Shown here one piece after another: positions 1 to 64,000 of a stretch of 64,000 bases of DNA. The first letter of the stretch is position 1; each line of letters opens with the position of its first letter. The DNA comes from Thermus caldilimi (GTDB lineage Bacteria; Deinococcota; Deinococci; Deinococcales; Thermaceae): positions 854,796 through 918,795 of the forward strand of contig NZ_CP038452.1 of the NCBI RefSeq assembly GCF_004684245.1. Direction: 5' to 3'. The notes under the pieces are model-generated. The model was not told the origin of the DNA. It did not search any database and was given only the letters and a program-made list of their open reading frames with translations. The position numbers and the translations under genes were made by a program.

Positions 1-151
1 GGGCCAGGGCCGGCTCGGGGAGCTCCTCAAAACGGCACGCCTCGAGGGCCTCCAGCACCTTGGCCTTCAGGGCCAACCGCGCCGCCGCCTCCTTAAGGGA
101 AAGCCCCTTCTCCTCCCGGGCCCGCCTCAGCCTTTCCCCCAGTTCGCACAC
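1..151 (-). CDS. RodZ-like N-terminal HTH protein (partial)
   Basis: Only the first 50 codons are in the window; the gene runs off the left edge. GTG at 151 is the only usable start, because an in-frame TAG lies four codons upstream. The visible residues form a Cro/cI-type helix-turn-helix: LGERLRRAREEKGLSLKEAA, then a second helix ending ALEACRFEELPEPAL. This pattern is typical of the N-terminus of RodZ and related cytoskeleton-linked HTH membrane proteins. It starts 4 bases after psuG stops, so the two are probably co-transcribed. The transmembrane and C-terminal parts cannot be seen, so RodZ itself is an inference. Confidence 0.7.
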   Translation of the reverse strand, partial: MCELGERLRRAREEKGLSLKEAAARLALKAKVLEALEACRFEELPEPALA

Positions 152-155
152 AAGG

Positions 156-1001
156 CTATTCTAGCCCGGCCAAGGCCAGGGCCACCCGGGCCGCCAGGCG
201 GGCGTTTTCCAGGAGAAGCCTCTCGTTAACCCGGTCGGTCTCCCCTTGGGAAAGCTTGGAAAGGCGCCTTAAGAGGTAAGGCGTAAGGGCCTTGCCAAAA
301 ATCCCCTCCCTGGCCGCTTGGTGGTTGGCTTCCTCCACCCAAAGGGCCACCTCCTCGTAAGGCAGGCCCTGGGAAACGGGGTTCACCAGGAGGACCGCTC
401 CCAGGCCCAGCTCCCGGGCCTTGCGGAGGACGAGGGCGGCCTCGAGGGGGGTTTCCACCCGGGCGGGCACGGGAAAGGGGGAGGAGGGAGAAAAGAAGGC
501 GGGCAAGCGGTCCGTGCGGTAGCCCACCACGGAAACCCCCAGGGTTTCCAAGCGCTCCAGGGTAGCCCTCAGGTCCAGGATGGCCTTGGGCCCCGAGGAA
601 ACCACCAGGATGGGAGTGCGGGCCAGGGCCAGAAGATCGGCGCTCTCGTCAAAAGGCTCGGGATGCACCCCCCCGATCCCCCCGGTGGCGAAGACCGCTA
701 TCCCGTGGCGGTGGGCCAGGTGGACCGTGGCCGCCACCGTGGTTCCAGCGCTCCTCTTCTGGACCATAAGGGCAGGCAGGTTCCATAGGCTGGCCTTTTC
801 CACGCCCCCTTGAGCCAAGGCCTCCATCTCCTCTTGGGAAAGGCCGAGGCGCACCTCTCCCTGCACGAGGGCGAGGGTCTTGGGAGTGGCCCCCTCAGCC
901 CGCACCGCTTCCTCCAGGGCCTTAGCGGTGCGCAGGTTCAGGGGGTAGGGCAACCCGTGGGTGAGGAGAGCGGACTCCAGGGCCACCAACGCTTCCGCCA
1001 T
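156..1001 (-). CDS. psuG: Pseudouridine-5'-phosphate glycosidase
   Basis: 281 residues, slightly shorter than the usual 290-310. The family enzyme reversibly cleaves pseudouridine 5'-phosphate to uracil and ribose 5-phosphate, in nucleoside salvage. Family signatures visible are ALLTHGLPYP near residue 8, GTTVAATVHLAHRHGIAVFA and FATGGIGGVH in the middle, and VVSSGPKAILDL with its conserved lysine. I place the start at ATG 1001; upstream in-frame codons are low-complexity and not protein-like. No pseudouridine kinase (psuK) gene is next to it. It lies between a DUF4388 gene 19 bases upstream and the HTH gene downstream. Confidence 0.9.
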   Translation of the reverse strand: MAEALVALESALLTHGLPYPLNLRTAKALEEAVRAEGATPKTLALVQGEVRLGLSQEEMEALAQGGVEKASLWNLPALMVQKRSAGTTVAATVHLAHRHGIAVFATGGIGGVHPEPFDESADLLALARTPILVVSSGPKAILDLRATLERLETLGVSVVGYRTDRLPAFFSPSSPFPVPARVETPLEAALVLRKARELGLGAVLLVNPVSQGLPYEEVALWVEEANHQAAREGIFGKALTPYLLRRLSKLSQGETDRVNERLLLENARLAARVALALAGLE

Positions 1002-1020
1002 GGGGGAAGAATACCACGCC

Positions 1021-1782
1021 TCACACTTCCGGCCACACCAAGACCTCCTCCCCCACCTGGAGCCCGTGGAAAAGAAGCAGCTCCGGCGCAAGGCGGATCT
1101 CCACCCCAAGACCCTCCGCGCCCTCCACCGGAAGGAGTAGCTCCTTCTGGGCCTTCACCCTTACCCGCTGAAAGGGGCCGTAATGTCCCCGCCAAGCGGA
1201 AAGGAGCAAGGCCTCCACCTGCGCCCCCTGGCGCCCCAGGGCTATCCGAAGCCGAGCCGTGCGCGGCACCCGGGGAAACACCTCCACCAGGCGCAACCGG
1301 GCCAGGTGGCCCAGGCGCCTCAGAACCTCTCCCAAGGGCAGGGTGAGCCGGGAGGCCAGGTCCAAGGGGCTTTGGCCACTTCCCACGGCCAAAAGGAGGG
1401 AAAGCTCCACGGGGTCCAGGGTGCCTTGGACCGCCTGGGCCCGGGACCCAAGCCGAACCAGGTCAAAAAGACCCACCTCCACCCGCTCATCCAGAAGGCG
1501 GATGGCCTGCAAGAGGTAAACCTCTAGGGGCCCTTCCAAAGAGCCTAAGGGAGGGCGCACGGAAAGCAGAAAGCGAAAGCGCCCCTCCTTCAACGCCAGC
1601 ACCTCCAGCAAGGCCTCCCGCCCCACCTTCTCCCCAAACACCGCGTGGACAGGCCGGCCCTGCTCCAGGTACACCTCCCCCCTCCCGCCCTCCGCCTCCA
1701 CGGCGAAAACCCCCGTCTTTCCCCCCTGGGCCAGGAGCTGCAGCCAGTCAATGGGACCTAAGAGGCGGAAATCGCCTTCCAT
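1021..1782 (-). CDS. DUF4388 (PatA-N-like) domain protein
   Basis: 253 residues. The first roughly 110 residues have the DUF4388 pattern: FRLLGPIDWLQLLAQGGKTG, then a GEVYLEQGRPVHA strand pair and ALKEGRFRF. This fold occurs in Deinococcus-Thermus and Myxococcus proteins linked to two-component and gliding systems. The middle contains a segment like a degenerate winged helix (SPLDLASRLTLPLGEVLRRLGHLARLRL shape); the C-terminus is a beta-rich domain of unknown role. The start ATG 1782 lies 25 bases inside the upstream kinase gene, suggesting translational coupling. The biochemical function is unknown. Confidence 0.8.
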   Translation of the reverse strand: MEGDFRLLGPIDWLQLLAQGGKTGVFAVEAEGGRGEVYLEQGRPVHAVFGEKVGREALLEVLALKEGRFRFLLSVRPPLGSLEGPLEVYLLQAIRLLDERVEVGLFDLVRLGSRAQAVQGTLDPVELSLLLAVGSGQSPLDLASRLTLPLGEVLRRLGHLARLRLVEVFPRVPRTARLRIALGRQGAQVEALLLSAWRGHYGPFQRVRVKAQKELLLPVEGAEGLGVEIRLAPELLLFHGLQVGEEVLVWPEV

Positions 1783-2546
1783 AGGGAACCGAGGTAGCCC
1801 TTGCCGAAGAAGTGGACATGGGCCAGGAGGTAGTAAACCTGGTACCGGGGCAGGGCCTCCTCCACCTCCTCCGGAATGGGGTAAAGAGCCCGGTAAGCCT
1901 GCCAGAAAGCCTGGGGAAACCCTCCGAAGAGGCGCATCATGGCCAAATCCACCCCCCGTTCCCCCACGAAAAAGGAAGGGTCCAGCAGGGCCGGTCCCTC
2001 CGGGGTAAAGCGGACGTTGCCGTGCCAAAGATCCCCGTGCAGGGGTGCAGGGCCCTCGGCGGGTAGAGGCCTTTGAAAGAGAGCTTCCACCCTGGGTCCA
2101 AGGCCCTCGAGGCGGTCCCAGGTGGCCTGCAAAAGGGGCTCTATGCACCGCAAAAAGAAGAACTCCGTCCAGTCGCTCCCCTCTCCACCAGGCAAGGGAA
2201 AGGTGCCTAAAAACTCTGCCTCCGCCCAATACGAGGCCTCGCGCTGCCGGTGTAGCTCCACCAGCATGCGGGCCAAGCCTTCCCAATCAGCGGGTCCTTC
2301 CGGTAAATACTCCAGGACTAGCCCCTCCTCCGCCGCAAAGAACACCCGGGGCACCCGCACCCCCCGCTCGGCCAGGGCCCTAAGCCCCCGGGCTTCCGCG
2401 GGGAAGAGGCCTGGAGGAGGGTTGGGCGCCAGTTTCACCACGTAGGCCCCCAGGCGGTACACCCGGGAAATATCCCCGCCGTAAAGGGGCTGAGGCACAC
2501 CCTTGGCCTCAAGCCCCGCCCGTTCAAGGAGTTTCCCGGGGTCCAT
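1758..2546 (-). CDS. Fructosamine kinase (FN3K) family protein
   Basis: 262 residues. The bacterial family phosphorylates ribulosamine or fructosamine adducts on proteins, which destabilises the sugar adduct (deglycation). Visible motifs are the N-terminal nucleotide-binding pattern GGDISRVYRLG...VVKLAP, the hinge VLEYLPEG, the catalytic loop LHGDLWHGNV and the metal-binding LLDPSFFVGERGVDLAMM. Start ATG 2546 was chosen because homologues begin at about this point. It overlaps the upstream phosphatase by 23 bases and the downstream DUF4388 gene by 25. Pairing with a low-Mr tyrosine phosphatase is common in bacteria and plants and supports a protein-repair role. Confidence 0.87.
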   Translation of the reverse strand: MDPGKLLERAGLEAKGVPQPLYGGDISRVYRLGAYVVKLAPNPPPGLFPAEARGLRALAERGVRVPRVFFAAEEGLVLEYLPEGPADWEGLARMLVELHRQREASYWAEAEFLGTFPLPGGEGSDWTEFFFLRCIEPLLQATWDRLEGLGPRVEALFQRPLPAEGPAPLHGDLWHGNVRFTPEGPALLDPSFFVGERGVDLAMMRLFGGFPQAFWQAYRALYPIPEEVEEALPRYQVYYLLAHVHFFGKGYLGSLWKAISAS

Positions 2547-3006
2547 CCTCCCCCAAAAGCTGGTCCAGGAAAGCCCTGGCGGCAGCCTCCACCATCCAGT
2601 AAACCTCCTGGCAGTCCGCAAGGTCCCCATGGTACGGGTCCGGCACCTCTCCCCCGCTCAGGTAGTCCAGGAAAAGGCGCACCTTTCCCCTGGCCTCGGG
2701 GAAGCGCCTTTGCACCTCCGCCAGGTTCTCCCGGTCCATCACCAGGATGTGGTCGTAACGCCGGGCATCCTCTCGGGTCATTTGCCGGGCCACATGGGGG
2801 AAGTAGGCCCCCTCCCGCTCCAGCACCTTGCGGGCCCTGGGATCCATGGGCTCCCCGGTGTGCCAGGCCCCCGTGCCGGCGGAATCCACCTCAAACCGGG
2901 CCTCGAGGCCCCGCTCCCGGATGAGCTTGCGGAAAGCCCCTTCCGCCAGGGGACTTCGGCAGATATTCCCCAGGCAGACGAAGAGCACCCCTAAAGGGCG
3001 ATCCAT
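2524..3006 (-). CDS. Low-molecular-weight protein tyrosine phosphatase
   Basis: 160 residues, normal for the family. The P-loop CLGNICRS is at residues 11-18 and carries the nucleophilic cysteine and arginine. The general-acid aspartate is in VPDPYHG near residue 125. Start ATG 3006 gives the family-typical N-terminus MDRPLGVLFVC; an ATG three codons upstream (3015) is the alternative. It overlaps the fructosamine-kinase gene by 23 bases and starts 22 bases after the histidine kinase stop, so all belong to one minus-strand transcription unit. Substrates may be protein phosphotyrosine or small phosphate esters. Confidence 0.93.
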   Translation of the reverse strand: MDRPLGVLFVCLGNICRSPLAEGAFRKLIRERGLEARFEVDSAGTGAWHTGEPMDPRARKVLEREGAYFPHVARQMTREDARRYDHILVMDRENLAEVQRRFPEARGKVRLFLDYLSGGEVPDPYHGDLADCQEVYWMVEAAARAFLDQLLGEDGPRETP

Positions 3007-3028
3007 GCCTACCATGATAAGCGGGTCC

Positions 3029-4576
3029 TCAGTAAGGAACCTCCGCCACCACCTCCGTACCCTTTCCCGGCTCTGAACGCACCTGGAAACGCCCACCCCG
3101 GGCCTCTACCCGTTCCCGCATCTGGGTGAGGCCGAACCCGCCTAAACCCTGAGCCTCGGCGTTTTGGAACCCCTTCCCGTTGTCCCGGACCACGAGCCTG
3201 GCCCCTCGTTCCCCCAAGGGAAGGAGTTCCACCTCCACCCGGGTGGGCTTACCGTGCTTGGCAGCATTGGTGAGGGCCTCCTGCAAAACCCGGAAAAGAA
3301 CCAGCTCGCTGGCCTGGGAAAGCCCCACCCCCTCCGGCAGGGAAAGCTGCACCCGAAAGCCCGCCTGCTCGGCAAAGGCCTGGGCGTAGCGGCGCACCGA
3401 TTCCAGGAAGCCGTAGCGCTCCAGGTCAATGGGTCTTAGGGCAAAGATGCTCCGGCGCACCTCCCGGATCTGCGCCCTAAGGGTTTCCTTCACCTCGTTC
3501 AAGGCCTTTAAGGCGGTTTCCTGATCCTTGGAAAGGAGCCTTTCCGCCAAATCCAGCTTCAAGGCCATGAAGGCCAGGCTCTGGGCGATGCCGTCGTGGA
3601 TCTCCCGGGCAATGCGGGTGCGCTCCTCGTTGATGGCGAGCTCCTCCGCCCGGAGGTAGGCCTGGGCGTTGCGCACCGCCAAGGCCACCTGGGAGGCCAG
3701 GAAGGAGAGGAAAGGGATGCGCCGGGAAAGGCCCTTGCCCTTGAGAACCAGCACCCCCACCGTCTCCCGGGCCTTTAAGGGCAGGGCCAAGGTTTCCTCG
3801 TCCACGAACACCGGCCCCTCGAGGCTCCCCTTCCAAACCCCATCCGGCAGGAAAGGATGGGAGGGTAGAACCAGGTTCCGCACCACCCGGGGCACCAGGA
3901 ACCCTTCCTCGTCCAGCAGGAGAACCCCGCCCCCTTCCGCCTCCGCCCAGGCCTGGATCCGCTCCAGAAGCCCTTCCAGGAGGCGGTCCAGGTTGGCTTC
4001 GGCCTTGAGGGCCTGGTCCACCTCAAAGAGGGTCAGGCGGTCCCGGCTCCGGGCCACCACGGATTGCAAGGCCCCCGCCACCTCGTGGGCCAGCACCTCC
4101 AAAAACACCCTTTCCGGCTCCGGAGGGCAGGCCTCCAGGTGCCCCTTCAAACCCGGAAGCTCCACCCGCACCCCCCCGCATTCCTCCCCAGCATGCACCC
4201 CCTCGGCCTCGAGGGCCACGGGGTACCCCAAGGTCTCCCCCAAAGCCCGGGCGATGCGGGAGACCGCCTCCTCGAGGTTCTCGCTCTCCAAGGCCTCGCG
4301 GAACACCCGCCCTGCCGCCAAAAGGCGGCGGTTCGCCTCCTCCAAGGCCCTTTCCGCCCGCACCTTTTCCAAGGTCTCCTGGGCGATCCACTCCAGCACC
4401 GCATAGGTGACCAGAGGGCCCACCAGGCCGTAAAAGCCGAGCCGTAGCCAGAGGAGGCTATCCACGTGCCGGTAGGGCAGCAGGGCCAGCTCAAAGACCA
4501 CCACCACCGCGGCGATCAGCGGTGGCAACAACCCCTGGGCCAGGCGTACCAGTCGGTACAGGCTGTGGCTAGCCAT
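3029..4576 (-). CDS. Sensor histidine kinase, HisKA_3 (NarX/DesK-like) type
   Basis: 515 residues. Two N-terminal membrane segments (about 13-33 and 45-63) are followed by a coiled linker, GAF-like sensor regions (about 95-175 and 190-305), and a dimerisation/phospho-acceptor helix with ARE-IHDGIAQSL, His327 being the likely phosphorylation site. The C-terminal HATPase domain has ALTNAAKHGKP (N box), DNGKGF and GGFGLTQMRERV (G boxes). This class phosphorylates NarL/LuxR-type response regulators, but none lies next to it, so it is an orphan in this window. It overlaps the downstream end of the trmJ-like gene by 8 bases. Confidence 0.92.
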   Translation of the reverse strand: MASHSLYRLVRLAQGLLPPLIAAVVVVFELALLPYRHVDSLLWLRLGFYGLVGPLVTYAVLEWIAQETLEKVRAERALEEANRRLLAAGRVFREALESENLEEAVSRIARALGETLGYPVALEAEGVHAGEECGGVRVELPGLKGHLEACPPEPERVFLEVLAHEVAGALQSVVARSRDRLTLFEVDQALKAEANLDRLLEGLLERIQAWAEAEGGGVLLLDEEGFLVPRVVRNLVLPSHPFLPDGVWKGSLEGPVFVDEETLALPLKARETVGVLVLKGKGLSRRIPFLSFLASQVALAVRNAQAYLRAEELAINEERTRIAREIHDGIAQSLAFMALKLDLAERLLSKDQETALKALNEVKETLRAQIREVRRSIFALRPIDLERYGFLESVRRYAQAFAEQAGFRVQLSLPEGVGLSQASELVLFRVLQEALTNAAKHGKPTRVEVELLPLGERGARLVVRDNGKGFQNAEAQGLGGFGLTQMRERVEARGGRFQVRSEPGKGTEVVAEVPY

Positions 4577-5327
4577 CCTTTCCCTTCGTACCCTCCTTTT
4601 TCAGGGGGGAGGCTATCGCATACCGGCTTTGGTGCAGAAGCCCCCTGAGAAGCTGCACCTCCCCCGGGGAAAGCCGGGCCTTGTGGAAGATGCGGCGCAG
4701 GCGGCGCATGGCGTAGGGGTGGCGATGGGGGTCGGTGAACCCGATCTCCAGCACATACCGCCCCAAGTCGGCGAAGAATCCCTCCAGAGCCGCCACATCC
4801 GCCAGTTCCTCCTTGGATACCGTACTGCCCTGCTGCAACCAGGCCTGGTAAAGCTCGTAGGCGAAGACCACCACCGCCTGGGCCAGGTTCAAGGAAGGCT
4901 GCTCGGGAGCGGTGGGGATGGTGCCGATGAGGTGGGCCAGGTCCAGCTCCTCGTTGGTGAGGCCAAAGGTTTCCCGGCCAAAGACCAGGGCAACCTCTCC
5001 CCTTACGGAAAGCACGTGGGCCGGCACCTCGCGGGCCGTCACCACCGGGGCCGGGTACAGCTCCCGGGGTCTTCCCGTGGTGGCCACCACGAAGCTCACC
5101 CCCTCGAGGGCCTCCCCGAGGCCTCCCACCGCCACCGCCCGGTCCAGCACCTCCTCAGCATGCACCGCCAGCCAGTAGGCCTCCCGGGCCCATGGAGGTC
5201 CCACCCGGGGCGAGGGATTCACCAGGTAAAGCCGCGAAAGGCCAAAGTTCCGCATGGCCCGGGCCACCGCCCCCACGTTCATGGGCTCCTGGGGTTCCAC
5301 CAAGACGATGCGCGTGCGTTCCAGCAC
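4569..5327 (-). CDS. SPOUT RNA 2'-O-methyltransferase, TrmJ-like
   Basis: 252 residues. The SPOUT knot motifs are visible: IVLVEPQEPMNVGAVARAMR (motif 1), VALVFGRETFGLTNEEL (motif 2) and IPTAPEQPSLNLAQAVVV (motif 3). This fits the TrmJ/LasT group, which methylates the ribose at tRNA position 32. The C-terminal roughly 90 residues (HRHPYAMRRLRRIFHKARL) match the TrmJ-specific extension. The start is GTG 5327, because GGAGG lies a few bases upstream and homology begins there. An alternative is a methylase acting on rRNA. Confidence 0.85.
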   Translation of the reverse strand: MLERTRIVLVEPQEPMNVGAVARAMRNFGLSRLYLVNPSPRVGPPWAREAYWLAVHAEEVLDRAVAVGGLGEALEGVSFVVATTGRPRELYPAPVVTAREVPAHVLSVRGEVALVFGRETFGLTNEELDLAHLIGTIPTAPEQPSLNLAQAVVVFAYELYQAWLQQGSTVSKEELADVAALEGFFADLGRYVLEIGFTDPHRHPYAMRRLRRIFHKARLSPGEVQLLRGLLHQSRYAIASPLKKEGTKGKDG

Positions 5328-5346
5328 AGCCTCCTCCTCGAGGTCC

Positions 5347-7482
5347 TCACTGCCCGGGTGGGGGGGTAGGGGAAGCCTCCTCGTTAGAACCCGGGGGGTA
5401 GTCCGTAGGCCCCACCCCAACCGGAGGGGCTTCCTGAGGAAGCCCAATTCCATCCGAGGGTGGAGCCTGCAGAGGAAGCACGGGTACCTTCCCCTGGGGG
5501 AACCAGACCTTTACCCCTTCCTGGGAAGGCTGCCCCGAGAGGAGATCCATTCCCACCTGCACCAGGCCCGCAGGCGGGGGGAAGTCCCCGCCAGGGCGCC
5601 CCCTCAGGGCCCCCGCCACAAACTCCCGCCAGATGGGGGGGTTGACCACGGAGCTGGAAGGCTCCCTCCCTCCCATGCGCAAGGGCTTGTTGTCGTCCCG
5701 GCCCACCCAGACCACCGCGGAAAGCCCGCGGGTCACCCCGGCAAACCAAAGGTCCCGGGCATCGTTGGTGGTGCCGGTCTTTCCCCCACCACCCGCCCGG
5801 GGATGCGGGCCCCTTTGGCCAGGCCCTTCTCCCCCAGGTCGTAGACATAGCCCTTCAGGAGGTCCCACCCCTGGTAGGCCACCTGGGGATCAAAGAGCCG
5901 CCTCCGTTCCGGAAGAGCCTGGTAGAGCACCTGCCCCTGGGCATCCTCCACCCGCTTCACGTAGAGGGGAGTAACCCGGTAGCCCCCGTTGGCGAAGGCG
6001 GCATAGGCCGCCGCCAGGTCCACCGGGGTGATGGAGGCGCCCCCGATGGCGATGGCCAAGGTGGGATACTTTACCGCAAAACCCGCCTGGGAAAGCTTTC
6101 TCGCCACCTTCTCCACCCCTACGGCCTGAGCGGTGTAGATGGCGGGCAGGTTGAGGGAGAGGTCCAGGGCATAACGCACGGTGATCTCCCGGTTGAGGAA
6201 GGTTCCGGAAAAGTTTTTGGGCCGCCAAACCCCTCCCTTCTGGCTGGGATCGGGAAACTCCAGGGGGCGGTCGGGAACCAAGGTGGCCTGGGTCCAGCCC
6301 TCCTCCAAGGCGGTGGCGTAGACGAAGGGTTTGACCGCACTCCCGGGGTTGCGCAGGGCCCGGATGGCCCGGTTGTACTCATCCCCCTCCCGTCTAATCC
6401 CCCCACCAGGGCCAGCACCTCCCCCGTTTCCGGGTCCAGGCCCACGATGGCCAGCTCCGCCCCCTCCGGTAGCCTGGCTCCCTTGGCCGCAGCCTCCGCC
6501 GCCCGCTGCATGGCGGGGTCCAAGGTGGTGTACACCTTAAGCCCTCCCTCGCCGTAGACCTTTTCCTTCCCGAAGCGGGCCTCGAGGAAGCGGCGCACCT
6601 CGAGGACGAAATGGGGGGCCATCCGGTAGTCCAGCTGCCTGAGGATGCGGGCCTCGGGATCTATCAGCCTAGCCTCCTGGAGGTTCCCCTCCCCGTCGTA
6701 GCGCACCTCCCACCCCTTGGGGGCAAGGGGCTCCCGCCAGGCAGCCTCGGCCACCTCCGGACTCACCCAGCCCTCGGCCACCATCTGGTCCAGAAGCAGG
6801 CGCATCCGCTCCCGCACCCCCTTCAGGTCCTGGTACCGGGCGTTGGGAGCCGGGATCAGGGAGGCCAGGTAGAGGCCTTCCGCCAGGGTCAAGGCGGCAG
6901 GGTCCTTACCGAAATAGGCCTCCGCCGCCCCCTTGATGCCCACGGCATTGCCTCCCCAGGGCACCACATTCAGGTACATCTCCAGGATCTCCTCCTTGGT
7001 GTAGCGCCTCTCCAGCTCCAGGGCCAAGGCCCACTCCTTAAACTTGCGCTCCAGGGAACGGGCCTGGGCCAGCTCCTTGAGGAGGGTGTTTTTGATCACC
7101 TGGGTGGTGATGGTGCTCCCCCCTGAAGATCCCCCCGCAGAATGGCGTAGAGGGCCCCAACAAGGCGCACGAAATCCACCCCGTAATGCTGAAAGTACCG
7201 ACGGTCCTCCGAAAAAACCACCGCCGCCACCGCCGCCGGGGAAACCTCAGAAAGCCGCACCAGGCTCCGGTGGATGGCCCTTCCCTCCTCCACGCTGGCG
7301 ATCTGGGCCAAGGGGGTGCCGTCCCGGGCGTAGAGGGTGGAGGTGGCAGTGAGGCGCAGCCGATCAAACTGGGAGAGGTCGGGAAGCTGGCGGGTGTAGG
7401 CGTACGCCAGATACCCCAGGGCCAGCCCCGCGCCCGCAAGAAGTCCGGCCAGGGACAGGAGGAGGAAGCGGAGCACCCGCAC
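5347..7482 (-). pseudogene. Class A penicillin-binding protein (PBP1a-like), three frame breaks
   Basis: The gene encodes a glycosyltransferase-transpeptidase that polymerises and cross-links peptidoglycan at the outer face of the membrane. It reads from GTG 7482 as four pieces in changing frames. Piece 1 holds the membrane anchor and EDRRYFQHYGVDF; piece 2 the GGSTIT-TQ region and RKFKEWALALELERRYTKEE; piece 3 the transpeptidase SAVKPF (SxxK) and SLN; piece 4 KTGTTND and a Pro-rich tail. Breaks lie at G-runs at 7118-7123, 6399-6404 and 5783-5787, and one added G at each restores the family sequence. All catalytic motifs survive, so this is probably an intact gene with sequence errors. A TAAACT seven bases before the GTG suggests a leaderless promoter. 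Confidence 0.85.
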
Positions 7483-7502
7483 GGCCCTCAGTTTACATGG
7501 GC

Positions 7503-7862
7503 CTACCCCAAACCCAAAAAGCGAAAGAGCTTGTCCCGGGTGAGGGGTTTTTCTAGGGCCTTCACCCGCACCACCTCGGCGGTGGTCCGGTGCTTCTCAG
7601 AAGGCTCTATGAGCACCGCCAAGGGCACCTCCTTAAGCCGGCGCACATGCCGGATGCGCGCGGCCACGGCAAAGGGATCCACGTCCAGATCCTGGTCCAA
7701 AAGCACATACCTGGGCGTATGGTCCAACAGCCAAAAGAGGCCTTCCCGGGCTAGGTCAAAGTGGCGGACGGGGATGCCCCGCTCGGAAAGCACCAAGTCC
7801 ACATAAGCCCGCAGGGCATCGTTGCGGCTTAATAGGAGAAGCCCCGGATAATCCGTCGCCAC
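7503..7862 (-). CDS. Stand-alone receiver-like (CheY-fold) protein
   Basis: 119 residues with a response-regulator receiver pattern: hydrophobic strand GLLLLSRND, YVLLDQDLDVDPF with a phospho-acceptor-like Asp, VPLAVLIEPSE (Ser/Thr position) and VKALEKPLTRDKL (conserved Lys-Pro). The usual acidic pair after strand 1 is replaced by SRND, so Mg-dependent phosphorylation may be weak or absent. There is no output domain. The start is GTG 7862; TAAACT (7869-7874) lies six bases upstream, as for a leaderless mRNA. It could serve as a degenerate signalling or interaction module. Confidence 0.7.
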   Translation of the reverse strand: MATDYPGLLLLSRNDALRAYVDLVLSERGIPVRHFDLAREGLFWLLDHTPRYVLLDQDLDVDPFAVAARIRHVRRLKEVPLAVLIEPSEKHRTTAEVVRVKALEKPLTRDKLFRFLGLG

Positions 7863-7906
7863 GGGGCCAGTTTATCTAAGGGTTGCGAAAAGGATGTGAA
7901 AAAAAT

Positions 7907-7980
7907 TGGCTGGGGCGCGTGGACTCGAACCACGACCGGCGGATCCAAAGTCCGCTGTCCTGCCATTAGACGACGCCCCA
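7907..7980 (-). tRNA. tRNA-Gln (UUG)
   Basis: A 74-nt cloverleaf read on the minus strand. The acceptor TGGGGCG pairs with CGCCCCA; discriminator G is followed by encoded CCA. The anticodon stem GCGGA/TCCGC encloses CTTTGGA, giving anticodon TTG (Gln). The T-arm is CGTGG-TTCGAGT-CCACG. Seven T residues follow at once and may act as the terminator. Confidence 0.95.
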
Positions 7981-8019
7981 GCGCACAAGGTGCCTGCCCT
8001 AACGGGCAAAGCCACCCAG

Positions 8020-8048
8020 ATTGTAGGGCAAAGAGGACCTCCCGTCAA
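8020..8048 (-). promoter_or_regulatory. Promoter of tRNA-Gln
   Basis: TTGACG (8043-8048 on the complementary strand) and TACAAT (8020-8025) are separated by 17 bases. They point to the tRNA-Gln gene, whose 5' end lies 39 bases beyond the -10. Confidence 0.8.
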
Positions 8049-8090
8049 ATCCCCTTTGTTTGGGTTGGCCTCGGCCAAGCCCAGATGGGA

Positions 8091-9215
8091 TCATACGTTA
8101 AAGAGAACGTAGAGGACATCCCCATCCTGGACCTCGTACTCCTTGCCCTCGAGGCGCACCCAACCCCTTTCCTTGGCCCTAGCCCATCCCCCAGCCTCCA
8201 CCAGCCTTTCCCAGGGGATGACCTCAGCCCGGATGAACCCCTTCTCCATGTCGGAGTGGATCTCCCCCGCTGCCTCCGGGGCCTTGGTTCCCCGGCGCAC
8301 CGTCCAGGCCCGTACCTCCTTCTCCCCTGCGGTAAAGAAGGTGATAAGGCCAAGGGCCCTGTACCCCGCCTGGGCCAGGCGCTGGAGGCCGCTCTCCCTC
8401 AAGCCATAGGCGGCGAGAAGTTCCTGTGCCTCCTCTGGGGAAAGCTCGGCCAGCTCCGCCTCGAGCCGGGCGGAAACCACCACCACCTCTGCCCCCTCGG
8501 CCTTGGCCTTTTCCCGCACCACCCCCACGTGGGGGTTACCTTCCCCCTCCGGTAGGTCCTCCTCACCCACGTTGGCCACGTAGATCACCGGCTTGGCGGT
8601 GAGGAGGGGGGTTTCCTTAAGCAGGCGGCGAAGCTCGGCATCCTCTCCTTGCTCTCGGTTTAAGAGGAAGGTGCGGGCGGGCTTCCCCCCTTGCAAGTGG
8701 GCGTAAAGGGCCTCCGCCACCTCGAGGGTGGGAATCAGATCCCGGTTGGCCCTAGCTTCCTTCCTAAGCCGCTCAAGCCGCCTTTCCCAGGTGGCGAGAT
8801 CGGCCAGGAGGAGCTCGGTTTCCACCACCTCGGCATCTTCCAGGGGATCCACCCGGCCCATCACGTGCACCACATCGGGATCGGGAAAGCACCGGAGCAC
8901 GTGGGCGATGGCCGCCACCTCGCGGATGTGGGCCAGAAACTGGTTGCCAAGGCCTTCTCCCTTGTGGGCTCCCTTGACCAGGCCCGCGATGTCCACAAAC
9001 TCCACATGGGTGGGGACAACCGGAGGCCTCCGATCCCCCTTGGCAAAGACCTCCTGCAAGGCGTAAAGCCTTTCGTCCTCCAGGGATACCACGCCCACGT
9101 TCTTGTCGATGGTGGCGAAAGGGTAGTTGGCCGCCAAGGCCTGCGCCCGGGTTAGGGCGTTAAAGAGGGTGGACTTGCCCACATTGGGTAGACCGACGAT
9201 TCCCACAGCCAGCAT
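8091..9215 (-). CDS. ychF: Ribosome-binding ATPase YchF
   Basis: 374 residues, close to the family norm. The G1 loop GLPNVGKST is at residues 8-16, the DxxG motif is in [11 protein letters not shown], and the usual NKxD is replaced by NVGE, the change that gives YchF proteins ATP rather than GTP preference. The C-terminal TGS domain runs from about 285 and includes [15 protein letters not shown] and HSDMEKGFI. The start ATG 9215 is supported by GAGG upstream. It is transcribed alone, divergent from deoC. Confidence 0.96.
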
Positions 9216-9224
9216 CTCGACCTC

Positions 9225-9246
9225 AAAAAAAGCCCCAGCTAGGGGC
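9225..9246 (-). terminator. Terminator-like hairpin in the ychF leader
   Basis: On the minus strand GCCCC-TAGCT-GGGGC is followed by seven T residues, the layout of an intrinsic terminator, yet it lies just 10-30 bases before the ychF start codon. A TAGGAT -10 (9255-9260) sits upstream of it. It could attenuate ychF, or end readthrough from elsewhere. The stem is only five base pairs. Confidence 0.45.
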
Positions 9247-9251
9247 CTCTT

Positions 9252-9280
9252 TTCATCCTATCACATCCCTTGCGTATGAT
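9252..9280 (+). promoter_or_regulatory. Promoter of deoC (leaderless)
   Basis: TATGAT at 9275-9280 lies eight bases before ATG 9289, and a weak -35 (TTCATC, 9252-9257) is 17 bases upstream. Transcription would start at or next to the start codon. Confidence 0.55.
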
Positions 9281-9288
9281 GGCAGGGT

Positions 9289-9947
9289 ATGGACCTGGCC
9301 GCCCACATTGACCACACCCTCTTAAAACCCACCGCCACCCCGGAAGAAATCCTGAAGGTGGCGGAGGAAGCCCTGGAATACGGGTTTTTCGGCCTCTGCA
9401 TCCCTCCATCCTATGTTCCCTTGGTGCGGGAGCGTTACCCCCATGCTCCTTTTCGCCTGGTCACCGTGGTGGGCTTTCCCCTGGGCTACCAGGCCAAGGA
9501 AGCTAAGGCCCTGGAGGCAGCCTTGGCCATCGCCCAGGGAGCCGATGAGGTGGATATGGTGATCCACCTGGGCCGGGCCGCGGCTGGGGACTACCCCTAC
9601 ATCGAAGAGGAGGTCCGCGCGGTGCGCCAGGCAACGCCAAAGGCTGGGCTCAAGGTAATCCTGGAAACGGGGCACTTTACCCCGGAAACCCTAGAAAACC
9701 TGGCCGAGGCCGCCATCCAGGGCGGGGCTGACTTCTTGAAAACCTCCACCGGCTTCGGACCCCGGGGGCCAGCCTAGAGGACGTGGCACTCCTGGTGCGG
9801 GTGGCCCGAGGCCGGACCCAGATCAAGGCGGCAGGCGGCATCCGCGACCGGGACACTGCCATCAAGCTCCTCGAGGCGGGGGCCACCCGGCTGGGAACCT
9901 CCAGCGGGGTAGCCCTGGTGCAGGGAGAAGGCGGGGATGGGTACTAA
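9289..9947 (+). pseudogene. deoC: Deoxyribose-phosphate aldolase, one frame break
   Basis: DeoC cleaves 2-deoxyribose 5-phosphate to acetaldehyde and glyceraldehyde 3-phosphate. Residues 1-158 read normally (LAAHIDHTLLKPTAT, DEVDMVIHLG, and [10 protein letters not shown] with the Schiff-base lysine). The frame then breaks at the run of five G at 9764-9768. The next frame continues with the expected family ending, [14 protein letters not shown]...IKAAGGIRD...[10 protein letters not shown], to TAA 9945-9947. One added G gives a 219-residue protein of normal length. I consider the break a probable sequencing error. The end overlaps the next gene by 11 bases. Confidence 0.88.
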
Positions 9948-11082
9948 AAGGCGGCGGGAAAAGCCCACCCTGGCCGGGCTTCCCGGCTATTTGCTCCTCC
10001 TGGTCATCCTCCTCCTTTGGCTCTTCCAGGAGCTCCGTCCGGGCTTCCCCCCCCAGGCGGAAGCGGGGGGCGTGGAGGTCTACTTCATGCCCCAGGAAGG
10101 GGAGGCCGCCAAGGCCCGGCTCATCGCCCTTATGGACGGGGCCAAGGAAAGCCTGGATGGGGCCTTCTACGAGTTTCGCGACCTGGAGATCGCCAAGGCC
10201 CTGCTCAGGGCCAAGGAGCGGGGGGTGAGGGTGAGGCTCTACGGGGAAAGCGACTACCGAAACGACTTCCGCCGCTACCTGGTGGGTGGGGCCTTAGGCC
10301 AGCAAGGGGAAACTCCCCGGGTGCCCCAGGCAGCCCTACGGGAACGCATCCGGCCTTTGTCCCTGGACTGCGAGGAAATCGTGGGGATTCCCGTGTGCTT
10401 TGACGAACGGGAAGGCTTCATGCACCACAAGTTCTTGGTGGTGGACGGGCAGGCGGTCTGGACGGGAAGCACCAACATGACCTGGAACGCCTTCGCCCGG
10501 AACAACGAAAACAGCCTCCTCCTACCTTCTTCCACCCTGGCCCAAGGCTATGCCCAGGAGTTCACCGCCCTCTTCGAGGGCATCAAAGAAGGTCTGGGGA
10601 AACCCGTGGCCTTCCACCTTTCCCCGGAAAAGGGCATTCCGGCCGAGGGCACCGCCTACTTCAGCCCGAAAGGAGGTGCTTTGGGCCGGGAGGCCATCTT
10701 GGAACGGCTTAGGGCTTCCAGGACGGAAATCCTGGTGGCGGCCTTCGTCCTCACGGACCGGGAGGTGGTGGAAGCCTTGGTCCAGGCTCAGAGGAGGGGA
10801 GTGGGGGTCCAGGTCCTCCTGGAAGCCCGCAACCTTGGGGATAGCCGGGAAGACGACCTCCTGCGGGCCGGGGTGGCGGTGCGGAAGGACGGCAACCCCT
10901 ACACCCTCCACCACAAGGTGATGGTGATCGACGGAACCTTTGTCATCACGGGAAGCTACAACTTCACCGCCAGGGCCTGGCAGGTGAACAACGAGAACCT
11001 TCTGATCCTGCAAAGCCCCGCCCTGGCGGAACGCTACCGGGAGGAGATCCTAAGGCTATGGCGGGAAGGGCAACCCCTTTAG
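9937..11082 (+). CDS. Phospholipase D-like (HKD) protein, membrane-anchored
   Basis: 381 residues. One N-terminal membrane segment (about 14-30) is followed by two PLD repeats. HKD motif 1 is HHKFLVVD (His163, Lys165, Asp170) with the [10 protein letters not shown] follow-up; motif 2 is HHKVMVID (His325, Lys327, Asp332) with GSYNFTARA. Two complete motifs predict an active phosphodiesterase at the outer side of the membrane, acting on a lipid or nucleic acid. It overlaps deoC and maf, so it belongs to the same transcription unit. The substrate cannot be told from sequence. Confidence 0.88.
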
Positions 11083-11633
11083 TGCTGACCCTGGCCTCGG
11101 GAAGCCCTAGGCGCAGGGCGCTCCTCGAGGCCCTGGGCTTTCCCCTTAGGGTGGTGCCCCCTAGGGTGGAGGAAGCTGGGGAAGACCTTCCCCAAGACCC
11201 CAGGGAGCTGGCCCTAGCCCTGGCCCGGCGCAAAGGGGAGGAGGTGCCGGGGGAGTGGGTGCTGGCGGCGGACACCGTGGTGGACCTGGACGGCCGGGTT
11301 CTCGGCAAACCCAGGGATCGGGTGGAAAACCACCTTTTCCTCCGCCTCCTTTCCGGCAGAACCCACCAGGTCCACACCGCCATTTACCTGCGCACCCCTC
11401 AGGACCTGGTGGTGGAGGTGCACACCGCCCGGGTGCGCTTCCGCCACTTTTCCGAGGAGGAAATCGCTTGGTACGTGCAAAGCGGGGAAGGGCTGGACAA
11501 GGCCGGAGGCTACGGAGCCCAAGGCCTGGGAATGGCCCTCCTGGAGGGAATCGAGGGGGATTTCTACACGGTGGTGGGCCTGCCCGTGGCCCGGGTCTTT
11601 GTCCTCCTCTGGGAAAGGGGGTTTAAGCCGTGA
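11058..11633 (+). CDS. maf: Maf-family nucleotide pyrophosphatase
   Basis: 191 residues. Family motifs are [16 protein letters not shown] at the N-terminus, the catalytic [16 protein letters not shown], the [11 protein letters not shown] segment and [15 protein letters not shown] at the C-terminus. Maf proteins hydrolyse non-canonical or canonical dTTP/UTP/CTP-type nucleotides and are tied to septum arrest. The start at 11058 overlaps the PLD gene by 25 bases, and the stop overlaps mreC by 4. Its place just before mreCD and mrdA is common in bacteria. Confidence 0.94.
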
Positions 11634-12418
11634 GGGAAGTGGCCTTGCGGCGAAGCCTCTTCCTCTTCCTCCTGGCCTTGGGCCTGGCCATGGCGGCCCT
11701 AACGCGCCCCCTTGCCCCCCGCCTCGCCCTCACCCTTTCCCCCCTCACCGCCCCCCTGCCCGCCCTGGGCCACCGCCTGGGGCAGAACCTGCGGGCTGCC
11801 TCCGCCTTTCTCCTAAACCGCCAGGACCTCTACGGGGAAAACCGCGCCCTGAAGGCCCAGCTCGCCCAGTTGGAAAGCGAAAACCGCAGGCTTCGCCTCG
11901 AGGTGGAGCGCCTTTCCCGGGCCCTCAGGGTGCGGGCCTCGCAGGCCCCAGGGGTGGTGGCGGTGGCCCCGGTGGTGGGGGAGGATCTCTCTGGCCTTTA
12001 CCGCCGCCTGATCCTGGGCCTAGGGGAGCGGGATGGCCTCCGGGTGGGCATGCCGGTGACCGCCCCGGAGGGACTGGTGGGGCTCATCGTGGAGGTGGAG
12101 GAACGCCGGGCCCTGGTGCGCACCCTCCTGGACCCGGAAAGCCAGGTGGGCGTGCGGCCGGAAAAGGTCCCGGGGCGGGGAGTGGCCCGGGGTGTTCCCC
12201 CTGACCACCTGGTGGCGGAGTTTCCCCCCACGGTCCAGGTGGCTCCGGGAGATCTCCTGCTCACCGGAGCTCCCTTGGGCCTTTTCCCGGACGGGATCCC
12301 CGTGGGCCGGGTGGAACGCATCGAGCGCGTCCAAGGCGGTTTAAAGCTACGGGCTTGGGTCAAGCCTCTGGTGGAGCTTTCCCTACTGGAGGAGGTTATC
12401 GTGCTGAGGCCCTTATGA
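11630..12418 (+). CDS. mreC: Rod shape-determining protein MreC
   Basis: 262 residues. One N-terminal membrane helix (about 9-30) is followed by a coiled coil (about 65-98: [20 protein letters not shown]) and the two beta-barrel domains typical of MreC, with [20 protein letters not shown] and GRGVARGVP. It scaffolds the elongation machinery between cytoskeleton and peptidoglycan synthases in the periplasm. The GTG start overlaps the maf stop, and the stop overlaps mreD in ATGA. Confidence 0.92.
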
Positions 12419-12873
12419 TGGGGATCCTTCTCCTCCTCACCCTTGTGCTCTCCGGATTCCTAGGAGCCCTCTGGCCCCAGGGGTTGATGGCCCCTGACCT
12501 CTTCCTGGTCCTGGCCCTCCTTTATGCCCGTAGCCTTCCCTATTACCTGGGCCTCCCTTGGGCCTTTTTTCTTGGACTTGTGCAAGACCTCCTGGGCTAC
12601 GGGCTTTTGGGCCTCCATGCGGTGGGGCTCCTGAGCGCCAGCTACGCCTTCTATGCGGCAAGCCGCCGGCTGGCCCCGGGAGAGACCCCTGGGGTTCTCT
12701 TTTCCTTTTTGTGGGCCTTTTTGGCCAAGTGGGCGGGCTACTTTCTGGTGGCCTACTGGCTCCGCCTGGAGCTTCCTTCCCTCTTGCCTCTGGACCTTCT
12801 CCTCGAGGGCCTCTTCACCTTCCCCTTGCTCCTCCTGGCCTGGCGCCTTCTGCCCTCCCCCCGACGACCATGA
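12415..12873 (+). CDS. mreD: Rod shape-determining membrane protein MreD
   Basis: 152 residues, almost wholly hydrophobic, with about five membrane helices (for example LLLLTLVLSGFLGALWP and YYLGLPWAFFLGLVQDLLGY). The segment LPYYLGLPWAFFLGLVQDLL matches the conserved MreD core. The start ATG 12415 overlaps the mreC stop; an ATG one codon later is equally possible. The stop overlaps mrdA by four bases. It acts with MreC, PBP2 and RodA in cell elongation. Confidence 0.88.
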   Translation: MMGILLLLTLVLSGFLGALWPQGLMAPDLFLVLALLYARSLPYYLGLPWAFFLGLVQDLLGYGLLGLHAVGLLSASYAFYAASRRLAPGETPGVLFSFLWAFLAKWAGYFLVAYWLRLELPSLLPLDLLLEGLFTFPLLLLAWRLLPSPRRP

Positions 12874-14615
12874 CCGGCCGGCTTTACACCCTCATGCTCT
12901 TCTTCCTCCTGGCCTTCGGCCTCCTGGCCTTAAGGGCCTGGCACCTCCAGGTGTTGGAGCACGAACGGTACGCCCTAAGGAGCCAGGGCAACTACCTGAA
13001 GACCGAGGGCATTCCCGCCCCCCGGGGCCGCATCCTGGACCGCAAGGGGCGGGTGATCGCCCAGGACCGGCTGGTGGTGGACCTGGTGTACGAGGGGGGC
13101 GAGGTGGCCTTCAAGGAAAGGCTCCTCCCCCTCCTGGGCTTGCAGGAACTCCCCAAGGTCCAAGGCCCCACGGTCCTCAAGGCAGGGGTACCCGAGCACC
13201 TTCTGCCCACCCTGGCGGAGATCACCGCTGGGCAGAAGAACCTCAAGCTGGTGGAGCGCATCGAGCGCTCCTACCCCAATCCCATCTCGGGTCCCGTGCT
13301 GGGGTATGTGCTCCAGGCCAACGCCGAGCAGGTGAAACGGGGATACAGCCCCGACGAGCAAGTGGGCCAAGCGGGCCTGGAAGCAGCCCTCGAGACCTAC
13401 CTCCGGGGCAAGCGCGGGGTGAAGGCGGTGGAGGTCAACGTCCGGGGCGAGCGCCTCAGGGAAACCATCCTGGAGGAACCCACCCCCGGACAGGATGTGG
13501 TCCTCACCCTGGACCTGGACCTCCAGCGAGCGGCGGAAAAGGCCCTGGAGGAAGCCTTGGCTGACATCAATGCCGGGCGGAAGTCCAAGGGTCTTCCCCC
13601 CGCCACTCGGGTCAAGGGAGCCATCGTGGCCGTGAATCCCAAAACGGGGGAGGTTCTGGCCATGGCCAGCGCCCCCTCCTTCGATCCGAGCCTTTTCGCC
13701 AAGCGGCCCGTACCTCAAGAGGTCCAGGCCCTTCTTAAAGACAAGGACCTTCCCCTCCTGAACCGGGCGGTGCAACCCTACACCCCGGGTTCCACCTTCA
13801 AGTTGGCCACCAGCTATGCCCTGCTAGAGGAAGGGTACGTGACCCCCTCTACCACCTTCCGCTGTAGCCCTTACGTGGTCTTTGGGGGCCAGGTACGGCG
13901 CAACTGGGCCACCTGGGACATGGGCCCCATGACCGTGAAGGAGGCCATCGCCTGGAGCTGCAACACCTGGTACTACCAGGCGGTGGCCCAGGATCCCCTG
14001 GGGGTAGTGGACCGCCTGGCGGCGAGGGCCCACCTTCTGGGCCTAGGGGAAGCTACCGGGCTGGAAATCGCCGAGCGAACTGGGCTTCTCCCCACCCGGG
14101 CTTGGAAGCGACAGACCTTGAAAGAACCCTGGTACCCGGGGGAAACCCTTTCCCTGGCCATCGGGCAGGGCTCCCTCCTCACCACCCCAGCCCAGGTGGC
14201 CAGGATGCTCTCCACCCTCGTCAACAGCGGAGAGAAGCCCACCCTTCACCTGGTCAAACGCCTCGGCCCAAGGGAGGTTAAACCCCGTCTTGAACCGGTT
14301 CCCGGGCGTTTCTGGACCATCCTTCAAGAGGGCCTACGAAAGACCGTGAAGGAGGGTACCGCCCGCCATATCCTCGGGAACTTTCCCGTACCCACCGGCG
14401 GCAAAACGGGCACCGCGGAAACCCCAGGCAAGCGGGCGGGCCTCGAGCACGCCTGGTACATGGGTTACGGCCCTGCTGAACCCGGCTCCCCCTACCCTCC
14501 CCTGGTGGTGGTGGCCTTCTTTGAAAACGGCGGGGAGGGAAGCCGCGTGGCCCTTCCTGCGGTGCGCAAGGTAATGGCCGCCTACTGGCAGGTGGAAGAA
14601 GCCCAGGCCAGGTAG
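12870..14615 (+). CDS. mrdA: Penicillin-binding protein 2 (class B transpeptidase)
   Basis: 581 residues, normal for PBP2. A single membrane anchor (about 7-25) is followed by the dimerisation/pedestal domain with PAPRGRILDRKG and the transpeptidase domain with GSTFK (Ser308 nucleophile, SxxK), SCN in AWSCNTWYYQ and KTGTAE near 517. The start ATG 12870 overlaps mreD in ATGA; upstream in-frame codons are mreD shadow. It cross-links elongating peptidoglycan. No rodA gene follows in this window. Confidence 0.95.
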   Translation: MTGRLYTLMLFFLLAFGLLALRAWHLQVLEHERYALRSQGNYLKTEGIPAPRGRILDRKGRVIAQDRLVVDLVYEGGEVAFKERLLPLLGLQELPKVQGPTVLKAGVPEHLLPTLAEITAGQKNLKLVERIERSYPNPISGPVLGYVLQANAEQVKRGYSPDEQVGQAGLEAALETYLRGKRGVKAVEVNVRGERLRETILEEPTPGQDVVLTLDLDLQRAAEKALEEALADINAGRKSKGLPPATRVKGAIVAVNPKTGEVLAMASAPSFDPSLFAKRPVPQEVQALLKDKDLPLLNRAVQPYTPGSTFKLATSYALLEEGYVTPSTTFRCSPYVVFGGQVRRNWATWDMGPMTVKEAIAWSCNTWYYQAVAQDPLGVVDRLAARAHLLGLGEATGLEIAERTGLLPTRAWKRQTLKEPWYPGETLSLAIGQGSLLTTPAQVARMLSTLVNSGEKPTLHLVKRLGPREVKPRLEPVPGRFWTILQEGLRKTVKEGTARHILGNFPVPTGGKTGTAETPGKRAGLEHAWYMGYGPAEPGSPYPPLVVVAFFENGGEGSRVALPAVRKVMAAYWQVEEAQAR

Positions 14616-14618
14616 AAT
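14613..14618 (+). promoter_or_regulatory. -10 element for minC (leaderless)
   Basis: TAGAAT overlaps the mrdA stop codon (TAG) and ends six bases before ATG 14625, the spacing expected for a leaderless transcript. minC may thus have its own promoter besides readthrough. Confidence 0.5.
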
Positions 14619-14624
14619 AGCGCC

Positions 14625-15152
14625 ATGCGCCTCCGCGCCACCCCCAAAGCCCTAGCCCTGCGCCTGGATGGGGGCGAAACCCCAGAAGAAATTCAAAACC
14701 TCAAGCTGCCAGAAGATCTTCCCCTCGAGGTGGAGGTGGCCGGGCCTGTTTCGGGACCAGTGCTCCAAACCCTCCTGGAGCTAGGCCGGCCCCTTACCCT
14801 GATCCCTCCCAGAAACCGCCTTCCCGTCGGTACCCTGGTCCTCAGCAAGACCCTGCGTTCCGGCGAACGGGTGGAGCACCCCGGCACGGTGGTGGTCCTG
14901 GGGGATGTGAACCCGGGAGCCGAGGTGGTGGCCGGCGGGGATGTGATCGTGGTGGGCAAGCTGCGCGGCCTCGCTCATGCCGGGGCTGGCGGGGACGAGG
15001 AGCGCTTCATCTTTGCCCTGGAGCTGGCCGCCAAGCAGGTGCGCATCGGCCCCCATTTGGCCCAGGCGCCAGAGGAACAGGAAACCCGGGGCCCCGAGAT
15101 CGCCCGGGTCCGGGAAGGAAAGATCGTGGTGGAGGCTGCTAGAAAGCGATAG
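14625..15152 (+). CDS. minC: Septum site-determining protein MinC
   Basis: 175 residues, short for MinC (about 200-230). The C-terminal beta-helix domain is clear: SGERVEHPGTVVVLGDVNPGAEVVAGGDVIVVGKLRGLAHAG, with the conserved RSG-x-G and G-rich turns. The N-terminal FtsZ-inhibiting domain is reduced to about 65 residues. It blocks FtsZ ring assembly away from midcell. minD and minE are not adjacent. Its 3' end overlaps the convergent DUF420 gene by 14 bases. Confidence 0.88.
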   Translation: MRLRATPKALALRLDGGETPEEIQNLKLPEDLPLEVEVAGPVSGPVLQTLLELGRPLTLIPPRNRLPVGTLVLSKTLRSGERVEHPGTVVVLGDVNPGAEVVAGGDVIVVGKLRGLAHAGAGGDEERFIFALELAAKQVRIGPHLAQAPEEQETRGPEIARVREGKIVVEAARKR

Positions 15153-15576
15153 TTCCCGTTTCCACCCCGTAGCGCTTCAGCACCACATAAATAATCCAAC
15201 CCGACACGGCCACGTACAGCCATATGGGCACCAGTACCCTAGCCCAACGCTTGTGCAGGACGAACTCCCCCTTAAAAGCCCGCCAGATCACGTAAAGGGC
15301 CAAGGGGCCATTGATAGCGGCCAGTAGGGTATGGGTGATTAGGAGGAAGTAGTAACCGCCCCGCCAGGCCTCCGGCCCCCCGTAGGTGGTGGTGCCGTGA
15401 AGGGCCCATTTGGCAAGATAGAACACCAGGAAAAGGAGGGCTAAGGAAGTAGCCGTCAACATGGCCCGATGGTGGGCCACCCTGTTCCCCTTCTTGATCA
15501 AGACCACCCCTGTCACTAAGGCCAACCCGGAAAGCACGATGCTCCAAACCGCCAGCAAGCCCAGAAGCTCCTTCAC
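15139..15576 (-). CDS. DUF420 family membrane protein
   Basis: 145 residues with four membrane helices and the family pattern NRVAHHRAMLTATSLALLFL and FYLAKWALHG, rich in conserved histidines. DUF420 proteins are often found with haem-copper oxidases and cytochrome biogenesis genes and resemble short YozB-type proteins. No oxidase genes are nearby. The function is unproven; haem or copper handling is an inference from the histidines. It ends inside the minC 3' end. Confidence 0.8.
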   Translation of the reverse strand: MKELLGLLAVWSIVLSGLALVTGVVLIKKGNRVAHHRAMLTATSLALLFLVFYLAKWALHGTTTYGGPEAWRGGYYFLLITHTLLAAINGPLALYVIWRAFKGEFVLHKRWARVLVPIWLYVAVSGWIIYVVLKRYGVETGTIAF

Positions 15577-15851
15577 CGCTCCCCCTCCCCTAAACGCTCG
15601 CCTAGAAGCCGCACCGGCTCCAGCTTTGCGGTACGCGCGTAGCTATAGCCCTTCAGATAATCCTCTTCTTGGCCCAAAAGCTGGTAGAGCCTAAGGTAGG
15701 CCACAGCCAACAGCCCATCCCGCTCCCGCCCTGGGGGAAGCCGGTGGAGAAGCCTGACGATCTCGCGGAACCTGGGGACCTGGCTGGCCTCGAGGGGAGT
15801 TCCCCTCAACGCCCGGGCCAAGTCCGCCAAGGTATCACCGTTAGGCCTCAT
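15573..15851 (-). CDS. Small helical protein of unknown function
   Basis: 92 residues, largely alpha-helical with a TPR-like rhythm (LADLARALRGTPLEASQVPRF, then RDGLLAVAYLRLYQLLGQEE). No membrane segment or signal peptide is seen. It overlaps the start of the DUF420 gene by four bases and so is probably co-translated with it. I do not recognise the family. Codon use is typical of the window, which supports a real gene. Confidence 0.65.
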   Translation of the reverse strand: MRPNGDTLADLARALRGTPLEASQVPRFREIVRLLHRLPPGRERDGLLAVAYLRLYQLLGQEEDYLKGYSYARTAKLEPVRLLGERLGEGER

Positions 15852-15880
15852 AGCCCCCAGGAGTGTACCACACCCTGCCC

Positions 15881-16462
15881 CTAGGGAATACGCCGGCTGG
15901 TGCGGTTCCCAGCGGCATCCACCGCCAGCAACACAGCCCCGGCCGGCACCTCCGCGGAAAAGGCCACCGTAGCCTCCTTGGGGAGGGAAAGGGGATTGTA
16001 GCGATCGCCTACCTGAACCACCACCCGGTCCACTTGGACGTTGTCCTCCACCCGTCCATAAACCCGGTACAAGTTCCCCTCCCGCTCCACCCGCTCCAGC
16101 ACGATGCGAGGGGGCGCTGCATCCAGCACCAGGGAAACCCGCTTCCCCCCACGGTTACCCCGGGTATCCTCCGCCTCCAGGAGAAGCTCCACCTTCCCGG
16201 AGGCGGGGGCCTGCAAGCGGAAACGAAACTGAACCAAGCGCTTACCCGCTTCCTCAGGGGGCAGGACCTCTTGCCCATTCACCTTTACACTCGCCACCCC
16301 CGAGGGATCAAAGGCATAGCCCTGCACCCTAACCTCCCTTCCCGGGGCCACCGCTCCACCCAAGGGCTCGGTAAGCCCCATCTCAGGGGGGGCGGTGTCG
16401 GGCCTGGCGCAGGAGGAAAGAGCAAAAATAATGAGGAGAGGATAGAGGAGATGCGCACGCAT
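15881..16462 (-). CDS. Secreted lipoprotein with Ig-like repeats
   Basis: 193 residues from ATG 16462 (a GTG nine codons upstream is the alternative). The N-terminus is a lipoprotein signal: hydrophobic LLYPLLIIFALSSC with lipobox LSSC, then CARPDTAPPEMGLTEP. The mature part shows two or three bacterial Ig-like/Big units marked by FDPSGVASVKVNGQEV, LEAEDTRGNRGG and VDAAGNRTSRR. Such proteins bind or space envelope components; the exact role is unknown. It lies downstream of the small outer-membrane-like gene on the same strand. Confidence 0.75.
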   Translation of the reverse strand: MRAHLLYPLLIIFALSSCARPDTAPPEMGLTEPLGGAVAPGREVRVQGYAFDPSGVASVKVNGQEVLPPEEAGKRLVQFRFRLQAPASGKVELLLEAEDTRGNRGGKRVSLVLDAAPPRIVLERVEREGNLYRVYGRVEDNVQVDRVVVQVGDRYNPLSLPKEATVAFSAEVPAGAVLLAVDAAGNRTSRRIP

Positions 16463-16490
16463 CTCCCCTATCCTACAGGGTAAGCGCACT

Positions 16491-16928
16491 TCAACGCAGA
16501 ATCACACCTACGCGCCCCGCAAAATACGGCCCCAAAATTGGGGTGGGGAAGAGCACATGCGCACCAAGCTGACCCTCAAAGTAGGGATTAATGGCAGGAT
16601 CGGGTAGTTGCATCTCCACCCCTACAAGCCCATGGGGGTAGATTCCAAACACCGTGCCACCTAAGGCAATCGTTGCCCCCACGCCAAGCCCATAGTACCA
16701 GCTCATTCCTATGCTCGAGTAACCAGGCAAGGAAGCCTTTGCCAGGATCAAAGCGGCATCCCCCGCAATACCAAAGAAACCAAACCCGGCTCCGAGGCGG
16801 AGATTAGCGCTTTGATACTGGAGGCCAAGATACGTAGGGTAACCAGAATAGAAACCAACCCCTGGCGTCTGAGCAAAGCCAACAGATAACGCAAACATTC
16901 CTAACAAGCCCCAAAAAATTTTCCTCAT
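16491..16928 (-). CDS. Secreted small beta-barrel-like protein
   Basis: 145 residues. A signal peptide is clear (MRKIFWGLLGMFALSVGFAQ, cleavage after AQ). The mature part is glycine- and aromatic-rich with alternating hydrophobic strands (VGFYSGYPTYLGLQYQSANL and GPYFAGRVGVIL) and ends in an aliphatic strand, as in small outer-membrane barrels. GAGGTG lies before ATG 16928. It has a good promoter of its own overlapping the argJ stop. Base composition is noticeably less GC-rich than its neighbours. The function is unknown. Confidence 0.75.
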   Translation of the reverse strand: MRKIFWGLLGMFALSVGFAQTPGVGFYSGYPTYLGLQYQSANLRLGAGFGFFGIAGDAALILAKASLPGYSSIGMSWYYGLGVGATIALGGTVFGIYPHGLVGVEMQLPDPAINPYFEGQLGAHVLFPTPILGPYFAGRVGVILR

Positions 16929-16947
16929 TGCTGGCACCTCCACTTTA

Positions 16948-16976
16948 AGGTTAGGGAAACCGCCGATAGATGTCAA
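16948..16976 (-). promoter_or_regulatory. Promoter of the beta-barrel-like gene
   Basis: TTGACA (16971-16976) and TAACCT (16948-16953) are separated by 17 bases on the minus strand, with the -35 overlapping the argJ stop codon. This separates the envelope gene from the arginine operon. Confidence 0.75.
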
Positions 16977-18118
16977 GTAGTATATAAAGAATTTATCCTC
17001 ACATAGCCCTCCGTCAGATCACACCCCCATGCCACGCCTTCCCCCTTCCCCTCCTGAAGGTCCACCAGGATCTCCACCTCCTCGGAACGCATGGCTTGGC
17101 TCGCCACTTCCCGGTCAAAGGGGAGGGCACCCCCGGCGTAAAGGGGCATGCCCTGGAGGAAGATGTGGACCCTAAAGGGGTCGAAACGGGCCCCAGAGTT
17201 GCCGAGGGCAGCCAGAATCCTGCCCCAGTTGGGGTCGTTGCCGTAAAGGGCGCTCTTCCAGAGGGCGCTTCCCGCTACAGTTCTCGCCGCCCGCCTCGCC
17301 TCCTCCTCCGTGGCCGCTCCCACCACCCGCACGGTCATGAGCTTGGTGGCTCCCTCCCCATCCCGGGCGATCTTCCTCGCCAGCTCCTGGGCCACTGCCT
17401 CCAGGGCGGGGGAAAAGGCCTCAAGGGGGACTGCACCATAAGACCCATTCGCCATCACCAGGGCGAGATCGTTGGTAGAGGTATCCCCATCCACGGTCAC
17501 CTGGTTGAACGTGCGGTCTACGATACCCCGCCAGGCCTCCCTCAAGGCCTCCTGGGGTAAAGCGGCATCCGTCACCACGAAGGCCAGCATGGTGGCCATG
17601 TTGGGATGGATCATCCCGCTGCCCTTGGCGATACCCACGATCCTCGCCCCCCCTACCTCGGCCTCCGCCACCTTGGGAACTAAGTCGGTGGTAAGGATGG
17701 CCTCGGCAAAGGCATCGGCATAGGGAGCAAGTTCTATCTGGGGCAAACCCGCCTCTACCTTCTCCACGGGAAGAGGAACCCCGATAACCCCCGTGGAAGC
17801 GGTCAAAACCTCCTCCGCGGAAAGCCCCAAACGCAAGGCGGCCGCCTCCGCCATCCGCAGGTCATCCGCGAAGCCCCTTTCTCCGGTGGCGCAGTTGGCG
17901 TTACCTGCGTTGGCCACCACTGCCCGCAAGGTCCCGCCCTGGGCATAAAGGGCCCTACCCCGGTGGATGGAAGGGGCTGCAGCCCGGTTCTGCGTGGCCA
18001 CATAGGCCCAGGAAGCGGGAAGACCAGAAACCAGCAAAGCCAGATCGGGCTTGCCGGAAGGCTTGATGCCCGCCCGGGTAGCCCCGGCGCGAAAACCCCG
18101 GGGGAGCCTCACGGCCAT
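16973..18118 (-). CDS. argJ: Bifunctional ornithine acetyltransferase/N-acetylglutamate synthase
   Basis: 381 residues, family-normal. ArgJ moves the acetyl group from N-acetylornithine to glutamate, closing the cyclic arginine pathway. The autoproteolysis site is [13 protein letters not shown], with the threonine before VIG as nucleophile. Other signatures are [11 protein letters not shown] near residue 74 and [17 protein letters not shown]. The start ATG 18118 overlaps the end of argC by 10 bases. It is the last gene of argF-(small ORF)-argC-argJ. Confidence 0.96.
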
Positions 18119-19155
18119 AGGCCCTCCTTGGGAAGTGCGGTCTCCTCAGGCAGACCCAGCATCCGGTTCAGGTTCTGGACCGCCTGCCCCGCCATCCCTT
18201 TCACCAGGTTGTCCAAGGCCGAAAACACCATAACACGCCCCGTTCTAGCTTCAAAAAGAGGCTTCACATCCACCCGGTTGGAAGCATAGGTGCCCTTGGT
18301 TTCCGGCAAGGCCCCTGTGATCCGCACAAAAGGTTCCTGGGCGTAGAAGTCCTGGTAAAGCTCGTCCAAGGCCTTTTGGTCCCAGTCCCCTTCCACCGCC
18401 GCCTCCGCCGTGACCAAGATACCCCGGGTCATGGGCACCAGGTGGGGGACGAAGGAAAGGCGCACCTCCCCTAGGGGCCCATGGGTGCGCACCGGGCGCC
18501 CCTGGGCCACAAGGCGGCCCAGGTTTCTTTCCATCTCCGGAATATGGCGGTGAACACCCCCCACCTTGTAGGGCTTAAGGTTCTCGTTGACCTCGGCAAA
18601 AAAGGTACCCTCCCCTTCCCTGCCCGCCCCGGAAACCCCGCTTAGACCCACCACAAAGGCCCCCCGCAGGGCACCTTCCGCCGCCAGAGGGGCCAGGGCC
18701 AAGGTGGTGGCCGTCACGTAACATCCGGGATTGGCCACCAGGCGCGCCCCCCCAAGCTCTTCCCGATGCAGCTCGGGAAGGCCATAGACCGCCTCCCGGT
18801 AGAGCTCTGGGCTTTTGTGCGGGATCCCGTACCAGGACTCGTAAACCTCCGGGGGAAGCCGGAAGTCCCCGGAGAGGTCTATGACCCGCTTGCCCTCCTC
18901 CAAGGCCTTGGGAGCAAGCTCCATGGCAAGCCCATTGGGCAAGGCCAAAAAAACCACCTCAGCCTGTTCCAGCACCTCTTCCAGGGTGCCAAAAAGCCCC
19001 TCATCCCATAGCTGGGGCCAGGCAGCGGAAAGGGGTTTGCCCTCGTGTTTGCGGCTGCTAAACCCTACCAGCTTCACCCCGGGGTGGGCCTTAAGAAGGC
19101 GGATCAGTTCCCCACCCCCATACCCCGAGGCCCCGATGATCCCCACCCTTACCAC
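18109..19155 (-). CDS. argC: N-acetyl-gamma-glutamyl-phosphate reductase
   Basis: 348 residues. The NADP-binding loop [17 protein letters not shown] is at residues 5-21; the catalytic cysteine lies in [20 protein letters not shown] and VHRHIPEME follow. The start is GTG 19155, with GGAGG four bases upstream inside the preceding small ORF; the ATG further upstream adds a non-homologous tail. The start overlaps that small ORF, so the two are coupled. Confidence 0.95.
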
Positions 19156-19289
19156 AGCGCCTCCAAAGGGATATTGGGGAAGGCCAAGGGAGCCAGTTTT
19201 TCCCCAGGAGAAAGCCAAAGCTGCTCCCGGTAGGGGTCGCCCGCAGGACCCCGGAACTCCTCGAGGGAGAAGCGGTAAGGCCGGACCAT
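19149..19289 (-). CDS. Small ORF (46 aa) between argF and argC
   Basis: An ATG at 19289, four bases after the argF stop, opens 46 codons ending in TAA that overlaps the argC start. The product begins MVRPYRFSLEEFRG and ends NIPLEALW. The argC ribosome-binding site lies inside it, so its translation would be coupled to argC. The N-terminus faintly resembles the start of Uma2-type (DUF820) proteins, but the rest of that fold is missing. It fills the whole gap with no stop and has Thermus-like codons. The function is unknown. Confidence 0.55.
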   Translation of the reverse strand: MVRPYRFSLEEFRGPAGDPYREQLWLSPGEKLAPLAFPNIPLEALW

Positions 19290-19293
19290 ACCC

Positions 19294-20199
19294 CTAGCTT
19301 AGCAGGCGCAGGAGGACGGCCTTAGCGGTGTGGAGACGGTTTTCCGCCTGATCAAAGACCCGGCTACGGGGCCCGTGCACCGCCTCCTCGGTGGTTTCCT
19401 CCCCATAGTGGGCCGGAAGGCAGTGGAGAAAGACGCCCTGGGGCCGTAGCAGTTGCAAAAGCTCCCCGTTTACCTGGAATGCATTGAAGTCCCTGAGCCG
19501 CCTTTCCCGCTCCGCTTCCTGGCCCATGCTGGTCCAGACGTCGGTGTAAAGGGCATGGGCTCCCAAGGCGGCCTCCTTGGGATCATGGGTAAAGAAGGCT
19601 CCCGCCTTCTGCAAAAGGCCTGGATCCGGCTCGTACCCTCTTGGCGTGGCCACCCGCATCCTAAGACCCACCAGGGGAGCCACCTCAAGAAGGGAGTTCA
19701 ACACGTTATTGCCATCCCCCACCCAGGCCACCTCGAGGCCCTCCCAACCTCCGAAAACCTCCTTCAGGGTGAGGAGGTCCGCCAAAGCCTGCAAGGGATG
19801 GGCCCGGTCAGAAAGGGCGTTGATCACCGGGATGCGGGCGTGGCGGGCGAGTTCCTCCACGGTCTCGTGCCGGTATACGCGGGCCGCGATCCCCTCCACG
19901 AAGCGCTCCAGGTTCTTGGCTATGTCCCTCACGGGCTCCCGCTCGCCGATGCCCACCTGTTTCTGGTCCAGGTAGACGGCATGTCCTCCCAGGTGAAGCA
20001 TGGCCACCTCGAGGGTGGTGCGGGTGCGCAAGGAGGGCTTCTCAAAGAGAAGGGCCAGGACCTTCCCCTTAAGGTCCTCCCCGCGGTAGCGCTCCCTTTT
20101 CAGCCTCTCCGCCAAGGCCAAAAGGGCCTCGATCTCCTGGCGACCGTGGGCCGAGAAGTCCAAAAGATCCTTGGGCCGGGTGAGGGCGTCTCCCACCAT
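19294..20199 (-). CDS. argF: Ornithine carbamoyltransferase
   Basis: 301 residues. The carbamoyl-phosphate loop FEKPSLRTRTTLEVA, the HAVYLDQKQVGIGE segment, ornithine-site residues in DRAHPLQALADLLT, and the catalytic FLHCLPAHYGEE are all present. The start ATG 20199 gives the known Thermus-type N-terminus; in-frame codons upstream belong to the promoter. It makes citrulline from ornithine and carbamoyl phosphate. It is first gene of the arginine operon, behind a palindrome-bearing promoter. Confidence 0.96.
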   Translation of the reverse strand: MVGDALTRPKDLLDFSAHGRQEIEALLALAERLKRERYRGEDLKGKVLALLFEKPSLRTRTTLEVAMLHLGGHAVYLDQKQVGIGEREPVRDIAKNLERFVEGIAARVYRHETVEELARHARIPVINALSDRAHPLQALADLLTLKEVFGGWEGLEVAWVGDGNNVLNSLLEVAPLVGLRMRVATPRGYEPDPGLLQKAGAFFTHDPKEAALGAHALYTDVWTSMGQEAERERRLRDFNAFQVNGELLQLLRPQGVFLHCLPAHYGEETTEEAVHGPRSRVFDQAENRLHTAKAVLLRLLS

Positions 20200-20208
20200 G
20201 AGGCTTAT

Positions 20209-20238
20209 AGGATACCCCATCCTTGCAAACTTATGCAA
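20209..20238 (-). promoter_or_regulatory. argF promoter with possible ArgR operator
   Basis: On the minus strand TTGCAT (20233-20238) and TATCCT (20209-20214) are spaced by 18 bases. The -35 region is part of an inverted repeat TTGCATAAGTTTGCAA (20223-20238) that resembles an 18-bp ARG box. Repression by arginine-bound ArgR would fit, but the match to the consensus is partial. Confidence 0.5.
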
Positions 20239-20251
20239 CCCCGGCCTCCGG

Positions 20252-20281
20252 TTGACACGGGATGAGCCCGCGGGCTAGCAT
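20252..20281 (+). promoter_or_regulatory. Promoter of the mod operon
   Basis: TTGACA (20252-20257) and TAGCAT (20276-20281) are separated by 18 bases on the plus strand. The start would lie near 20288, giving an untranslated leader of about 105 bases before modA. Confidence 0.7.
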
Positions 20282-20287
20282 CCCCTT

Positions 20288-20392
20288 AGCCTCCGAGCCC
20301 GGAGAGACCCCCAGGGCCTTCCGGGCCGGGCTTATGGCCCCGGGGTAGCGGGGGCAACTCCGCTGCCTGCCGTGGTTGCAAAGGAGGTGGCA
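20288..20392 (+). promoter_or_regulatory. Structured leader of modABC, possible Moco riboswitch
   Basis: The leader is GC-rich and foldable. Visible helices are CTCCG-AGCC-CGGAG (20291-20304), GGGCC/GGCCC (20323-20327 with 20336-20340), and GGTAGCGG/CCGCTGCC (20344-20351 with 20360-20367). The ribosome-binding site AAGGAGGTGG is enclosed by TTGC/GCAA, a possible sequestering hairpin. Molybdate transporter genes are a classic context of the molybdenum/tungsten-cofactor riboswitch. The family assignment is inferred from context and shape only. Confidence 0.45.
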
Positions 20393-21286
20393 ATGACCAA
20401 GTCCGGATGGCTTCTCTGGATTTTAGCCGTGTTCCTTGGGTTAGGCCCAGCCTGGGCCCAGCCCAAGCAGGTGCGGGTGGTAGCGGCCGCCGACCTGCAG
20501 TACGCCCTAGCCGACGTCGCCAAGGCCTTTGAAGCGAAAAACCCTGACATCCGCGTGCTTCTCTCCTTCGGTTCCTCGGGTAAGTTCTACACCCAGCTCA
20601 CCCAGGGCCTCGAGGCCGACCTCTACTTCTCCGCCGAAAAGATCTACCCCGAGCGCCTCGAGAAAGAGGGCCTGGCGGAGCCCGGCACCCGCAAGCCTTA
20701 CGCCACCGGGCGCATGGTCATCTGGCTGGACCGCAGGCTGGGCTTAAACCCCAACCCCGAGGCCCTCAAGGACCCCCGCATCACCCGCCTGGCCATCGCC
20801 AACCCGGTGCATGCCCCTTACGGCCGGGCCGCCGTCACCCTGTTGGAACACTACGGCCTCCTAAGGCGCCGGGCCGATGCCCAGGTCCCCGGCCTAAGCA
20901 AACCCTTTTCCACCCTTTCCTGGGAAGAAATCCCTTGGGAGAGGCTTACCAGGGGTGTGGAGGCCTACTGGGATATCACCCCCTTGCGGCAAGGCAAGCC
21001 GAACTTTGAACTGGTCTATGGCGAGAACATCTCCCAAACCGCCCAGCTGGCCCTGACCGCTACCCAGGCCGGCATCCTGGCCCTGTCCCTGGCGGTGCAC
21101 GAAAGCCTCTCCCGCCCTGGCGTGTACTGGCTCGCCCCTTTGGAAAGCCACCTCACCTTGGAGCAGGACTATGTGATCTTGAAAGGTCGCAGGCGCCCCG
21201 AGGTCTTGGCCTTCTACACCTTCGTGGGAAGCCCTGAGGCGCGAGCCATTTTTAAGCGCTACGGCTTCCTTCTCCCGGGGGAGTAG
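20393..21286 (+). CDS. modA: Molybdate ABC transporter substrate-binding protein
   Basis: 297 residues, about 40 longer than usual. A signal peptide (LWILAVFLGLGPAWAQ) is followed by the ModA core: VRVVAAADLQYALADVAKAF, FGSSGKFYTQLTQGLEADLYFSA and LVYGENISQTAQLALTA. Residues from about 168 to 215 (RRRADAQVPG...YWDITPLRQGKPNF) interrupt the normal helix-strand passage before LVYGENISQ and look like an insertion. The start ATG 20393 has AAGGAGGTGG upstream. It captures molybdate or tungstate in the periplasm for ModBC. Confidence 0.9.
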   Translation: MTKSGWLLWILAVFLGLGPAWAQPKQVRVVAAADLQYALADVAKAFEAKNPDIRVLLSFGSSGKFYTQLTQGLEADLYFSAEKIYPERLEKEGLAEPGTRKPYATGRMVIWLDRRLGLNPNPEALKDPRITRLAIANPVHAPYGRAAVTLLEHYGLLRRRADAQVPGLSKPFSTLSWEEIPWERLTRGVEAYWDITPLRQGKPNFELVYGENISQTAQLALTATQAGILALSLAVHESLSRPGVYWLAPLESHLTLEQDYVILKGRRRPEVLAFYTFVGSPEARAIFKRYGFLLPGE

Positions 21287-21961
21287 ATGCCGGAGCCCCT
21301 CTTCTGGACCTCCCTGAAGCTCTCCCTGGTGGTGGCGCTGGTCGCCTCCCTGATCCTCCTCCTTCTGGGAGTTCCCCTGGCCTGGCTTCTGGCCTTCCGC
21401 CGCTTCCCAGGCAAATCCATCCTGGAAGCCATCTTCCTCTTACCCCTGGTCCTTCCGCCCACGGTGCTAGGGTTTTACCTCCTCCTCTTCCTGGGGCCGG
21501 AGGGGCTTTGGCGCAAGCTTACCGGGCTTTCCTGGGCCTTCCGGTTCGAGGGGCTGGTCTTCGCCAGCGTCCTCTTCAGCCTCCCCTTCGCCCTCACCGC
21601 CTACCGGGAGGCCTTTTTGGCCCTAGACCGGAACCTCTTGGAGGTAGCCCGAACCCTAGGGGTCCCCCCCTGGAAGACCTGGGGACGGGTGGTGCTGCCT
21701 TTGGTCTGGCCTGGGTTGCTCTCAGGGACCCTTTTAGCCTTCGCCCACACCCTGGGGGAGTTCGGGGTGGTCCTCATGGTGGGTGGTTCCATCCCCGGGA
21801 AAACCCAGATGGTGAGCATTTACATCTACGACCTGGTGCAGGCCCTCCGCTTTGAGGAAGCCTCCAAGGCAGCCTCGGTGCTCCTTTTCCTCAGCCTGGC
21901 CATCCTGGTGGCGGCAAGAACCCTGGAGGCCCAGGGGCGAGCATGGAAGTCCACTACCTGA
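21287..21961 (+). CDS. modB: Molybdate ABC transporter permease
   Basis: 224 residues with five or six membrane helices. The coupling-helix EAA motif is EVARTLGVPPWKTWGRVVLPLVWPG, and HTLGEFGVVLMVGGSIPGKT is characteristic of ModB. It starts directly after the modA stop with no gap, and its 3' end overlaps modC by 19 bases, so the three are one operon. Confidence 0.95.
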   Translation: MPEPLFWTSLKLSLVVALVASLILLLLGVPLAWLLAFRRFPGKSILEAIFLLPLVLPPTVLGFYLLLFLGPEGLWRKLTGLSWAFRFEGLVFASVLFSLPFALTAYREAFLALDRNLLEVARTLGVPPWKTWGRVVLPLVWPGLLSGTLLAFAHTLGEFGVVLMVGGSIPGKTQMVSIYIYDLVQALRFEEASKAASVLLFLSLAILVAARTLEAQGRAWKSTT

Positions 21962-22944
21962 TAAGGAAACCCATCCTCCTCGAGGTCCGGTTCCACATCC
22001 AGGGCTTCACCGTGCTCCTGGGGGAAAGCGGTGTAGGTAAGACCACGCTTCTCAAGGCCCTGGCGGGTCTGGCGCCTGCCGAGGGAAGGCCCTACGGCGG
22101 CCTTCCCCCCGAAAGACGGCCCGTGGGCTACCTGCCCCAGGAGCTGGCCCTCTTCCCCCACATGACCGCCTGGGAGAACGTGGCCTTTCCCCTGGCGGGA
22201 GGGAACCGGAAGGCTAGGGCCCTGGCCCTCTTGGAGCGGGTTGGCCTCGAGGAGCACGCCCACAAACGCCCGAGCCAGCTTTCCGGCGGCCAGAGGCAAC
22301 GGGTAGCCCTTGCCCGGGCTTTGGCCAGGAACCCGGAGATTCTCCTTCTGGACGAACCTACCAGCGCCCTGGATCCCCTCACCAAGGACCAGGTTCTGGG
22401 GGAGCTGGTGGAACTCATCCGCCAGGAAGGAATCCCCACCCTGGCGGTGAGTCACGACCCCATCCTGGCCCGCATGGCCGACTGGCTTGTGGTGATGGGG
22501 TCAGGAACGATCCTGCAAGAAGGCCCGCCCGAGGAAGTGTACTCTGCCCCAAGCCAGCTTCCGGTGGCCAGGCTCTTGGGTTACGAAAACCTATTCCCGG
22601 CCCGCATAGAACCTGGGGGTGTGGAGGTCAACGGGGTCCATCTCCGCCTTTCCCTCCCCCCCTGGGCCCGGCCCGGGGAAACCGCCTGGGTGGGCATCCG
22701 GGCCGAGGAGGTCATCGTGGTGCGCCAGGACCGGCCCCCACCCCCGGAAAACCTCCTAGAAGGTGTGCTGGTAAACCTTCACCCGGAAGGCCTCGCCTAC
22801 CGGGGCGTGTTCCAGGGATCCATCCGCCTGCAGATCCTGCTCCCCAGGCACGTCCAAGCCCGGTTGAACCTGCGCCCCGGGCAGAAGCTCCAGGTGGTCC
22901 TTAAGCCCCATTACCTTCATCTGATGCCGGGCCAAGTGGACTAA
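21943..22944 (+). CDS. modC: Molybdate ABC transporter ATP-binding protein
   Basis: 333 residues. Walker A GESGVGKTT near residue 28, Q-loop LPQELALFP, signature LSGGQRQRVALARALA, Walker B ILLLDEPTSALD and H-loop LAVSHD are complete. The C-terminal region from about 225 is a TOBE-like (MOP) domain with VGIRAEEVIVV. The switch helix between Walker A and Q-loop is short. The last 190 bases overlap an opposite-strand ORF. Confidence 0.93.
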   Translation: MEVHYLIRKPILLEVRFHIQGFTVLLGESGVGKTTLLKALAGLAPAEGRPYGGLPPERRPVGYLPQELALFPHMTAWENVAFPLAGGNRKARALALLERVGLEEHAHKRPSQLSGGQRQRVALARALARNPEILLLDEPTSALDPLTKDQVLGELVELIRQEGIPTLAVSHDPILARMADWLVVMGSGTILQEGPPEEVYSAPSQLPVARLLGYENLFPARIEPGGVEVNGVHLRLSLPPWARPGETAWVGIRAEEVIVVRQDRPPPPENLLEGVLVNLHPEGLAYRGVFQGSIRLQILLPRHVQARLNLRPGQKLQVVLKPHYLHLMPGQVD

Positions 22945-23361
22945 CCCCTCCTCCCCCAGGCCAAACTTGTTGGTAACCCCCTTCAGGAAAAAGCGGGCCC
23001 GGTCCCGGGAAAACCCCAGGGCCCAGGCCAAGGCCCCCACCCTCGGGGGAACTCCGTTTCCCACCGCCCACAACACTGCCTTTTCCCCCGGAAGGAGCCG
23101 TAGGCCCACCCGCCCCCCAAGGCCCGAAACCAAGGTCCTAGGATCATCCCTACGGGTGAGGAAGGCCATGCCCCGAGGGTCATAGGCCCTAAGCCCCCAA
23201 GGGGTGACCCAAAGAAGCACCTCGCCCTTTTCCATCTGGTCCAGCCCCGCCAGGGCCAGACCGTGGCCTTCCTTCCAGTACACCTTCCAACCCGCTGGGC
23301 CAAGCGCCCCGTGCACCAGGGCATAAAGCTGCAAACTTTCCGTGTACACCACTGCTTCCAA
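22756..23361 (-). CDS. LuxR-like HTH regulator candidate, C-terminus uncertain
   Basis: 201 codons from TTG 23361, preceded by AGGAGG. Residues 1-100 resemble a diverged receiver or sensor fold; residues about 105-155 (PPRVGALAWALGFSRDRARF and VTNKFGLGEEGLVHLARH) fit a LuxR-type helix-turn-helix. The last 63 codons lie antisense to the 3' end of modC and are low-complexity, so the natural protein may end earlier. Its position suggests, but does not show, a link to molybdate uptake. It has the codon bias of a real gene in its first two-thirds. Confidence 0.5.
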   Translation of the reverse strand: MEAVVYTESLQLYALVHGALGPAGWKVYWKEGHGLALAGLDQMEKGEVLLWVTPWGLRAYDPRGMAFLTRRDDPRTLVSGLGGRVGLRLLPGEKAVLWAVGNGVPPRVGALAWALGFSRDRARFFLKGVTNKFGLGEEGLVHLARHQMKVMGLKDHLELLPGAQVQPGLDVPGEQDLQADGSLEHAPVGEAFRVKVYQHTF

Positions 23362-23395
23362 AATCCTACCCTCCTTTCGCCCAAGGAGCCTTCGC

Positions 23396-23746
23396 CTAAC
23401 TCAAGCGACGATCTTCTAGGGCAAAAGGAGGGGAGCGGGGAGAAAAAGCCCTTCCCTGGGGTTCCGGATAGCCGGGCACGGGGGCGACTCTGGCCCGCAG
23501 CACCCGCACCAGGGTAGGAGGCGCCACCTCCCCTATCGGAGGCATGCCCGGAGCCACCTGCAGGCCGCAGAAGAGGGAGTGGTCCACCTCCCTCTCCTCC
23601 CCAGGGGCCTGGCAGAGATCCGTCCGGAGGCCGGGGTTCTGCACCTGCATGAGGTACATTTGCAAGGCCACCCCGGTGGAGGCGGTGAGGGTGAGGAGGA
23701 GGTAGAGGAATACCAGAAACCCCCGTACGGAACCCCTCGAGGGCAT
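23396..23746 (-). CDS. Small membrane-anchored protein, unknown
   Basis: 116 residues. One N-terminal membrane helix (GFLVFLYLLLTLTASTGVAL) is followed by an extracytoplasmic tail with two cysteines (TDLCQAPGEE and HSLFCGLQVAPG) and a Pro/Arg-rich end. The two cysteines could form a disulfide. TATACT (23753-23758) six bases before the ATG suggests leaderless transcription, divergent from hisS. I do not recognise the family. Confidence 0.6.
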   Translation of the reverse strand: MPSRGSVRGFLVFLYLLLTLTASTGVALQMYLMQVQNPGLRTDLCQAPGEEREVDHSLFCGLQVAPGMPPIGEVAPPTLVRVLRARVAPVPGYPEPQGRAFSPRSPPFALEDRRLS

Positions 23747-23752
23747 GGCTGC

Positions 23753-23779
23753 AGTATAGCCTTCCCCCTCAGGTAAAGT
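23753..23779. promoter_or_regulatory. Divergent leaderless promoters for hisS and the membrane protein
   Basis: Minus strand: TATACT (23753-23758) ends six bases before ATG 23746. Plus strand: TAAAGT (23774-23779) lies eight bases before ATG 23788. Only 41 bases separate the two start codons, so the elements overlap each other's -35 regions. Confidence 0.5.
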
Positions 23780-23787
23780 GAAGGGGT

Positions 23788-25044
23788 ATGGCCGTGCGCG
23801 GCACCAAGGATCTTTTCGGCAAAGAGCTAAGGCTCCACCAGCACATCGTGGCCACCGCCCGCCGGGTGCTGGAGGCGGCGGGGGCTTTGGAGCTCATCAC
23901 CCCGGTGTTTGAGGAAACCCAGGTCTTCGAGAAAGGGGTGGGGATCGCCACCGACATCGTCAGGAAGGAGATGTTCACCTTCCAAGACCGGGGAGGGCGT
24001 TCCCTCACCCTGCGCCCGGAGGGCACCGCCGCCATGGTACGGGCCTATCTGGAACACGGGATGAAGGTCTGGCCCCAGCCCGTGAGGCTCTGGATGGCAG
24101 GGCCCATGTTCCGGGCAGAGCGCCCCCAGAAGGGGCGCTACCGCCAGTTCCACCAGGTGAACTACGAGGCCCTGGGCTCGGAAAGCCCCATCCTGGATGC
24201 GGAGGCCGTGGTGCTCCTGTATGAAAGCCTTAAGGAGCTCGGCCTAAGGCACCTCACCGTCAAGCTGTCCTCCGTGGGGGACCCCGAGGACCGGGCCCGC
24301 TACAACGCCTACCTGCGGGAGGTCCTCTCCCCCCATCGGGAGGCCCTCTCCCAGGACTCCCAGGAGCGCCTGGAGCTCAACCCCATGCGCATCCTGGACT
24401 CCAAGAGCGAGCAAGACCAAGCCCTCCTCAAGGAGCTCCGGATCCGGCCCATGCTGGACTTCCTGGGGGAGGAAGCGAAGGCCCATCTGAAGGCGGTAGA
24501 ACGCCATCTGGGAAGGCTTTCCGTGCCCTACGAACTGGACCCAACCCTGGTGCGGGGCCTGGACTACTACGTGCGTACCGCCTTCGAGGTACACCATGCG
24601 GAGATCGGGGCGCAGAGCGCCCTGGGGGGCGGGGGAAGGTACGACGGGCTTTCCGAGCTCCTGGGGGGGCCACGGGTACCTGGGGTGGGTTTCGCCTTCG
24701 GGGTGGAGAGGGTGGCCCTGGCCCTCGAGGCGGAGGGATTCGGGCTTTCCGAGGAAAGAGGCCCGGACCTCTACCTCATCCCCCTCACGGAGGGTGCGGT
24801 GGCCGAGGCCTTTTACCTGGCGGAGAGGCTGAGGCCCCGCCTGCGGGTGGAATACGCCCTTACCCCCAAGAAACCGGGCAAAGGCGTGGAGGAAGCCTTG
24901 AAACGAGGTACCGCCTTCGTCGGCTTTCTGGGAGAGGATGAGCTCAAAGCGGGAGAGGTCACCCTAAAGCGGCTTTCCACGGGGGAGCAGGTTCGCTTAC
25001 CCCAGACGGAAGCGTTGGGCTTCCTTCTTTCCGCCCTGGCGTGA
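23788..25044 (+). CDS. hisS: Histidyl-tRNA synthetase
   Basis: 418 residues. Class II motif 1 lies in [18 protein letters not shown]; motif 2 is [21 protein letters not shown]; motif 3 is [16 protein letters not shown]. The histidine-A motifs are [13 protein letters not shown] and GGGGRYDGL. It charges tRNA-His and sits 24 bases before aspS, a common pairing. Confidence 0.97.
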
Positions 25045-25068
25045 GAATCCGTTAAGATTTGGGGGATT

Positions 25069-26814
25069 ATGCGCCGTACCCACTTCGCCGGAAGCCTAAG
25101 GGAAGAACACGTGGGGGAGGAGGTGGTCCTCGAGGGGTGGATAAACCGCCGCCGGGACCTGGGGGGGCTCATCTTCCTGGACCTCCGGGACCGCGAGGGT
25201 TTGGTCCAGCTGGTGGCCCACCCGGAAAGCCCCGCCTACCAGGAAGCGGAGCGCGTCCGCTCGGAGTGGGTGGTGCGGGTGAAGGGCACCGTGCGCCTCC
25301 GCCCGGAGCCCAACCCCCGCCTGCCCACCGGAAAGGTGGAGGTGGAGCTTTCCTCCCTCGAGGTCCTCTCCGAGGCCAAAACACCCCCCTTCCCCGTGGA
25401 CGCCGGCTGGCGGGGCGAGGAGGAAAAGGAGGTTTCCGAAGAGCTCAGGCTCAAGTACCGCTACCTTGACCTGCGCCGGAGGAGGATGCAGGAAAACCTG
25501 CGCCTCCGCCATCGGGTCATCAAGGCCATCTGGGACTTCCTGGATCGGGAGGGCTTCATCCAGGTGGAAACCCCCTTCCTGACCAAAAGCACCCCGGAAG
25601 GGGCCCGGGATTTCCTGGTGCCCTACCGCCAGCAGCCTGGCCTCTTCTACGCCCTCCCCCAGTCGCCCCAGCTTTTCAAGCAAATGCTCATGGTGGCGGG
25701 TTTTGACCGCTACTTCCAGATCGCCCGCTGCTTCCGCGACGAAGACCTCCGGGCCGACCGCCAGCCCGACTTCACCCAGATGGACCTGGAGATGAGCTTC
25801 GTGGAGGTGGAGGATATCCTGGAGGTTAACGAAAGGCTCATGGCCCACGTGTTCCGGGAAGCCCTGGGGGTGGAGCTTCCCCTCCCCTTCCCCCGCCTCA
25901 CCTACCAGGAGGCCATGGAGCGCTTCGGCTCGGACAAACCCGACACCCGCTTCGGCCTGGAGCTCAAGGAGGTGGGGCACCTCTTCCGGGAAAGCGAGTT
26001 TCGGGTTTTCCGGGAAGCGGAAAGGATAAAGGCCCTGGCGGTGCCCAAGGCCCTTTCCCGAAAGGAGATCGCCGACCTGGAGGAGCTGGCCAAACGCCAT
26101 GGGGCGGGGGGCCTCGCCTTTGCCCGGGTGGAGGAGGGAGGATTCGCAGGCGGGGTGGCCAGGTTTCTGGAGCCCGTGCGGCAAAGCCTCCTGGAGGCCA
26201 CGGAAGCCGGCCTGGGGGACACCCTCCTCTTCGTGGCCGGGCCCGCCAAGGTGGCGGCCACCGCCTTGGGGCAGGTGCGGCTTAAGCTGGCGGAGATCTT
26301 AGGCCTCCCCCGGGAGGGCTTCCGGTTCCTCTGGGTGGTGGACTTCCCCCTTCTGGAGTGGGACGAGGAAAGGGGCCAGTACACCTACATGCACCATCCC
26401 TTTACCAGCCCTCATCCCGAGGACCTACCCCTCTTGGATGCCGATCCTGGGAGGGTGCGGGCCTTGGCCTACGACCTGGTGCTGAACGGCACCGAGGTGG
26501 GAGGCGGGTCCATCCGCATCCACGACCCCGCTCTTCAGGCCAAGATGTTCCAGGTGTTGGGTATCGGGGAGGAGGAGCAGCGGGAAAAGTTTGGCTTCTT
26601 CCTCGAAGCCCTCACCTACGGGGCCCCACCCCACGGCGGCATCGCCTGGGGCCTGGACCGCCTCCTGGCCCTTATGACGGCCAGCCCGTCCATCCGCGAG
26701 GTTATCGCCTTCCCCAAGAACAAGGAGGGCAAAGACCCCCTCACTGGGGCCCCAAGCCCGGTGTCCGAGGAACAGCTTCGGGAACTCGGCCTCATGGTGA
26801 TCGCCCATGGCTAG
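25069..26814 (+). CDS. aspS: Aspartyl-tRNA synthetase
   Basis: 581 residues, the bacterial-type length. The N-terminal OB domain ([20 protein letters not shown]) is followed by the class II core with YRYLDLRR, motif 2 [20 protein letters not shown], the large GAD insertion (about 285-420) and motif 3 [20 protein letters not shown] (25053-25058) ten bases before the ATG may add a promoter within the hisS-aspS unit. A bacterial-type enzyme with a GAD domain may be discriminating or not; asnS is also present further along. Confidence 0.97.
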
Positions 26815-27700
26815 GATTCCCTACGTGATCGTGGACGCCTTCGCCTCCACCCCGGGGGCCGGGAACCGGGTGGCCATAGTGCTGGACGCCCGGGGCATGA
26901 ACCTCGAGGAGATGCGAAACCTGGCCCGGCACCTAGGCGAACCGGAAACCGCCTTCGTAATGGAAAGGCAAGAGACCCTGTTCGCCGTGCGCTTCTTCAC
27001 CCCGTCGGGAGAGGTGGAGTTCTCCGGCCATGCCGCCATAGCCCTAGGCCTTACCCTGGTGCGCCTGGGCCTGGCCCCCGAGGGCAGCAAGAGGCTTTTC
27101 CTGCACACCCCCACGGAGGCCCTGCCGGTGGAGATCCTGTACGAGGCCGGGGAACCCAAGAAGGCCCTGGTGAGGGGCCCCGCCCCGAGGTTCCGGGATC
27201 TCCCCCCCTACCAGGTGCTCAAGGAGGTCCTCGAGGCCCTGGGCTCGGATGAGCGCTACCTGCACCGGGGTCTGCCTTACGGCATCGCCTACACCGGGCT
27301 TTGGAGCCTCTTCGTCCCCCTCATCGCCCCCGGGGTGGTGGATACCCTAGAGCCAGAGATGAAGGCCCTGGCCGAACTTTCCCACCAGCTGGAGGTGGCC
27401 ACCGTCCATGCCTACGCCCCCATGGGACCAAGGAGTTTCTACGCCCGGGACTTTGCCCCCATCCTGGGCATTCCCGAAGACCCGGTGACAGGCTCCGCCA
27501 ACGCCGCCCTGGGCGCCCTTCTGGCCCGGGCAGGGGTGGTGCCCAGGCGGGAAGGCCGGGTGGCCCTCACCATCTACCAGGGCCACCGCCTGGGCAACCC
27601 GGGCGTGGTGGAGGTGGTGGTGGAGTACAGCCCCACGGGCCAGCCCTACGGGGTGCAGATTGGGGGGGAAGCGGTCCAGGTATCCGCTGGGGAAGTTTGA
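26807..27700 (+). CDS. PhzF family isomerase/epimerase-like protein
   Basis: 297 residues. The PhzF fold signatures are [19 protein letters not shown], the conserved glutamate in [30 protein letters not shown] and [16 protein letters not shown]. In phenazine synthesis PhzF isomerises a dihydro-anthranilate, but most homologues act on unknown small substrates. The start overlaps the aspS stop by eight bases, and the stop overlaps the next gene. Confidence 0.9.
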
Positions 27701-28527
27701 TGGTGCGACTGGTCTTCGTGGACGTGGACGGTACCTTGGTGGGCAAGGAGGGGGTGCCGGAGTGCGTGTGGCCAGCGGTGGAGGCCTTAAGGGCCAAAGG
27801 CATCCGCCTAAGCCTCATCACCGGTCGGCCGGGCCGGGGGCACGCCCTGGCTTACGCCCGCAGGCTGGACCCCGCAGGTCTCCACGTGTTCGAGTCTGGG
27901 GCAGTGGTCCTGGCGTTGTCCCGGGATCCTCACTCCCCTCCCGCTCACCCCCTCCTGGTGGAGGCCCTGCCCCAGGAGGCGGCCCGGGAAGCCATCCGCC
28001 TGGCCCGCAGGCTGGGGCTTCCCCTCGAGGGCTACACCGCCGACGGGGGCTTTTTCGTAGAGGGGGATAGCCCCCTCCTAAAGGCCCACCAGGAACTCCT
28101 GGGCGTGGTGGCCGAGGAAGCGGACCTGCTAAGGCTTCCTACCCCCCTGGTCCGCCTCCAGGTGCTGGCCGAGGCCCAAGCCCCCCTGGGCGCCCTCATG
28201 GACCCTTTGCCCCAGGACCTCCAGGCCCACGTGGCGGAAAGCCCCAGGATGCCCGGGGTGCGGTTCGTATCCCTGACCAAGCGGGGCGTGAGCAAGCTCT
28301 CGGCCGCCCGCTTTGTGGCGGAAAGCTACGGCCTGACCCTGGCCCAATGCGCCATGGTGGGGGATGGGGAAAACGACCTGGAACTTATCCAAGGAGTAGG
28401 CCTGGGCATCGCCATGGGGAACGCTTCGCCCCAGGTCAAGAAAGCGGCCCAACGGGTGGTGGCTCCCGTGGAGGCATGCGGCCTGGCGGAGGCCCTTGCC
28501 AGCCTATTGCCCAGTCAAAGGCCTTAA
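27700..28527 (+). CDS. HAD-IIB (Cof-type) sugar-phosphate-like phosphatase
   Basis: 275 residues. Motif I FVDVDGTLVG carries the nucleophilic Asp; LITGRPGRG is motif II; Lys in SLTKRGVSK and VGDGENDLEL are motifs III and IV. The cap domain (about 85-190) is of type IIB. The start ATG 27700 overlaps the phzF-like stop. Substrates in this family are sugar, nucleotide or cofactor phosphates and cannot be told here. Confidence 0.9.
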   Translation: MVRLVFVDVDGTLVGKEGVPECVWPAVEALRAKGIRLSLITGRPGRGHALAYARRLDPAGLHVFESGAVVLALSRDPHSPPAHPLLVEALPQEAAREAIRLARRLGLPLEGYTADGGFFVEGDSPLLKAHQELLGVVAEEADLLRLPTPLVRLQVLAEAQAPLGALMDPLPQDLQAHVAESPRMPGVRFVSLTKRGVSKLSAARFVAESYGLTLAQCAMVGDGENDLELIQGVGLGIAMGNASPQVKKAAQRVVAPVEACGLAEALASLLPSQRP

Positions 28528-28804
28528 GGGAATGGCTTAAACCGCGCCCATACCACCCGCCCATCCCGATAAACGCCTGTCCCTTCCACCCAACCTGGAG
28601 CCAAGCTGGGGGTAGCAGACCCGAGCCCCGGGGGCAGAGCCAAGAAGCGCTTTCCATTCCGGTCCGCCGCGAGAATCCCTTGGAAAAGGAGCTGGCAAAC
28701 ACGGGTGCCAGGCCTCGGGAACCTCTGCGCACGCGGCAGGCTGTGCCTTCAAGCAGGGAAAGGCCTTCCCCCGTTGAGCAGGCCTCTAGGGCTATAGCCA
28801 ACAC
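28524..28804 (-). pseudogene. Possible small protein gene with one frame break
   Basis: This stretch between the HAD gene and asnS has no clean long frame. Read on the minus strand from GTG 28804, one frame gives LAIALEACSTGEGL...VFASSFSKG. After one added G at 28677-28679 it continues as ILAADRNGKRFLALPPGLGS and ends VVWARFKPFP at a stop abutting the HAD gene. The second half reads like real protein. No family is recognised. It may be a small gene broken by a base-call error, or decayed remnants. Confidence 0.3.
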
Positions 28805-28884
28805 ACCGCGAGGTCATGCCCTTCACCCCTCAGGTTCAGGGTAGGGAATGCAGGCAAGCGCCAGGTAAACCCCTCGAGGCCCTT

Positions 28885-28890
28885 TAGGAT
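28885..28890 (+). promoter_or_regulatory. -10 element of asnS (leaderless)
   Basis: TAGGAT ends eight bases before ATG 28899. The overlapping TATAAG at 28890-28895 is an alternative but leaves only three bases. No clear -35 was found. Confidence 0.4.
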
Positions 28891-28898
28891 ATAAGGGT

Positions 28899-30215
28899 AT
28901 GCGGGCCTTTATTGATGAGATCGCCAGATACGAGGGACAGGAAGTGGAGCTCAGGGGATGGCTCTACCAGAAGCGCTCCAAGGGAAAGATCCACTTCCTC
29001 ATCCTCCGGGACGGTACCGGCTTTCTCCAGGCCACCCTTTTTAAGGGGGAGGTACCGGAGGAGGTCTTTGAAGAGGCGGGCCATCTCCCCCAGGAAACCG
29101 CCCTCAAGGTCTATGGCCTGGTGCGACGGGACGAAAGGGCCCCAGGGGGCTTTGAGCTTTCCGTGCGCGGCCTCGAGGTGGTGAGCCTCCCGCAAGCGGA
29201 GTACCCCATCGGCCCTAAGGAGCACGGGATCGACTTCCTCATGGACTACCGGCACCTTTGGCTCCGCCACCGCCGCCCCTTTGCGGTGATGCGCATCCGG
29301 GACGAGGTGGAAAGGGCCATACACGACTTCTTCGCCGAGCGGGGCTTCCTACGCTTTGACGCCCCCATCCTCACCCCAAGCGCCGTGGAGGGCACCACCG
29401 ACCTCTTCCAGGTGGACCTCTTTGATGGGGAAAAGGCCTACCTCTCCCAGTCGGGGCAACTTTACGCGGAGGCCGGAGCCTTGGCCTACGGGAAGGTCTA
29501 CACCTTCGGCCCCACCTTCCGCGCAGAGAGGAGCAAAACCCGCCGCCACCTTTTGGAGTTCTGGATGATTGAGCCCGAGGTGGCCTTCATGACCCACGAA
29601 GAGAACATGGCCCTGCAGGAGGAGTTGGTGAGCTACCTGGCAGGGCGCATTCTGGAGCGCAGGGCAAAGGAGCTGGAGATGCTGGGGCGGGACCCCAAGG
29701 TGCTGGAACCCGCCGCAGAAGGAAACTACCCCCGCCTCACCTACAAGGAAGCCGTGGCGCTGGTAAACCGGCTAGCAGAGAAGGACCCCGATCTATCCCC
29801 TCTTCCCTACGGGGAGGACTTCGGCGCCCCCCACGAGGCCGCCCTAAGCCGCCAGTTTGACCGGCCTGTCTTCATAGAGCGCTACCCCGCCCGCATCAAG
29901 GCCTTTTACATGGAGTCGGACCCGGAGGATCCGGAACTGGTCCTCAACGACGACCTCCTTGCCCCCGAGGGGTACGGGGAGATCATCGGGGGTAGCCAGA
30001 GGATCCATGACCTGGAACTTCTACGCAGGAAAATCCAAGAGTTCGGCCTCCCAGAGGAGGTCTACGACTGGTATCTGGATCTGAGGCGCTTTGGTAGCGT
30101 GCCCCATTCGGGTTTCGGATTGGGCCTCGAGCGTACCGTGGTCTGGATCTGCGGCCTCGCCCACGTGCGCGAGGCGATTCCCTTCCCCCGGATGTACACC
30201 CGGATGCGGCCCTAA
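28899..30215 (+). CDS. asnS: Asparaginyl-tRNA synthetase
   Basis: 438 residues. The N-terminal OB fold ([20 protein letters not shown]) is followed by the class II core: motif 2 [28 protein letters not shown], and motif 3 [15 protein letters not shown]. The [10 protein letters not shown] segment is typical for AsnRS. It charges tRNA-Asn directly. It ends four bases into the convergent pdxT gene. Confidence 0.96.
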
Positions 30216-30787
30216 AGGCCCGCTAGCTCCAGGAAGTACCGGTGAAGCCTGGGGTCCTGGGTAAGCTCGGGGTGGAAAGTGCTGGCCAAAATCTTACCCT
30301 GGCGCACCAGTACAGGTAGGCCCTCTAGCTCCGAAAGCACCTCTACTCCTTCTCCCAGGCGGCGGAAGGCGGGAGCCCGGATGAAGACCCCGTGGAAGGG
30401 CCCCAGGCCCCGAATCTCCAAGTCTTCCTCAAAGCTCTCCACCTGCCGGCCAAAGGCGTTGCGCTCCACCGCCACGTCCAGCACTCCCAGCCGGGGCTGT
30501 TCGGGGTAGCCTAGAATCTCCCGGGCAAGCCAGATGGCCCCGGCGCAGGTGCCAAAGAGGGCAAGGGAGCCCTCCCCCACCCGCCTTCGCACCTCCTCTT
30601 CTATGCCATACTCCCGAGCCAGCTTGCCGATGGTGGTGGACTCGCCCCCCGGGATCAACAAAGCGCTCACTCCTTCCAGGTGCTCCTTCTTACGCACCTC
30701 CTTAGCCTCTATCCCCAAGCGCCTAAGCGCTTCCTTGTGTTCACGGAAATCCCCCTGTAGGGCCAAAACGCCAACCACGCTCCTCAT
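30212..30787 (-). CDS. pdxT: Pyridoxal 5'-phosphate synthase glutaminase subunit
   Basis: 191 residues. The class I glutaminase triad is visible: Cys in [11 protein letters not shown], and His and Glu in [20 protein letters not shown] is the conserved binding loop. PdxT supplies ammonia to PdxS for PLP synthesis. The start ATG 30787 is seven bases after the nhaA stop. Its partner pdxS lies 3.7 kb upstream on the same strand, with three metal/ion genes between them. Confidence 0.96.
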
Positions 30788-30794
30788 CCTGGAC

Positions 30795-32048
30795 CTAGGC
30801 CCGGGCCCTGTCAAGGGAAGCCCGCACCAGGATAAACCCCAGTAGCCCCGCCAGCAGGGAAGCGGAGAGGATCCCCACCTTGGCCTGGTCCAGCAGGCCC
30901 TCCTCAAAGGCCAATCCGGCAATGAAAAGGGCCATGGTGAAGCCAATGCCCGCAAGGAAACCCACCCCTAGGATGGCCTTCAGGTCCACCCCTTCGGGTA
31001 AAACCCCAAGTCTCAAGCGCAAGGCGAGCCAGACCAAAAGCAGGATTCCCAGGGGTTTACCCAGCAAAAGCCCCAGGGCCACACCGAGGGCCACCGCTCC
31101 GAACTCTAGGCCCGTCAACGCCACCCCGGCATTGAAGAAGGCAAAGGTGGGAAGTACCCCGTACGCCACCCAGGGATGCAGGGTGTGCTCCAGGCGGTGC
31201 AGGGGGCTTTGGGCCTCTCCCACCTCTTCCTCCAAGGCCTCCAGTTCCCCTTCCAGGGCCTCAGGATCCGTTTCCATGGCAGCTCCCTGAAAAGGCCTGC
31301 CCCGCCGCAAAGGTATGGCCAAGGCCAGGAGCACCCCGGCCAAAGTGGCGTGAAGGCCGGACTTCAGAACAAAGTACCAAAGGGGCAGTCCTAAGAGCAG
31401 GTAAGGCCACAGGTACCAAATCCCCACCCGGTTCAGGAGAAGGAGTACCCCTAAGGTCAGGGCTGCCAGGAGAAGGTAGGTTCCCTCGAGGCCCCCCGTG
31501 TAGAAAAGGGCGATGACCAGAACCGCCCCCAGGTCATCCACAATGGCCAAGGCGGTGAGAAAGAGCTTTAACCCCAAGGGCACCCGGGGTACCAGAGCCA
31601 ACACCCCTAGGGCAAAAGCGATATCGGTGGCCATGGGCACGCCCCATCCCCGGGCCTGGGGCAGGCTGGGATTGACCATGAGGTAGAGGACAGCGGGAAA
31701 GGCCATACCTCCCAAAGCCCCCGCCAGGACTAGGCCCGCTTTACGAAGCTCCTTCAGCTCCCCGGAAAGAATTTCCCGTTTGAGCTCCAACCCCACCAGC
31801 AGGAAGAACAGGGCCATCAGAAGGTCGTTGACCCAAAGGAGGAGGGGCTTTTCTAGGGAGAAACCGCCAAAGCGCAAGCCTACCGGAATTTCCCGCAAAG
31901 CAAAGTACGCCGCGGCCCCTGGGGAGTTGGCCAACACAAAGGCGAGAAAAGCTGCCAAAAAGAGGACCAAACCCCCCTTGGCTTCGCTCTCAAGGAACTG
32001 CTCCAGAAGTCTGGGATACCTGGGCCTGGGCATGGAATGACTATACAC
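30795..32048 (-). CDS. nhaA: Na+/H+ antiporter NhaA
   Basis: 417 residues from GTG 32048 (ATG 32033 is the alternative). It has about 12 membrane helices. The ion-binding paired aspartates are in [20 protein letters not shown], and [20 protein letters not shown] and [13 protein letters not shown] are family signatures. The cytoplasmic loop with many glutamates (about 255-280) is typical. It exports Na+ in exchange for protons. The start overlaps the zntA stop. Confidence 0.95.
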
Positions 32049-34095
32049 GGCTCCACAAAAGACGCAGGCTGTTCACCGTCACCAACACCAGCGCCCCGTT
32101 GTCCGCCAGCACCGCAGCCCAAAGCCCCGTGTACCCCAGGAGGGTGGTGAGGAGGAAAAGCCCCTTGAGCCCCACCGCCAGGGCCACGTTCTGGCGGACC
32201 ACGCCCAGGGTCAGGCGGCTTAGACGGAAAGCCCGGGGCAAGGCCGCAAGGCTTAGAAGGCCCACGTCCGCTCTCTGCAAGGCCGCTTCGGCGCCCTCGG
32301 CCACCGCCAGTCCCACCGTAGCCCGGGCCAGGGCGGGGGTGTCGTTGACCCCGTCCCCCACCATGGCCACCCTGCCCCTTCCCTCCATCTCCTCCACCAG
32401 GCGGAGCTTCTCCAGGGGGGAAAGACCAGCCCGGACCTCCTCGGAAGCCAGCCCCAAGGCCGTGGCCAAGGCCAGGGCGGAGGCCTCCCGGTCGCCGGTG
32501 AGCAGGACAGGCTTAAGGCCCAGCTGGCGTAGCTTGGCCAAAGCTTCCCGAGCCTCGAGGCGAGGGGTATCCTGGAAGGCCAAGAGGGCCAGGGGAGCCC
32601 CTTCCCTAACCAGGAGGGAAAGGCTTAGGCCTTCCTCCGCCAAGGCCTTCCCCTGGGCCTGCACCCCAGGGGACAGGTCCCAGGCTTCTGGCCGCACCAA
32701 GCCCACCTCCCGGCCCTCCACCCGGGCGAAGGCCCCGAGGCCCGGCACCGTCCGGTGCTCCTCCGAGGGCAAAGCCTCAGGACCCGAAGCCTCCCGCACC
32801 GCCCGAGCAAGGGGATGGGAGGAGCCTTCCGCTACCCCTTTGGCTAGGGCCAAGGCCTCCTCCCTGGAAACCCCAAAGGTAACCACCCGCACCAGGGTGG
32901 GCTTTCCCAGGGTCAGGGTTCCCGTCTTGTCCAAGGCCACAAAGCGCACCCCGGCCAGGCGCTCCAAGGCCGCCCCGCTCTTAAAGAGCACCCCCGCCCT
33001 GGCCCCCCGGGCTACCCCCGCGGCGATGGCTGCCGGCACCGAGACCACCAGGGCGCAGGGACAGGCGATGAGGAGAAGGGCTAAGGCCTTGTACACATGC
33101 CCAAGGAAATCCCCCTGAAAAAGGGGAAGGACCAGGGCCACAAAGCCTGCCAAGGCCAGGACCGCCGGGGTGTAGCGACGGCTAAAGGCATCCACCACCC
33201 GCTCCGCCTGGCTTTTCTTGAGAAGGGCCTCCTCCGCCAGGCGTTCCATCTCCGCCAGGAAGCCCTCCTCGGGAAGGCGCTCCACCTTTACCACCAGGCT
33301 TCCCTCCACCACCAGGCTGCCCCCGTAAACCCGATCCCCTGCTCCCTTGGGCCTAGGCAGGGGCTCCCCGGTGAAGGCGGCCTCCTCCAAGGAAGCCTGC
33401 CCCGACACCACCACCCCGTCGGCCGGTACCCGCTCCCCCGGGGGCACCCGCACCAGGTCCCCCACCCGCAGGGCACTTAGGGGCACCTCCTCCAAGCCGC
33501 CTTCCCTCAGGCGGTAGGCCCTTCGGGGAAGAAGCTCTCCCAGAGCGAAAAGGGCCCGTCTGGCCTGGGCCACGCTATAGGCCTCCAATACCTCCCCCAC
33601 GAGGAAGAGAAAAACCACCACCGCCGCCTCGGCCTCCGCCCCGATGAGGAGGGCTCCCAACGTGGCCACCGTGACCAGGGCCTGCATGCTGAAGGGGTTT
33701 TTCCGAAAAAGGGACGCCGCACGGCGGGCAAGGGGGAAAACCCCCACCAAGGCCGCCAGCCCATAACCCCAAGGGGCTAGTCCGGGAAAGAGGAAGGAGG
33801 CTAAAAAGGCCGCCAGGAGAAGCCCCCCAGAAGCCAAGGCCCAGCGCCAGGGTCCCAAAACACCCCTGCTCGTTTCCCCCTCGGGCTTCAAGCGATAGCC
33901 CAAGGCGGAAACCGCCTTTTCCGCCTCCTTCTCCGCCCCGGGAACCTCGAGGTGCAGGTACGCCTTACCGCTGGCAAAGCTAACCTGGGCCTGCACCACC
34001 CCAGGTACCCTGGAAAGGGCTTTCTCCACCTTTAAGGCGCAGTCGGCGCAGTCCAGACCCTCCACCCGGAACACGCGAACCCTGGGAGCCTCCAT
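32041..34095 (-). CDS. zntA: Zn/Cd/Pb-type P1B ATPase (ZntA-like)
   Basis: 684 residues. An N-terminal metal-binding domain has DCADC (Cys16, Cys19). The membrane metal site CPC is in [14 protein letters not shown] (Cys345-Cys347), and the last helix carries [20 protein letters not shown], the ZntA-type Asp. The phosphorylation motif is DKTGT (Asp389), with GDGVND downstream. The DCxxC and CPC...VPAA pattern favours Zn2+/Cd2+/Pb2+ export rather than copper. It follows an SmtB/CadC-like repressor and has a leaderless promoter with an operator-like palindrome. Confidence 0.93.
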
Positions 34096-34101
34096 GCCCC
34101 C

Positions 34102-34131
34102 AGGGTAGCATCGCTTGAATGGACGTTCAAG
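34102..34131 (-). promoter_or_regulatory. zntA promoter with SmtB/CadC-type operator
   Basis: Minus strand: TTGAAC (34125-34130), 17 bases, TACCCT (34102-34107), then six bases to ATG 34095. The perfect inverted repeat CTTGAACGTCCATTCAAG (34114-34131) covers the -35 and spacer and matches the TGAA-N6-TTCA shape of ArsR/SmtB operators. It also overlaps the repressor gene's stop codon. Confidence 0.7.
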
Positions 34132-34486
34132 TATTCTCTAGCGCGTGCTCCAGGGCTCCTTCCAGCAGCCTCTCCACGTGGTGGTCCGCCAGGCGGTAAT
34201 AGACCTGCTTCCCCTCCCGGCGGAAGGCCACCAGCCGGGCCTGGCGCAGAAGCCTGAGCTGGTGGCTCACCGCGGAAACCGAAACCCCGGCAAGGAGGGC
34301 CAGATCGCACACGCAAAGCTCCTCCGCCGCCTTCAACGCCAGAAGAAGGCGCATCCGGGTGGGGTCGGCCAAAGCCTTAAGGAGGAGGGCGGCTTCCCCT
34401 AGCACCGCCCCCTCGGGCAAGGCCGCGCGGGCCTTCTCCACCCGCTCAGGGTGGATCTCGTACACCCCACACACTGCCCGCGCCAT
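34127..34486 (-). CDS. ArsR/SmtB-family metal-responsive repressor
   Basis: 119 residues, winged-helix. ELCVCDLA (Cys58, Cys60) matches the alpha-3N/CadC-type site. The C-terminal helix has Asp101, His103, His114 and Glu117 with the exact spacing of the SmtB alpha-5 zinc site. Having both sites suggests Zn2+ and Cd2+/Pb2+ sensing. The recognition helix is [13 protein letters not shown]. It is encoded 31 bases before zntA and probably controls it. Its own upstream neighbour is pdxS, 26 bases away. Confidence 0.92.
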
Positions 34487-34512
34487 GGCCTTACCCTTAC
34501 CCTGGGCTTCCC

Positions 34513-35394
34513 TTACCAGCCTCGCTTGGCCAGGCGCTCCTCTTCCCTAAGCTGGTCCAGGTTGATGCCCACCATGGGCTCGCCCAGGTCCTCGGAAACC
34601 TCGGCCAGCACCTCGGGATCGTTGTAGTGGGTCACCGCCCGCACGATGGCCCGGGCCCGCTTCTTGGGATCCCCAGACTTGAAAATGCCACTTCCCACGA
34701 AAACCCCATCCATGCCCAGGTGCATCATGAGGGCCGCGTCCGCGGGGGTGGCGATGCCGCCAGCGGCGAAGTTCACCACGGGAAGGCGGCCGTGGTCGTG
34801 GACCCACCTTACCAGCTCCAAGGGAGCCCCGATCTCCTTGGCGTAGGCCACGAGTTCGTCCTCCCGGAGGGACTGGACGTAGCGGATCTGCTTCCACATG
34901 GTGCGGGCGTGGCGCACCGCCTCCACCACGTTGCCCGTGCCCGCCTCCCCCTTGGTGCGGATCATGGCCGCCCCTTCAGCGATGCGCCTCAGGGCCTCCC
35001 CCAGGTCCCGGGCCCCGTTCACGAAGGGCACCTTGAACTTCCATTTGTCAATGTGGTGCTCCTCATCGGCGGGGGTGAGGACCTCAGACTCGTCGATGAA
35101 GTCCACCCCGATGGCCTCGAGGATCATGGCCTCCACGAAGTGCCCGATCCGCACCTTGGCCATCACGGGAATGGACACCGCGGCCATGATCTCCTTGATG
35201 ACCTTGGGGTCGGACATGCGGGCCACACCCCCCTGGGCGCGGATGTCCGCGGGAACCCGCTCCAGGGCCATCACCGCCACCGCCCCCGCCTCCTCGGCGA
35301 TCACCGCCTGCTCGGGGGTGGTCACGTCCATGATCACCCCGCCCTTGAACATCTCGGCAAAGCCGGTCTTGATCTGGAAGGTACCCTTCTCCAT
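34513..35394 (-). CDS. pdxS: Pyridoxal 5'-phosphate synthase lyase subunit
   Basis: 293 residues, family-normal and highly conserved. TIM-barrel signatures are [20 protein letters not shown], the catalytic lysine in [14 protein letters not shown], the second lysine in [19 protein letters not shown] and [17 protein letters not shown]. It builds PLP from ribose 5-phosphate, glyceraldehyde 3-phosphate and ammonia. The start ATG 35394 has GGAGG five bases upstream; ATG 35406 is the alternative. Confidence 0.97.
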
Positions 35395-35481
35395 CCCGTC
35401 CTCCATCCTCCAGCTTACCGCCCGGCGGGTCAAGCCCAAAGAAGCCGGGGGCCCAAAGGCCCCCACGGCGCTAAGGCCCAC

Positions 35482-36678
35482 CTAGGGCAGATAGGCCAAG
35501 GGGTTGCGGGCCACCCCGCCCACCCGCACCTCAAAGTGCAGGTGGGGCCCGGTGGACCAACCGGTGGACCCCACGTACCCGATCACCTGCCCGGCTTCCA
35601 CCCACTGGCCCGCCCGCACGGCGATGCGGGACATGTGGGCGTAAAGGGTTTCCACCCCTCCACCATGATCCAGCACCACGTGGAAGCCGTACCCCACCGA
35701 GCTCCAACCCGCCACCTCCACCTGGCCCGCCTTGGCGGCCACGATGGGGGTGCCGTAAGGAGCAGCCAGGTCGATCCCCGTGTGGTAGCGCTGGAAAGCT
35801 CCCCGCTGGCCGAAGTAGGTGGTGATACGAAAGTCGGAAAGGGGCCAGCGCATGGCCCCTTCCTGGTAGCTCACCCGCCGCACCTGGGGCTGCTGGGCCT
35901 GGGCCCGCCGCGCCTCCTGGGCGCGCTGTTGGGCCAAAGCCTGCTGCCTCCTGCGTTCCTCCGCCAGGCGCCTCAGCTCCTCCTGGCGGCGCCGCTCGGC
36001 CTCGAGGCGGGCTTGGCGCTCCGCCTCCTGTTTGGCCAAAAGGCGCTGGTACGTGGTTTTGGCCTGAATGCCGGGCAGGAGGACCAGGTCCCCTGGCTTC
36101 AAATCCAAGGGATCCTTCACCCCATTGGCCCGGGCCACCGCCACCGGGGAGAGGCCGAAACGGGCCGCCAGGTCCACCAGGGTCTGCCCCTCGGACAGGG
36201 ATACCACCAAGCCCCTAGCCCCTTTGGGAATGTAAAGGACACTCCCCGCCACCAGCTGGTCTAGGCTTTCTAAGGAAGGGTTAGCGGAAACCAAGTCCAG
36301 GACGCTTACACCATAACGGCTCGCCACTCCCTGCAGGGTATCCCCCGGGCGTACCCGGTACACCTCCACCCCCGGGGGTACCCGGGGGGAACGGTCCTCC
36401 ACGGCCGCCAAGGGGATAAGTAGCCTCTGCCCCACCTGCAAGCGGTCGCTTTGCAGGTTGCTGGACCACAGGATGTGCCTTGGATCCACCCCATAACGAG
36501 CGGCAATCTGCACCAGGGTATCCCCGGGCTTCACCTCGTAGAGCACCCACCCCTTTTTAGCCGCCTGGCCCACCTCCACCGTGTTCTCGGGAAGGGGAAG
36601 GGGGCTAAGAATAGGGAGCTTAGCAAAGGCCAGAGAGGAAACCAATAGGCATAAACTTCCCCACCATATTCCCCGCAA
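35482..36678 (-). CDS. LysM/M23 peptidase, EnvC/NlpD-like
   Basis: 398 residues. A signal peptide (SLCLLVSSLAFA) is followed by three LysM repeats (about 46-92, 106-152, 159-200), a charged Glu/Arg/Gln-rich coiled coil (about 208-258) and an M23 domain with HTGIDLAAPYGTP and HLHFEV. The zinc ligands are His/Asp of HxxxD and His of HLH, so the enzyme looks active. It likely binds and cleaves peptidoglycan or activates amidases. TTG 36678 is chosen because GGGAGGTGA precedes it. Confidence 0.92.
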   Translation of the reverse strand: MRGIWWGSLCLLVSSLAFAKLPILSPLPLPENTVEVGQAAKKGWVLYEVKPGDTLVQIAARYGVDPRHILWSSNLQSDRLQVGQRLLIPLAAVEDRSPRVPPGVEVYRVRPGDTLQGVASRYGVSVLDLVSANPSLESLDQLVAGSVLYIPKGARGLVVSLSEGQTLVDLAARFGLSPVAVARANGVKDPLDLKPGDLVLLPGIQAKTTYQRLLAKQEAERQARLEAERRRQEELRRLAEERRRQQALAQQRAQEARRAQAQQPQVRRVSYQEGAMRWPLSDFRITTYFGQRGAFQRYHTGIDLAAPYGTPIVAAKAGQVEVAGWSSVGYGFHVVLDHGGGVETLYAHMSRIAVRAGQWVEAGQVIGYVGSTGWSTGPHLHFEVRVGGVARNPLAYLP

Positions 36679-36717
36679 CGCTCACCTCCCAAAAAACCCC
36701 GCCCAAACCTCGCGGGG

Positions 36718-36723
36718 ATTATA
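36718..36723 (-). promoter_or_regulatory. Promoter -10 of the LysM/M23 gene
   Basis: A perfect TATAAT with TGG directly before it (extended -10). The -35 is weak (TTGCGT 19 bases, or GCGTTT 17 bases upstream). The leader is about 35 bases and includes GGGGTTTTTT and a strong SD. Confidence 0.65.
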
Positions 36724-36759
36724 CCAGGACCAAGCAGGGAAAACGCAAGGGGCACAAGG

Positions 36760-36790
36760 CCTTGGGGGGCGGAAAGCCCGCCCCCCAAGG
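36760..36790 (-). terminator. Terminator of rho
   Basis: A perfect 13-bp stem (CCTTGGGGGGCGG with its complement) and a 5-base loop lie 12 bases after the rho stop codon on the minus strand. No pure T-run follows, but the stem is strong. The stem can also form on the opposite strand. Confidence 0.7.
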
Positions 36791-36801
36791 GAAAATCCCG
36801 C

Positions 36802-38085
36802 CTAACGGGCGGCCAAGGACGCCAGAAACTCCTTGTTGTTCTTGGTACGCCCCAAACGGGCCAGGAGCATCTCCATGGCCTCCGCCGGGTCCATGTCCGC
36901 CAGGACCTTGCGCAGAAGCCACATCTTGTGCACCACCTCCTCGCCCAAGAGGAGCTCCTCCCGACGGGTCCCGGACTTCAGGATGTCGATGGCCGGGAAG
37001 ATGCGCCGCTCCTCGAGGCGGCGGGAAAGGTGGAGCTCCATGTTGCCCGTCCCCTTGAACTCCTCAAAGATCACGTCGTCCATGCGGCTTCCCGTTTCCA
37101 CCAGGGCGGTGGCCAGGATGGTGAGGCTTCCCCCACCCCTTATGTTCCTGGCCGCTCCCAAGAAGCGCTTGGGGAAGTAGAGGGCAGCGGAGTCCAAACC
37201 GCCCGACAGGGTACGGCCCGTGGGCGGGGTTACCAGGTTGTTGGCCCGGGCCAGGCGGGTGATGGAGTCCAGGAGGATCATCACGTGCCCCCCATCCTCC
37301 ACGATGCGCTTGGCCCTCTCATGGACGAACTCCGCCACCCGGATGTGGTTCTGGGGAGGTTCATCAAAGGTGCTGGCGATGACCTCAGCTCCCTGGACGC
37401 TTTCCCGGAAGTCCGTGACCTCCTCGGGGCGCTCATCGATGAGGAGCACGATCACCTTGATGTCGGGTTCATTCTTCAGGACCGCATTGGCGATCTTCTT
37501 GAGCAGGGTGGTCTTGCCCGCCTTGGGCGGGGCCACGATGAGCCCCCGCTGCCCCCGGCCGATGGGGGCCAGGAGGTCGATCACCCGGGTGGAAAGCTCA
37601 TCGGGGGTGGTCTCCAGCCGGATCTGCCGGTCAGGGAACTGGGGGATGAGCTCGTCAAAGCGGGGCCGGTTCTTGGCGGCCTCGGGATCCAGATCGTTCA
37701 CCGCCTCCACCTTGAGGAGGGTGCCGTAGCGCTCGTTCTCCCGCGGAGGCCGCACCCGGCCCACGATATAATCCCCGCTCCTCAAGGCATACTGCCGGAT
37801 GAGCCCCGCAGAGACGATGGCCACCCTGGATTCCAGGTTGTATAGGTTCTCGGTGATGAACCCATAGCCATCCGGGCTGATCTCCAGGTAACCCTTGACC
37901 AGCTGCAAACCCTCCCCTTGGGTCTGCCGCTCCAGGAGGGCCATGATGAGCTGGTCCTTCTTCATGCGCTTGTAGTTCTCAATCCCCGCTTCCTGGGCCA
38001 GCAGGTGGAGCTCCGGAAGGATCTTGGCCGAAAGCTCCTGGTAGGTGAGGGGCGCTTCTTGTTGGGTATCCGCTTTTCTCCTCAT
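36802..38085 (-). CDS. rho: Transcription termination factor Rho
   Basis: 427 residues. The RNA-binding N-domain includes [13 protein letters not shown]; Walker A is [11 protein letters not shown]; Walker B is [15 protein letters not shown]; the Q- and R-loops are in [20 protein letters not shown] and [12 protein letters not shown]. Rho is a hexameric RNA helicase that ends transcription. It overlaps the transaldolase stop by four bases, so the two are co-transcribed. Confidence 0.98.
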
Positions 38086-38752
38086 GGCTTGACCTTCTCC
38101 CAGTCCTCCATAAAGCGTCTAAGGCCTATGTCCGTCAAAGGATGCTTAAGGAGCTGCTTGAAGACCGCATAAGGCATGGTGGCGATGTCCGCCCCCAAAA
38201 GAGCCGCCTCCGTCACATGGCGGGGGTGGCGGATGGAGGCGGCGATGACCTTGACCGGCAGGTTCTGGACCTGGATCAGCTCCACGATCTCCCGCAAAAG
38301 CTCTCCCCCGTCCCAGGAGATATCGTCCACCCGGCCCAGGAAGGGGGACACATAGGCCGCCCCCGCCCGGGCTGCCAGAAGGGCCTGGTTGGCGGAAAAG
38401 ATCAAGGTCATGTTCACCTTCACCCCTGGGTGGAAAGGCGCTTACAGGCCTTCAGGCCCTCCTCGGTGGTGGGCAACTTAACCACAATGTGGGGGTGGAT
38501 GGCGGCAAGCCGCAGGCCCTCCTCCACCATGGCCTCGGCCTCCAGCGCGGTCACCTCCGCCGACACAGGCCCCTTCGCCACCTCGCATATGGCCCGTAGG
38601 TGGGCGAAGAGAACCTCCTCGGTCAGCTTTGCTCCTCGGCCCGCATACTCCTTAGCCACCAAAGTGGGATTGGTGGTAACCCCGGAAAGTACCCCCCAGG
38701 CAGCGATCTCCCGTATCTCCTCCAAGTTGGCGGTATCCAGGTACAGCTCCAT
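38082..38752 (-). pseudogene. tal: Transaldolase/F6P-aldolase family (TalC-like), one frame break
   Basis: The first 110 residues read [30 protein letters not shown] and [13 protein letters not shown] (with the Schiff-base lysine), then hit TGA at a four-G run (38423-38426). The next frame resumes [22 protein letters not shown] to the normal C-terminus. One added G restores a 223-residue enzyme of family length. ATG 38752 has AGGAG five bases upstream. Transaldolase moves a three-carbon unit in the pentose phosphate pathway. The break is probably a sequence error. Confidence 0.9.
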
Positions 38753-38791
38753 GAGCACTCCTTTTGTCGGGAAGTGGACCGGCTTAGCTTG

Positions 38792-38822
38792 ATTCTAGCA
38801 GACCCAGCCCAGGCGTTGTCAA
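38792..38822 (-). promoter_or_regulatory. Promoter of tal-rho
   Basis: TTGACA (38817-38822) and TAGAAT (38792-38797) on the minus strand, spacing 19, a little long. The -35 overlaps the -35 of the divergent ileS leader promoter through the palindrome TTGTCAA. Confidence 0.6.
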
Positions 38823-38844
38823 GGAAGGGGAGGGCTGCTAGCAT
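38816..38844 (+). promoter_or_regulatory. Promoter of the ileS T-box leader
   Basis: TTGTCA (38816-38821), 17 bases, TAGCAT (38839-38844) on the plus strand. The start would be near 38851, about 310 bases before ileS. Confidence 0.65.
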
Positions 38845-38850
38845 GGGCTT

Positions 38851-39147
38851 AGCCGCCAACGGGGGATTTTACCCCAGGGGGCATGAGCTGTAAAGGCGAG
38901 GATGGGGAGAGTACCCCTTTCCGATAGCCTAGAGCGAGCCGGGGAGGGTGGAAGCCCGGTGGTGAGGAAAGGCGGGAAGATCACCCCGGAGCCGCGGGAG
39001 GAAAAGGGCCGGTCCCTGAGTAATGCCCGCCGGGTGCGCCCGTGATCGCGTGGCAATGAGGGCCTGGAAGGTTCTTCCAGGAAGCGCGGTGGTACCGCGG
39101 AAGCCGTTAGCGCTTTCGTCCGCGCCCCAAGGGCGCGGGCGTTTCTT
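38851..39147 (+). ncRNA. T-box riboswitch leader of ileS
   Basis: The 408-base gap before ileS holds no gene but a T-box leader. The antiterminator core GCGGTGGTACCGCGG (39086-39100) matches the conserved T-box sequence; its TGGT would pair with ACCA at the 3' end of uncharged tRNA-Ile. A terminator follows at 39118-39147. The Stem I region around 38928-38995 (AGCGAGCCGGGG...GGTGGAAGCCCGG) contains ATC (38980-38982), an Ile codon and the probable specifier. Uncharged tRNA-Ile should thus switch ileS on. Confidence 0.88.
39118..39147 (+). terminator. T-box-controlled terminator
   Basis: CCGCGCCC-CAA-GGGCGCGG followed by GCGTTTCTTT, just downstream of the T-box antiterminator and 14 bases before the ileS start. 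The antiterminator's 3' arm lies immediately upstream, as expected for alternative folding. Confidence 0.8.
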
Positions 39148-39160
39148 TAGGGAGGAGCGT

Positions 39161-42100
39161 ATGTTCAAGGAGGTCGGTGAACCCAACTTTCCCAGGCTGG
39201 AAGAGGAGGTTCTGGAGTTTTGGAAGCGGGAGAGGATCTTTGAGAAAAGCGTGGAGAACCGTAAAGGCGGGCCCCGCTACACCGTCTACGAGGGTCCCCC
39301 CACCGCCAACGGCATGCCCCACGTGGGCCATGCCCAGGCCCGAAGCTACAAGGACCTCTTCCCCCGGTACAAGACCATGCGGGGCTACTACGTGCCCCGC
39401 CGCGCCGGCTGGGACACCCACGGCCTGCCGGTGGAACTGGAGGTGGAGAAGAAGCTCGGGCTAAAGAGCAAACGGGAGATCGAAGCCTACGGCATCGAAC
39501 GCTTCAACCAAGCCTGCCGGGAGTCGGTCTTCACCTACGAGAAGGAGTGGGAGGCCTTCACCGAGCGCATCGCCTACTGGGTGGATCTCAAGAACGCCTA
39601 CGCCACCCTGCACCCCACCTATGTGGAAAGCATCTGGTGGAGCCTGAAGAACCTTTTCGACCGGGGGCTCCTCTACCGGGACCACAAGGTGGTGCCCTAC
39701 TGCCCCCGGTGCGGCACGCCCCTTTCCTCCCACGAGCTCTCCTTGGGGTACAAGGAGATCACCGACCCTTCGGTCTACGTGCGCCTGCCCCTTAAGGAAC
39801 CGGGGAGGCTGGGCCTGGAAAAGGCCAGCCTCCTCATCTGGACCACCACCCCCTGGACCCTGCCCGGGAACGTGGCCGCGGCGGTGCACCCGGAGTTCAC
39901 CTACGCCGCCTTCCAGGGGGAAGGGGAAGCCCTCCTCTTGGAGGAAAACCTGGGGAAAAAGCTCCTGGGCGAGGAAACCCCCATCCTCAAGACCTTTTCA
40001 GGGAAAGAGCTGGAGGGCCTCCCCTACGAGCCGCCCTATCCCCAAGGGGTGGAGCGGGGCTACTTCGTGGTCCTGGCGGAGTACGTGAGCCGGGAGGACG
40101 GCACGGGCATCGTCCACCAGGCCCCCGCCTTCGGGGCGGAGGACCTGGAAACGGGAAGGCGTTACGGCCTCCCCCTCCTCAAGACGGTGGACGAGGAGGG
40201 CAAGCTTCTGGTGGAGCCTTTTAAGGGCCTCTTCTTCCGCGAGGCCAACCGGGCCATCCTGAAAGACCTCCGCTCCCGGGGGCTTCTTTTCAAGGAGGAA
40301 AGCTACCTCCACAGCTACCCCCACTGCTGGCGCTGCTCCACCCCCCTCATGTACTACGCCACGGAAACCTGGTTCATTAAAAACACCTTCTTCAAAGAAG
40401 AACTCATCCGCAAAAACCAGGAGATCAACTGGGTCCCGCCCCACATCCGGGAGGGTCGCTACGGGGAGTGGCTAAGGAACCTGGTGGACTGGGCCCTAAG
40501 CCGCAACCGTTACTGGGGTACGCCCCTTCCCATCTGGGTCTGCGACACCTGTGGGAAGGAGGAGGCCATCGGCAGCTTCCAGGAGCTCAGGGAAAGGGCC
40601 ACCCACCCCCTCCCCGAGCCCTTCGACCCCCACCGGCCCCACGTGGACCGGGTGGAACTCCGGTGCACCTGCGGGGGCACCATGCGGCGGGTGCCCTACG
40701 TGATCGACGTCTGGTACGACTCCGGGGCCATGCCCTTTGCTTCCTTGCATTACCCTTTTGAAAACGAGGAGGAGTTCAAGGAAGCCTTCCCCGCGGACTT
40801 CATTGCGGAAGGCATTGACCAGACCCGGGGCTGGTTCAACTCCCTGCACCAGCTTGGGGTGATGCTCTTCGGCTCCATCGCCTTCAAAAACGTCATCTGC
40901 CACGGCCTCATCCTGGACGAAAAGGGCCAGAAGATGAGCAAGTCCAAGGGGAACGTGGTGGACCCCTGGGACATCCTCCGGGAGTTTGGGGCCGATGCCC
41001 TTAGGTGGTACATCTACATCTCTGCCCCCCCGGAGGCCGACCGCCGCTTCGGGCCCAGTCTGGTGCGGGAGGCGGTGCGGGATCACTTCCTCACCCTCTG
41101 GAACGTGTACAGCTTCTTCGTCACCTACGCCAACCTGGACCGGCCGGACCTCAGGAACCCGCCCCCTCCGGAGAAGCGCCCCGAGCTGGACCGCTGGCTT
41201 TTAGCCCGGATGCAGGACCTGATCGGGAGGGTGACGGAGGCCCTCGAGGCCTACGACCCCACGCAAAGCAGCCGGGCCCTGCGGGACTTTGTGGTGGAGG
41301 ACCTCTCCCAGTGGTACGTGCGCCGGGGAAGGAGGCGGTACTGGAAGAACGAGGACCCCTTGGACCGGGAGGCGGCCTACGCCACCCTGTACGAGGCCCT
41401 GGTCCTCATCGCCAAGCTCTCCGCCCCCTTCACCCCCTTCCTGGCGGAGGTGCTCTGGCAGAACCTGGTGCGCTCGGTCTTCCCGGAAGCCCCCCTCTCC
41501 GTGCACCTCGCCGACTGGCCGGAGGTGGATCCCCACCTGGTGGACGAGGAGCTGGTGGCCAAGATGCGCGCCGTGCTCAAGGTGGTGGACCTGGCCCGCT
41601 CCGCGCGGGCCAAAAGCGGGGTTAAGACCCGCACCCCTCTTCCCCTTCTCCTCCTCACCGCACCCAGCGCCTTGGAGCGGGAGGGCTTAAGGCACTTCGC
41701 CCCCGAGATCGCCGAGGAGCTAAATGTCAAGGAGGTGCGGGTTTTGGAGCCTGGGGAAGAGATCCTCTCCTACCGGGTGCTTCCCAACCTGAAACTTTTG
41801 GGGAAGAAGTACGGCAAGCGGGTGCCCGCCCTCCGCGAGGCCTTGGAAAGGGAGGCCTCGAGGGTGGCCAGGTCGGTCCTGAAGGGGGAGCCCGTGGCCC
41901 TAGAGGTGGAAGGGGAAACCCTGGTCCTCGCCCCGGAGGAGGTGCTCCTGGAGGCCCAGGCCCCCGAGGGCTACCTGGCCCTGGAGAAGGACGGGTACGT
42001 GGCCGCCCTGGAGGTGCGGGTCACGGAGGAGCTAAGGCTTGAGGGCCTGGCCCGGGACCTGATCCGCCATCTGCAGCAGACCCGCAAGGAGATGGGCCTC

Positions 42101-42292
42101 AAGGTTTCCGACCGCATCCGGGTGGGCTACGAGGCGGAAGGAGCCTACCGCGAGGCCCTCGCCCGCCATGGGGCCTGGATCGCGGGGGAGGTCCTGGCCC
42201 TGGAGTTCGGGGAAGGCCTCTTCCCCGGCCACGAGACCCGCCTCGAGGACGAGGAGGGGCGGGTGCGCTTCAGCGTGGCGAGGCTGGGATAG
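39161..42292 (+). CDS. ileS: Isoleucyl-tRNA synthetase
   Basis: 1,043 residues, matching known Thermus IleRS. HIGH is the variant HVGH in [21 protein letters not shown] is QKMSKSKGN near residue 593. The CP1 editing domain (about 200-390) includes [13 protein letters not shown] and [15 protein letters not shown]. Zinc-type cysteine pairs occur in CPRCG, CDTC and CTCG. The start ATG 39161 follows GGAGGAG. Expression is under the T-box leader. Confidence 0.98.
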
Positions 42293-42391
42293 CCGCAGGG
42301 CGGAGGCCACGGGAAGGACCCTTGGCCTCGAGACCTACCTGCGGAGAGATGGCAGGTCCGGGCGTGAACCTAGAAGAGGGTTAGCGGGTGG

Positions 42392-42397
42392 TATAGT
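42392..42397 (+). promoter_or_regulatory. -10 of the M24 peptidase gene (leaderless)
   Basis: TATAGT ends seven bases before GTG 42405. There is no SD sequence in the gap, so translation of a leaderless mRNA is likely. The -35 is not clear. Confidence 0.6.
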
Positions 42398-42404
42398 AGG
42401 CCCC

Positions 42405-43439
42405 GTGCTGGACCCGAAGACCCTCCTCGAGCCCCTAGGGCTGGATGCCCTTTACGTGACCCGTCCCGAGAACGTGCGCTACCTATCGGGCTTTCCCCAC
42501 CCCGAAGACGCCCAGGTCCTCGTTACCCACGAAGGAGCCTTCCTCCTCACGGATCCCCGCTACCCCGAGGCGGAGCGGGAAAGCCGCATCCCCGCCAAGG
42601 TGCTGAAGCGCGAGGAAAAAGAGGAGGTCTTCAAGGGCTTGAAGGGCCGAGTGGGCTTTGAGGCGGAACATCTCCCCTACGCCGCCCTGGAACGCCTCAG
42701 GGAACTGGCCCCCGCGGAGTGGGTACCCACCAAGGGGGTTATCGAGCGGCTCCGGCTCAAAAAGACCCCGGAAGAAGTGGAAAGGATCCGCAAGGCCCAG
42801 GCCCTGGCGGAGGAAGCCCTGGCCCACGCCCTTACCCTGCTCAAGCCAGGGGTTTTGGAACGGGAGGTCGCCTTGGAAATAGAGTTCTTCCTGAAACGAC
42901 GGGGTGCCGAGGTGGCCTTCCCCCCCATCGTGGCCTCGGGGGTGCGGGGAGCCCTGCCCCACGCCGGGGCCTCGGAGAAGCCCCTCGAGGCGGGGGAGCT
43001 CGTTACCCTGGACCTGGGGGCCAGGGTGGAGGGGTACCACTCGGACATGACCCGCACCGTGGCCTTGGGAAAAGTGAACGGGGAGCTCAAGCGGACCTTT
43101 GAAGCTACCCTGGCCGCCCTGGAGCGGGTTCTAGAAGTTCTGGGCCCAGGGAAGAGCACCAAGGAGATGGACGCCCTCGCCCGGGAGGAGCTTAAGCGCT
43201 TTGACCTGGACCGCTACTTCGTCCACTCCCTGGGGCACGGGGTGGGGCTTGCCGTGCACGAGGGGCCGGGGCTTTCCCCCTACATGGAGGAGACCCTGGA
43301 GCCCAGCATGGTGGTCACCGTGGAACCCGGGGTCTACCTGCCTGGGGTGGGCGGGGTGCGGATTGAGGAGCTCGTCCTCATCACGGAAACGGGCATAGAA
43401 CTCCTCTCCCGCTTCCCCCGGGGCTGGCGGGAGGTTTAG
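42405..43439 (+). CDS. M24 family Xaa-Pro peptidase
   Basis: 344 residues. An N-terminal creatinase-like domain (YLSGFPHPEDAQVLVTHEGAFL) is followed by the pita-bread catalytic domain. Metal ligands are in LDLGARVEGYHSDMTRTV (two Asp), HSLGHGVGLAVHE (His), VVTVEPGVYL (Glu) and VRIEELVLIT (Glu). It cleaves the bond before proline. The start is GTG 42405, which fits a leaderless promoter. Confidence 0.94.
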   Translation: MLDPKTLLEPLGLDALYVTRPENVRYLSGFPHPEDAQVLVTHEGAFLLTDPRYPEAERESRIPAKVLKREEKEEVFKGLKGRVGFEAEHLPYAALERLRELAPAEWVPTKGVIERLRLKKTPEEVERIRKAQALAEEALAHALTLLKPGVLEREVALEIEFFLKRRGAEVAFPPIVASGVRGALPHAGASEKPLEAGELVTLDLGARVEGYHSDMTRTVALGKVNGELKRTFEATLAALERVLEVLGPGKSTKEMDALAREELKRFDLDRYFVHSLGHGVGLAVHEGPGLSPYMEETLEPSMVVTVEPGVYLPGVGGVRIEELVLITETGIELLSRFPRGWREV

Positions 43440-43943
43440 GTGCGCGCCCTCATCCTGGCCCTCCTCCTTTCCAGCGCCCTGGCCCAGACCTACACCGTGC
43501 AAAAAGGGGACACCCTTTTCCGCATCGCCAAGGCCCACGGCCTGAGCGTGGCCGAACTCAAACGCCTGAACGGACTCCAAGACGACCTCATCCGCCCAGG
43601 GCAGGTCCTGCGGGTAGCTCCTGAAGAACCCTCCCAGGAGCCTGGGGAGAAGGCCCGGGTGTTCCAAGAAGGCCTGGCGGTGTGGTACGGCCCAGGCTTC
43701 CATGGAAAGCGCACCGCCAGCGGGGAGCACTACGACATGCACGCCCTCACCGCCGCCCACCCCACCCTGCCCTTCGGCACGCGGGTGCGGGTCACCAACC
43801 TGAAAAACGGCCGGAGCGTGGTGGTGCGCATCAACGACCGGGGGCCCTTTGGGGGAAGGTACATCATTGACCTCTCCTACGCCGCCGCCAAGGCCATCGG
43901 GGCCCTTTCCGCCACCCGGGTGCGGCTGGAGGTGCTGGAATGA
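43440..43943 (+). CDS. RlpA-like lipid-free protein with LysM domain
   Basis: 167 residues. A signal peptide ([14 protein letters not shown]) is followed by one LysM (residues 17-60, [20 protein letters not shown]) and a double-psi beta-barrel as in RlpA ([39 protein letters not shown] and NDRGPF with the catalytic-type Asp). RlpA proteins cleave glycan strands lacking stem peptides. GTG 43440 directly follows the peptidase stop codon. Confidence 0.9.
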
Positions 43944-44755
43944 GGCGCTACGGCTTTCACCTCTCCATCGCCGGCAAGAAGGGGGTGGCGGGGGCGGTGG
44001 AGGAGGCCCAGGCCCTGGGCCTTTCCGCCTTCCAGATCTTTGCCAAAAGCCCGAGGAGCTGGAAGAGCCGCGCCCTCTCCCCCGCCGAGGTGGAAGCCTT
44101 CCGGGCCCTCAAGGAGATGGCCGGGGAGCTTCCCGGGGTGATCCATGCCTCCTACCTGGTGAACCTGGGGGCGGAAGGGGAGCTTTGGGAAAAAAGCGTG
44201 GTGAGCCTGGCGGACGACCTGGAAAAGGCCCGCCTCCTGGGCCTGGAGTACGTGGTGGTCCACCCCGGCTCCGGAAGTCCGGAGCGGGTGAAGGAAGGGC
44301 TCCTTAAGGCCCTCCGCCTCGCCGGGGTACGGGATAAACCCAAGCTTCTCGTGGAGAACACCGCGGGAGGCGGGGAGAAGGTGGGGGCGCGGTTTGAGGA
44401 ACTGGCCTGGCTCATAGAGGGCACCCCCTTAGGGGTCTGCCTGGACACCTGCCACGCCTACGCCGCGGGCTATGACGTGAAGGAGGCCCCGGAAGCCGTC
44501 CTCTCCGAGCTGGACCGCGCCGTGGGCCTGGAACGGGTGCCCGTTATCCACCTCAACGACTCCGTGGGGGGCCTGGGAAGCCGCATCGACCACCACGCCC
44601 ACCTCCTCCAGGGCCAGATCGGGGAAGGGCTTAAGGGCGTGCTCCTGGACCCCCGCCTTACGGGCAAGGTCTTCATCCTGGAAACCCCCAGGAGCCCGGA
44701 GGAGGACGCCTGGAACCTAAAGGTTCTCCGCGGCTGGTTGGCAAACTTAGAATAA
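43940..44755 (+). CDS. nfo: Endonuclease IV (AP endonuclease)
   Basis: 271 residues. TIM-barrel metal ligands appear in [80 protein letters not shown] and [12 protein letters not shown]. It nicks DNA at abasic sites during base-excision repair. The start overlaps the rlpA-like stop by four bases. Confidence 0.96.
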
Positions 44756-44813
44756 GGTTGGTTGCGGGAAGGAAATCTCTAACGGCCCAGCCCAGACCCA
44801 ACGAGGTGGTGGA

Positions 44814-46385
44814 ATGGACATCCAAACGATGGAAAACTGGCTGTGGAGCGCTGCGTGCGCCATCCGTGGCCCCGTGGATGCCCCCAAATTCAAGGATTAC
44901 ATCCTGCCGCTAATTTTCCTGAAGCGGCTTTCGGACGTGTTTGAGGACGAAATTGCCCGCCTGAGCGCTAGGTTTGGGAATGAAAAGGTAGCGCGCGACC
45001 TCGTCGAGAAAGAGCGCCAGCGCGGGAACGTGACGCTCGTGCGTTTTTACATCCCTGAAGAGGCCCGCTGGGAAACCATCCGCCGCCAGACCGTGGGCCT
45101 TGGCCAGTTCCTCACCGACGCCGTGCGGGCCGTGGCGCGGGAAAACCCTCAACTGGCCGGCGTGATAGATATGGTGGACTTCAACGCCACCGCCGCCGGT
45201 CAACGCATCGTTTCCGATGAACATTTGAAGGCTCTCATTGAGGTGCTTTCCCAGCACCGCTTGGGGCTTGTGGACGTGGAGCCGGACATCCTGGGCCGCG
45301 CCTACGAGTATCTGCTCCGCAAGTTCGCCGAAGGGCAAGGGCAGAGCGCAGGGGAGTTCTACACCCCCCGGGAGGTGGGCCTCCTCATGGCACGCCTGCT
45401 GGAGCCGGAACCGGGGATGTCGGTCTACGACCCGGCCTGTGGGTCTGGGGGGTTGCTCATCAAGTGCCACCTGCGGCTGGTGGAGAAGTACGGGCAGAAG
45501 GACCCCTCGGGCCATCTGGACCTGCCCTCCACCATCGCCCCCCTCAAAGTTTTTGGCCAGGAGATCAACCCGGCCACCTTCGCCATGGCGCGCATGAACG
45601 CCGTCATCCACGACATCGAGGCCGACATTCGCCCTGGGGATACCATGCGCCAGCCCGCCTTCAGGGACGGGAGCGGCCGCCTGCAAACCTTTGACCTGAT
45701 CACGGCCAACCCCATGTGGAACCAGAAGTTCCCCCAGGAGCTCTACGAAAACGATCCCTTTGAGCGCTTCCGCTACGGGGTGCCGCCCTCCTCTTCCGCC
45801 GACTGGGGCTGGCTGCAGCACATGCTGGCTTCCCTGAACGAGCGCGGCCGCATGGCGGTGGTGCTGGATACTGGGGCGGTCAGCCGCGGCAGCGGCAACC
45901 AAGGGTCCAACCGGGAGCGGGACATCCGCAAGGCCTTCGTGGAGGCCGATCTGATTGAAGCCGTGATCCTTTTGCCCGAAAATCTCTTCTACAACACCAC
46001 CGCGCCGGGGGTGATCCTGGTGATCAACCGGCAGAAGCGCCATCCGGGCGAGATTTTGCTCATCAACGCCAGCCAGCTATTTGCCAAAGGGCGCCCCAAG
46101 AACTACCTGACCGAAGAGCACATTGAGACCATCGCCGAGGTCTATCACCGCTGGGAAGCGCGCCAGGGGCTTTCGGCCATCATCACCCGCGAAGAAGCGG
46201 CCCGCAACGATTACAACCTCTCCCCCAGCCGCTACGTGAGCACAAACGGCAAGGAGGAAACCCTGCCGCTGGAGGAAGCCCTGGTGCGCTTGGAGGAAGC
46301 CGAAGAGGAGCGCGCCCAAGCCGAGCGCGCCCTGCGGGAGGTCCTGCGCGCCCTTTTCCCAAGCGAAGCTGCGAGGGAGGCATGA
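44814..46385 (+). CDS. hsdM: Type I restriction-modification methylase subunit
   Basis: 523 residues. The N-terminal HsdM domain (WSAACAIRGPVDAPKFKDYI, LIFLKRLSD) is followed by the methylase domain with motif I DPACGSGG (residues 206-213) and FYTPREVG. Motif IV is NPMW (299-302) instead of the usual NPPF/NPPY. It adds N6-methyl groups to adenine together with HsdS. GAGGTGGTGG precedes ATG. Codon use is less GC-extreme than in core genes. The stop overlaps hsdS by four bases. Confidence 0.94.
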   Translation: MDIQTMENWLWSAACAIRGPVDAPKFKDYILPLIFLKRLSDVFEDEIARLSARFGNEKVARDLVEKERQRGNVTLVRFYIPEEARWETIRRQTVGLGQFLTDAVRAVARENPQLAGVIDMVDFNATAAGQRIVSDEHLKALIEVLSQHRLGLVDVEPDILGRAYEYLLRKFAEGQGQSAGEFYTPREVGLLMARLLEPEPGMSVYDPACGSGGLLIKCHLRLVEKYGQKDPSGHLDLPSTIAPLKVFGQEINPATFAMARMNAVIHDIEADIRPGDTMRQPAFRDGSGRLQTFDLITANPMWNQKFPQELYENDPFERFRYGVPPSSSADWGWLQHMLASLNERGRMAVVLDTGAVSRGSGNQGSNRERDIRKAFVEADLIEAVILLPENLFYNTTAPGVILVINRQKRHPGEILLINASQLFAKGRPKNYLTEEHIETIAEVYHRWEARQGLSAIITREEAARNDYNLSPSRYVSTNGKEETLPLEEALVRLEEAEEERAQAERALREVLRALFPSEAAREA

Positions 46386-46913
46386 ACGTCAAGGTCTTTC
46401 GCGAGACCAACTTCAAAGACACCAAACTAGGTCCCCTGCCTGAGGAGTGGCAGGTGGTGAGGTTGGGAGAGGTAATGATGTCTGTTCCAAAACAGAGCCG
46501 TCGTATCTATGTGCAAGACAACCAAATGTATAACTTGCTTTCAGTAGGACTTTATGCGCAGGGAGTTAAAGTAAAGGAACAGGTCCTTGGTAAAAAGTTG
46601 AGGACTAAAATATGGTATCGTGTAGAACGTGGCGACTTCCTGTTGCTCAAAATTTGGGCCAGGAAAGGCTCTTATGGGTTTCTAAAAGTTGATGTGTTTA
46701 ATTCCATTGTAAGCGCAGATTACCCCATCCTTCGCGTTGATGAAAAAAGAGCTATTCTAGACTTTATAGAGCTGTACTTATCGCAGTCGTGGGTTTGGGA
46801 AAAATTGGGCACTATTGCAAAAGGTACCACGAATCGTCAGCGAGTCCACGAAAAGCAATTTCTTTCATTGATTGTATCGCCTCTCCCCCCTCTCCCCGAG
46901 CAGCAGGCGATTG

Positions 46914-48119
46914 CTCAAAACTTGCACCTCCCGAATACCCTGCATGAACACCCCCTTCCCCCCGCAGGCGGGGGCCAAAGACCCAAAGCTCCCAGCTCGG
47001 CCATGAGGACCCGCAAGACCACCTCCGGCAGCAGCAGGCGCGCCGCTGCCCACCCAGCCTCCCGCCAAGAAAGACCTCTCCCGTCTGGAGCTAGCCTCAC
47101 CCAGTGGGCCAGCAGGTAAGCCAGGAAGGACAGCACCAGAAACCGATGCACCCCCAAGGCCGTCCGCTGCCCAAAACGCCCCAGGGAAAACTCGCTCTTT
47201 ACCGTGCGGAAGAAGTGCTCAATGGTAAACCGCCGCCGCCCCCACACCAGCACAGTCCGTGGCCCCGCAGGAAAGGTGGCCACCACGTACCGCCACTCCC
47301 ACCCTCCCCCGGGTAAGGGATAGCGGTACCAGCTCACCCACACGGGAAAGGGAAGTCCCCGCAGATGCACCCGACTCCCCTGCCGTCTGAGCCCAAAGAG
47401 GGGAAGCCCCTCCCGCGTCTTTCGGTCCCGCCGCATCCCCACCACCGCTTCCAGACCCAACCCCCGCACCCCCACAAGAAACCGGGCGGTGCCGAAGGCA
47501 GCATCGGCCACCACCCGAAGGTGGAAGGACTTGCGCATCCAGGGGGGCAGGGAGGCCAGAAGACGCAGGGCAAGGAGGGAAAGGGCCTTCTCCCCCTTCC
47601 CCCGCCACACCCGGTAGGCCCAGGGGATGCGCAGCTCTCCCAGCACCAGATAGAGCACCACCAGGTGGAGCCCCCACTTGCCGTGGAAAAAGGAGAGGGG
47701 CAAGGCGGGGAAGAGGCCCCGCTTCTCCAGGGTGACCAGGTCCAGGACCACCAGGAGCCTGGGCTTGGGCCCCCGCCTGGGCCTGGCCCGGTGGAGGGTT
47801 TCCTGGGCCTTCTTGCGAGCCAGGCGGATGAGGGCGCGGGTGGGCCAGGGATAGCGGTTGAGGAAGCGGGAGAGGGCGGAAGGGGACTTGGTCTTGCTGT
47901 GCTGGGGCCTGGCCTTGCCGTGGCCGGTGAGAAGGAGGAGAAGAAGCGCTTTGAGGGATTCGCGGAGGTGGGGGGTTGGCAGGAGGGCCAGGAGGGTCCA
48001 GAGTAGAGAATGGGCCGTTTGGGTCATGGCACCCTTCATCCGAAGGGAACCCGGCGGCCCTTTTCAAGTGGTCCCCTGGCGCATGGGTATGCGGGGGGTG
48101 GATAAGTGCAAGTTTTGAG
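46914..48119 (-). mobile_element. IS4/IS701-like insertion sequence, copy 1
   Basis: 1,206 bp with perfect 14-bp terminal inverted repeats (CTCAAAACTTGCAC) and a 4-base target repeat ATTG (46910-46913 and 48120-48123; a 5-base reading ATTGC is possible because both sites end in GC). It carries one transposase on the minus strand. It interrupts hsdS codon 178. Translations match copy 2 in every frame, so the two appear identical. Confidence 0.95.
46915..48039 (-). CDS. IS4/IS701-like DDE transposase, copy 1
   Basis: 374 residues from ATG 48039 (ATG 48027 is an alternative). The DDE triad is suggested by Asp in LLVVLDLVTLEK, Asp in LRVVADAAFGTA, and Glu in RRFTIEHFFRTVKSEF, a YREK-like IS4 signature. 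It is rich in Arg and Leu. The stop codon lies inside the left inverted repeat. Confidence 0.9.
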   Translation of the reverse strand: MKGAMTQTAHSLLWTLLALLPTPHLRESLKALLLLLLTGHGKARPQHSKTKSPSALSRFLNRYPWPTRALIRLARKKAQETLHRARPRRGPKPRLLVVLDLVTLEKRGLFPALPLSFFHGKWGLHLVVLYLVLGELRIPWAYRVWRGKGEKALSLLALRLLASLPPWMRKSFHLRVVADAAFGTARFLVGVRGLGLEAVVGMRRDRKTREGLPLFGLRRQGSRVHLRGLPFPVWVSWYRYPLPGGGWEWRYVVATFPAGPRTVLVWGRRRFTIEHFFRTVKSEFSLGRFGQRTALGVHRFLVLSFLAYLLAHWVRLAPDGRGLSWREAGWAAARLLLPEVVLRVLMAELGALGLWPPPAGGRGCSCRVFGRCKF

Positions 48120-48248
48120 ATTGCGTATGTCCTTCGGACGGTGCAGGAGGCGAAGCGGGCGACGGAGCGGGTCATCGCCGCCTTGCGCGAGCTGAAAAAG
48201 AGCCTGATGCGGCATCTCTTCACCTACGGGCCCGTGCCCATCAGCGAT

Positions 48249-48276
48249 GTAGGGGCGCAGCATGCTGCGCCCCTAC
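48249..48276. repeat. Perfect 28-bp REP palindrome inside hsdS
   Basis: The two 14-base arms (GTAGGGGCGCAGCA and its complement) meet without a loop. The palindrome is translated in frame as part of VGAQHAAPLQDT between the central conserved helix and TRD2. It shares the GTAGGGGC...GCCCCTAC outline with a second copy near the hsdS end. Confidence 0.85.
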
Positions 48277-48576
48277 AAGACACCGAAATCGGCCCCATCC
48301 CCGCACACTGGCAGGTGGTACAGCTGGGGGAGGTTGCGTTGCGCATTTTTGGTGGAGGGACTCCGTCTACTAGAAACCCCGATTTCTGGAATGGGACAAT
48401 ACCATGGACCACATCCGCAGAAATCCAGAACGAAGAGATTGAGCTCCGCACATCTCGGAGAACAATAACGGAAGCCGGGCTGAGGAACTCTGCCACAAAC
48501 GTTGTTCCGAAGGGGAGTTTGCTTATAGGAACACGCGTAGGTGTTGGAAAGAGCATTGTTACCACGTTTGATGTAG

Positions 48577-49782
48577 CTCAAAACTTGCACCTCCCGAATA
48601 CCCTGCATGAACACCCCCTTCCCCCCGCAGGCGGGGGCCAAAGACCCAAAGCTCCCAGCTCGGCCATGAGGACCCGCAAGACCACCTCCGGCAGCAGCAG
48701 GCGCGCCGCTGCCCACCCAGCCTCCCGCCAAGAAAGACCTCTCCCGTCTGGAGCTAGCCTCACCCAGTGGGCCAGCAGGTAAGCCAGGAAGGACAGCACC
48801 AGAAACCGATGCACCCCCAAGGCCGTCCGCTGCCCAAAACGCCCCAGGGAAAACTCGCTCTTTACCGTGCGGAAGAAGTGCTCAATGGTAAACCGCCGCC
48901 GCCCCCACACCAGCACAGTCCGTGGCCCCGCAGGAAAGGTGGCCACCACGTACCGCCACTCCCACCCTCCCCCGGGTAAGGGATAGCGGTACCAGCTCAC
49001 CCACACGGGAAAGGGAAGTCCCCGCAGATGCACCCGACTCCCCTGCCGTCTGAGCCCAAAGAGGGGAAGCCCCTCCCGCGTCTTTCGGTCCCGCCGCATC
49101 CCCACCACCGCTTCCAGACCCAACCCCCGCACCCCCACAAGAAACCGGGCGGTGCCGAAGGCAGCATCGGCCACCACCCGAAGGTGGAAGGACTTGCGCA
49201 TCCAGGGGGGCAGGGAGGCCAGAAGACGCAGGGCAAGGAGGGAAAGGGCCTTCTCCCCCTTCCCCCGCCACACCCGGTAGGCCCAGGGGATGCGCAGCTC
49301 TCCCAGCACCAGATAGAGCACCACCAGGTGGAGCCCCCACTTGCCGTGGAAAAAGGAGAGGGGCAAGGCGGGGAAGAGGCCCCGCTTCTCCAGGGTGACC
49401 AGGTCCAGGACCACCAGGAGCCTGGGCTTGGGCCCCCGCCTGGGCCTGGCCCGGTGGAGGGTTTCCTGGGCCTTCTTGCGAGCCAGGCGGATGAGGGCGC
49501 GGGTGGGCCAGGGATAGCGGTTGAGGAAGCGGGAGAGGGCGGAAGGGGACTTGGTCTTGCTGTGCTGGGGCCTGGCCTTGCCGTGGCCGGTGAGAAGGAG
49601 GAGAAGAAGCGCTTTGAGGGATTCGCGGAGGTGGGGGGTTGGCAGGAGGGCCAGGAGGGTCCAGAGTAGAGAATGGGCCGTTTGGGTCATGGCACCCTTC
49701 ATCCGAAGGGAACCCGGCGGCCCTTTTCAAGTGGTCCCCTGGCGCATGGGTATGCGGGGGGTGGATAAGTGCAAGTTTTGAG
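48577..49782 (-). mobile_element. IS4/IS701-like insertion sequence, copy 2
   Basis: 1,206 bp, same orientation, ends and size as copy 1, flanked by a 4-base repeat GTAG (48573-48576 and 49783-49786). It interrupts hsdS at codon 329 inside TRD2. Only 457 bp separate the two copies, so recombination between them could delete the middle of hsdS. Confidence 0.95.
48578..49702 (-). CDS. IS4/IS701-like DDE transposase, copy 2
   Basis: 374 residues, identical to the transposase of copy 1. The reading frame is intact, so the element may still be mobile; the identity of the copies points to a recent second insertion. Confidence 0.9.
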   Translation of the reverse strand: MKGAMTQTAHSLLWTLLALLPTPHLRESLKALLLLLLTGHGKARPQHSKTKSPSALSRFLNRYPWPTRALIRLARKKAQETLHRARPRRGPKPRLLVVLDLVTLEKRGLFPALPLSFFHGKWGLHLVVLYLVLGELRIPWAYRVWRGKGEKALSLLALRLLASLPPWMRKSFHLRVVADAAFGTARFLVGVRGLGLEAVVGMRRDRKTREGLPLFGLRRQGSRVHLRGLPFPVWVSWYRYPLPGGGWEWRYVVATFPAGPRTVLVWGRRRFTIEHFFRTVKSEFSLGRFGQRTALGVHRFLVLSFLAYLLAHWVRLAPDGRGLSWREAGWAAARLLLPEVVLRVLMAELGALGLWPPPAGGRGCSCRVFGRCKF

Positions 49783-50154
49783 GTAGCTATCAATCAAGAT
49801 TTGACAGCATTTATCCTTAATGAAGAAGTTGTTACTCCGTACTTTTTGGTTTATTTGCTAAAAGAGGAACGTTATCAAGCTTGGTTCGCCAACAACAAGA
49901 AAGGCACAACGATTAAGGGAGTTCCACGCCAAGAGCTTGTTGGTATCAAGATTCCCCTCCCTCCCCTCCCCGAGCAACAAGAAATCGCCCGCATCCTGCG
50001 GGCGGTGGATGAGCGCATCCAGGCGGAGGAGGCCTATGCCCGCGCGCTGGACGACCTTTTCAAAAGCCTATTGAGCGAGCTGATGACCGGGCGGCTTCGG
50101 GTAGCGCCCGACTCAGCAACGGAAACAGAACCCGTAGGGACAGGCCAGCCCGGG

Positions 50155-50183
50155 GTAGGGGCAAGGTACCGCCTCGCCCCTAC
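50155..50183. repeat. REP-like inverted repeat at the hsdS 3' end
   Basis: GTAGGGGC (50155-50162) and GCCCCTAC (50176-50183) enclose a 13-base loop with GGTACC. A related half-unit GTAGGGACAGGCC lies just upstream (50134-50146). These repeats encode the last residues of HsdS (VGTGQPGVGARYRLAPTT), an unusual tail. Confidence 0.75.
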
Positions 50184-50216
50184 GACGTCCACCACCGAAG
50201 AAACAAAGGGGGGATG

Positions 50217-50401
50217 ATGCCCTACGATCCGAACCGCCACCACCGCCGTTCCATTCGCCTGAAGGGGTACGATTACACCCAACCGGGCGCGTACTTCATC
50301 ACCATCTGCACCCACGAGCGGGCACATCTCTTCGGCGCCGTGGTGGAGGGAGAAATGCAGAAGCTGATGAACCGGAGCGCACCCCCTCGGGAGGACCCGC
50401 C

Positions 50402-50405
<4 letters not shown>
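50217..50405 (+). pseudogene. Truncated REP-associated (RAYT) transposase
   Basis: The frame opens at ATG 50217 (or 50214). It reads MPYDPNRHHRRSIRLKGYDY and continues YFITICTHERAHLFGAVVEG, the typical N-terminus of REP-associated Y1 transposases (usually about 170-220 residues). After about 46 residues the similarity ends and the frame stops at the hsdR start. The catalytic tyrosine region is missing. It is a remnant that matches the REP palindromes around it. Confidence 0.85.
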
Positions 50406-53322
<2,917 letters not shown>

Positions 53323-53326
<4 letters not shown>

Positions 53327-53631
53327 GAAAATCCCCTTCCGAGTGGCAACCGCTGGAACAGGCTGTGCCTTCCGATATCTTCCGCGCCGAGGTGGAAGCT
53401 TGGGCGCGGCGCCTGGGCGTGACCCCGCGGGAGATCCACATTCGCCCCATGAAGCGCAAATGGGCAAGCTGCTCCTCGAGGGGGCGCCTCACCTTTTCCA
53501 CCGACCTCCTGCACCAACCGGCGGAGTTTCGCCGCGAGGTGATTGTGCACGAACTGCTCCACCTAAAGTTACCCAACCACGGCCGGCTGTTTAAGGCCCT
53601 CCTCAAAGCGTACCTGAAGCAGGACTTTTAA
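53323..53631 (+). CDS. YgjP-like (DUF45) metal-dependent hydrolase
   Basis: 102 residues, shorter than the usual 170-240. The zinc motif HELLH in VIVHELLHLKLPNHGRLF and the preceding KRKWASCSSRGRLTF are diagnostic of the YgjP/SprT-like DUF45 family. Such genes often follow type I R-M operons; their role there is unknown. The start ATG 53323 overlaps the hsdR stop. The N-terminal half of the family domain is reduced. Confidence 0.88.
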
Positions 53632-54287
53632 CCGAAGAAAAAGCCGAAGAAAACCCTGCGGGCCAAGCGCAACACCTCCTGGATAGGCCCCCGCAACACG
53701 GTAAGGATCAGAAGAAAGGAAAGCCAGGCATACTGCTCCAGCCGCCAAAGAAGGGGTTGCCAGGAAAGGGGAAGAAGGCTTTGCAGGATCTTGGAGCCGT
53801 CCAAAGGGGGGATGGGCAGAAGGTTGAAGACCGCCAGGACCAGGTTGATGGAACTGGCGAAAAAGGCCGCTAGGGCCAAAAGCCCCGTTAACGTCTGCCC
53901 CTCCCCCCTCAGGGTCAGCACCACCCCTAAGGGGTCCAGGGCAAATAGCCCCCGCACCAGAAGGGCAAAGAGCACGGCCAGAACCAGGTTGATGACGATC
54001 CCGGCAATGGAGACCACAAAAAGCCCCAGGCGGTAGGGGCGGAAGGCCGGGGGATAGATGGGCACGGGCCTGGCCCACCCAAACCCCACCAGGAGAAGGA
54101 GCACCGTGCCCAAGGGATCCAGGTGCCTTAAGGGGTTAAGGGTAAGCCGCCCCTGGCGCTTGGCGGTGGCGTCCCCGAAGAGGTAGGCGGCGTAGGCGTG
54201 GCCCAGCTCGTGCAGGACCAGGCTAAACACCAAGGCGGCAAAGGCCAGTACAAAGGCCAAGGGGTCCTGCTGCAAAAGTCCGATCAT
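53628..54287 (-). CDS. M50-family intramembrane metalloprotease
   Basis: 219 residues with about six membrane helices. The zinc motif [14 protein letters not shown] is in helix 2, and [14 protein letters not shown] carries the distal Asp. The [17 protein letters not shown] stretch is typical of the Rip-like short M50 group. It would cut membrane-embedded substrates. It overlaps by four bases both the YgjP-like gene (convergent) and its upstream paralogue. Confidence 0.93.
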
Positions 54288-54888
54288 AGCCCAAAAGCCC
54301 TGTAGAAGGTTTCCAAAAGCCCTGCAAGTCCCCGGATCACCGAGCCCGTGACCCCAGTAAAGGAGAGAACCAGGAAGATCAGGATGAAGCCCAGGGGTCC
54401 ATAGGCCGCAAGCTGGTCCAGAAAGCGCCGGGCCTCATACCCGCCCACCGCATACAGGGCCTTAGCCCCGTCCAAAGGGGGCACGGGGAAAAGGTAGATG
54501 GCGGCGTGGAGAAGCATGAGCCTTTGGGCCAGCAAAAGCCCTTCGCCGAAGGGATAGGGCAGAAAGCGGGCGAAAAGGCCATAGAAGAAGGCGGCCACAA
54601 AGAACCCCAGAGGCCCCATGAGGGCCACCATGGCCCCTTCCTCCCGGGAAGGTTCGTGGGCACGAACCGGGGCCAGCCGAAGCCCAGAAGGACCAAGAGG
54701 ACCAGGCCCAAGGGCTCCAGGTGGGCCCGGAGGTCCAGGGAAAGAAAACCATAACGTCGGGGGGCGGTCTCCCCATATCGGTCCGCCAGGTAGGCTTGGA
54801 ACAGGTTGTGGACTACCAGGCCAAAAACAGCGAAGGCGAAGGCCACCAGGAAGACCGGGGGGTCATTGAGGTACGGAAAAAGACCCAT
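54284..54888 (-). pseudogene. M50-like paralogue lacking HExxH, one frame break
   Basis: This gene aligns with the M50 protease next to it, but HELGHAY is replaced by HNLFQAY, so the catalytic Glu and second His are lost; the distal YLFPVPPLDGAKAL remains. Reading from ATG 54888, the frame breaks at the four-G run 54634-54637 (NLPGRKG then AMVALMGPLGFFV in the next frame). One added G gives about 201 residues. I read it as a catalytically dead paralogue, and the break as a likely sequence error. Confidence 0.8.
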
Positions 54889-57349
54889 CGCCTATCAGTC
54901 TACGCGCTAAGGCCAGTTCCTCTTCAAAGGTCCTTACCTCCCCCCGAGCCCGCGCCTCGGCCACCTGGCGCAGGATCTCCCCCACCTTAGGACCCGGCTT
55001 CAGGCCCAGCTGCAAGAGGTCCCGCCCCATGAGGACCCGCCTTTTTTCCATTAGCCAGCCCTCCTTCTCGGGGAATAGGGCCAGAAAAACCCCACGCAAG
55101 GGCTCTTTTCCCAAAATTTCCTTGTCCGCCTCTTCCCAGGAGCCTTTGAGCAGCAGAGCCAAAACCTCCTGCAACCGCTTGGGAAGCCCCAAGGCCGAGG
55201 CCTTTTCCAGAGGGTTTTCCTGGAAGTAGAGGAGAAGGAGGAGGCGGGTTTCCACCCTCGCTCGCCCAGGCGGGAACCCTTCCTCTTCCAGGGACCCCCA
55301 CCTGAGCCGTAAAAAGGGGTCCTTGGGTGGAAGCTTTAGCCCATAAAGGGGGCCCAAAACCCCAAGCTCCTCTAAAAGAAAAAGGGCTTCCAGGAAAGTC
55401 TCCTCCTCCAGGGTCAAGAAGAGTTCGTCGCGGAGGCGGCTTTTGCTGGCGGTCCTAAGCACCTCCGGCAGGAGGGCGGGAGGCAGGGCCTTCAAGGCTT
55501 CCTCGGCGAAGCGGAAGGCGAGCCTGGCCGCAAGGCGCGCCCCCCGGACGATGCGGCTCGGGTCCTCCACGAAGGAAAGGGGATGAAGGGGACGTAGAAG
55601 GCGGTTCCTTAGATCCTCGAGGCCCCCATAAGGATCCAAAAGCTCTAAGGTGGCCAAGGACAGGGCCATGGCGTTCACCGTGTAATCCCGCCTCTCCAGG
55701 TCCTTGGCGATGGGGGCCGGACGCACCTGGGGTAAGGCGCCGGGATAGGGGTAGACCTCCTCCCGGCTTTCCGCCAGGTCCACGGTAAGGCCGAAACTCA
55801 GGTGCACCCGGGCGGTACCAAAGGCATAGTGGAGGCCAAAGCTACCCCCGAAGCGCTCCGCCAAAAAGCGGGCCACCTCCCCCACCCTGACCCCCGGTTC
55901 CAGAACCAGGTCCAGGTCGGGGCCCGACCGGTCCAAAAGGGCATCCCGCACCGCCCCCCCCACCAGGTAGATCCCTTGCGGGAACACCTCCCTAAGGGCC
56001 AGAACCACCCGCCTGGCCCCTTCGGGCAAGGCTTCCAGGATCCGCTCCCCCAGGGGCTTCTCCAAAGCGGGCCTCTTGCGGTAGAGGTCGGTACGGGTGA
56101 AGATTCCAAGAAGCTTAACACCCTCCCCCAACCTCTCCCCCACCAGGACCCTTCCCCCTCCCGTCTTCAAGTGGGGCTCCACCTCGGAGAGAGGGGTCTT
56201 TGGGGGAAGGACCAGGGCCCGGGCCAAAAACCCCTCCACAGGGTGCTCGGCTAAGCCGAGCCTTTCCGCCTTCCTGAGGTCCCTTCTCCGGGCCAGGCCC
56301 AAGACCCGCACCCTTCCCCCCTCCAGGGGCTCCACCACCGGCATGGCCCCGTACCCCCGCTCCTCGAGGGTCCGCAGGGCTTCCCGCACGGTGGTGGGGC
56401 GCAGGGTTTCCACAGGCGCGGACATGACTTCGGCTAGGGTGGGCTCGGGCTCCAGGTACTGGGGAAGGCTTTCCAAAAGGCGCCGCACCGCATTGCGTAC
56501 CCCCCGCACCCGGGCAAAGGCCGCCCGGGGGTGCCCCCCACCTCCCACCTGGGAAAGCCAGCGGCCCACATCCAACCGCTCCCGGCTCCGGGCGATGAGG
56601 AGGACCTCCCGGGCAAGCCGGAGGACCAGGAGAACGCCATCGGCCTCGTGCAGGTCCAAAAGAGCATGGGCAAGGGGGGCCAAGGCCGGCACATAGCCCT
56701 CCTCCTGAGCCCGGGCGAGGAGGAGCCGGAACCCCTGCCGTTCCACCACCTTGGCAGTGCGGATAAGGCTCTTCAGAACCTCCCGGGCCTCCGCTCCCAG
56801 CTGGGGCCGCACCCACTCCCGCACCCGGGGGATCTCCGCCCCCTGCTGGGCTAAAAAGTGAGCGGCCTCGAGGTCCAAGGGGGTGGTGGAGGGAAAGCTG
56901 AACCCTCCGGTATCCTCCCAGATCCCCGTGTAGGCCAAGGTGGCCTCCAAAGGCGTGAGGGTCAGGCCTCGCTCCCGGATTAAGGGAACCAGGAGGCTTA
57001 CCGTGGCCCCCACCTGGGCCGCCCTACCCCCCACCGCGGGCACATCCCCCGGGGCCCGCGGATGGTGGTCATAGACCTGGAACGGCACCCGCCCCACCAG
57101 GGCCTTAAAGGGACCGATGCGCTCGGGCCGGGCGTTGTCCACCAAGACCACCTCGGTCACCCTTTCCACGGGGATCTCCGCAGCCGGAACCAGATCCAGA
57201 CGATCCTCCAAAAGGGGGGCGATTTCCTTCAAGGGCCCCTCGAGGCCCCCAATCAAGGCCAGAACGCTTCCCGGAAAGAGCCTTCCCGCCAGGACCATGG
57301 AACCCAGAGCGTCAAAGTCCAGGTTCTCGTGGGCTACCACCACCCGCAC
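54863..57349 (-). CDS. DHH-CBS-tRNA nucleotidyltransferase fusion
   Basis: 828 residues. The N-terminal DHH/DHHA1 phosphoesterase-like part (about 1-300) has HENLDFDALGSM and VYDHHPR. Two CBS modules (about 305-430) follow. The C-terminal class II polynucleotide adenylyltransferase begins GIYLVGGAVRDALLDR, with catalytic DLDLVLE, RRDYTVNAMA and DPSRIVRGARLAARL. Such fusions occur in Aquificae and Deinococcota and act as A-adding or CCA-adding enzymes. Which activity applies here is not certain. Its 3' end overlaps the M50-like gene. Confidence 0.93.
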   Translation of the reverse strand: MRVVVAHENLDFDALGSMVLAGRLFPGSVLALIGGLEGPLKEIAPLLEDRLDLVPAAEIPVERVTEVVLVDNARPERIGPFKALVGRVPFQVYDHHPRAPGDVPAVGGRAAQVGATVSLLVPLIRERGLTLTPLEATLAYTGIWEDTGGFSFPSTTPLDLEAAHFLAQQGAEIPRVREWVRPQLGAEAREVLKSLIRTAKVVERQGFRLLLARAQEEGYVPALAPLAHALLDLHEADGVLLVLRLAREVLLIARSRERLDVGRWLSQVGGGGHPRAAFARVRGVRNAVRRLLESLPQYLEPEPTLAEVMSAPVETLRPTTVREALRTLEERGYGAMPVVEPLEGGRVRVLGLARRRDLRKAERLGLAEHPVEGFLARALVLPPKTPLSEVEPHLKTGGGRVLVGERLGEGVKLLGIFTRTDLYRKRPALEKPLGERILEALPEGARRVVLALREVFPQGIYLVGGAVRDALLDRSGPDLDLVLEPGVRVGEVARFLAERFGGSFGLHYAFGTARVHLSFGLTVDLAESREEVYPYPGALPQVRPAPIAKDLERRDYTVNAMALSLATLELLDPYGGLEDLRNRLLRPLHPLSFVEDPSRIVRGARLAARLAFRFAEEALKALPPALLPEVLRTASKSRLRDELFLTLEEETFLEALFLLEELGVLGPLYGLKLPPKDPFLRLRWGSLEEEGFPPGRARVETRLLLLLYFQENPLEKASALGLPKRLQEVLALLLKGSWEEADKEILGKEPLRGVFLALFPEKEGWLMEKRRVLMGRDLLQLGLKPGPKVGEILRQVAEARARGEVRTFEEELALARRLIGDGSFSVPQ

Positions 57350-57362
57350 ACCTTCAGCTTAC

Positions 57363-57391
57363 TTGACGATAAAAACGGGCCTTGTTAAACT
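57363..57391 (+). promoter_or_regulatory. Promoter of tRNA-Ser
   Basis: TTGACG (57363-57368), 17 bases, TAAACT (57386-57391). The tRNA 5' end is 15 bases downstream. Confidence 0.75.
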
Positions 57392-57405
57392 CAGGCTTGG
57401 CACTT

Positions 57406-57499
57406 GGAGAGGTGCCCGAGTGGCTGAAGGGACACGACTGGAAATCGTGTAGGCGGGCTTAAACCTGCCTCGCGGGTTCGAATCCCGCCCTCTCCGCCA
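57406..57499 (+). tRNA. tRNA-Ser (GGA)
   Basis: 94-nt class II tRNA with a long variable arm. The acceptor GGAGAGG pairs with CCTCTCC; discriminator G precedes encoded CCA. The anticodon stem CACGA/TCGTG encloses CTGGAAA, giving anticodon GGA (Ser, UCC/UCU). The T-arm is GCGGG-TTCGAAT-CCCGC. Confidence 0.96.
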
Positions 57500-57504
57500 A
57501 AAGT

Positions 57505-57530
57505 CCCCTGCCCTTCAGGGCAGGGGATTG
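57505..57530 (+). terminator. Terminator of tRNA-Ser
   Basis: CCCCTGCCC-TTCA-GGGCAGGGG starts six bases after the tRNA CCA and is followed by ATTGTCTA. The hairpin overlaps the last codons of the convergent oxidoreductase gene and may serve both strands. Confidence 0.75.
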
Positions 57531-58762
57531 TCTACTTGAACGACCCGCCCCTTCCTCCTGGCCTCCTCGGCCAGGAAGGTGAGCCGGTGGGCCAGCACCG
57601 CTTCGGCGAAGGGCTCCAAAAGCCCCTCGTCCCCCCGGGCCACCGCCTCCAAAAAGGCCCGCGTGAGCCCCTGGTCCCCACCCCCGTGCCCCGTGCGGAT
57701 GGAACCCTCCCGCTCCGTCTCCAGGTCAATCACCCGCTCCCCCCGCACAAAGGGGTAGACCCGCAGGTACCGCCCGTCCCCAAAAAGCTCCCCCTCCGTG
57801 CCAAAAATGCGCGTCTCCCGAAACCGCATCCGGGATAGCCCCTCCACGTGCAGGCTCGCCGTCTTCCCGTCCTCGTACTCCAGGGCCACCACCTGGTGGT
57901 CCGCCACGTCGTTTCGCCCCAGGTACACGCACTCCCCGTAGGGGCCCTCCGCCAGGGCCCTCTCCAGGTTCTCCCTGGTCACCGGGTAGGCCACCACGTC
58001 CAGGGGCCACCCCCGCTCCCCCCTTTGGTAGCTCTCCAGGTAGATGCGCCGGGCGGAAAAGGGGCAGGCCCGCTCCACCTCCTCCGGGCAGAGGAGGCAG
58101 CGGTCGGCCGCCCCCTTGGGCCTCCTCTCGGGGCGGAAGTGGTAAAGCCCCCCGAAGGAGGCCACCCGCCGCACCGTCCCGGGCAGGACGAAAAGCAGCC
58201 AGTCCAGGTCGTGGATGCTCTTGGCCAGGAGGAAGGGGCTGGACTCCGCCTCCTTCCGCCAGTTCCCCCGCACGAAGCTGTGGGCGTAGTGCCAGTGGCC
58301 CACGGGCTCCAGGTGTTGCACGGAAACGGGCTCCCCGATGGCCCCCTCCCGCAGCAGGCGCTTCAGGGCCTGGGCGTAGGGGGTGTAGCGCAGGACGTGG
58401 GCCACGGCCACCATCCTCCCGGTGCGGGCCTTGGCCTGGGCCACCTCCCACACCTCCTCCCAGGTGGGGGCGATGGGCTTTTCCAGGAGGAGGTGGTAGC
58501 CCTTTTCCATCAGGGCCACCGCCGCCTCCTTATGGAGGCGGTCGGGCAGGGCCACCACCGCGGCCTGGGCCAGCTGCGGCTTCTCCAGCGCTTCCCGCCA
58601 GTCCCGGAAGGAGTGCTCCACGTGGAAGGCCTGCCGGAAGGCCTCAAGCCGCTCGGGACGGGGGTCCGCCACCCCCAGGATGCGGGCGCCCAGGGCGTGG
58701 GCGTGGCGGGCGTAGGCGAAACCGCGGTTGCCCGCCCCCAGCACCAGGAGGGAAACCGGCAT
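57515..58762 (-). CDS. Gfo/Idh/MocA family oxidoreductase
   Basis: 415 residues. The Rossmann NAD(P) motif LGAGNRGFAYARHAHALG is at residues 8-25, and the conserved EKP in HLLLEKPIAPTWEE follows. KSIHDLDWLLF contains the His-Asp substrate motif of the family. A cysteine cluster RCLLCPEEVERACPF (about 227-241) is seen only in some members and may bind zinc. The substrate is probably a sugar or inositol derivative, but no pathway genes lie nearby. Confidence 0.88.
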   Translation of the reverse strand: MPVSLLVLGAGNRGFAYARHAHALGARILGVADPRPERLEAFRQAFHVEHSFRDWREALEKPQLAQAAVVALPDRLHKEAAVALMEKGYHLLLEKPIAPTWEEVWEVAQAKARTGRMVAVAHVLRYTPYAQALKRLLREGAIGEPVSVQHLEPVGHWHYAHSFVRGNWRKEAESSPFLLAKSIHDLDWLLFVLPGTVRRVASFGGLYHFRPERRPKGAADRCLLCPEEVERACPFSARRIYLESYQRGERGWPLDVVAYPVTRENLERALAEGPYGECVYLGRNDVADHQVVALEYEDGKTASLHVEGLSRMRFRETRIFGTEGELFGDGRYLRVYPFVRGERVIDLETEREGSIRTGHGGGDQGLTRAFLEAVARGDEGLLEPFAEAVLAHRLTFLAEEARRKGRVVQVDNPLP

Positions 58763-58820
58763 GCTTCCAGTTTAAGCGCCTCCTTCGTGCGAACAGGGGG
58801 CATGGGGGTTAAACGCTTTT

Positions 58821-58842
58821 CCCCCCTCGCTACCGAGGGGGG
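58821..58842 (-). terminator. Hairpin downstream of the tRNA-Ala fragment
   Basis: CCCCCCTCG and its complement enclose four bases. It lies 20 bases beyond the CCA end of the tRNA-Ala fragment on the minus strand, where the original tRNA gene's terminator would be expected. No T-run follows. The 58763-59173 interval otherwise holds only the tRNA fragment; I see no gene in it. Confidence 0.45.
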
Positions 58843-58861
58843 AAGCTTTGCAGCCTGGAGC

Positions 58862-58906
58862 TGGTGGAGCGGAGGGGATTCGAACCCCTGACCTCCCGCT
58901 TGCAAG
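58862..58906 (-). other. tRNA-Ala (UGC) 3' fragment, probable att site
   Basis: On the minus strand, from the anticodon loop (TTGCAA) onward the sequence is a good tRNA-Ala: stem GCGGG, variable loop, T-arm AGGGG-TTCGAAT-CCCCT, acceptor CCGCTCC, A and CCA. The 5' half does not pair. Such 3' fragments are left when an integrase inserts an element into a tRNA gene. The orientation puts the element to the right of it, at 58.9 kb and beyond. Confidence 0.75.
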
Positions 58907-59173
58907 GTCTGCGATTCACCCCCACTTCACCCCAGGTTATCGATTGCCAATCGGCAAAGGGACGTTACGGAGGCCACGAAAACCTCCTTGGGAATGGACC
59001 GAAATAGGCACCCTTCCTACCGGATAAGGGGTAAATAAGGGGTAAGACGGGAGATGCGTCCTGGACGAGGCTCCCAAAGGGGGGAGGGACTGCCAAGTGG
59101 CAAAGGGATTCCGTGCGTGGGGGCTCCCCGGGCACATGACCACCTGCTCCCCCGGGTCTCGTACCATGTTCCC

Positions 59174-59689
59174 GTGAGGGGGGACCCGTGCATCACCCCA
59201 TTGGCCAAGGCCCTTGAGGGAATCCCCGGAGGTGAGGAGGCCCAGGCTTTGCTGGTCCTGCTCCCCTTGGGGGACGCTCCCCTCCCCAAGACCATCACCG
59301 CCTCCCTGGACGCCCTCGCCAAAGCCCATGGGGATTCCCTTCCGAAGGAGGCCTTCCCCACCCTCCTGGACCACGCCTGGGACTGTGCCCCCCTCATGCG
59401 CAAGCTGGCGGCCCGCAAGGAGGCCCCGCCCGAGGTCCTGGACCGCCTGGCCCAACACCCCGAGCCCACGGTGCGGGCTCTCGTGGCCTTCCACCCCAAG
59501 GCCCACCCGGAGACCCTTACGGTCCTCTACCGGGACCCCACCGTCCCCTGGTGGGTCCTGAGGGGCCTGGTGCGCAACCCCAACACCCCCAGGGAGGTCC
59601 TGGAGGCCATCGCGAGGGCCAAATGGGGCAGGGAGATCACGGAGAGGGCAAGGGTCCGCCTGGATGCCACACCGGGAGGAAACCCCTGA
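59174..59689 (+). CDS. Leucine-rich-variant-like helical repeat protein
   Basis: 171 residues from GTG 59174; the true start is uncertain because the frame stays open upstream. The C-terminal half has repeats of about 24 residues with the pattern APPEVLDRLAQHPEPTVRAL, HPETLTVLYRDPTVPWWVLR and TPREVLEAIARAKWG. These alternate short helices as in LRV/HEAT proteins and probably bind another protein. It is the first gene inside the putative element. The substrate or partner is unknown. Confidence 0.6.
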   Translation: MRGDPCITPLAKALEGIPGGEEAQALLVLLPLGDAPLPKTITASLDALAKAHGDSLPKEAFPTLLDHAWDCAPLMRKLAARKEAPPEVLDRLAQHPEPTVRALVAFHPKAHPETLTVLYRDPTVPWWVLRGLVRNPNTPREVLEAIARAKWGREITERARVRLDATPGGNP

Positions 59690-59781
59690 CTTCCCTCGAG
59701 GGCCAATGCGCTTGCACCACTTTCTAGGGGATCAGGGGATACGAAACACATCGCCCCCCTCTAAACCGTATGGGCCTCCGC

Positions 59782-59797
59782 GAGGACATTTGTCCTC
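59782..59797. repeat. Inverted repeat upstream of TcmP gene
   Basis: GAGGACATTTGTCCTC, a perfect palindrome with 7-base arms, 35 bases before the TATAAT of the TcmP gene. A dimeric regulator could bind here. Further down, 59811-59824 reads AGCGGATAACAATT, a 14-base match to part of the E. coli lac operator. Confidence 0.5.
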
Positions 59798-59832
59798 ATA
59801 AGGGTTTGCAAGCGGATAACAATTCGTTTGGG

Positions 59833-59838
59833 TATAAT
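59833..59838 (+). promoter_or_regulatory. -10 of the TcmP gene (leaderless)
   Basis: A perfect TATAAT ends six bases before ATG 59845. There is no SD. The nearest -35-like TTGCAA (59806-59811) is 21 bases away, too far, so activation by a regulator is possible. Confidence 0.65.
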
Positions 59839-59844
59839 CCCACC

Positions 59845-60675
59845 ATGGAGCACACCAGGAAACCACAGGATATCCCAAGCCAAAGAACACCTTGTGCACG
59901 AAAAGCAGACTTTTGGACACTGGATAAACTGAGGTTTCTTGAGAAATACTTACCGGCTTTCATCAAGGCAACACAGAGAGCTAAGCATCGCTACTATATA
60001 GACGGGTTCGCAGGCCCCGGGAAGAATCTTGTGGGGCAGAAAACATATTTGGGATCGCCCCTGATCGCACTGGAAGCATGCCAAACCCCGCCAGGATTCG
60101 ATAAGCTCTTCCTCGTTGAAAAGAGCAAGGAAAACTTCCGCTGTTTACAAGAAGAAGTTAATAAGTATCCTGCAGAAGTCAGAGAAAAAACCATTTTGAT
60201 CAACGACGATTTCAACGAAGTGGTAGACAATATCCTTCGGGAAATACCGATCAGGGCACCAACCATGTTCCTGCTAGATCCTCATGGCCTGGAACTTTCT
60301 TGGGACACGATCGAAAAGATAGCTCAACGTGAAAAGGCCGACATTTTTATCCTCATAAGCGCTAGCGGCGTAAACAGAAACATCAAAAACGCCTCGGCAC
60401 ACAACACAATAACCAGGTTTTTCGGCAATGAGGGGTGGAAAAATTTAACCTCCAGCAAACCATCCTTCTACAGTTTCGCAGAACTGTATCGAAAGCGACT
60501 AGAAGAACTCGGCCTTGAAGGAACAGAACTTTTTATTGTGGCACGCAACAGGAAGAACTCCCCGATGCACATTCTTGCTTTGCATTCCAAACACAAGATA
60601 GCTCTAAAAATAGCAAATGACGTAATTGAGAGGTTAGAGGAGGAAAAACGGGGTAGGAATCTTTTCCGATACTGA
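59845..60675 (+). CDS. tcmP: Three-Cys-motif partner protein TcmP
   Basis: 276 residues. It fits the TcmP family: DFWTLDKLRFLEKYLPAFIK, then YYIDGFAGPG (51-59). The sequence reads like a Rossmann methyltransferase: DGFAGPG (motif I-like), LFLVEKS (acidic end of strand 2), NDDF (120-123) and FLLDPHGLEL (DPxG). It occurs beside a three-Cys radical-SAM-like protein, as here. G+C is clearly lower than its neighbours, a sign of transfer. ATG 59845 is set by the leaderless promoter. The reaction is not known; its 3' end overlaps the convergent partner by 42 bases. Confidence 0.88.
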   Translation: MEHTRKPQDIPSQRTPCARKADFWTLDKLRFLEKYLPAFIKATQRAKHRYYIDGFAGPGKNLVGQKTYLGSPLIALEACQTPPGFDKLFLVEKSKENFRCLQEEVNKYPAEVREKTILINDDFNEVVDNILREIPIRAPTMFLLDPHGLELSWDTIEKIAQREKADIFILISASGVNRNIKNASAHNTITRFFGNEGWKNLTSSKPSFYSFAELYRKRLEELGLEGTELFIVARNRKNSPMHILALHSKHKIALKIANDVIERLEEEKRGRNLFRY

Positions 60676-61428
60676 GATTGCGCTTGCGGATAAGGCAGGT
60701 GAGGTATTCTCAAGCCGTACCTTCTCCGGCACCATGGGAAACTCGTCCCACGTGCGCCCGTCCAGCAACCTGCCCCCGCTCCCGGGTGTCCTTCCTCCCC
60801 ATTGCTTGAAGAAAAAGGGGACGCCTGCGCTGACGCACTGGTCCCGTATCGAGCGCACCCACTCAGGCTTCATCGGGCGGTGTTTAGGCCCAGACTCTCC
60901 CCCAACGATAACCCAGTGGATGCCTGTCAGATCCAGCTCTAGCGGCCCCAACAGGGGTTCGCAGGAAAGAAAACGGACTTTCGCTGGAACCTGCCGAAGC
61001 AGGTCTGCGCGGTAGGCGTAACGTTGGTTCTCCACAGACACCCCTATCCAGACATTCTCCGGCCAAGGAAGGAGTTCCGGCACAGTTTCCACAAGTCGCT
61101 CCGCCCTCTTAGTCAAAACCTGATAGGTGTGCCAGGGAGTGTCGCGCATAACCTGAAAAATGGCCCTCAGAAAGAAAAGCGGCATCTCCTCGTGAAAAAG
61201 GTCGCTCATGGAGTTGACAAAGACCCTTCTAGGTTTGCGCCAACGGTAGGGTTCCAGCAACCTCTTGGGGTGCAGCGTGAAACGGAATCCGTTGGGGAAC
61301 TGGTGGCGAAACCGCTCCGTTATCCTCTCGGCATAGCAGAACTTGCACCCAGGGCTCACCTTGGAGCAACCAGTTGTAGGATTCCAGGTTACATCCGTCC
61401 ACTCTATAGCGGTTCGCAGACTTGCCAT
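60634..61428 (-). CDS. Three-Cys DUF5131 (phage Gp37/Gp68-like) protein
   Basis: 264 residues. The N-terminus has IEWTDVTWNPTTGCSKVSPG and CKFCYAE, with Cys21, Cys28 and Cys31 (Cx6Cx2C), the three-Cys motif. RRVFVNSMSDLFHEEMP, TYQVLTKRAERL and WVIVGGESGPKHRPM are family blocks. The layout recalls radical-SAM enzymes with an altered cluster motif, but catalysis is unproven. TAGACT (61436-61441) seven bases before ATG suggests its own leaderless promoter. It is the expected partner of TcmP. Confidence 0.88.
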   Translation of the reverse strand: MASLRTAIEWTDVTWNPTTGCSKVSPGCKFCYAERITERFRHQFPNGFRFTLHPKRLLEPYRWRKPRRVFVNSMSDLFHEEMPLFFLRAIFQVMRDTPWHTYQVLTKRAERLVETVPELLPWPENVWIGVSVENQRYAYRADLLRQVPAKVRFLSCEPLLGPLELDLTGIHWVIVGGESGPKHRPMKPEWVRSIRDQCVSAGVPFFFKQWGGRTPGSGGRLLDGRTWDEFPMVPEKVRLENTSPALSASAISVSEKIPTPFFLL

Positions 61429-61438
61429 GAGCTAGAGT

Positions 61439-62173
61439 CTAGAGCATAAATACCCTACTAGGGGGGAGAAAGCCACATTCAAGCAAACCCTCAAAGATCA
61501 CCGCCTCCCGCACCGCCTCCAGGGGAAGCCCGTAGTCCTCCGCCAGGGCTTCCAAGCTCTCCCCGCTGTCGTACCGAAGGGCCAGCACCCGGGTCTTCAC
61601 CCCCGCCACCGTGGGGGCCCCGAAGGCCACCCGGGGGTCCAGGACCACCCGCTCGCTCCGCACCTGTCCTGCCACGGGCGGACGGAAGCGCACGGGGAAA
61701 CCCCCCTCGTCCCGCTCCACCCGGGAGAGGTAGTCCCGCAGGATGGCCTCGAGGGCCATCTGCCCCGCCCGGGTGAGGGCCAGAAGGCCCTGGGGATCCT
61801 CCAGAAAGATGTCTCCCAAACCCGCCTTGAGGTCCAGGAGCAAGGGGCGGGCCACCCCCAGGCGCTTCCGGGCGTAAGCCACCATCTGGCGCACCTTGCC
61901 CATGGTGATGCGGTGCTCCTTCCGCAGGGCTGCAAGGACGTTGGCCTCCACCAGGTTGTGGAAGGAAAGCAGGGGACCGCCCTCGGGAGTCGCGATCAAG
62001 GGCTCAGACCACCCCTGGCCCCCATGCACCGGGTAGCTCCGCCCCCGCACCCAGGTGCGCAGGGTGGCCTCGGGAACCCCCAGGTACCGGGCCGCCTCCC
62101 GCAGGGTGTACAGGGGCCGGTCCCGAGGGTCCAGGGCCAGGACGCTGGCGATGCCCTTAGCTCCCGCCCTCAT
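61439..62173 (-). CDS. MerR-like HTH plus DUF433 regulator
   Basis: 244 residues from ATG 62173. The N-terminal HTH is YTLREAARYLGVPEATLRTW (MerR/excisionase-like). The C-terminus has the DUF433 antitoxin-type module: VAFGAPTVAGVKTRVLALRY, LEALAEDYGLPLEAVREAV. DUF433 proteins usually pair with a DUF5615 (PIN-like) toxin, but the gene after it is the DUF5131 gene and no toxin is present. It may therefore be a stand-alone regulator of the element. TACTTT (62181-62186) lies seven bases before the start. Confidence 0.8.
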   Translation of the reverse strand: MRAGAKGIASVLALDPRDRPLYTLREAARYLGVPEATLRTWVRGRSYPVHGGQGWSEPLIATPEGGPLLSFHNLVEANVLAALRKEHRITMGKVRQMVAYARKRLGVARPLLLDLKAGLGDIFLEDPQGLLALTRAGQMALEAILRDYLSRVERDEGGFPVRFRPPVAGQVRSERVVLDPRVAFGAPTVAGVKTRVLALRYDSGESLEALAEDYGLPLEAVREAVIFEGLLECGFLPPSRVFML

Positions 62174-62180
62174 CCCCACT

Positions 62181-62186
62181 AAAGTA
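62181..62186 (-). promoter_or_regulatory. -10 of the DUF433 regulator gene
   Basis: TACTTT, minus strand, seven bases before ATG 62173. The -35 is weak. A leaderless transcript is likely. The stretch 62187-62338 holds nothing else I can recognise. Confidence 0.45.
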
Positions 62187-62338
62187 CCACAGGAACATCG
62201 AGGAACACGGGAGCAGGACTCCATGAGGCCATCCCCAAAAGACGAGGGGACCCCCCAAGGGAGTCCTCCGGCCACCAGAGGGCTTGCCACAAAGGAGGCC
62301 CGCTTCAGGGTAGCTTGAGTATGTCAGAGTGTGGCAAG

Positions 62339-62650
62339 TTAGGGGCTTTGGCGGCTCTGGATGCCGAAGTAAAAGCCTAGGACCGCGCCGAAGATGCCCA
62401 CTAAGGGGGAGAGCACAATGCCTGAGAGCTTTAGTAAATCGTCCAAGGTGTGAACCAGGGGCCACCCCTTTATGAGTAGGGCTAAGGTGATGCCCACTAG
62501 GGCCAAGACTAGGATGAAAGCAAGGGCAACCCGGGTCCATTCCTGGGGCACCCTCGGGTCGAAGGGGCGCGTTGGGGGTGGCCCCAGGTCGCTTTCGGGT
62601 ACCCCTGGAAGGCGGATTTCCTCTGCTTCCTTGCCACTCTCGGAAGCCAT
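62339..62650 (-). CDS. Small two-helix membrane protein, unknown
   Basis: 103 residues. An acidic, proline-rich cytoplasmic start (EEIRLPGVPESDLGPPPTRP) is followed by two membrane helices (VALAFILVLALVGITLALLI and SPLVGIFGAVLGFYFGI). It lies ten bases downstream of the ribbon-helix-helix gene, so the two form a unit. No family is recognised. Small two-helix proteins in mobile elements are sometimes effectors or holin-like, but nothing here proves that. Confidence 0.65.
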   Translation of the reverse strand: MASESGKEAEEIRLPGVPESDLGPPPTRPFDPRVPQEWTRVALAFILVLALVGITLALLIKGWPLVHTLDDLLKLSGIVLSPLVGIFGAVLGFYFGIQSRQSP

Positions 62651-62660
62651 TTGGATCCCC

Positions 62661-62873
62661 CTAGCGGACCACCACCTCCACCATGGACCCGTCCGGACGC
62701 CGCAGAAGCACCTTGCTCCCCTTCTCCACCTCCTCCACAAAAAACTTGCTGAGCTGCAAGGCCCGCTGCACCGCCACCGTCTGGTTGGTCCCCTCGTGCT
62801 CCGCCAGGAAGCGGATGGCCTCCAAGTCCCGCTCCGTGAGGTTCATGCTGACCCGCTTCACATTGGCCGCCAT
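62661..62873 (-). CDS. Ribbon-helix-helix protein
   Basis: 70 residues. RVSMNLTERDLEAIRFLAEH and NQTVAVQRALQLSKF form the beta strand and two helices of an RHH (Arc/CopG) fold; the tail (KVLLRRPDGSMVEVVV) is a short beta hairpin. AGGAGG eight bases before ATG 62873 sets the start. It probably binds DNA as a dimer and may regulate itself. It has a strong promoter. Confidence 0.8.
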   Translation of the reverse strand: MAANVKRVSMNLTERDLEAIRFLAEHEGTNQTVAVQRALQLSKFFVEEVEKGSKVLLRRPDGSMVEVVVR

Positions 62874-62920
62874 CTTTTTCCTCCTCCTGTCTGCCTGGTA
62901 TGTGAACATCAGGCATACGC

Positions 62921-62949
62921 AATGTACCCTAGAGGTATCTATGGTGCAA
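62921..62949 (-). promoter_or_regulatory. Promoter of the RHH-membrane protein pair
   Basis: TTGCAC (62944-62949), 17 bases, TACATT (62921-62926) on the minus strand, with a leader of about 40 bases to the RHH start. An RHH dimer could bind here. Confidence 0.65.
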
Positions 62950-63058
62950 AATGGGAAAGCTATGGCTTCCCATCGGCTGGAATGGGTCATAAGAACTCCT
63001 TTGGGGTGGAGAAAAGGACATAAAGGGGGGAACTCCTAGTGGGCCAGAAGTTCTCCCC

Positions 63059-64000
63059 TCATCGGAACCGGTCCTCCGTGTACGCCCTCAGGGGGCGCAC
63101 CCGTCCCGCCTCCCAAGGGTAGCGGGGCCGCAGGCGGTCCAGGGGGAAGGCCGATAGCCGCCCGAGGATGTGGGCCCGCTCTTCCTCCGTGAGCCCGAAA
63201 AGGTCAAAGACAGCCTCGTCCACCTCTCTTAACCTTCGGAAGAAGGCCTCCTGTACCCCGGCGAAGGAACGGGCTTTCGCCTCATAGGTCGCCAGGAGTT
63301 CCTTGTAGTCCGTGGGCACGAAAAGCTTCTGGAGTTCCTCGCTTCCCACCCGCTCCGTTTCGACCGAGGTCAGCATCAGGTACACGAACCGGGCCAGGTC
63401 TGGGTCCTTCAGGTCAAGGCGGTCAAAGAGGCCCGCCTGGAGGACCGTGCCCTCCACCCGAAGCTCCTCCGGGGAAGGTGCCCCCTGCCACTCCGTGAAG
63501 TTCAGCCCTAAACCGGGGGCGCGCAAGGAAAGGCCCTCCCGGGCCTGCATCCGCTTCTCCACCTCCGCCAGAAGCCAAGCCCGGGGGTTGTCCCGGGACA
63601 CCCCGGCCAGGCGCTCCAACTCCCTGTAGAGCTCCCCAAGACGCCCCAGGGTTTCCTGGTTGGGTTCCTTGGGCCAGGGAAGGGCCTCGAGGGTCCGGGG
63701 GTAGATGTGGGCAAAATAGCCCTGTATGACGCCGCTACGCAATCGCAAAACGTAGTACCAGCGCACCAGAGAGGAGTTCAGGTAGGCCGCTAGGGCTTCG
63801 CCGAGGTGCGCTTGGGGAACACCTACAATCAGCGTATCAAGCGGTACCGGCTCACCTTCTTTGTTCCCAACCAGGGCTCCGAAGGGTGACAAAGCGATAT
63901 TGGCAACGGCCAGGTACGCGTCTGGGGGGTTTGCGTTACCCCAAAGGCTCAGTTTCCCGTAGGGCCTTCCCCTCACCGCCTCCAGGTCCACGTAGCCCAC
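63059..64000 (-). CDS. DNA methylase-like protein, C-terminal part (partial)
   Basis: The last 313 codons of a larger gene that enters from the right edge. The segment AYLNSSLVRWYYVLRLRSG, then GYFAHIYPRTLEALPWP, matches the target-recognition region of type IIG/Eco57I-like methylases. The tail contains a helical part (about 120-290) and ends WEAGRVRPLRAYTEDRFR. The methylase motifs and any nuclease domain lie outside the window, so the exact class (type IIG, or PglX-like) stays open. Confidence 0.7.
   Translation of the reverse strand: MGYVDLEAVRGRPYGKLSLWGNANPPDAYLAVANIALSPFGALVGNKEGEPVPLDTLIVGVPQAHLGEALAAYLNSSLVRWYYVLRLRSGVIQGYFAHIYPRTLEALPWPKEPNQETLGRLGELYRELERLAGVSRDNPRAWLLAEVEKRMQAREGLSLRAPGLGLNFTEWQGAPSPEELRVEGTVLQAGLFDRLDLKDPDLARFVYLMLTSVETERVGSEELQKLFVPTDYKELLATYEAKARSFAGVQEAFFRRLREVDEAVFDLFGLTEEERAHILGRLSAFPLDRLRPRYPWEAGRVRPLRAYTEDRFR

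Follow-up and report, generated by a model that had tools for sequence, protein, structure and literature searches.

The ileS leader of Thermus caldilimi is a canonical T-box that very probably acts by transcription attenuation

How is ileS controlled in Thermus caldilimi? Within the window, by which we mean the whole 64,000-nucleotide stretch of DNA that was analysed, the gene is preceded by a leader that a sequence-only reading had taken for a T-box controlling ileS. When the window was scanned with all Rfam families, the T-box family RF00230 matched positions 38890-39126 (+) with 95.7 bits (E 9.8e-20), against a curated cut-off of 93 bits, and model positions 1-219 of 219 were aligned. The covariance-model search that had been proposed as a check was thus significant, and both the T-box call and its placement in front of ileS held up. 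In a genome-wide search the E-value for the whole genome was 8.8e-22, and no second T-box was found in the T. caldilimi genome with RF00230; with these values and no other genomic match, the features lie far beyond chance. The score is narrowly above the cut-off, which 8 of 50 Thermaceae genomes exceed; most relatives score lower, plausibly reflecting the AT-rich consensus of the RF00230 model. The GC content of the leader is 66%.

We placed the helices in window coordinates from the Rfam alignment together with an alignment of 27 ileS leaders (Table 1). The elements named by the sequence-only reading could each be located: the antiterminator core GCGGTGGTACCGCGG is present at 39086-39100, the ATC triplet lies inside GAAGATCACC at the specifier-loop column of RF00230, and a terminator follows the core, although its U tract is interrupted by a C (TTTCTTT).

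Table 1. Features of the ileS leader and of the divergent control region, in window coordinates
Feature	Positions	Strand	Basis or remarks
P2, promoter-like site for fsa-rho	38792-38822	-	TTGACA-19-TAGAAT or TAGACT in most leaders
Probable ileS promoter TTGTCA-17-TAGCAT, TG before -10	38816-38844	+	Scan
P1, promoter-like site for fsa-rho	38866-38894	-	TTTACA 38894-38889, 17 spacing, TAAAAT 38871-38866
Stem I, long type, GA-rich kink-turn-like base	38896-38992	+	Rfam alignment; helices 1-5 of covariation test
Distal Stem I module	38930-38954	+	Aligned to AGAGA and GGUG consensus of RF00230
Specifier codon AUC (Ile)	38980-38982	+	Specifier column of RF00230; invariant in 27 leaders
Stem II with S-turn strand GAGTAAT (39018-39024)	38994-39030	+	One pair changed on both sides
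Stem IIA/B pseudoknot	39031-39049	+	39031-39034/39039-39042; 39036-39038/39047-39049; by position and sequence
Stem III (CCTGGAAG / CTTCCAGG)	39063-39081	+	Four pairs changed on both sides
Antiterminator	39084-39125	+	39084-39089/39120-39125 and 39098-39104/39112-39118
T-box bulge UGGUACC	39090-39096	+	Invariant; UGGU complementary to tRNA 3' end A73-C-C-A
Intrinsic terminator	39117-39148	+	11-pair stem 39117-39141, U tract 39142-39148; shares CGUCCGCGC with antiterminator
Shine-Dalgarno region AGGGAGGAG of ileS	39149-39157	+	3' of terminator
ileS, isoleucyl-tRNA synthetase, 1043 aa	39161-42292	+	TIGR00392 959.8 bits, cut-off 621.4

Stem I deserves a closer description, as the same reading had likened its GC-rich part to the leaders of other high-GC bacteria and had suggested a different Stem I. 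This is ruled out by the end-to-end alignment with RF00230: Stem I is of the canonical long type, carries compensatory changes, and the GC-rich GAGCGAGCCGGGG...GGTGGAAGCCCGG is simply its distal end. Three pairs of the helix 38914-38922/38966-38975 are changed on both sides among the 27 leaders. The two sides of the specifier loop read AGAGTA and GAAG-AUC-A, the middle helices lie beyond it, and the distal module consists of the AG-bulge strand AGAGCGA (38931-38937) and a terminal loop with GGUG (38944-38954), in which AGCGAG and GGGTG are nearly invariant. The AG-bulge strand and the GGUG loop are the predicted contacts for the tRNA elbow.

Downstream of Stem II, pseudoknot helix IIA and two of the three IIB pairs are invariant; the third IIB pair is broken in 16 of the 27 leaders as aligned, and these often carry an extra loop G that may allow an alternative register. 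In the antiterminator every cell is paired and two pairs are changed on both sides. A purine-rich Shine-Dalgarno sequence stands at the equivalent place in Thermus leaders, and over residues 1-146 the synthetase (IleRS) shares ~97% identity with its counterparts in Thermus altitudinis and T. brockianus. A long open reading frame from 39023 crosses the T-box in the frame of ileS; we regard it as mechanical, because leader length varies slightly among species while the Shine-Dalgarno sequence and the start at 39161 are conserved.

Since the antiterminator and the terminator both use CGUCCGCGC, they are mutually exclusive. Folding of 39080-39128 without the 3' arm of the terminator gives the antiterminator, and with this arm the terminator, at both 37 and 70 °C. 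Model energies of the bare helices put the terminator ahead of the antiterminator by 3.2 kcal/mol at 37 °C and by 4.8 kcal/mol at 70 °C, a predicted preference that suits a switch in which tRNA has to tip the balance.

The tRNA itself was located with the tRNA family and ARAGORN. The genome carries a GAT anticodon on a tRNA-Ile whose 3' end reads ...CGCCC-A-CCA; at the loci of the 30 best-scoring of 47 tRNA genes, no other anticodon reads GAT. The AUC specifier pairs with the GAU anticodon and the UGGU bulge with ACCA; the proposed fit of the bulge to an A discriminator is therefore matched by A73 of the tRNA that the genome encodes. The T-box database paper (PMC7778990) also names AUC as the preferred specifier for Ile.

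Taken together, it is very probable that a canonical full-length T-box, with Stem I, Stem II, Stem IIA/B and Stem III, controls ileS by transcription attenuation via uncharged tRNA-Ile. By analogy with the known T-box family, from which tRNA binding, termination and the isoleucine response of this leader are predicted, the anticodon of uncharged tRNA-Ile(GAU) would pair with the AUC specifier in Stem I while its elbow docks on the distal module. The free 3' ACCA would then pair with the UGGU of the bulge and stabilise the antiterminator, allowing RNA polymerase to continue into ileS. Charged tRNA-Ile could not make the ACCA-UGGU contact, so that the terminator would form and transcription would end near 39142-39148.

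Of the other ways in which such a leader could act, the one that survives best, although we consider it quite improbable, is control of translation by masking of the ileS Shine-Dalgarno sequence. Actinobacterial ileS leaders operate in this way (PMC7583486), and at 37 °C the model fold places part of the Shine-Dalgarno sequence in a weak hairpin with the U tract. However, this pairing depends on CGTTTCTTT and is lost in relatives such as GGGCGTTTTGCTAGGAGGTGG, and the Shine-Dalgarno sequence sits 3' of the 11-pair terminator and U tract, so the terminator precedes the ribosome-binding region and has not been replaced by its sequestration. The architecture of Stem I points the same way: transcriptional T-boxes generally require a long Stem I with an elbow-binding module, whereas translational ones, which are mostly Actinobacterial, usually do without the distal elbow module (PMC7583486), and here Stem I is long and keeps the conserved AG-bulge strand and GGUG loop. 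With a Shine-Dalgarno sequence that follows the U tract and has unconserved pairing, and with a long Stem I, transcription attenuation is favoured.

The leader is widely conserved. A T-box match was obtained in all 50 Thermaceae genomes searched and in 103 of 111 genomes of the order, and the same leader precedes ileS in 26 of 26 other Thermus genomes searched as well as in one genome of a neighbouring genus. Across the 27 leaders of alignment A1, 98.1% of cells pair under the given structure, and 38 cells in 10 pairs are changed on both sides. Shuffled controls gave a mean of 10.9 cells (0 of 500 reached 38) and sliding of the 3' side gave 1-6 cells; the helices are thus backed by compensatory changes well above both controls. 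Invariant pairs, for example in the lower helix of the antiterminator and across most of the terminator, count as neutral evidence in this test, and covariation confined to the terminator is weak, its sequence being nearly invariant. RNAalifold recovers the helices of Stems I, II and III and the terminator unprompted.

These patterns also bear on whether the leader could be a decayed remnant that no longer responds to tRNA. Thermus retains one of the three T-boxes typical of other Thermaceae, which would fit a loss under way in the lineage, but the specifier AUC, the UGGU of the bulge, the S-turn strand and the switch helices are invariant and the stems vary with compensation, which is unexpected in a remnant; we therefore hold this to be very unlikely. 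Least credible of all is an accidental likeness to a T-box, with the hairpin serving as a simple constitutive attenuator or as a site of processing, for although the terminator alone is a strong hairpin, the covariance match is full-length (E 9.8e-20) and the specifier fits the gene in the ileS, valS and glyS leaders of relatives. In those leaders AUC stands before ileS (L046, L051 and L096), GUC before valS (L008 and L023) and GGC before glyS (L047), where the bulge is UGGA; specifier and bulge thus track the downstream gene, as the T-box mechanism requires.

Other Thermaceae genera mostly have three T-boxes (before ileS, valS and glyS in the examples read), one genus has two, and Thermus has that of ileS only. 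The Thermaceae examples comprise glyS (L043, L047, L049), valS (L008, L011, L017, L023) and ileS (L046), an apparent stepwise loss of T-boxes in the family. When N-terminal parts of IleRS are placed in a tree, which is weakly resolved, the sequences from Thermus, from another Thermaceae genus (L046) and from other Deinococcota families (L051, L054-L056) do not group together; replacement of the IleRS gene is possible judging from these sequences, and all of the groups in the tree have a T-box. Elsewhere in the window, the molybdenum/tungsten cofactor riboswitch RF01055 lies at 20279-20402 (+), where it scores 63 bits (cut-off 36). Phage records were also searched and gave no match.

The probable ileS promoter would place the transcription start near 38851. 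TTGTCA-17/18-TAGCAT (or TAGGAT) precedes this leader in 26 of the 27 Thermus genomes; in the exception, G036, a contig end lies close upstream. Interleaved with it on the minus strand are two promoter-like sites directed at the divergent fsa-rho genes, with P2 overlapping the ileS -35 element. All 27 sequences compared, from 26 Thermus leaders and from L042, contain P1, with TAAAAT, TAGAAT or TATAAT as its second box. The TTTACA of P1 complements the T-box 5' end (TGTAAAGG), and the P1 -35 thus falls within the 5' end of the leader, so conservation of this first box may serve only the RNA. The second box would sit in a hairpin loop if a possible hairpin of the leader forms. P1 is a candidate for a working promoter. 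A tentative suggestion, which we think rather unlikely to hold, is that the divergent fsa-rho genes and the ileS T-box have a control region in common, in which P1 fires toward the ileS promoter and transcription of ileS and rho may interfere. The fructose-6-phosphate aldolase gene fsa/talC (38082-38758, minus strand) appears as two open reading frames, with a break near 38420-38426 where four G stand in a row. Almost every Thermus relative with sufficient sequence has a single intact frame of 223 codons, and the split is either a sequencing error in the G run or a strain-specific frameshift.

The leader most likely senses uncharged tRNA-Ile and so provides more isoleucyl-tRNA synthetase when isoleucine is scarce. 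At high temperature, the charging of tRNA would then probably govern Thermus IleRS with RNA as the only regulator, and the leader, as a presumably heat-stable full-length Ile T-box, is a candidate for structural or biophysical work.

Compared with known systems, the ileS leader is an ordinary, well-preserved member of the known T-box family, and T-boxes have already been reported both from its phylum and upstream of ileS; it provides a clean annotation and introduces no new principle. With the long-Stem-I transcriptional type of RF00230 it shares the domains, the specifier position, the UGGN bulge, the antiterminator/terminator switch and the downstream aminoacyl-tRNA synthetase gene, and it differs in being GC-rich, in having AGCGA for the AGAGA strand and in its thermophilic Deinococcota host. 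Its occurrence outside Firmicutes, correctly pointed out at the outset, is not new: PMC2494555 reports T-boxes tied to the ile tRNA ligase in Deinococcus radiodurans and Dehalococcoides, and PMC3766115 describes T-boxes from the Thermus/Deinococcus group, so that these systems share the phylum or the gene. An earlier survey had T-boxes in 1 of 3 Deinococcus/Thermus genomes (D. radiodurans was named), whereas here every Thermus genome searched has one, and the ileS leader of a Dehalococcoidia genome (L096) has the same layout and AUC specifier as the Thermus leader. The translational ileS T-boxes of the Actinobacteria Nocardia farcinica and Mycobacterium tuberculosis likewise share AUC, the Stem II S-turn, the IIA/B pseudoknot and ileS downstream; in contrast, they have a short Stem I without the elbow module and act through the Shine-Dalgarno sequence, while the Thermus leader has both the module and a terminator.
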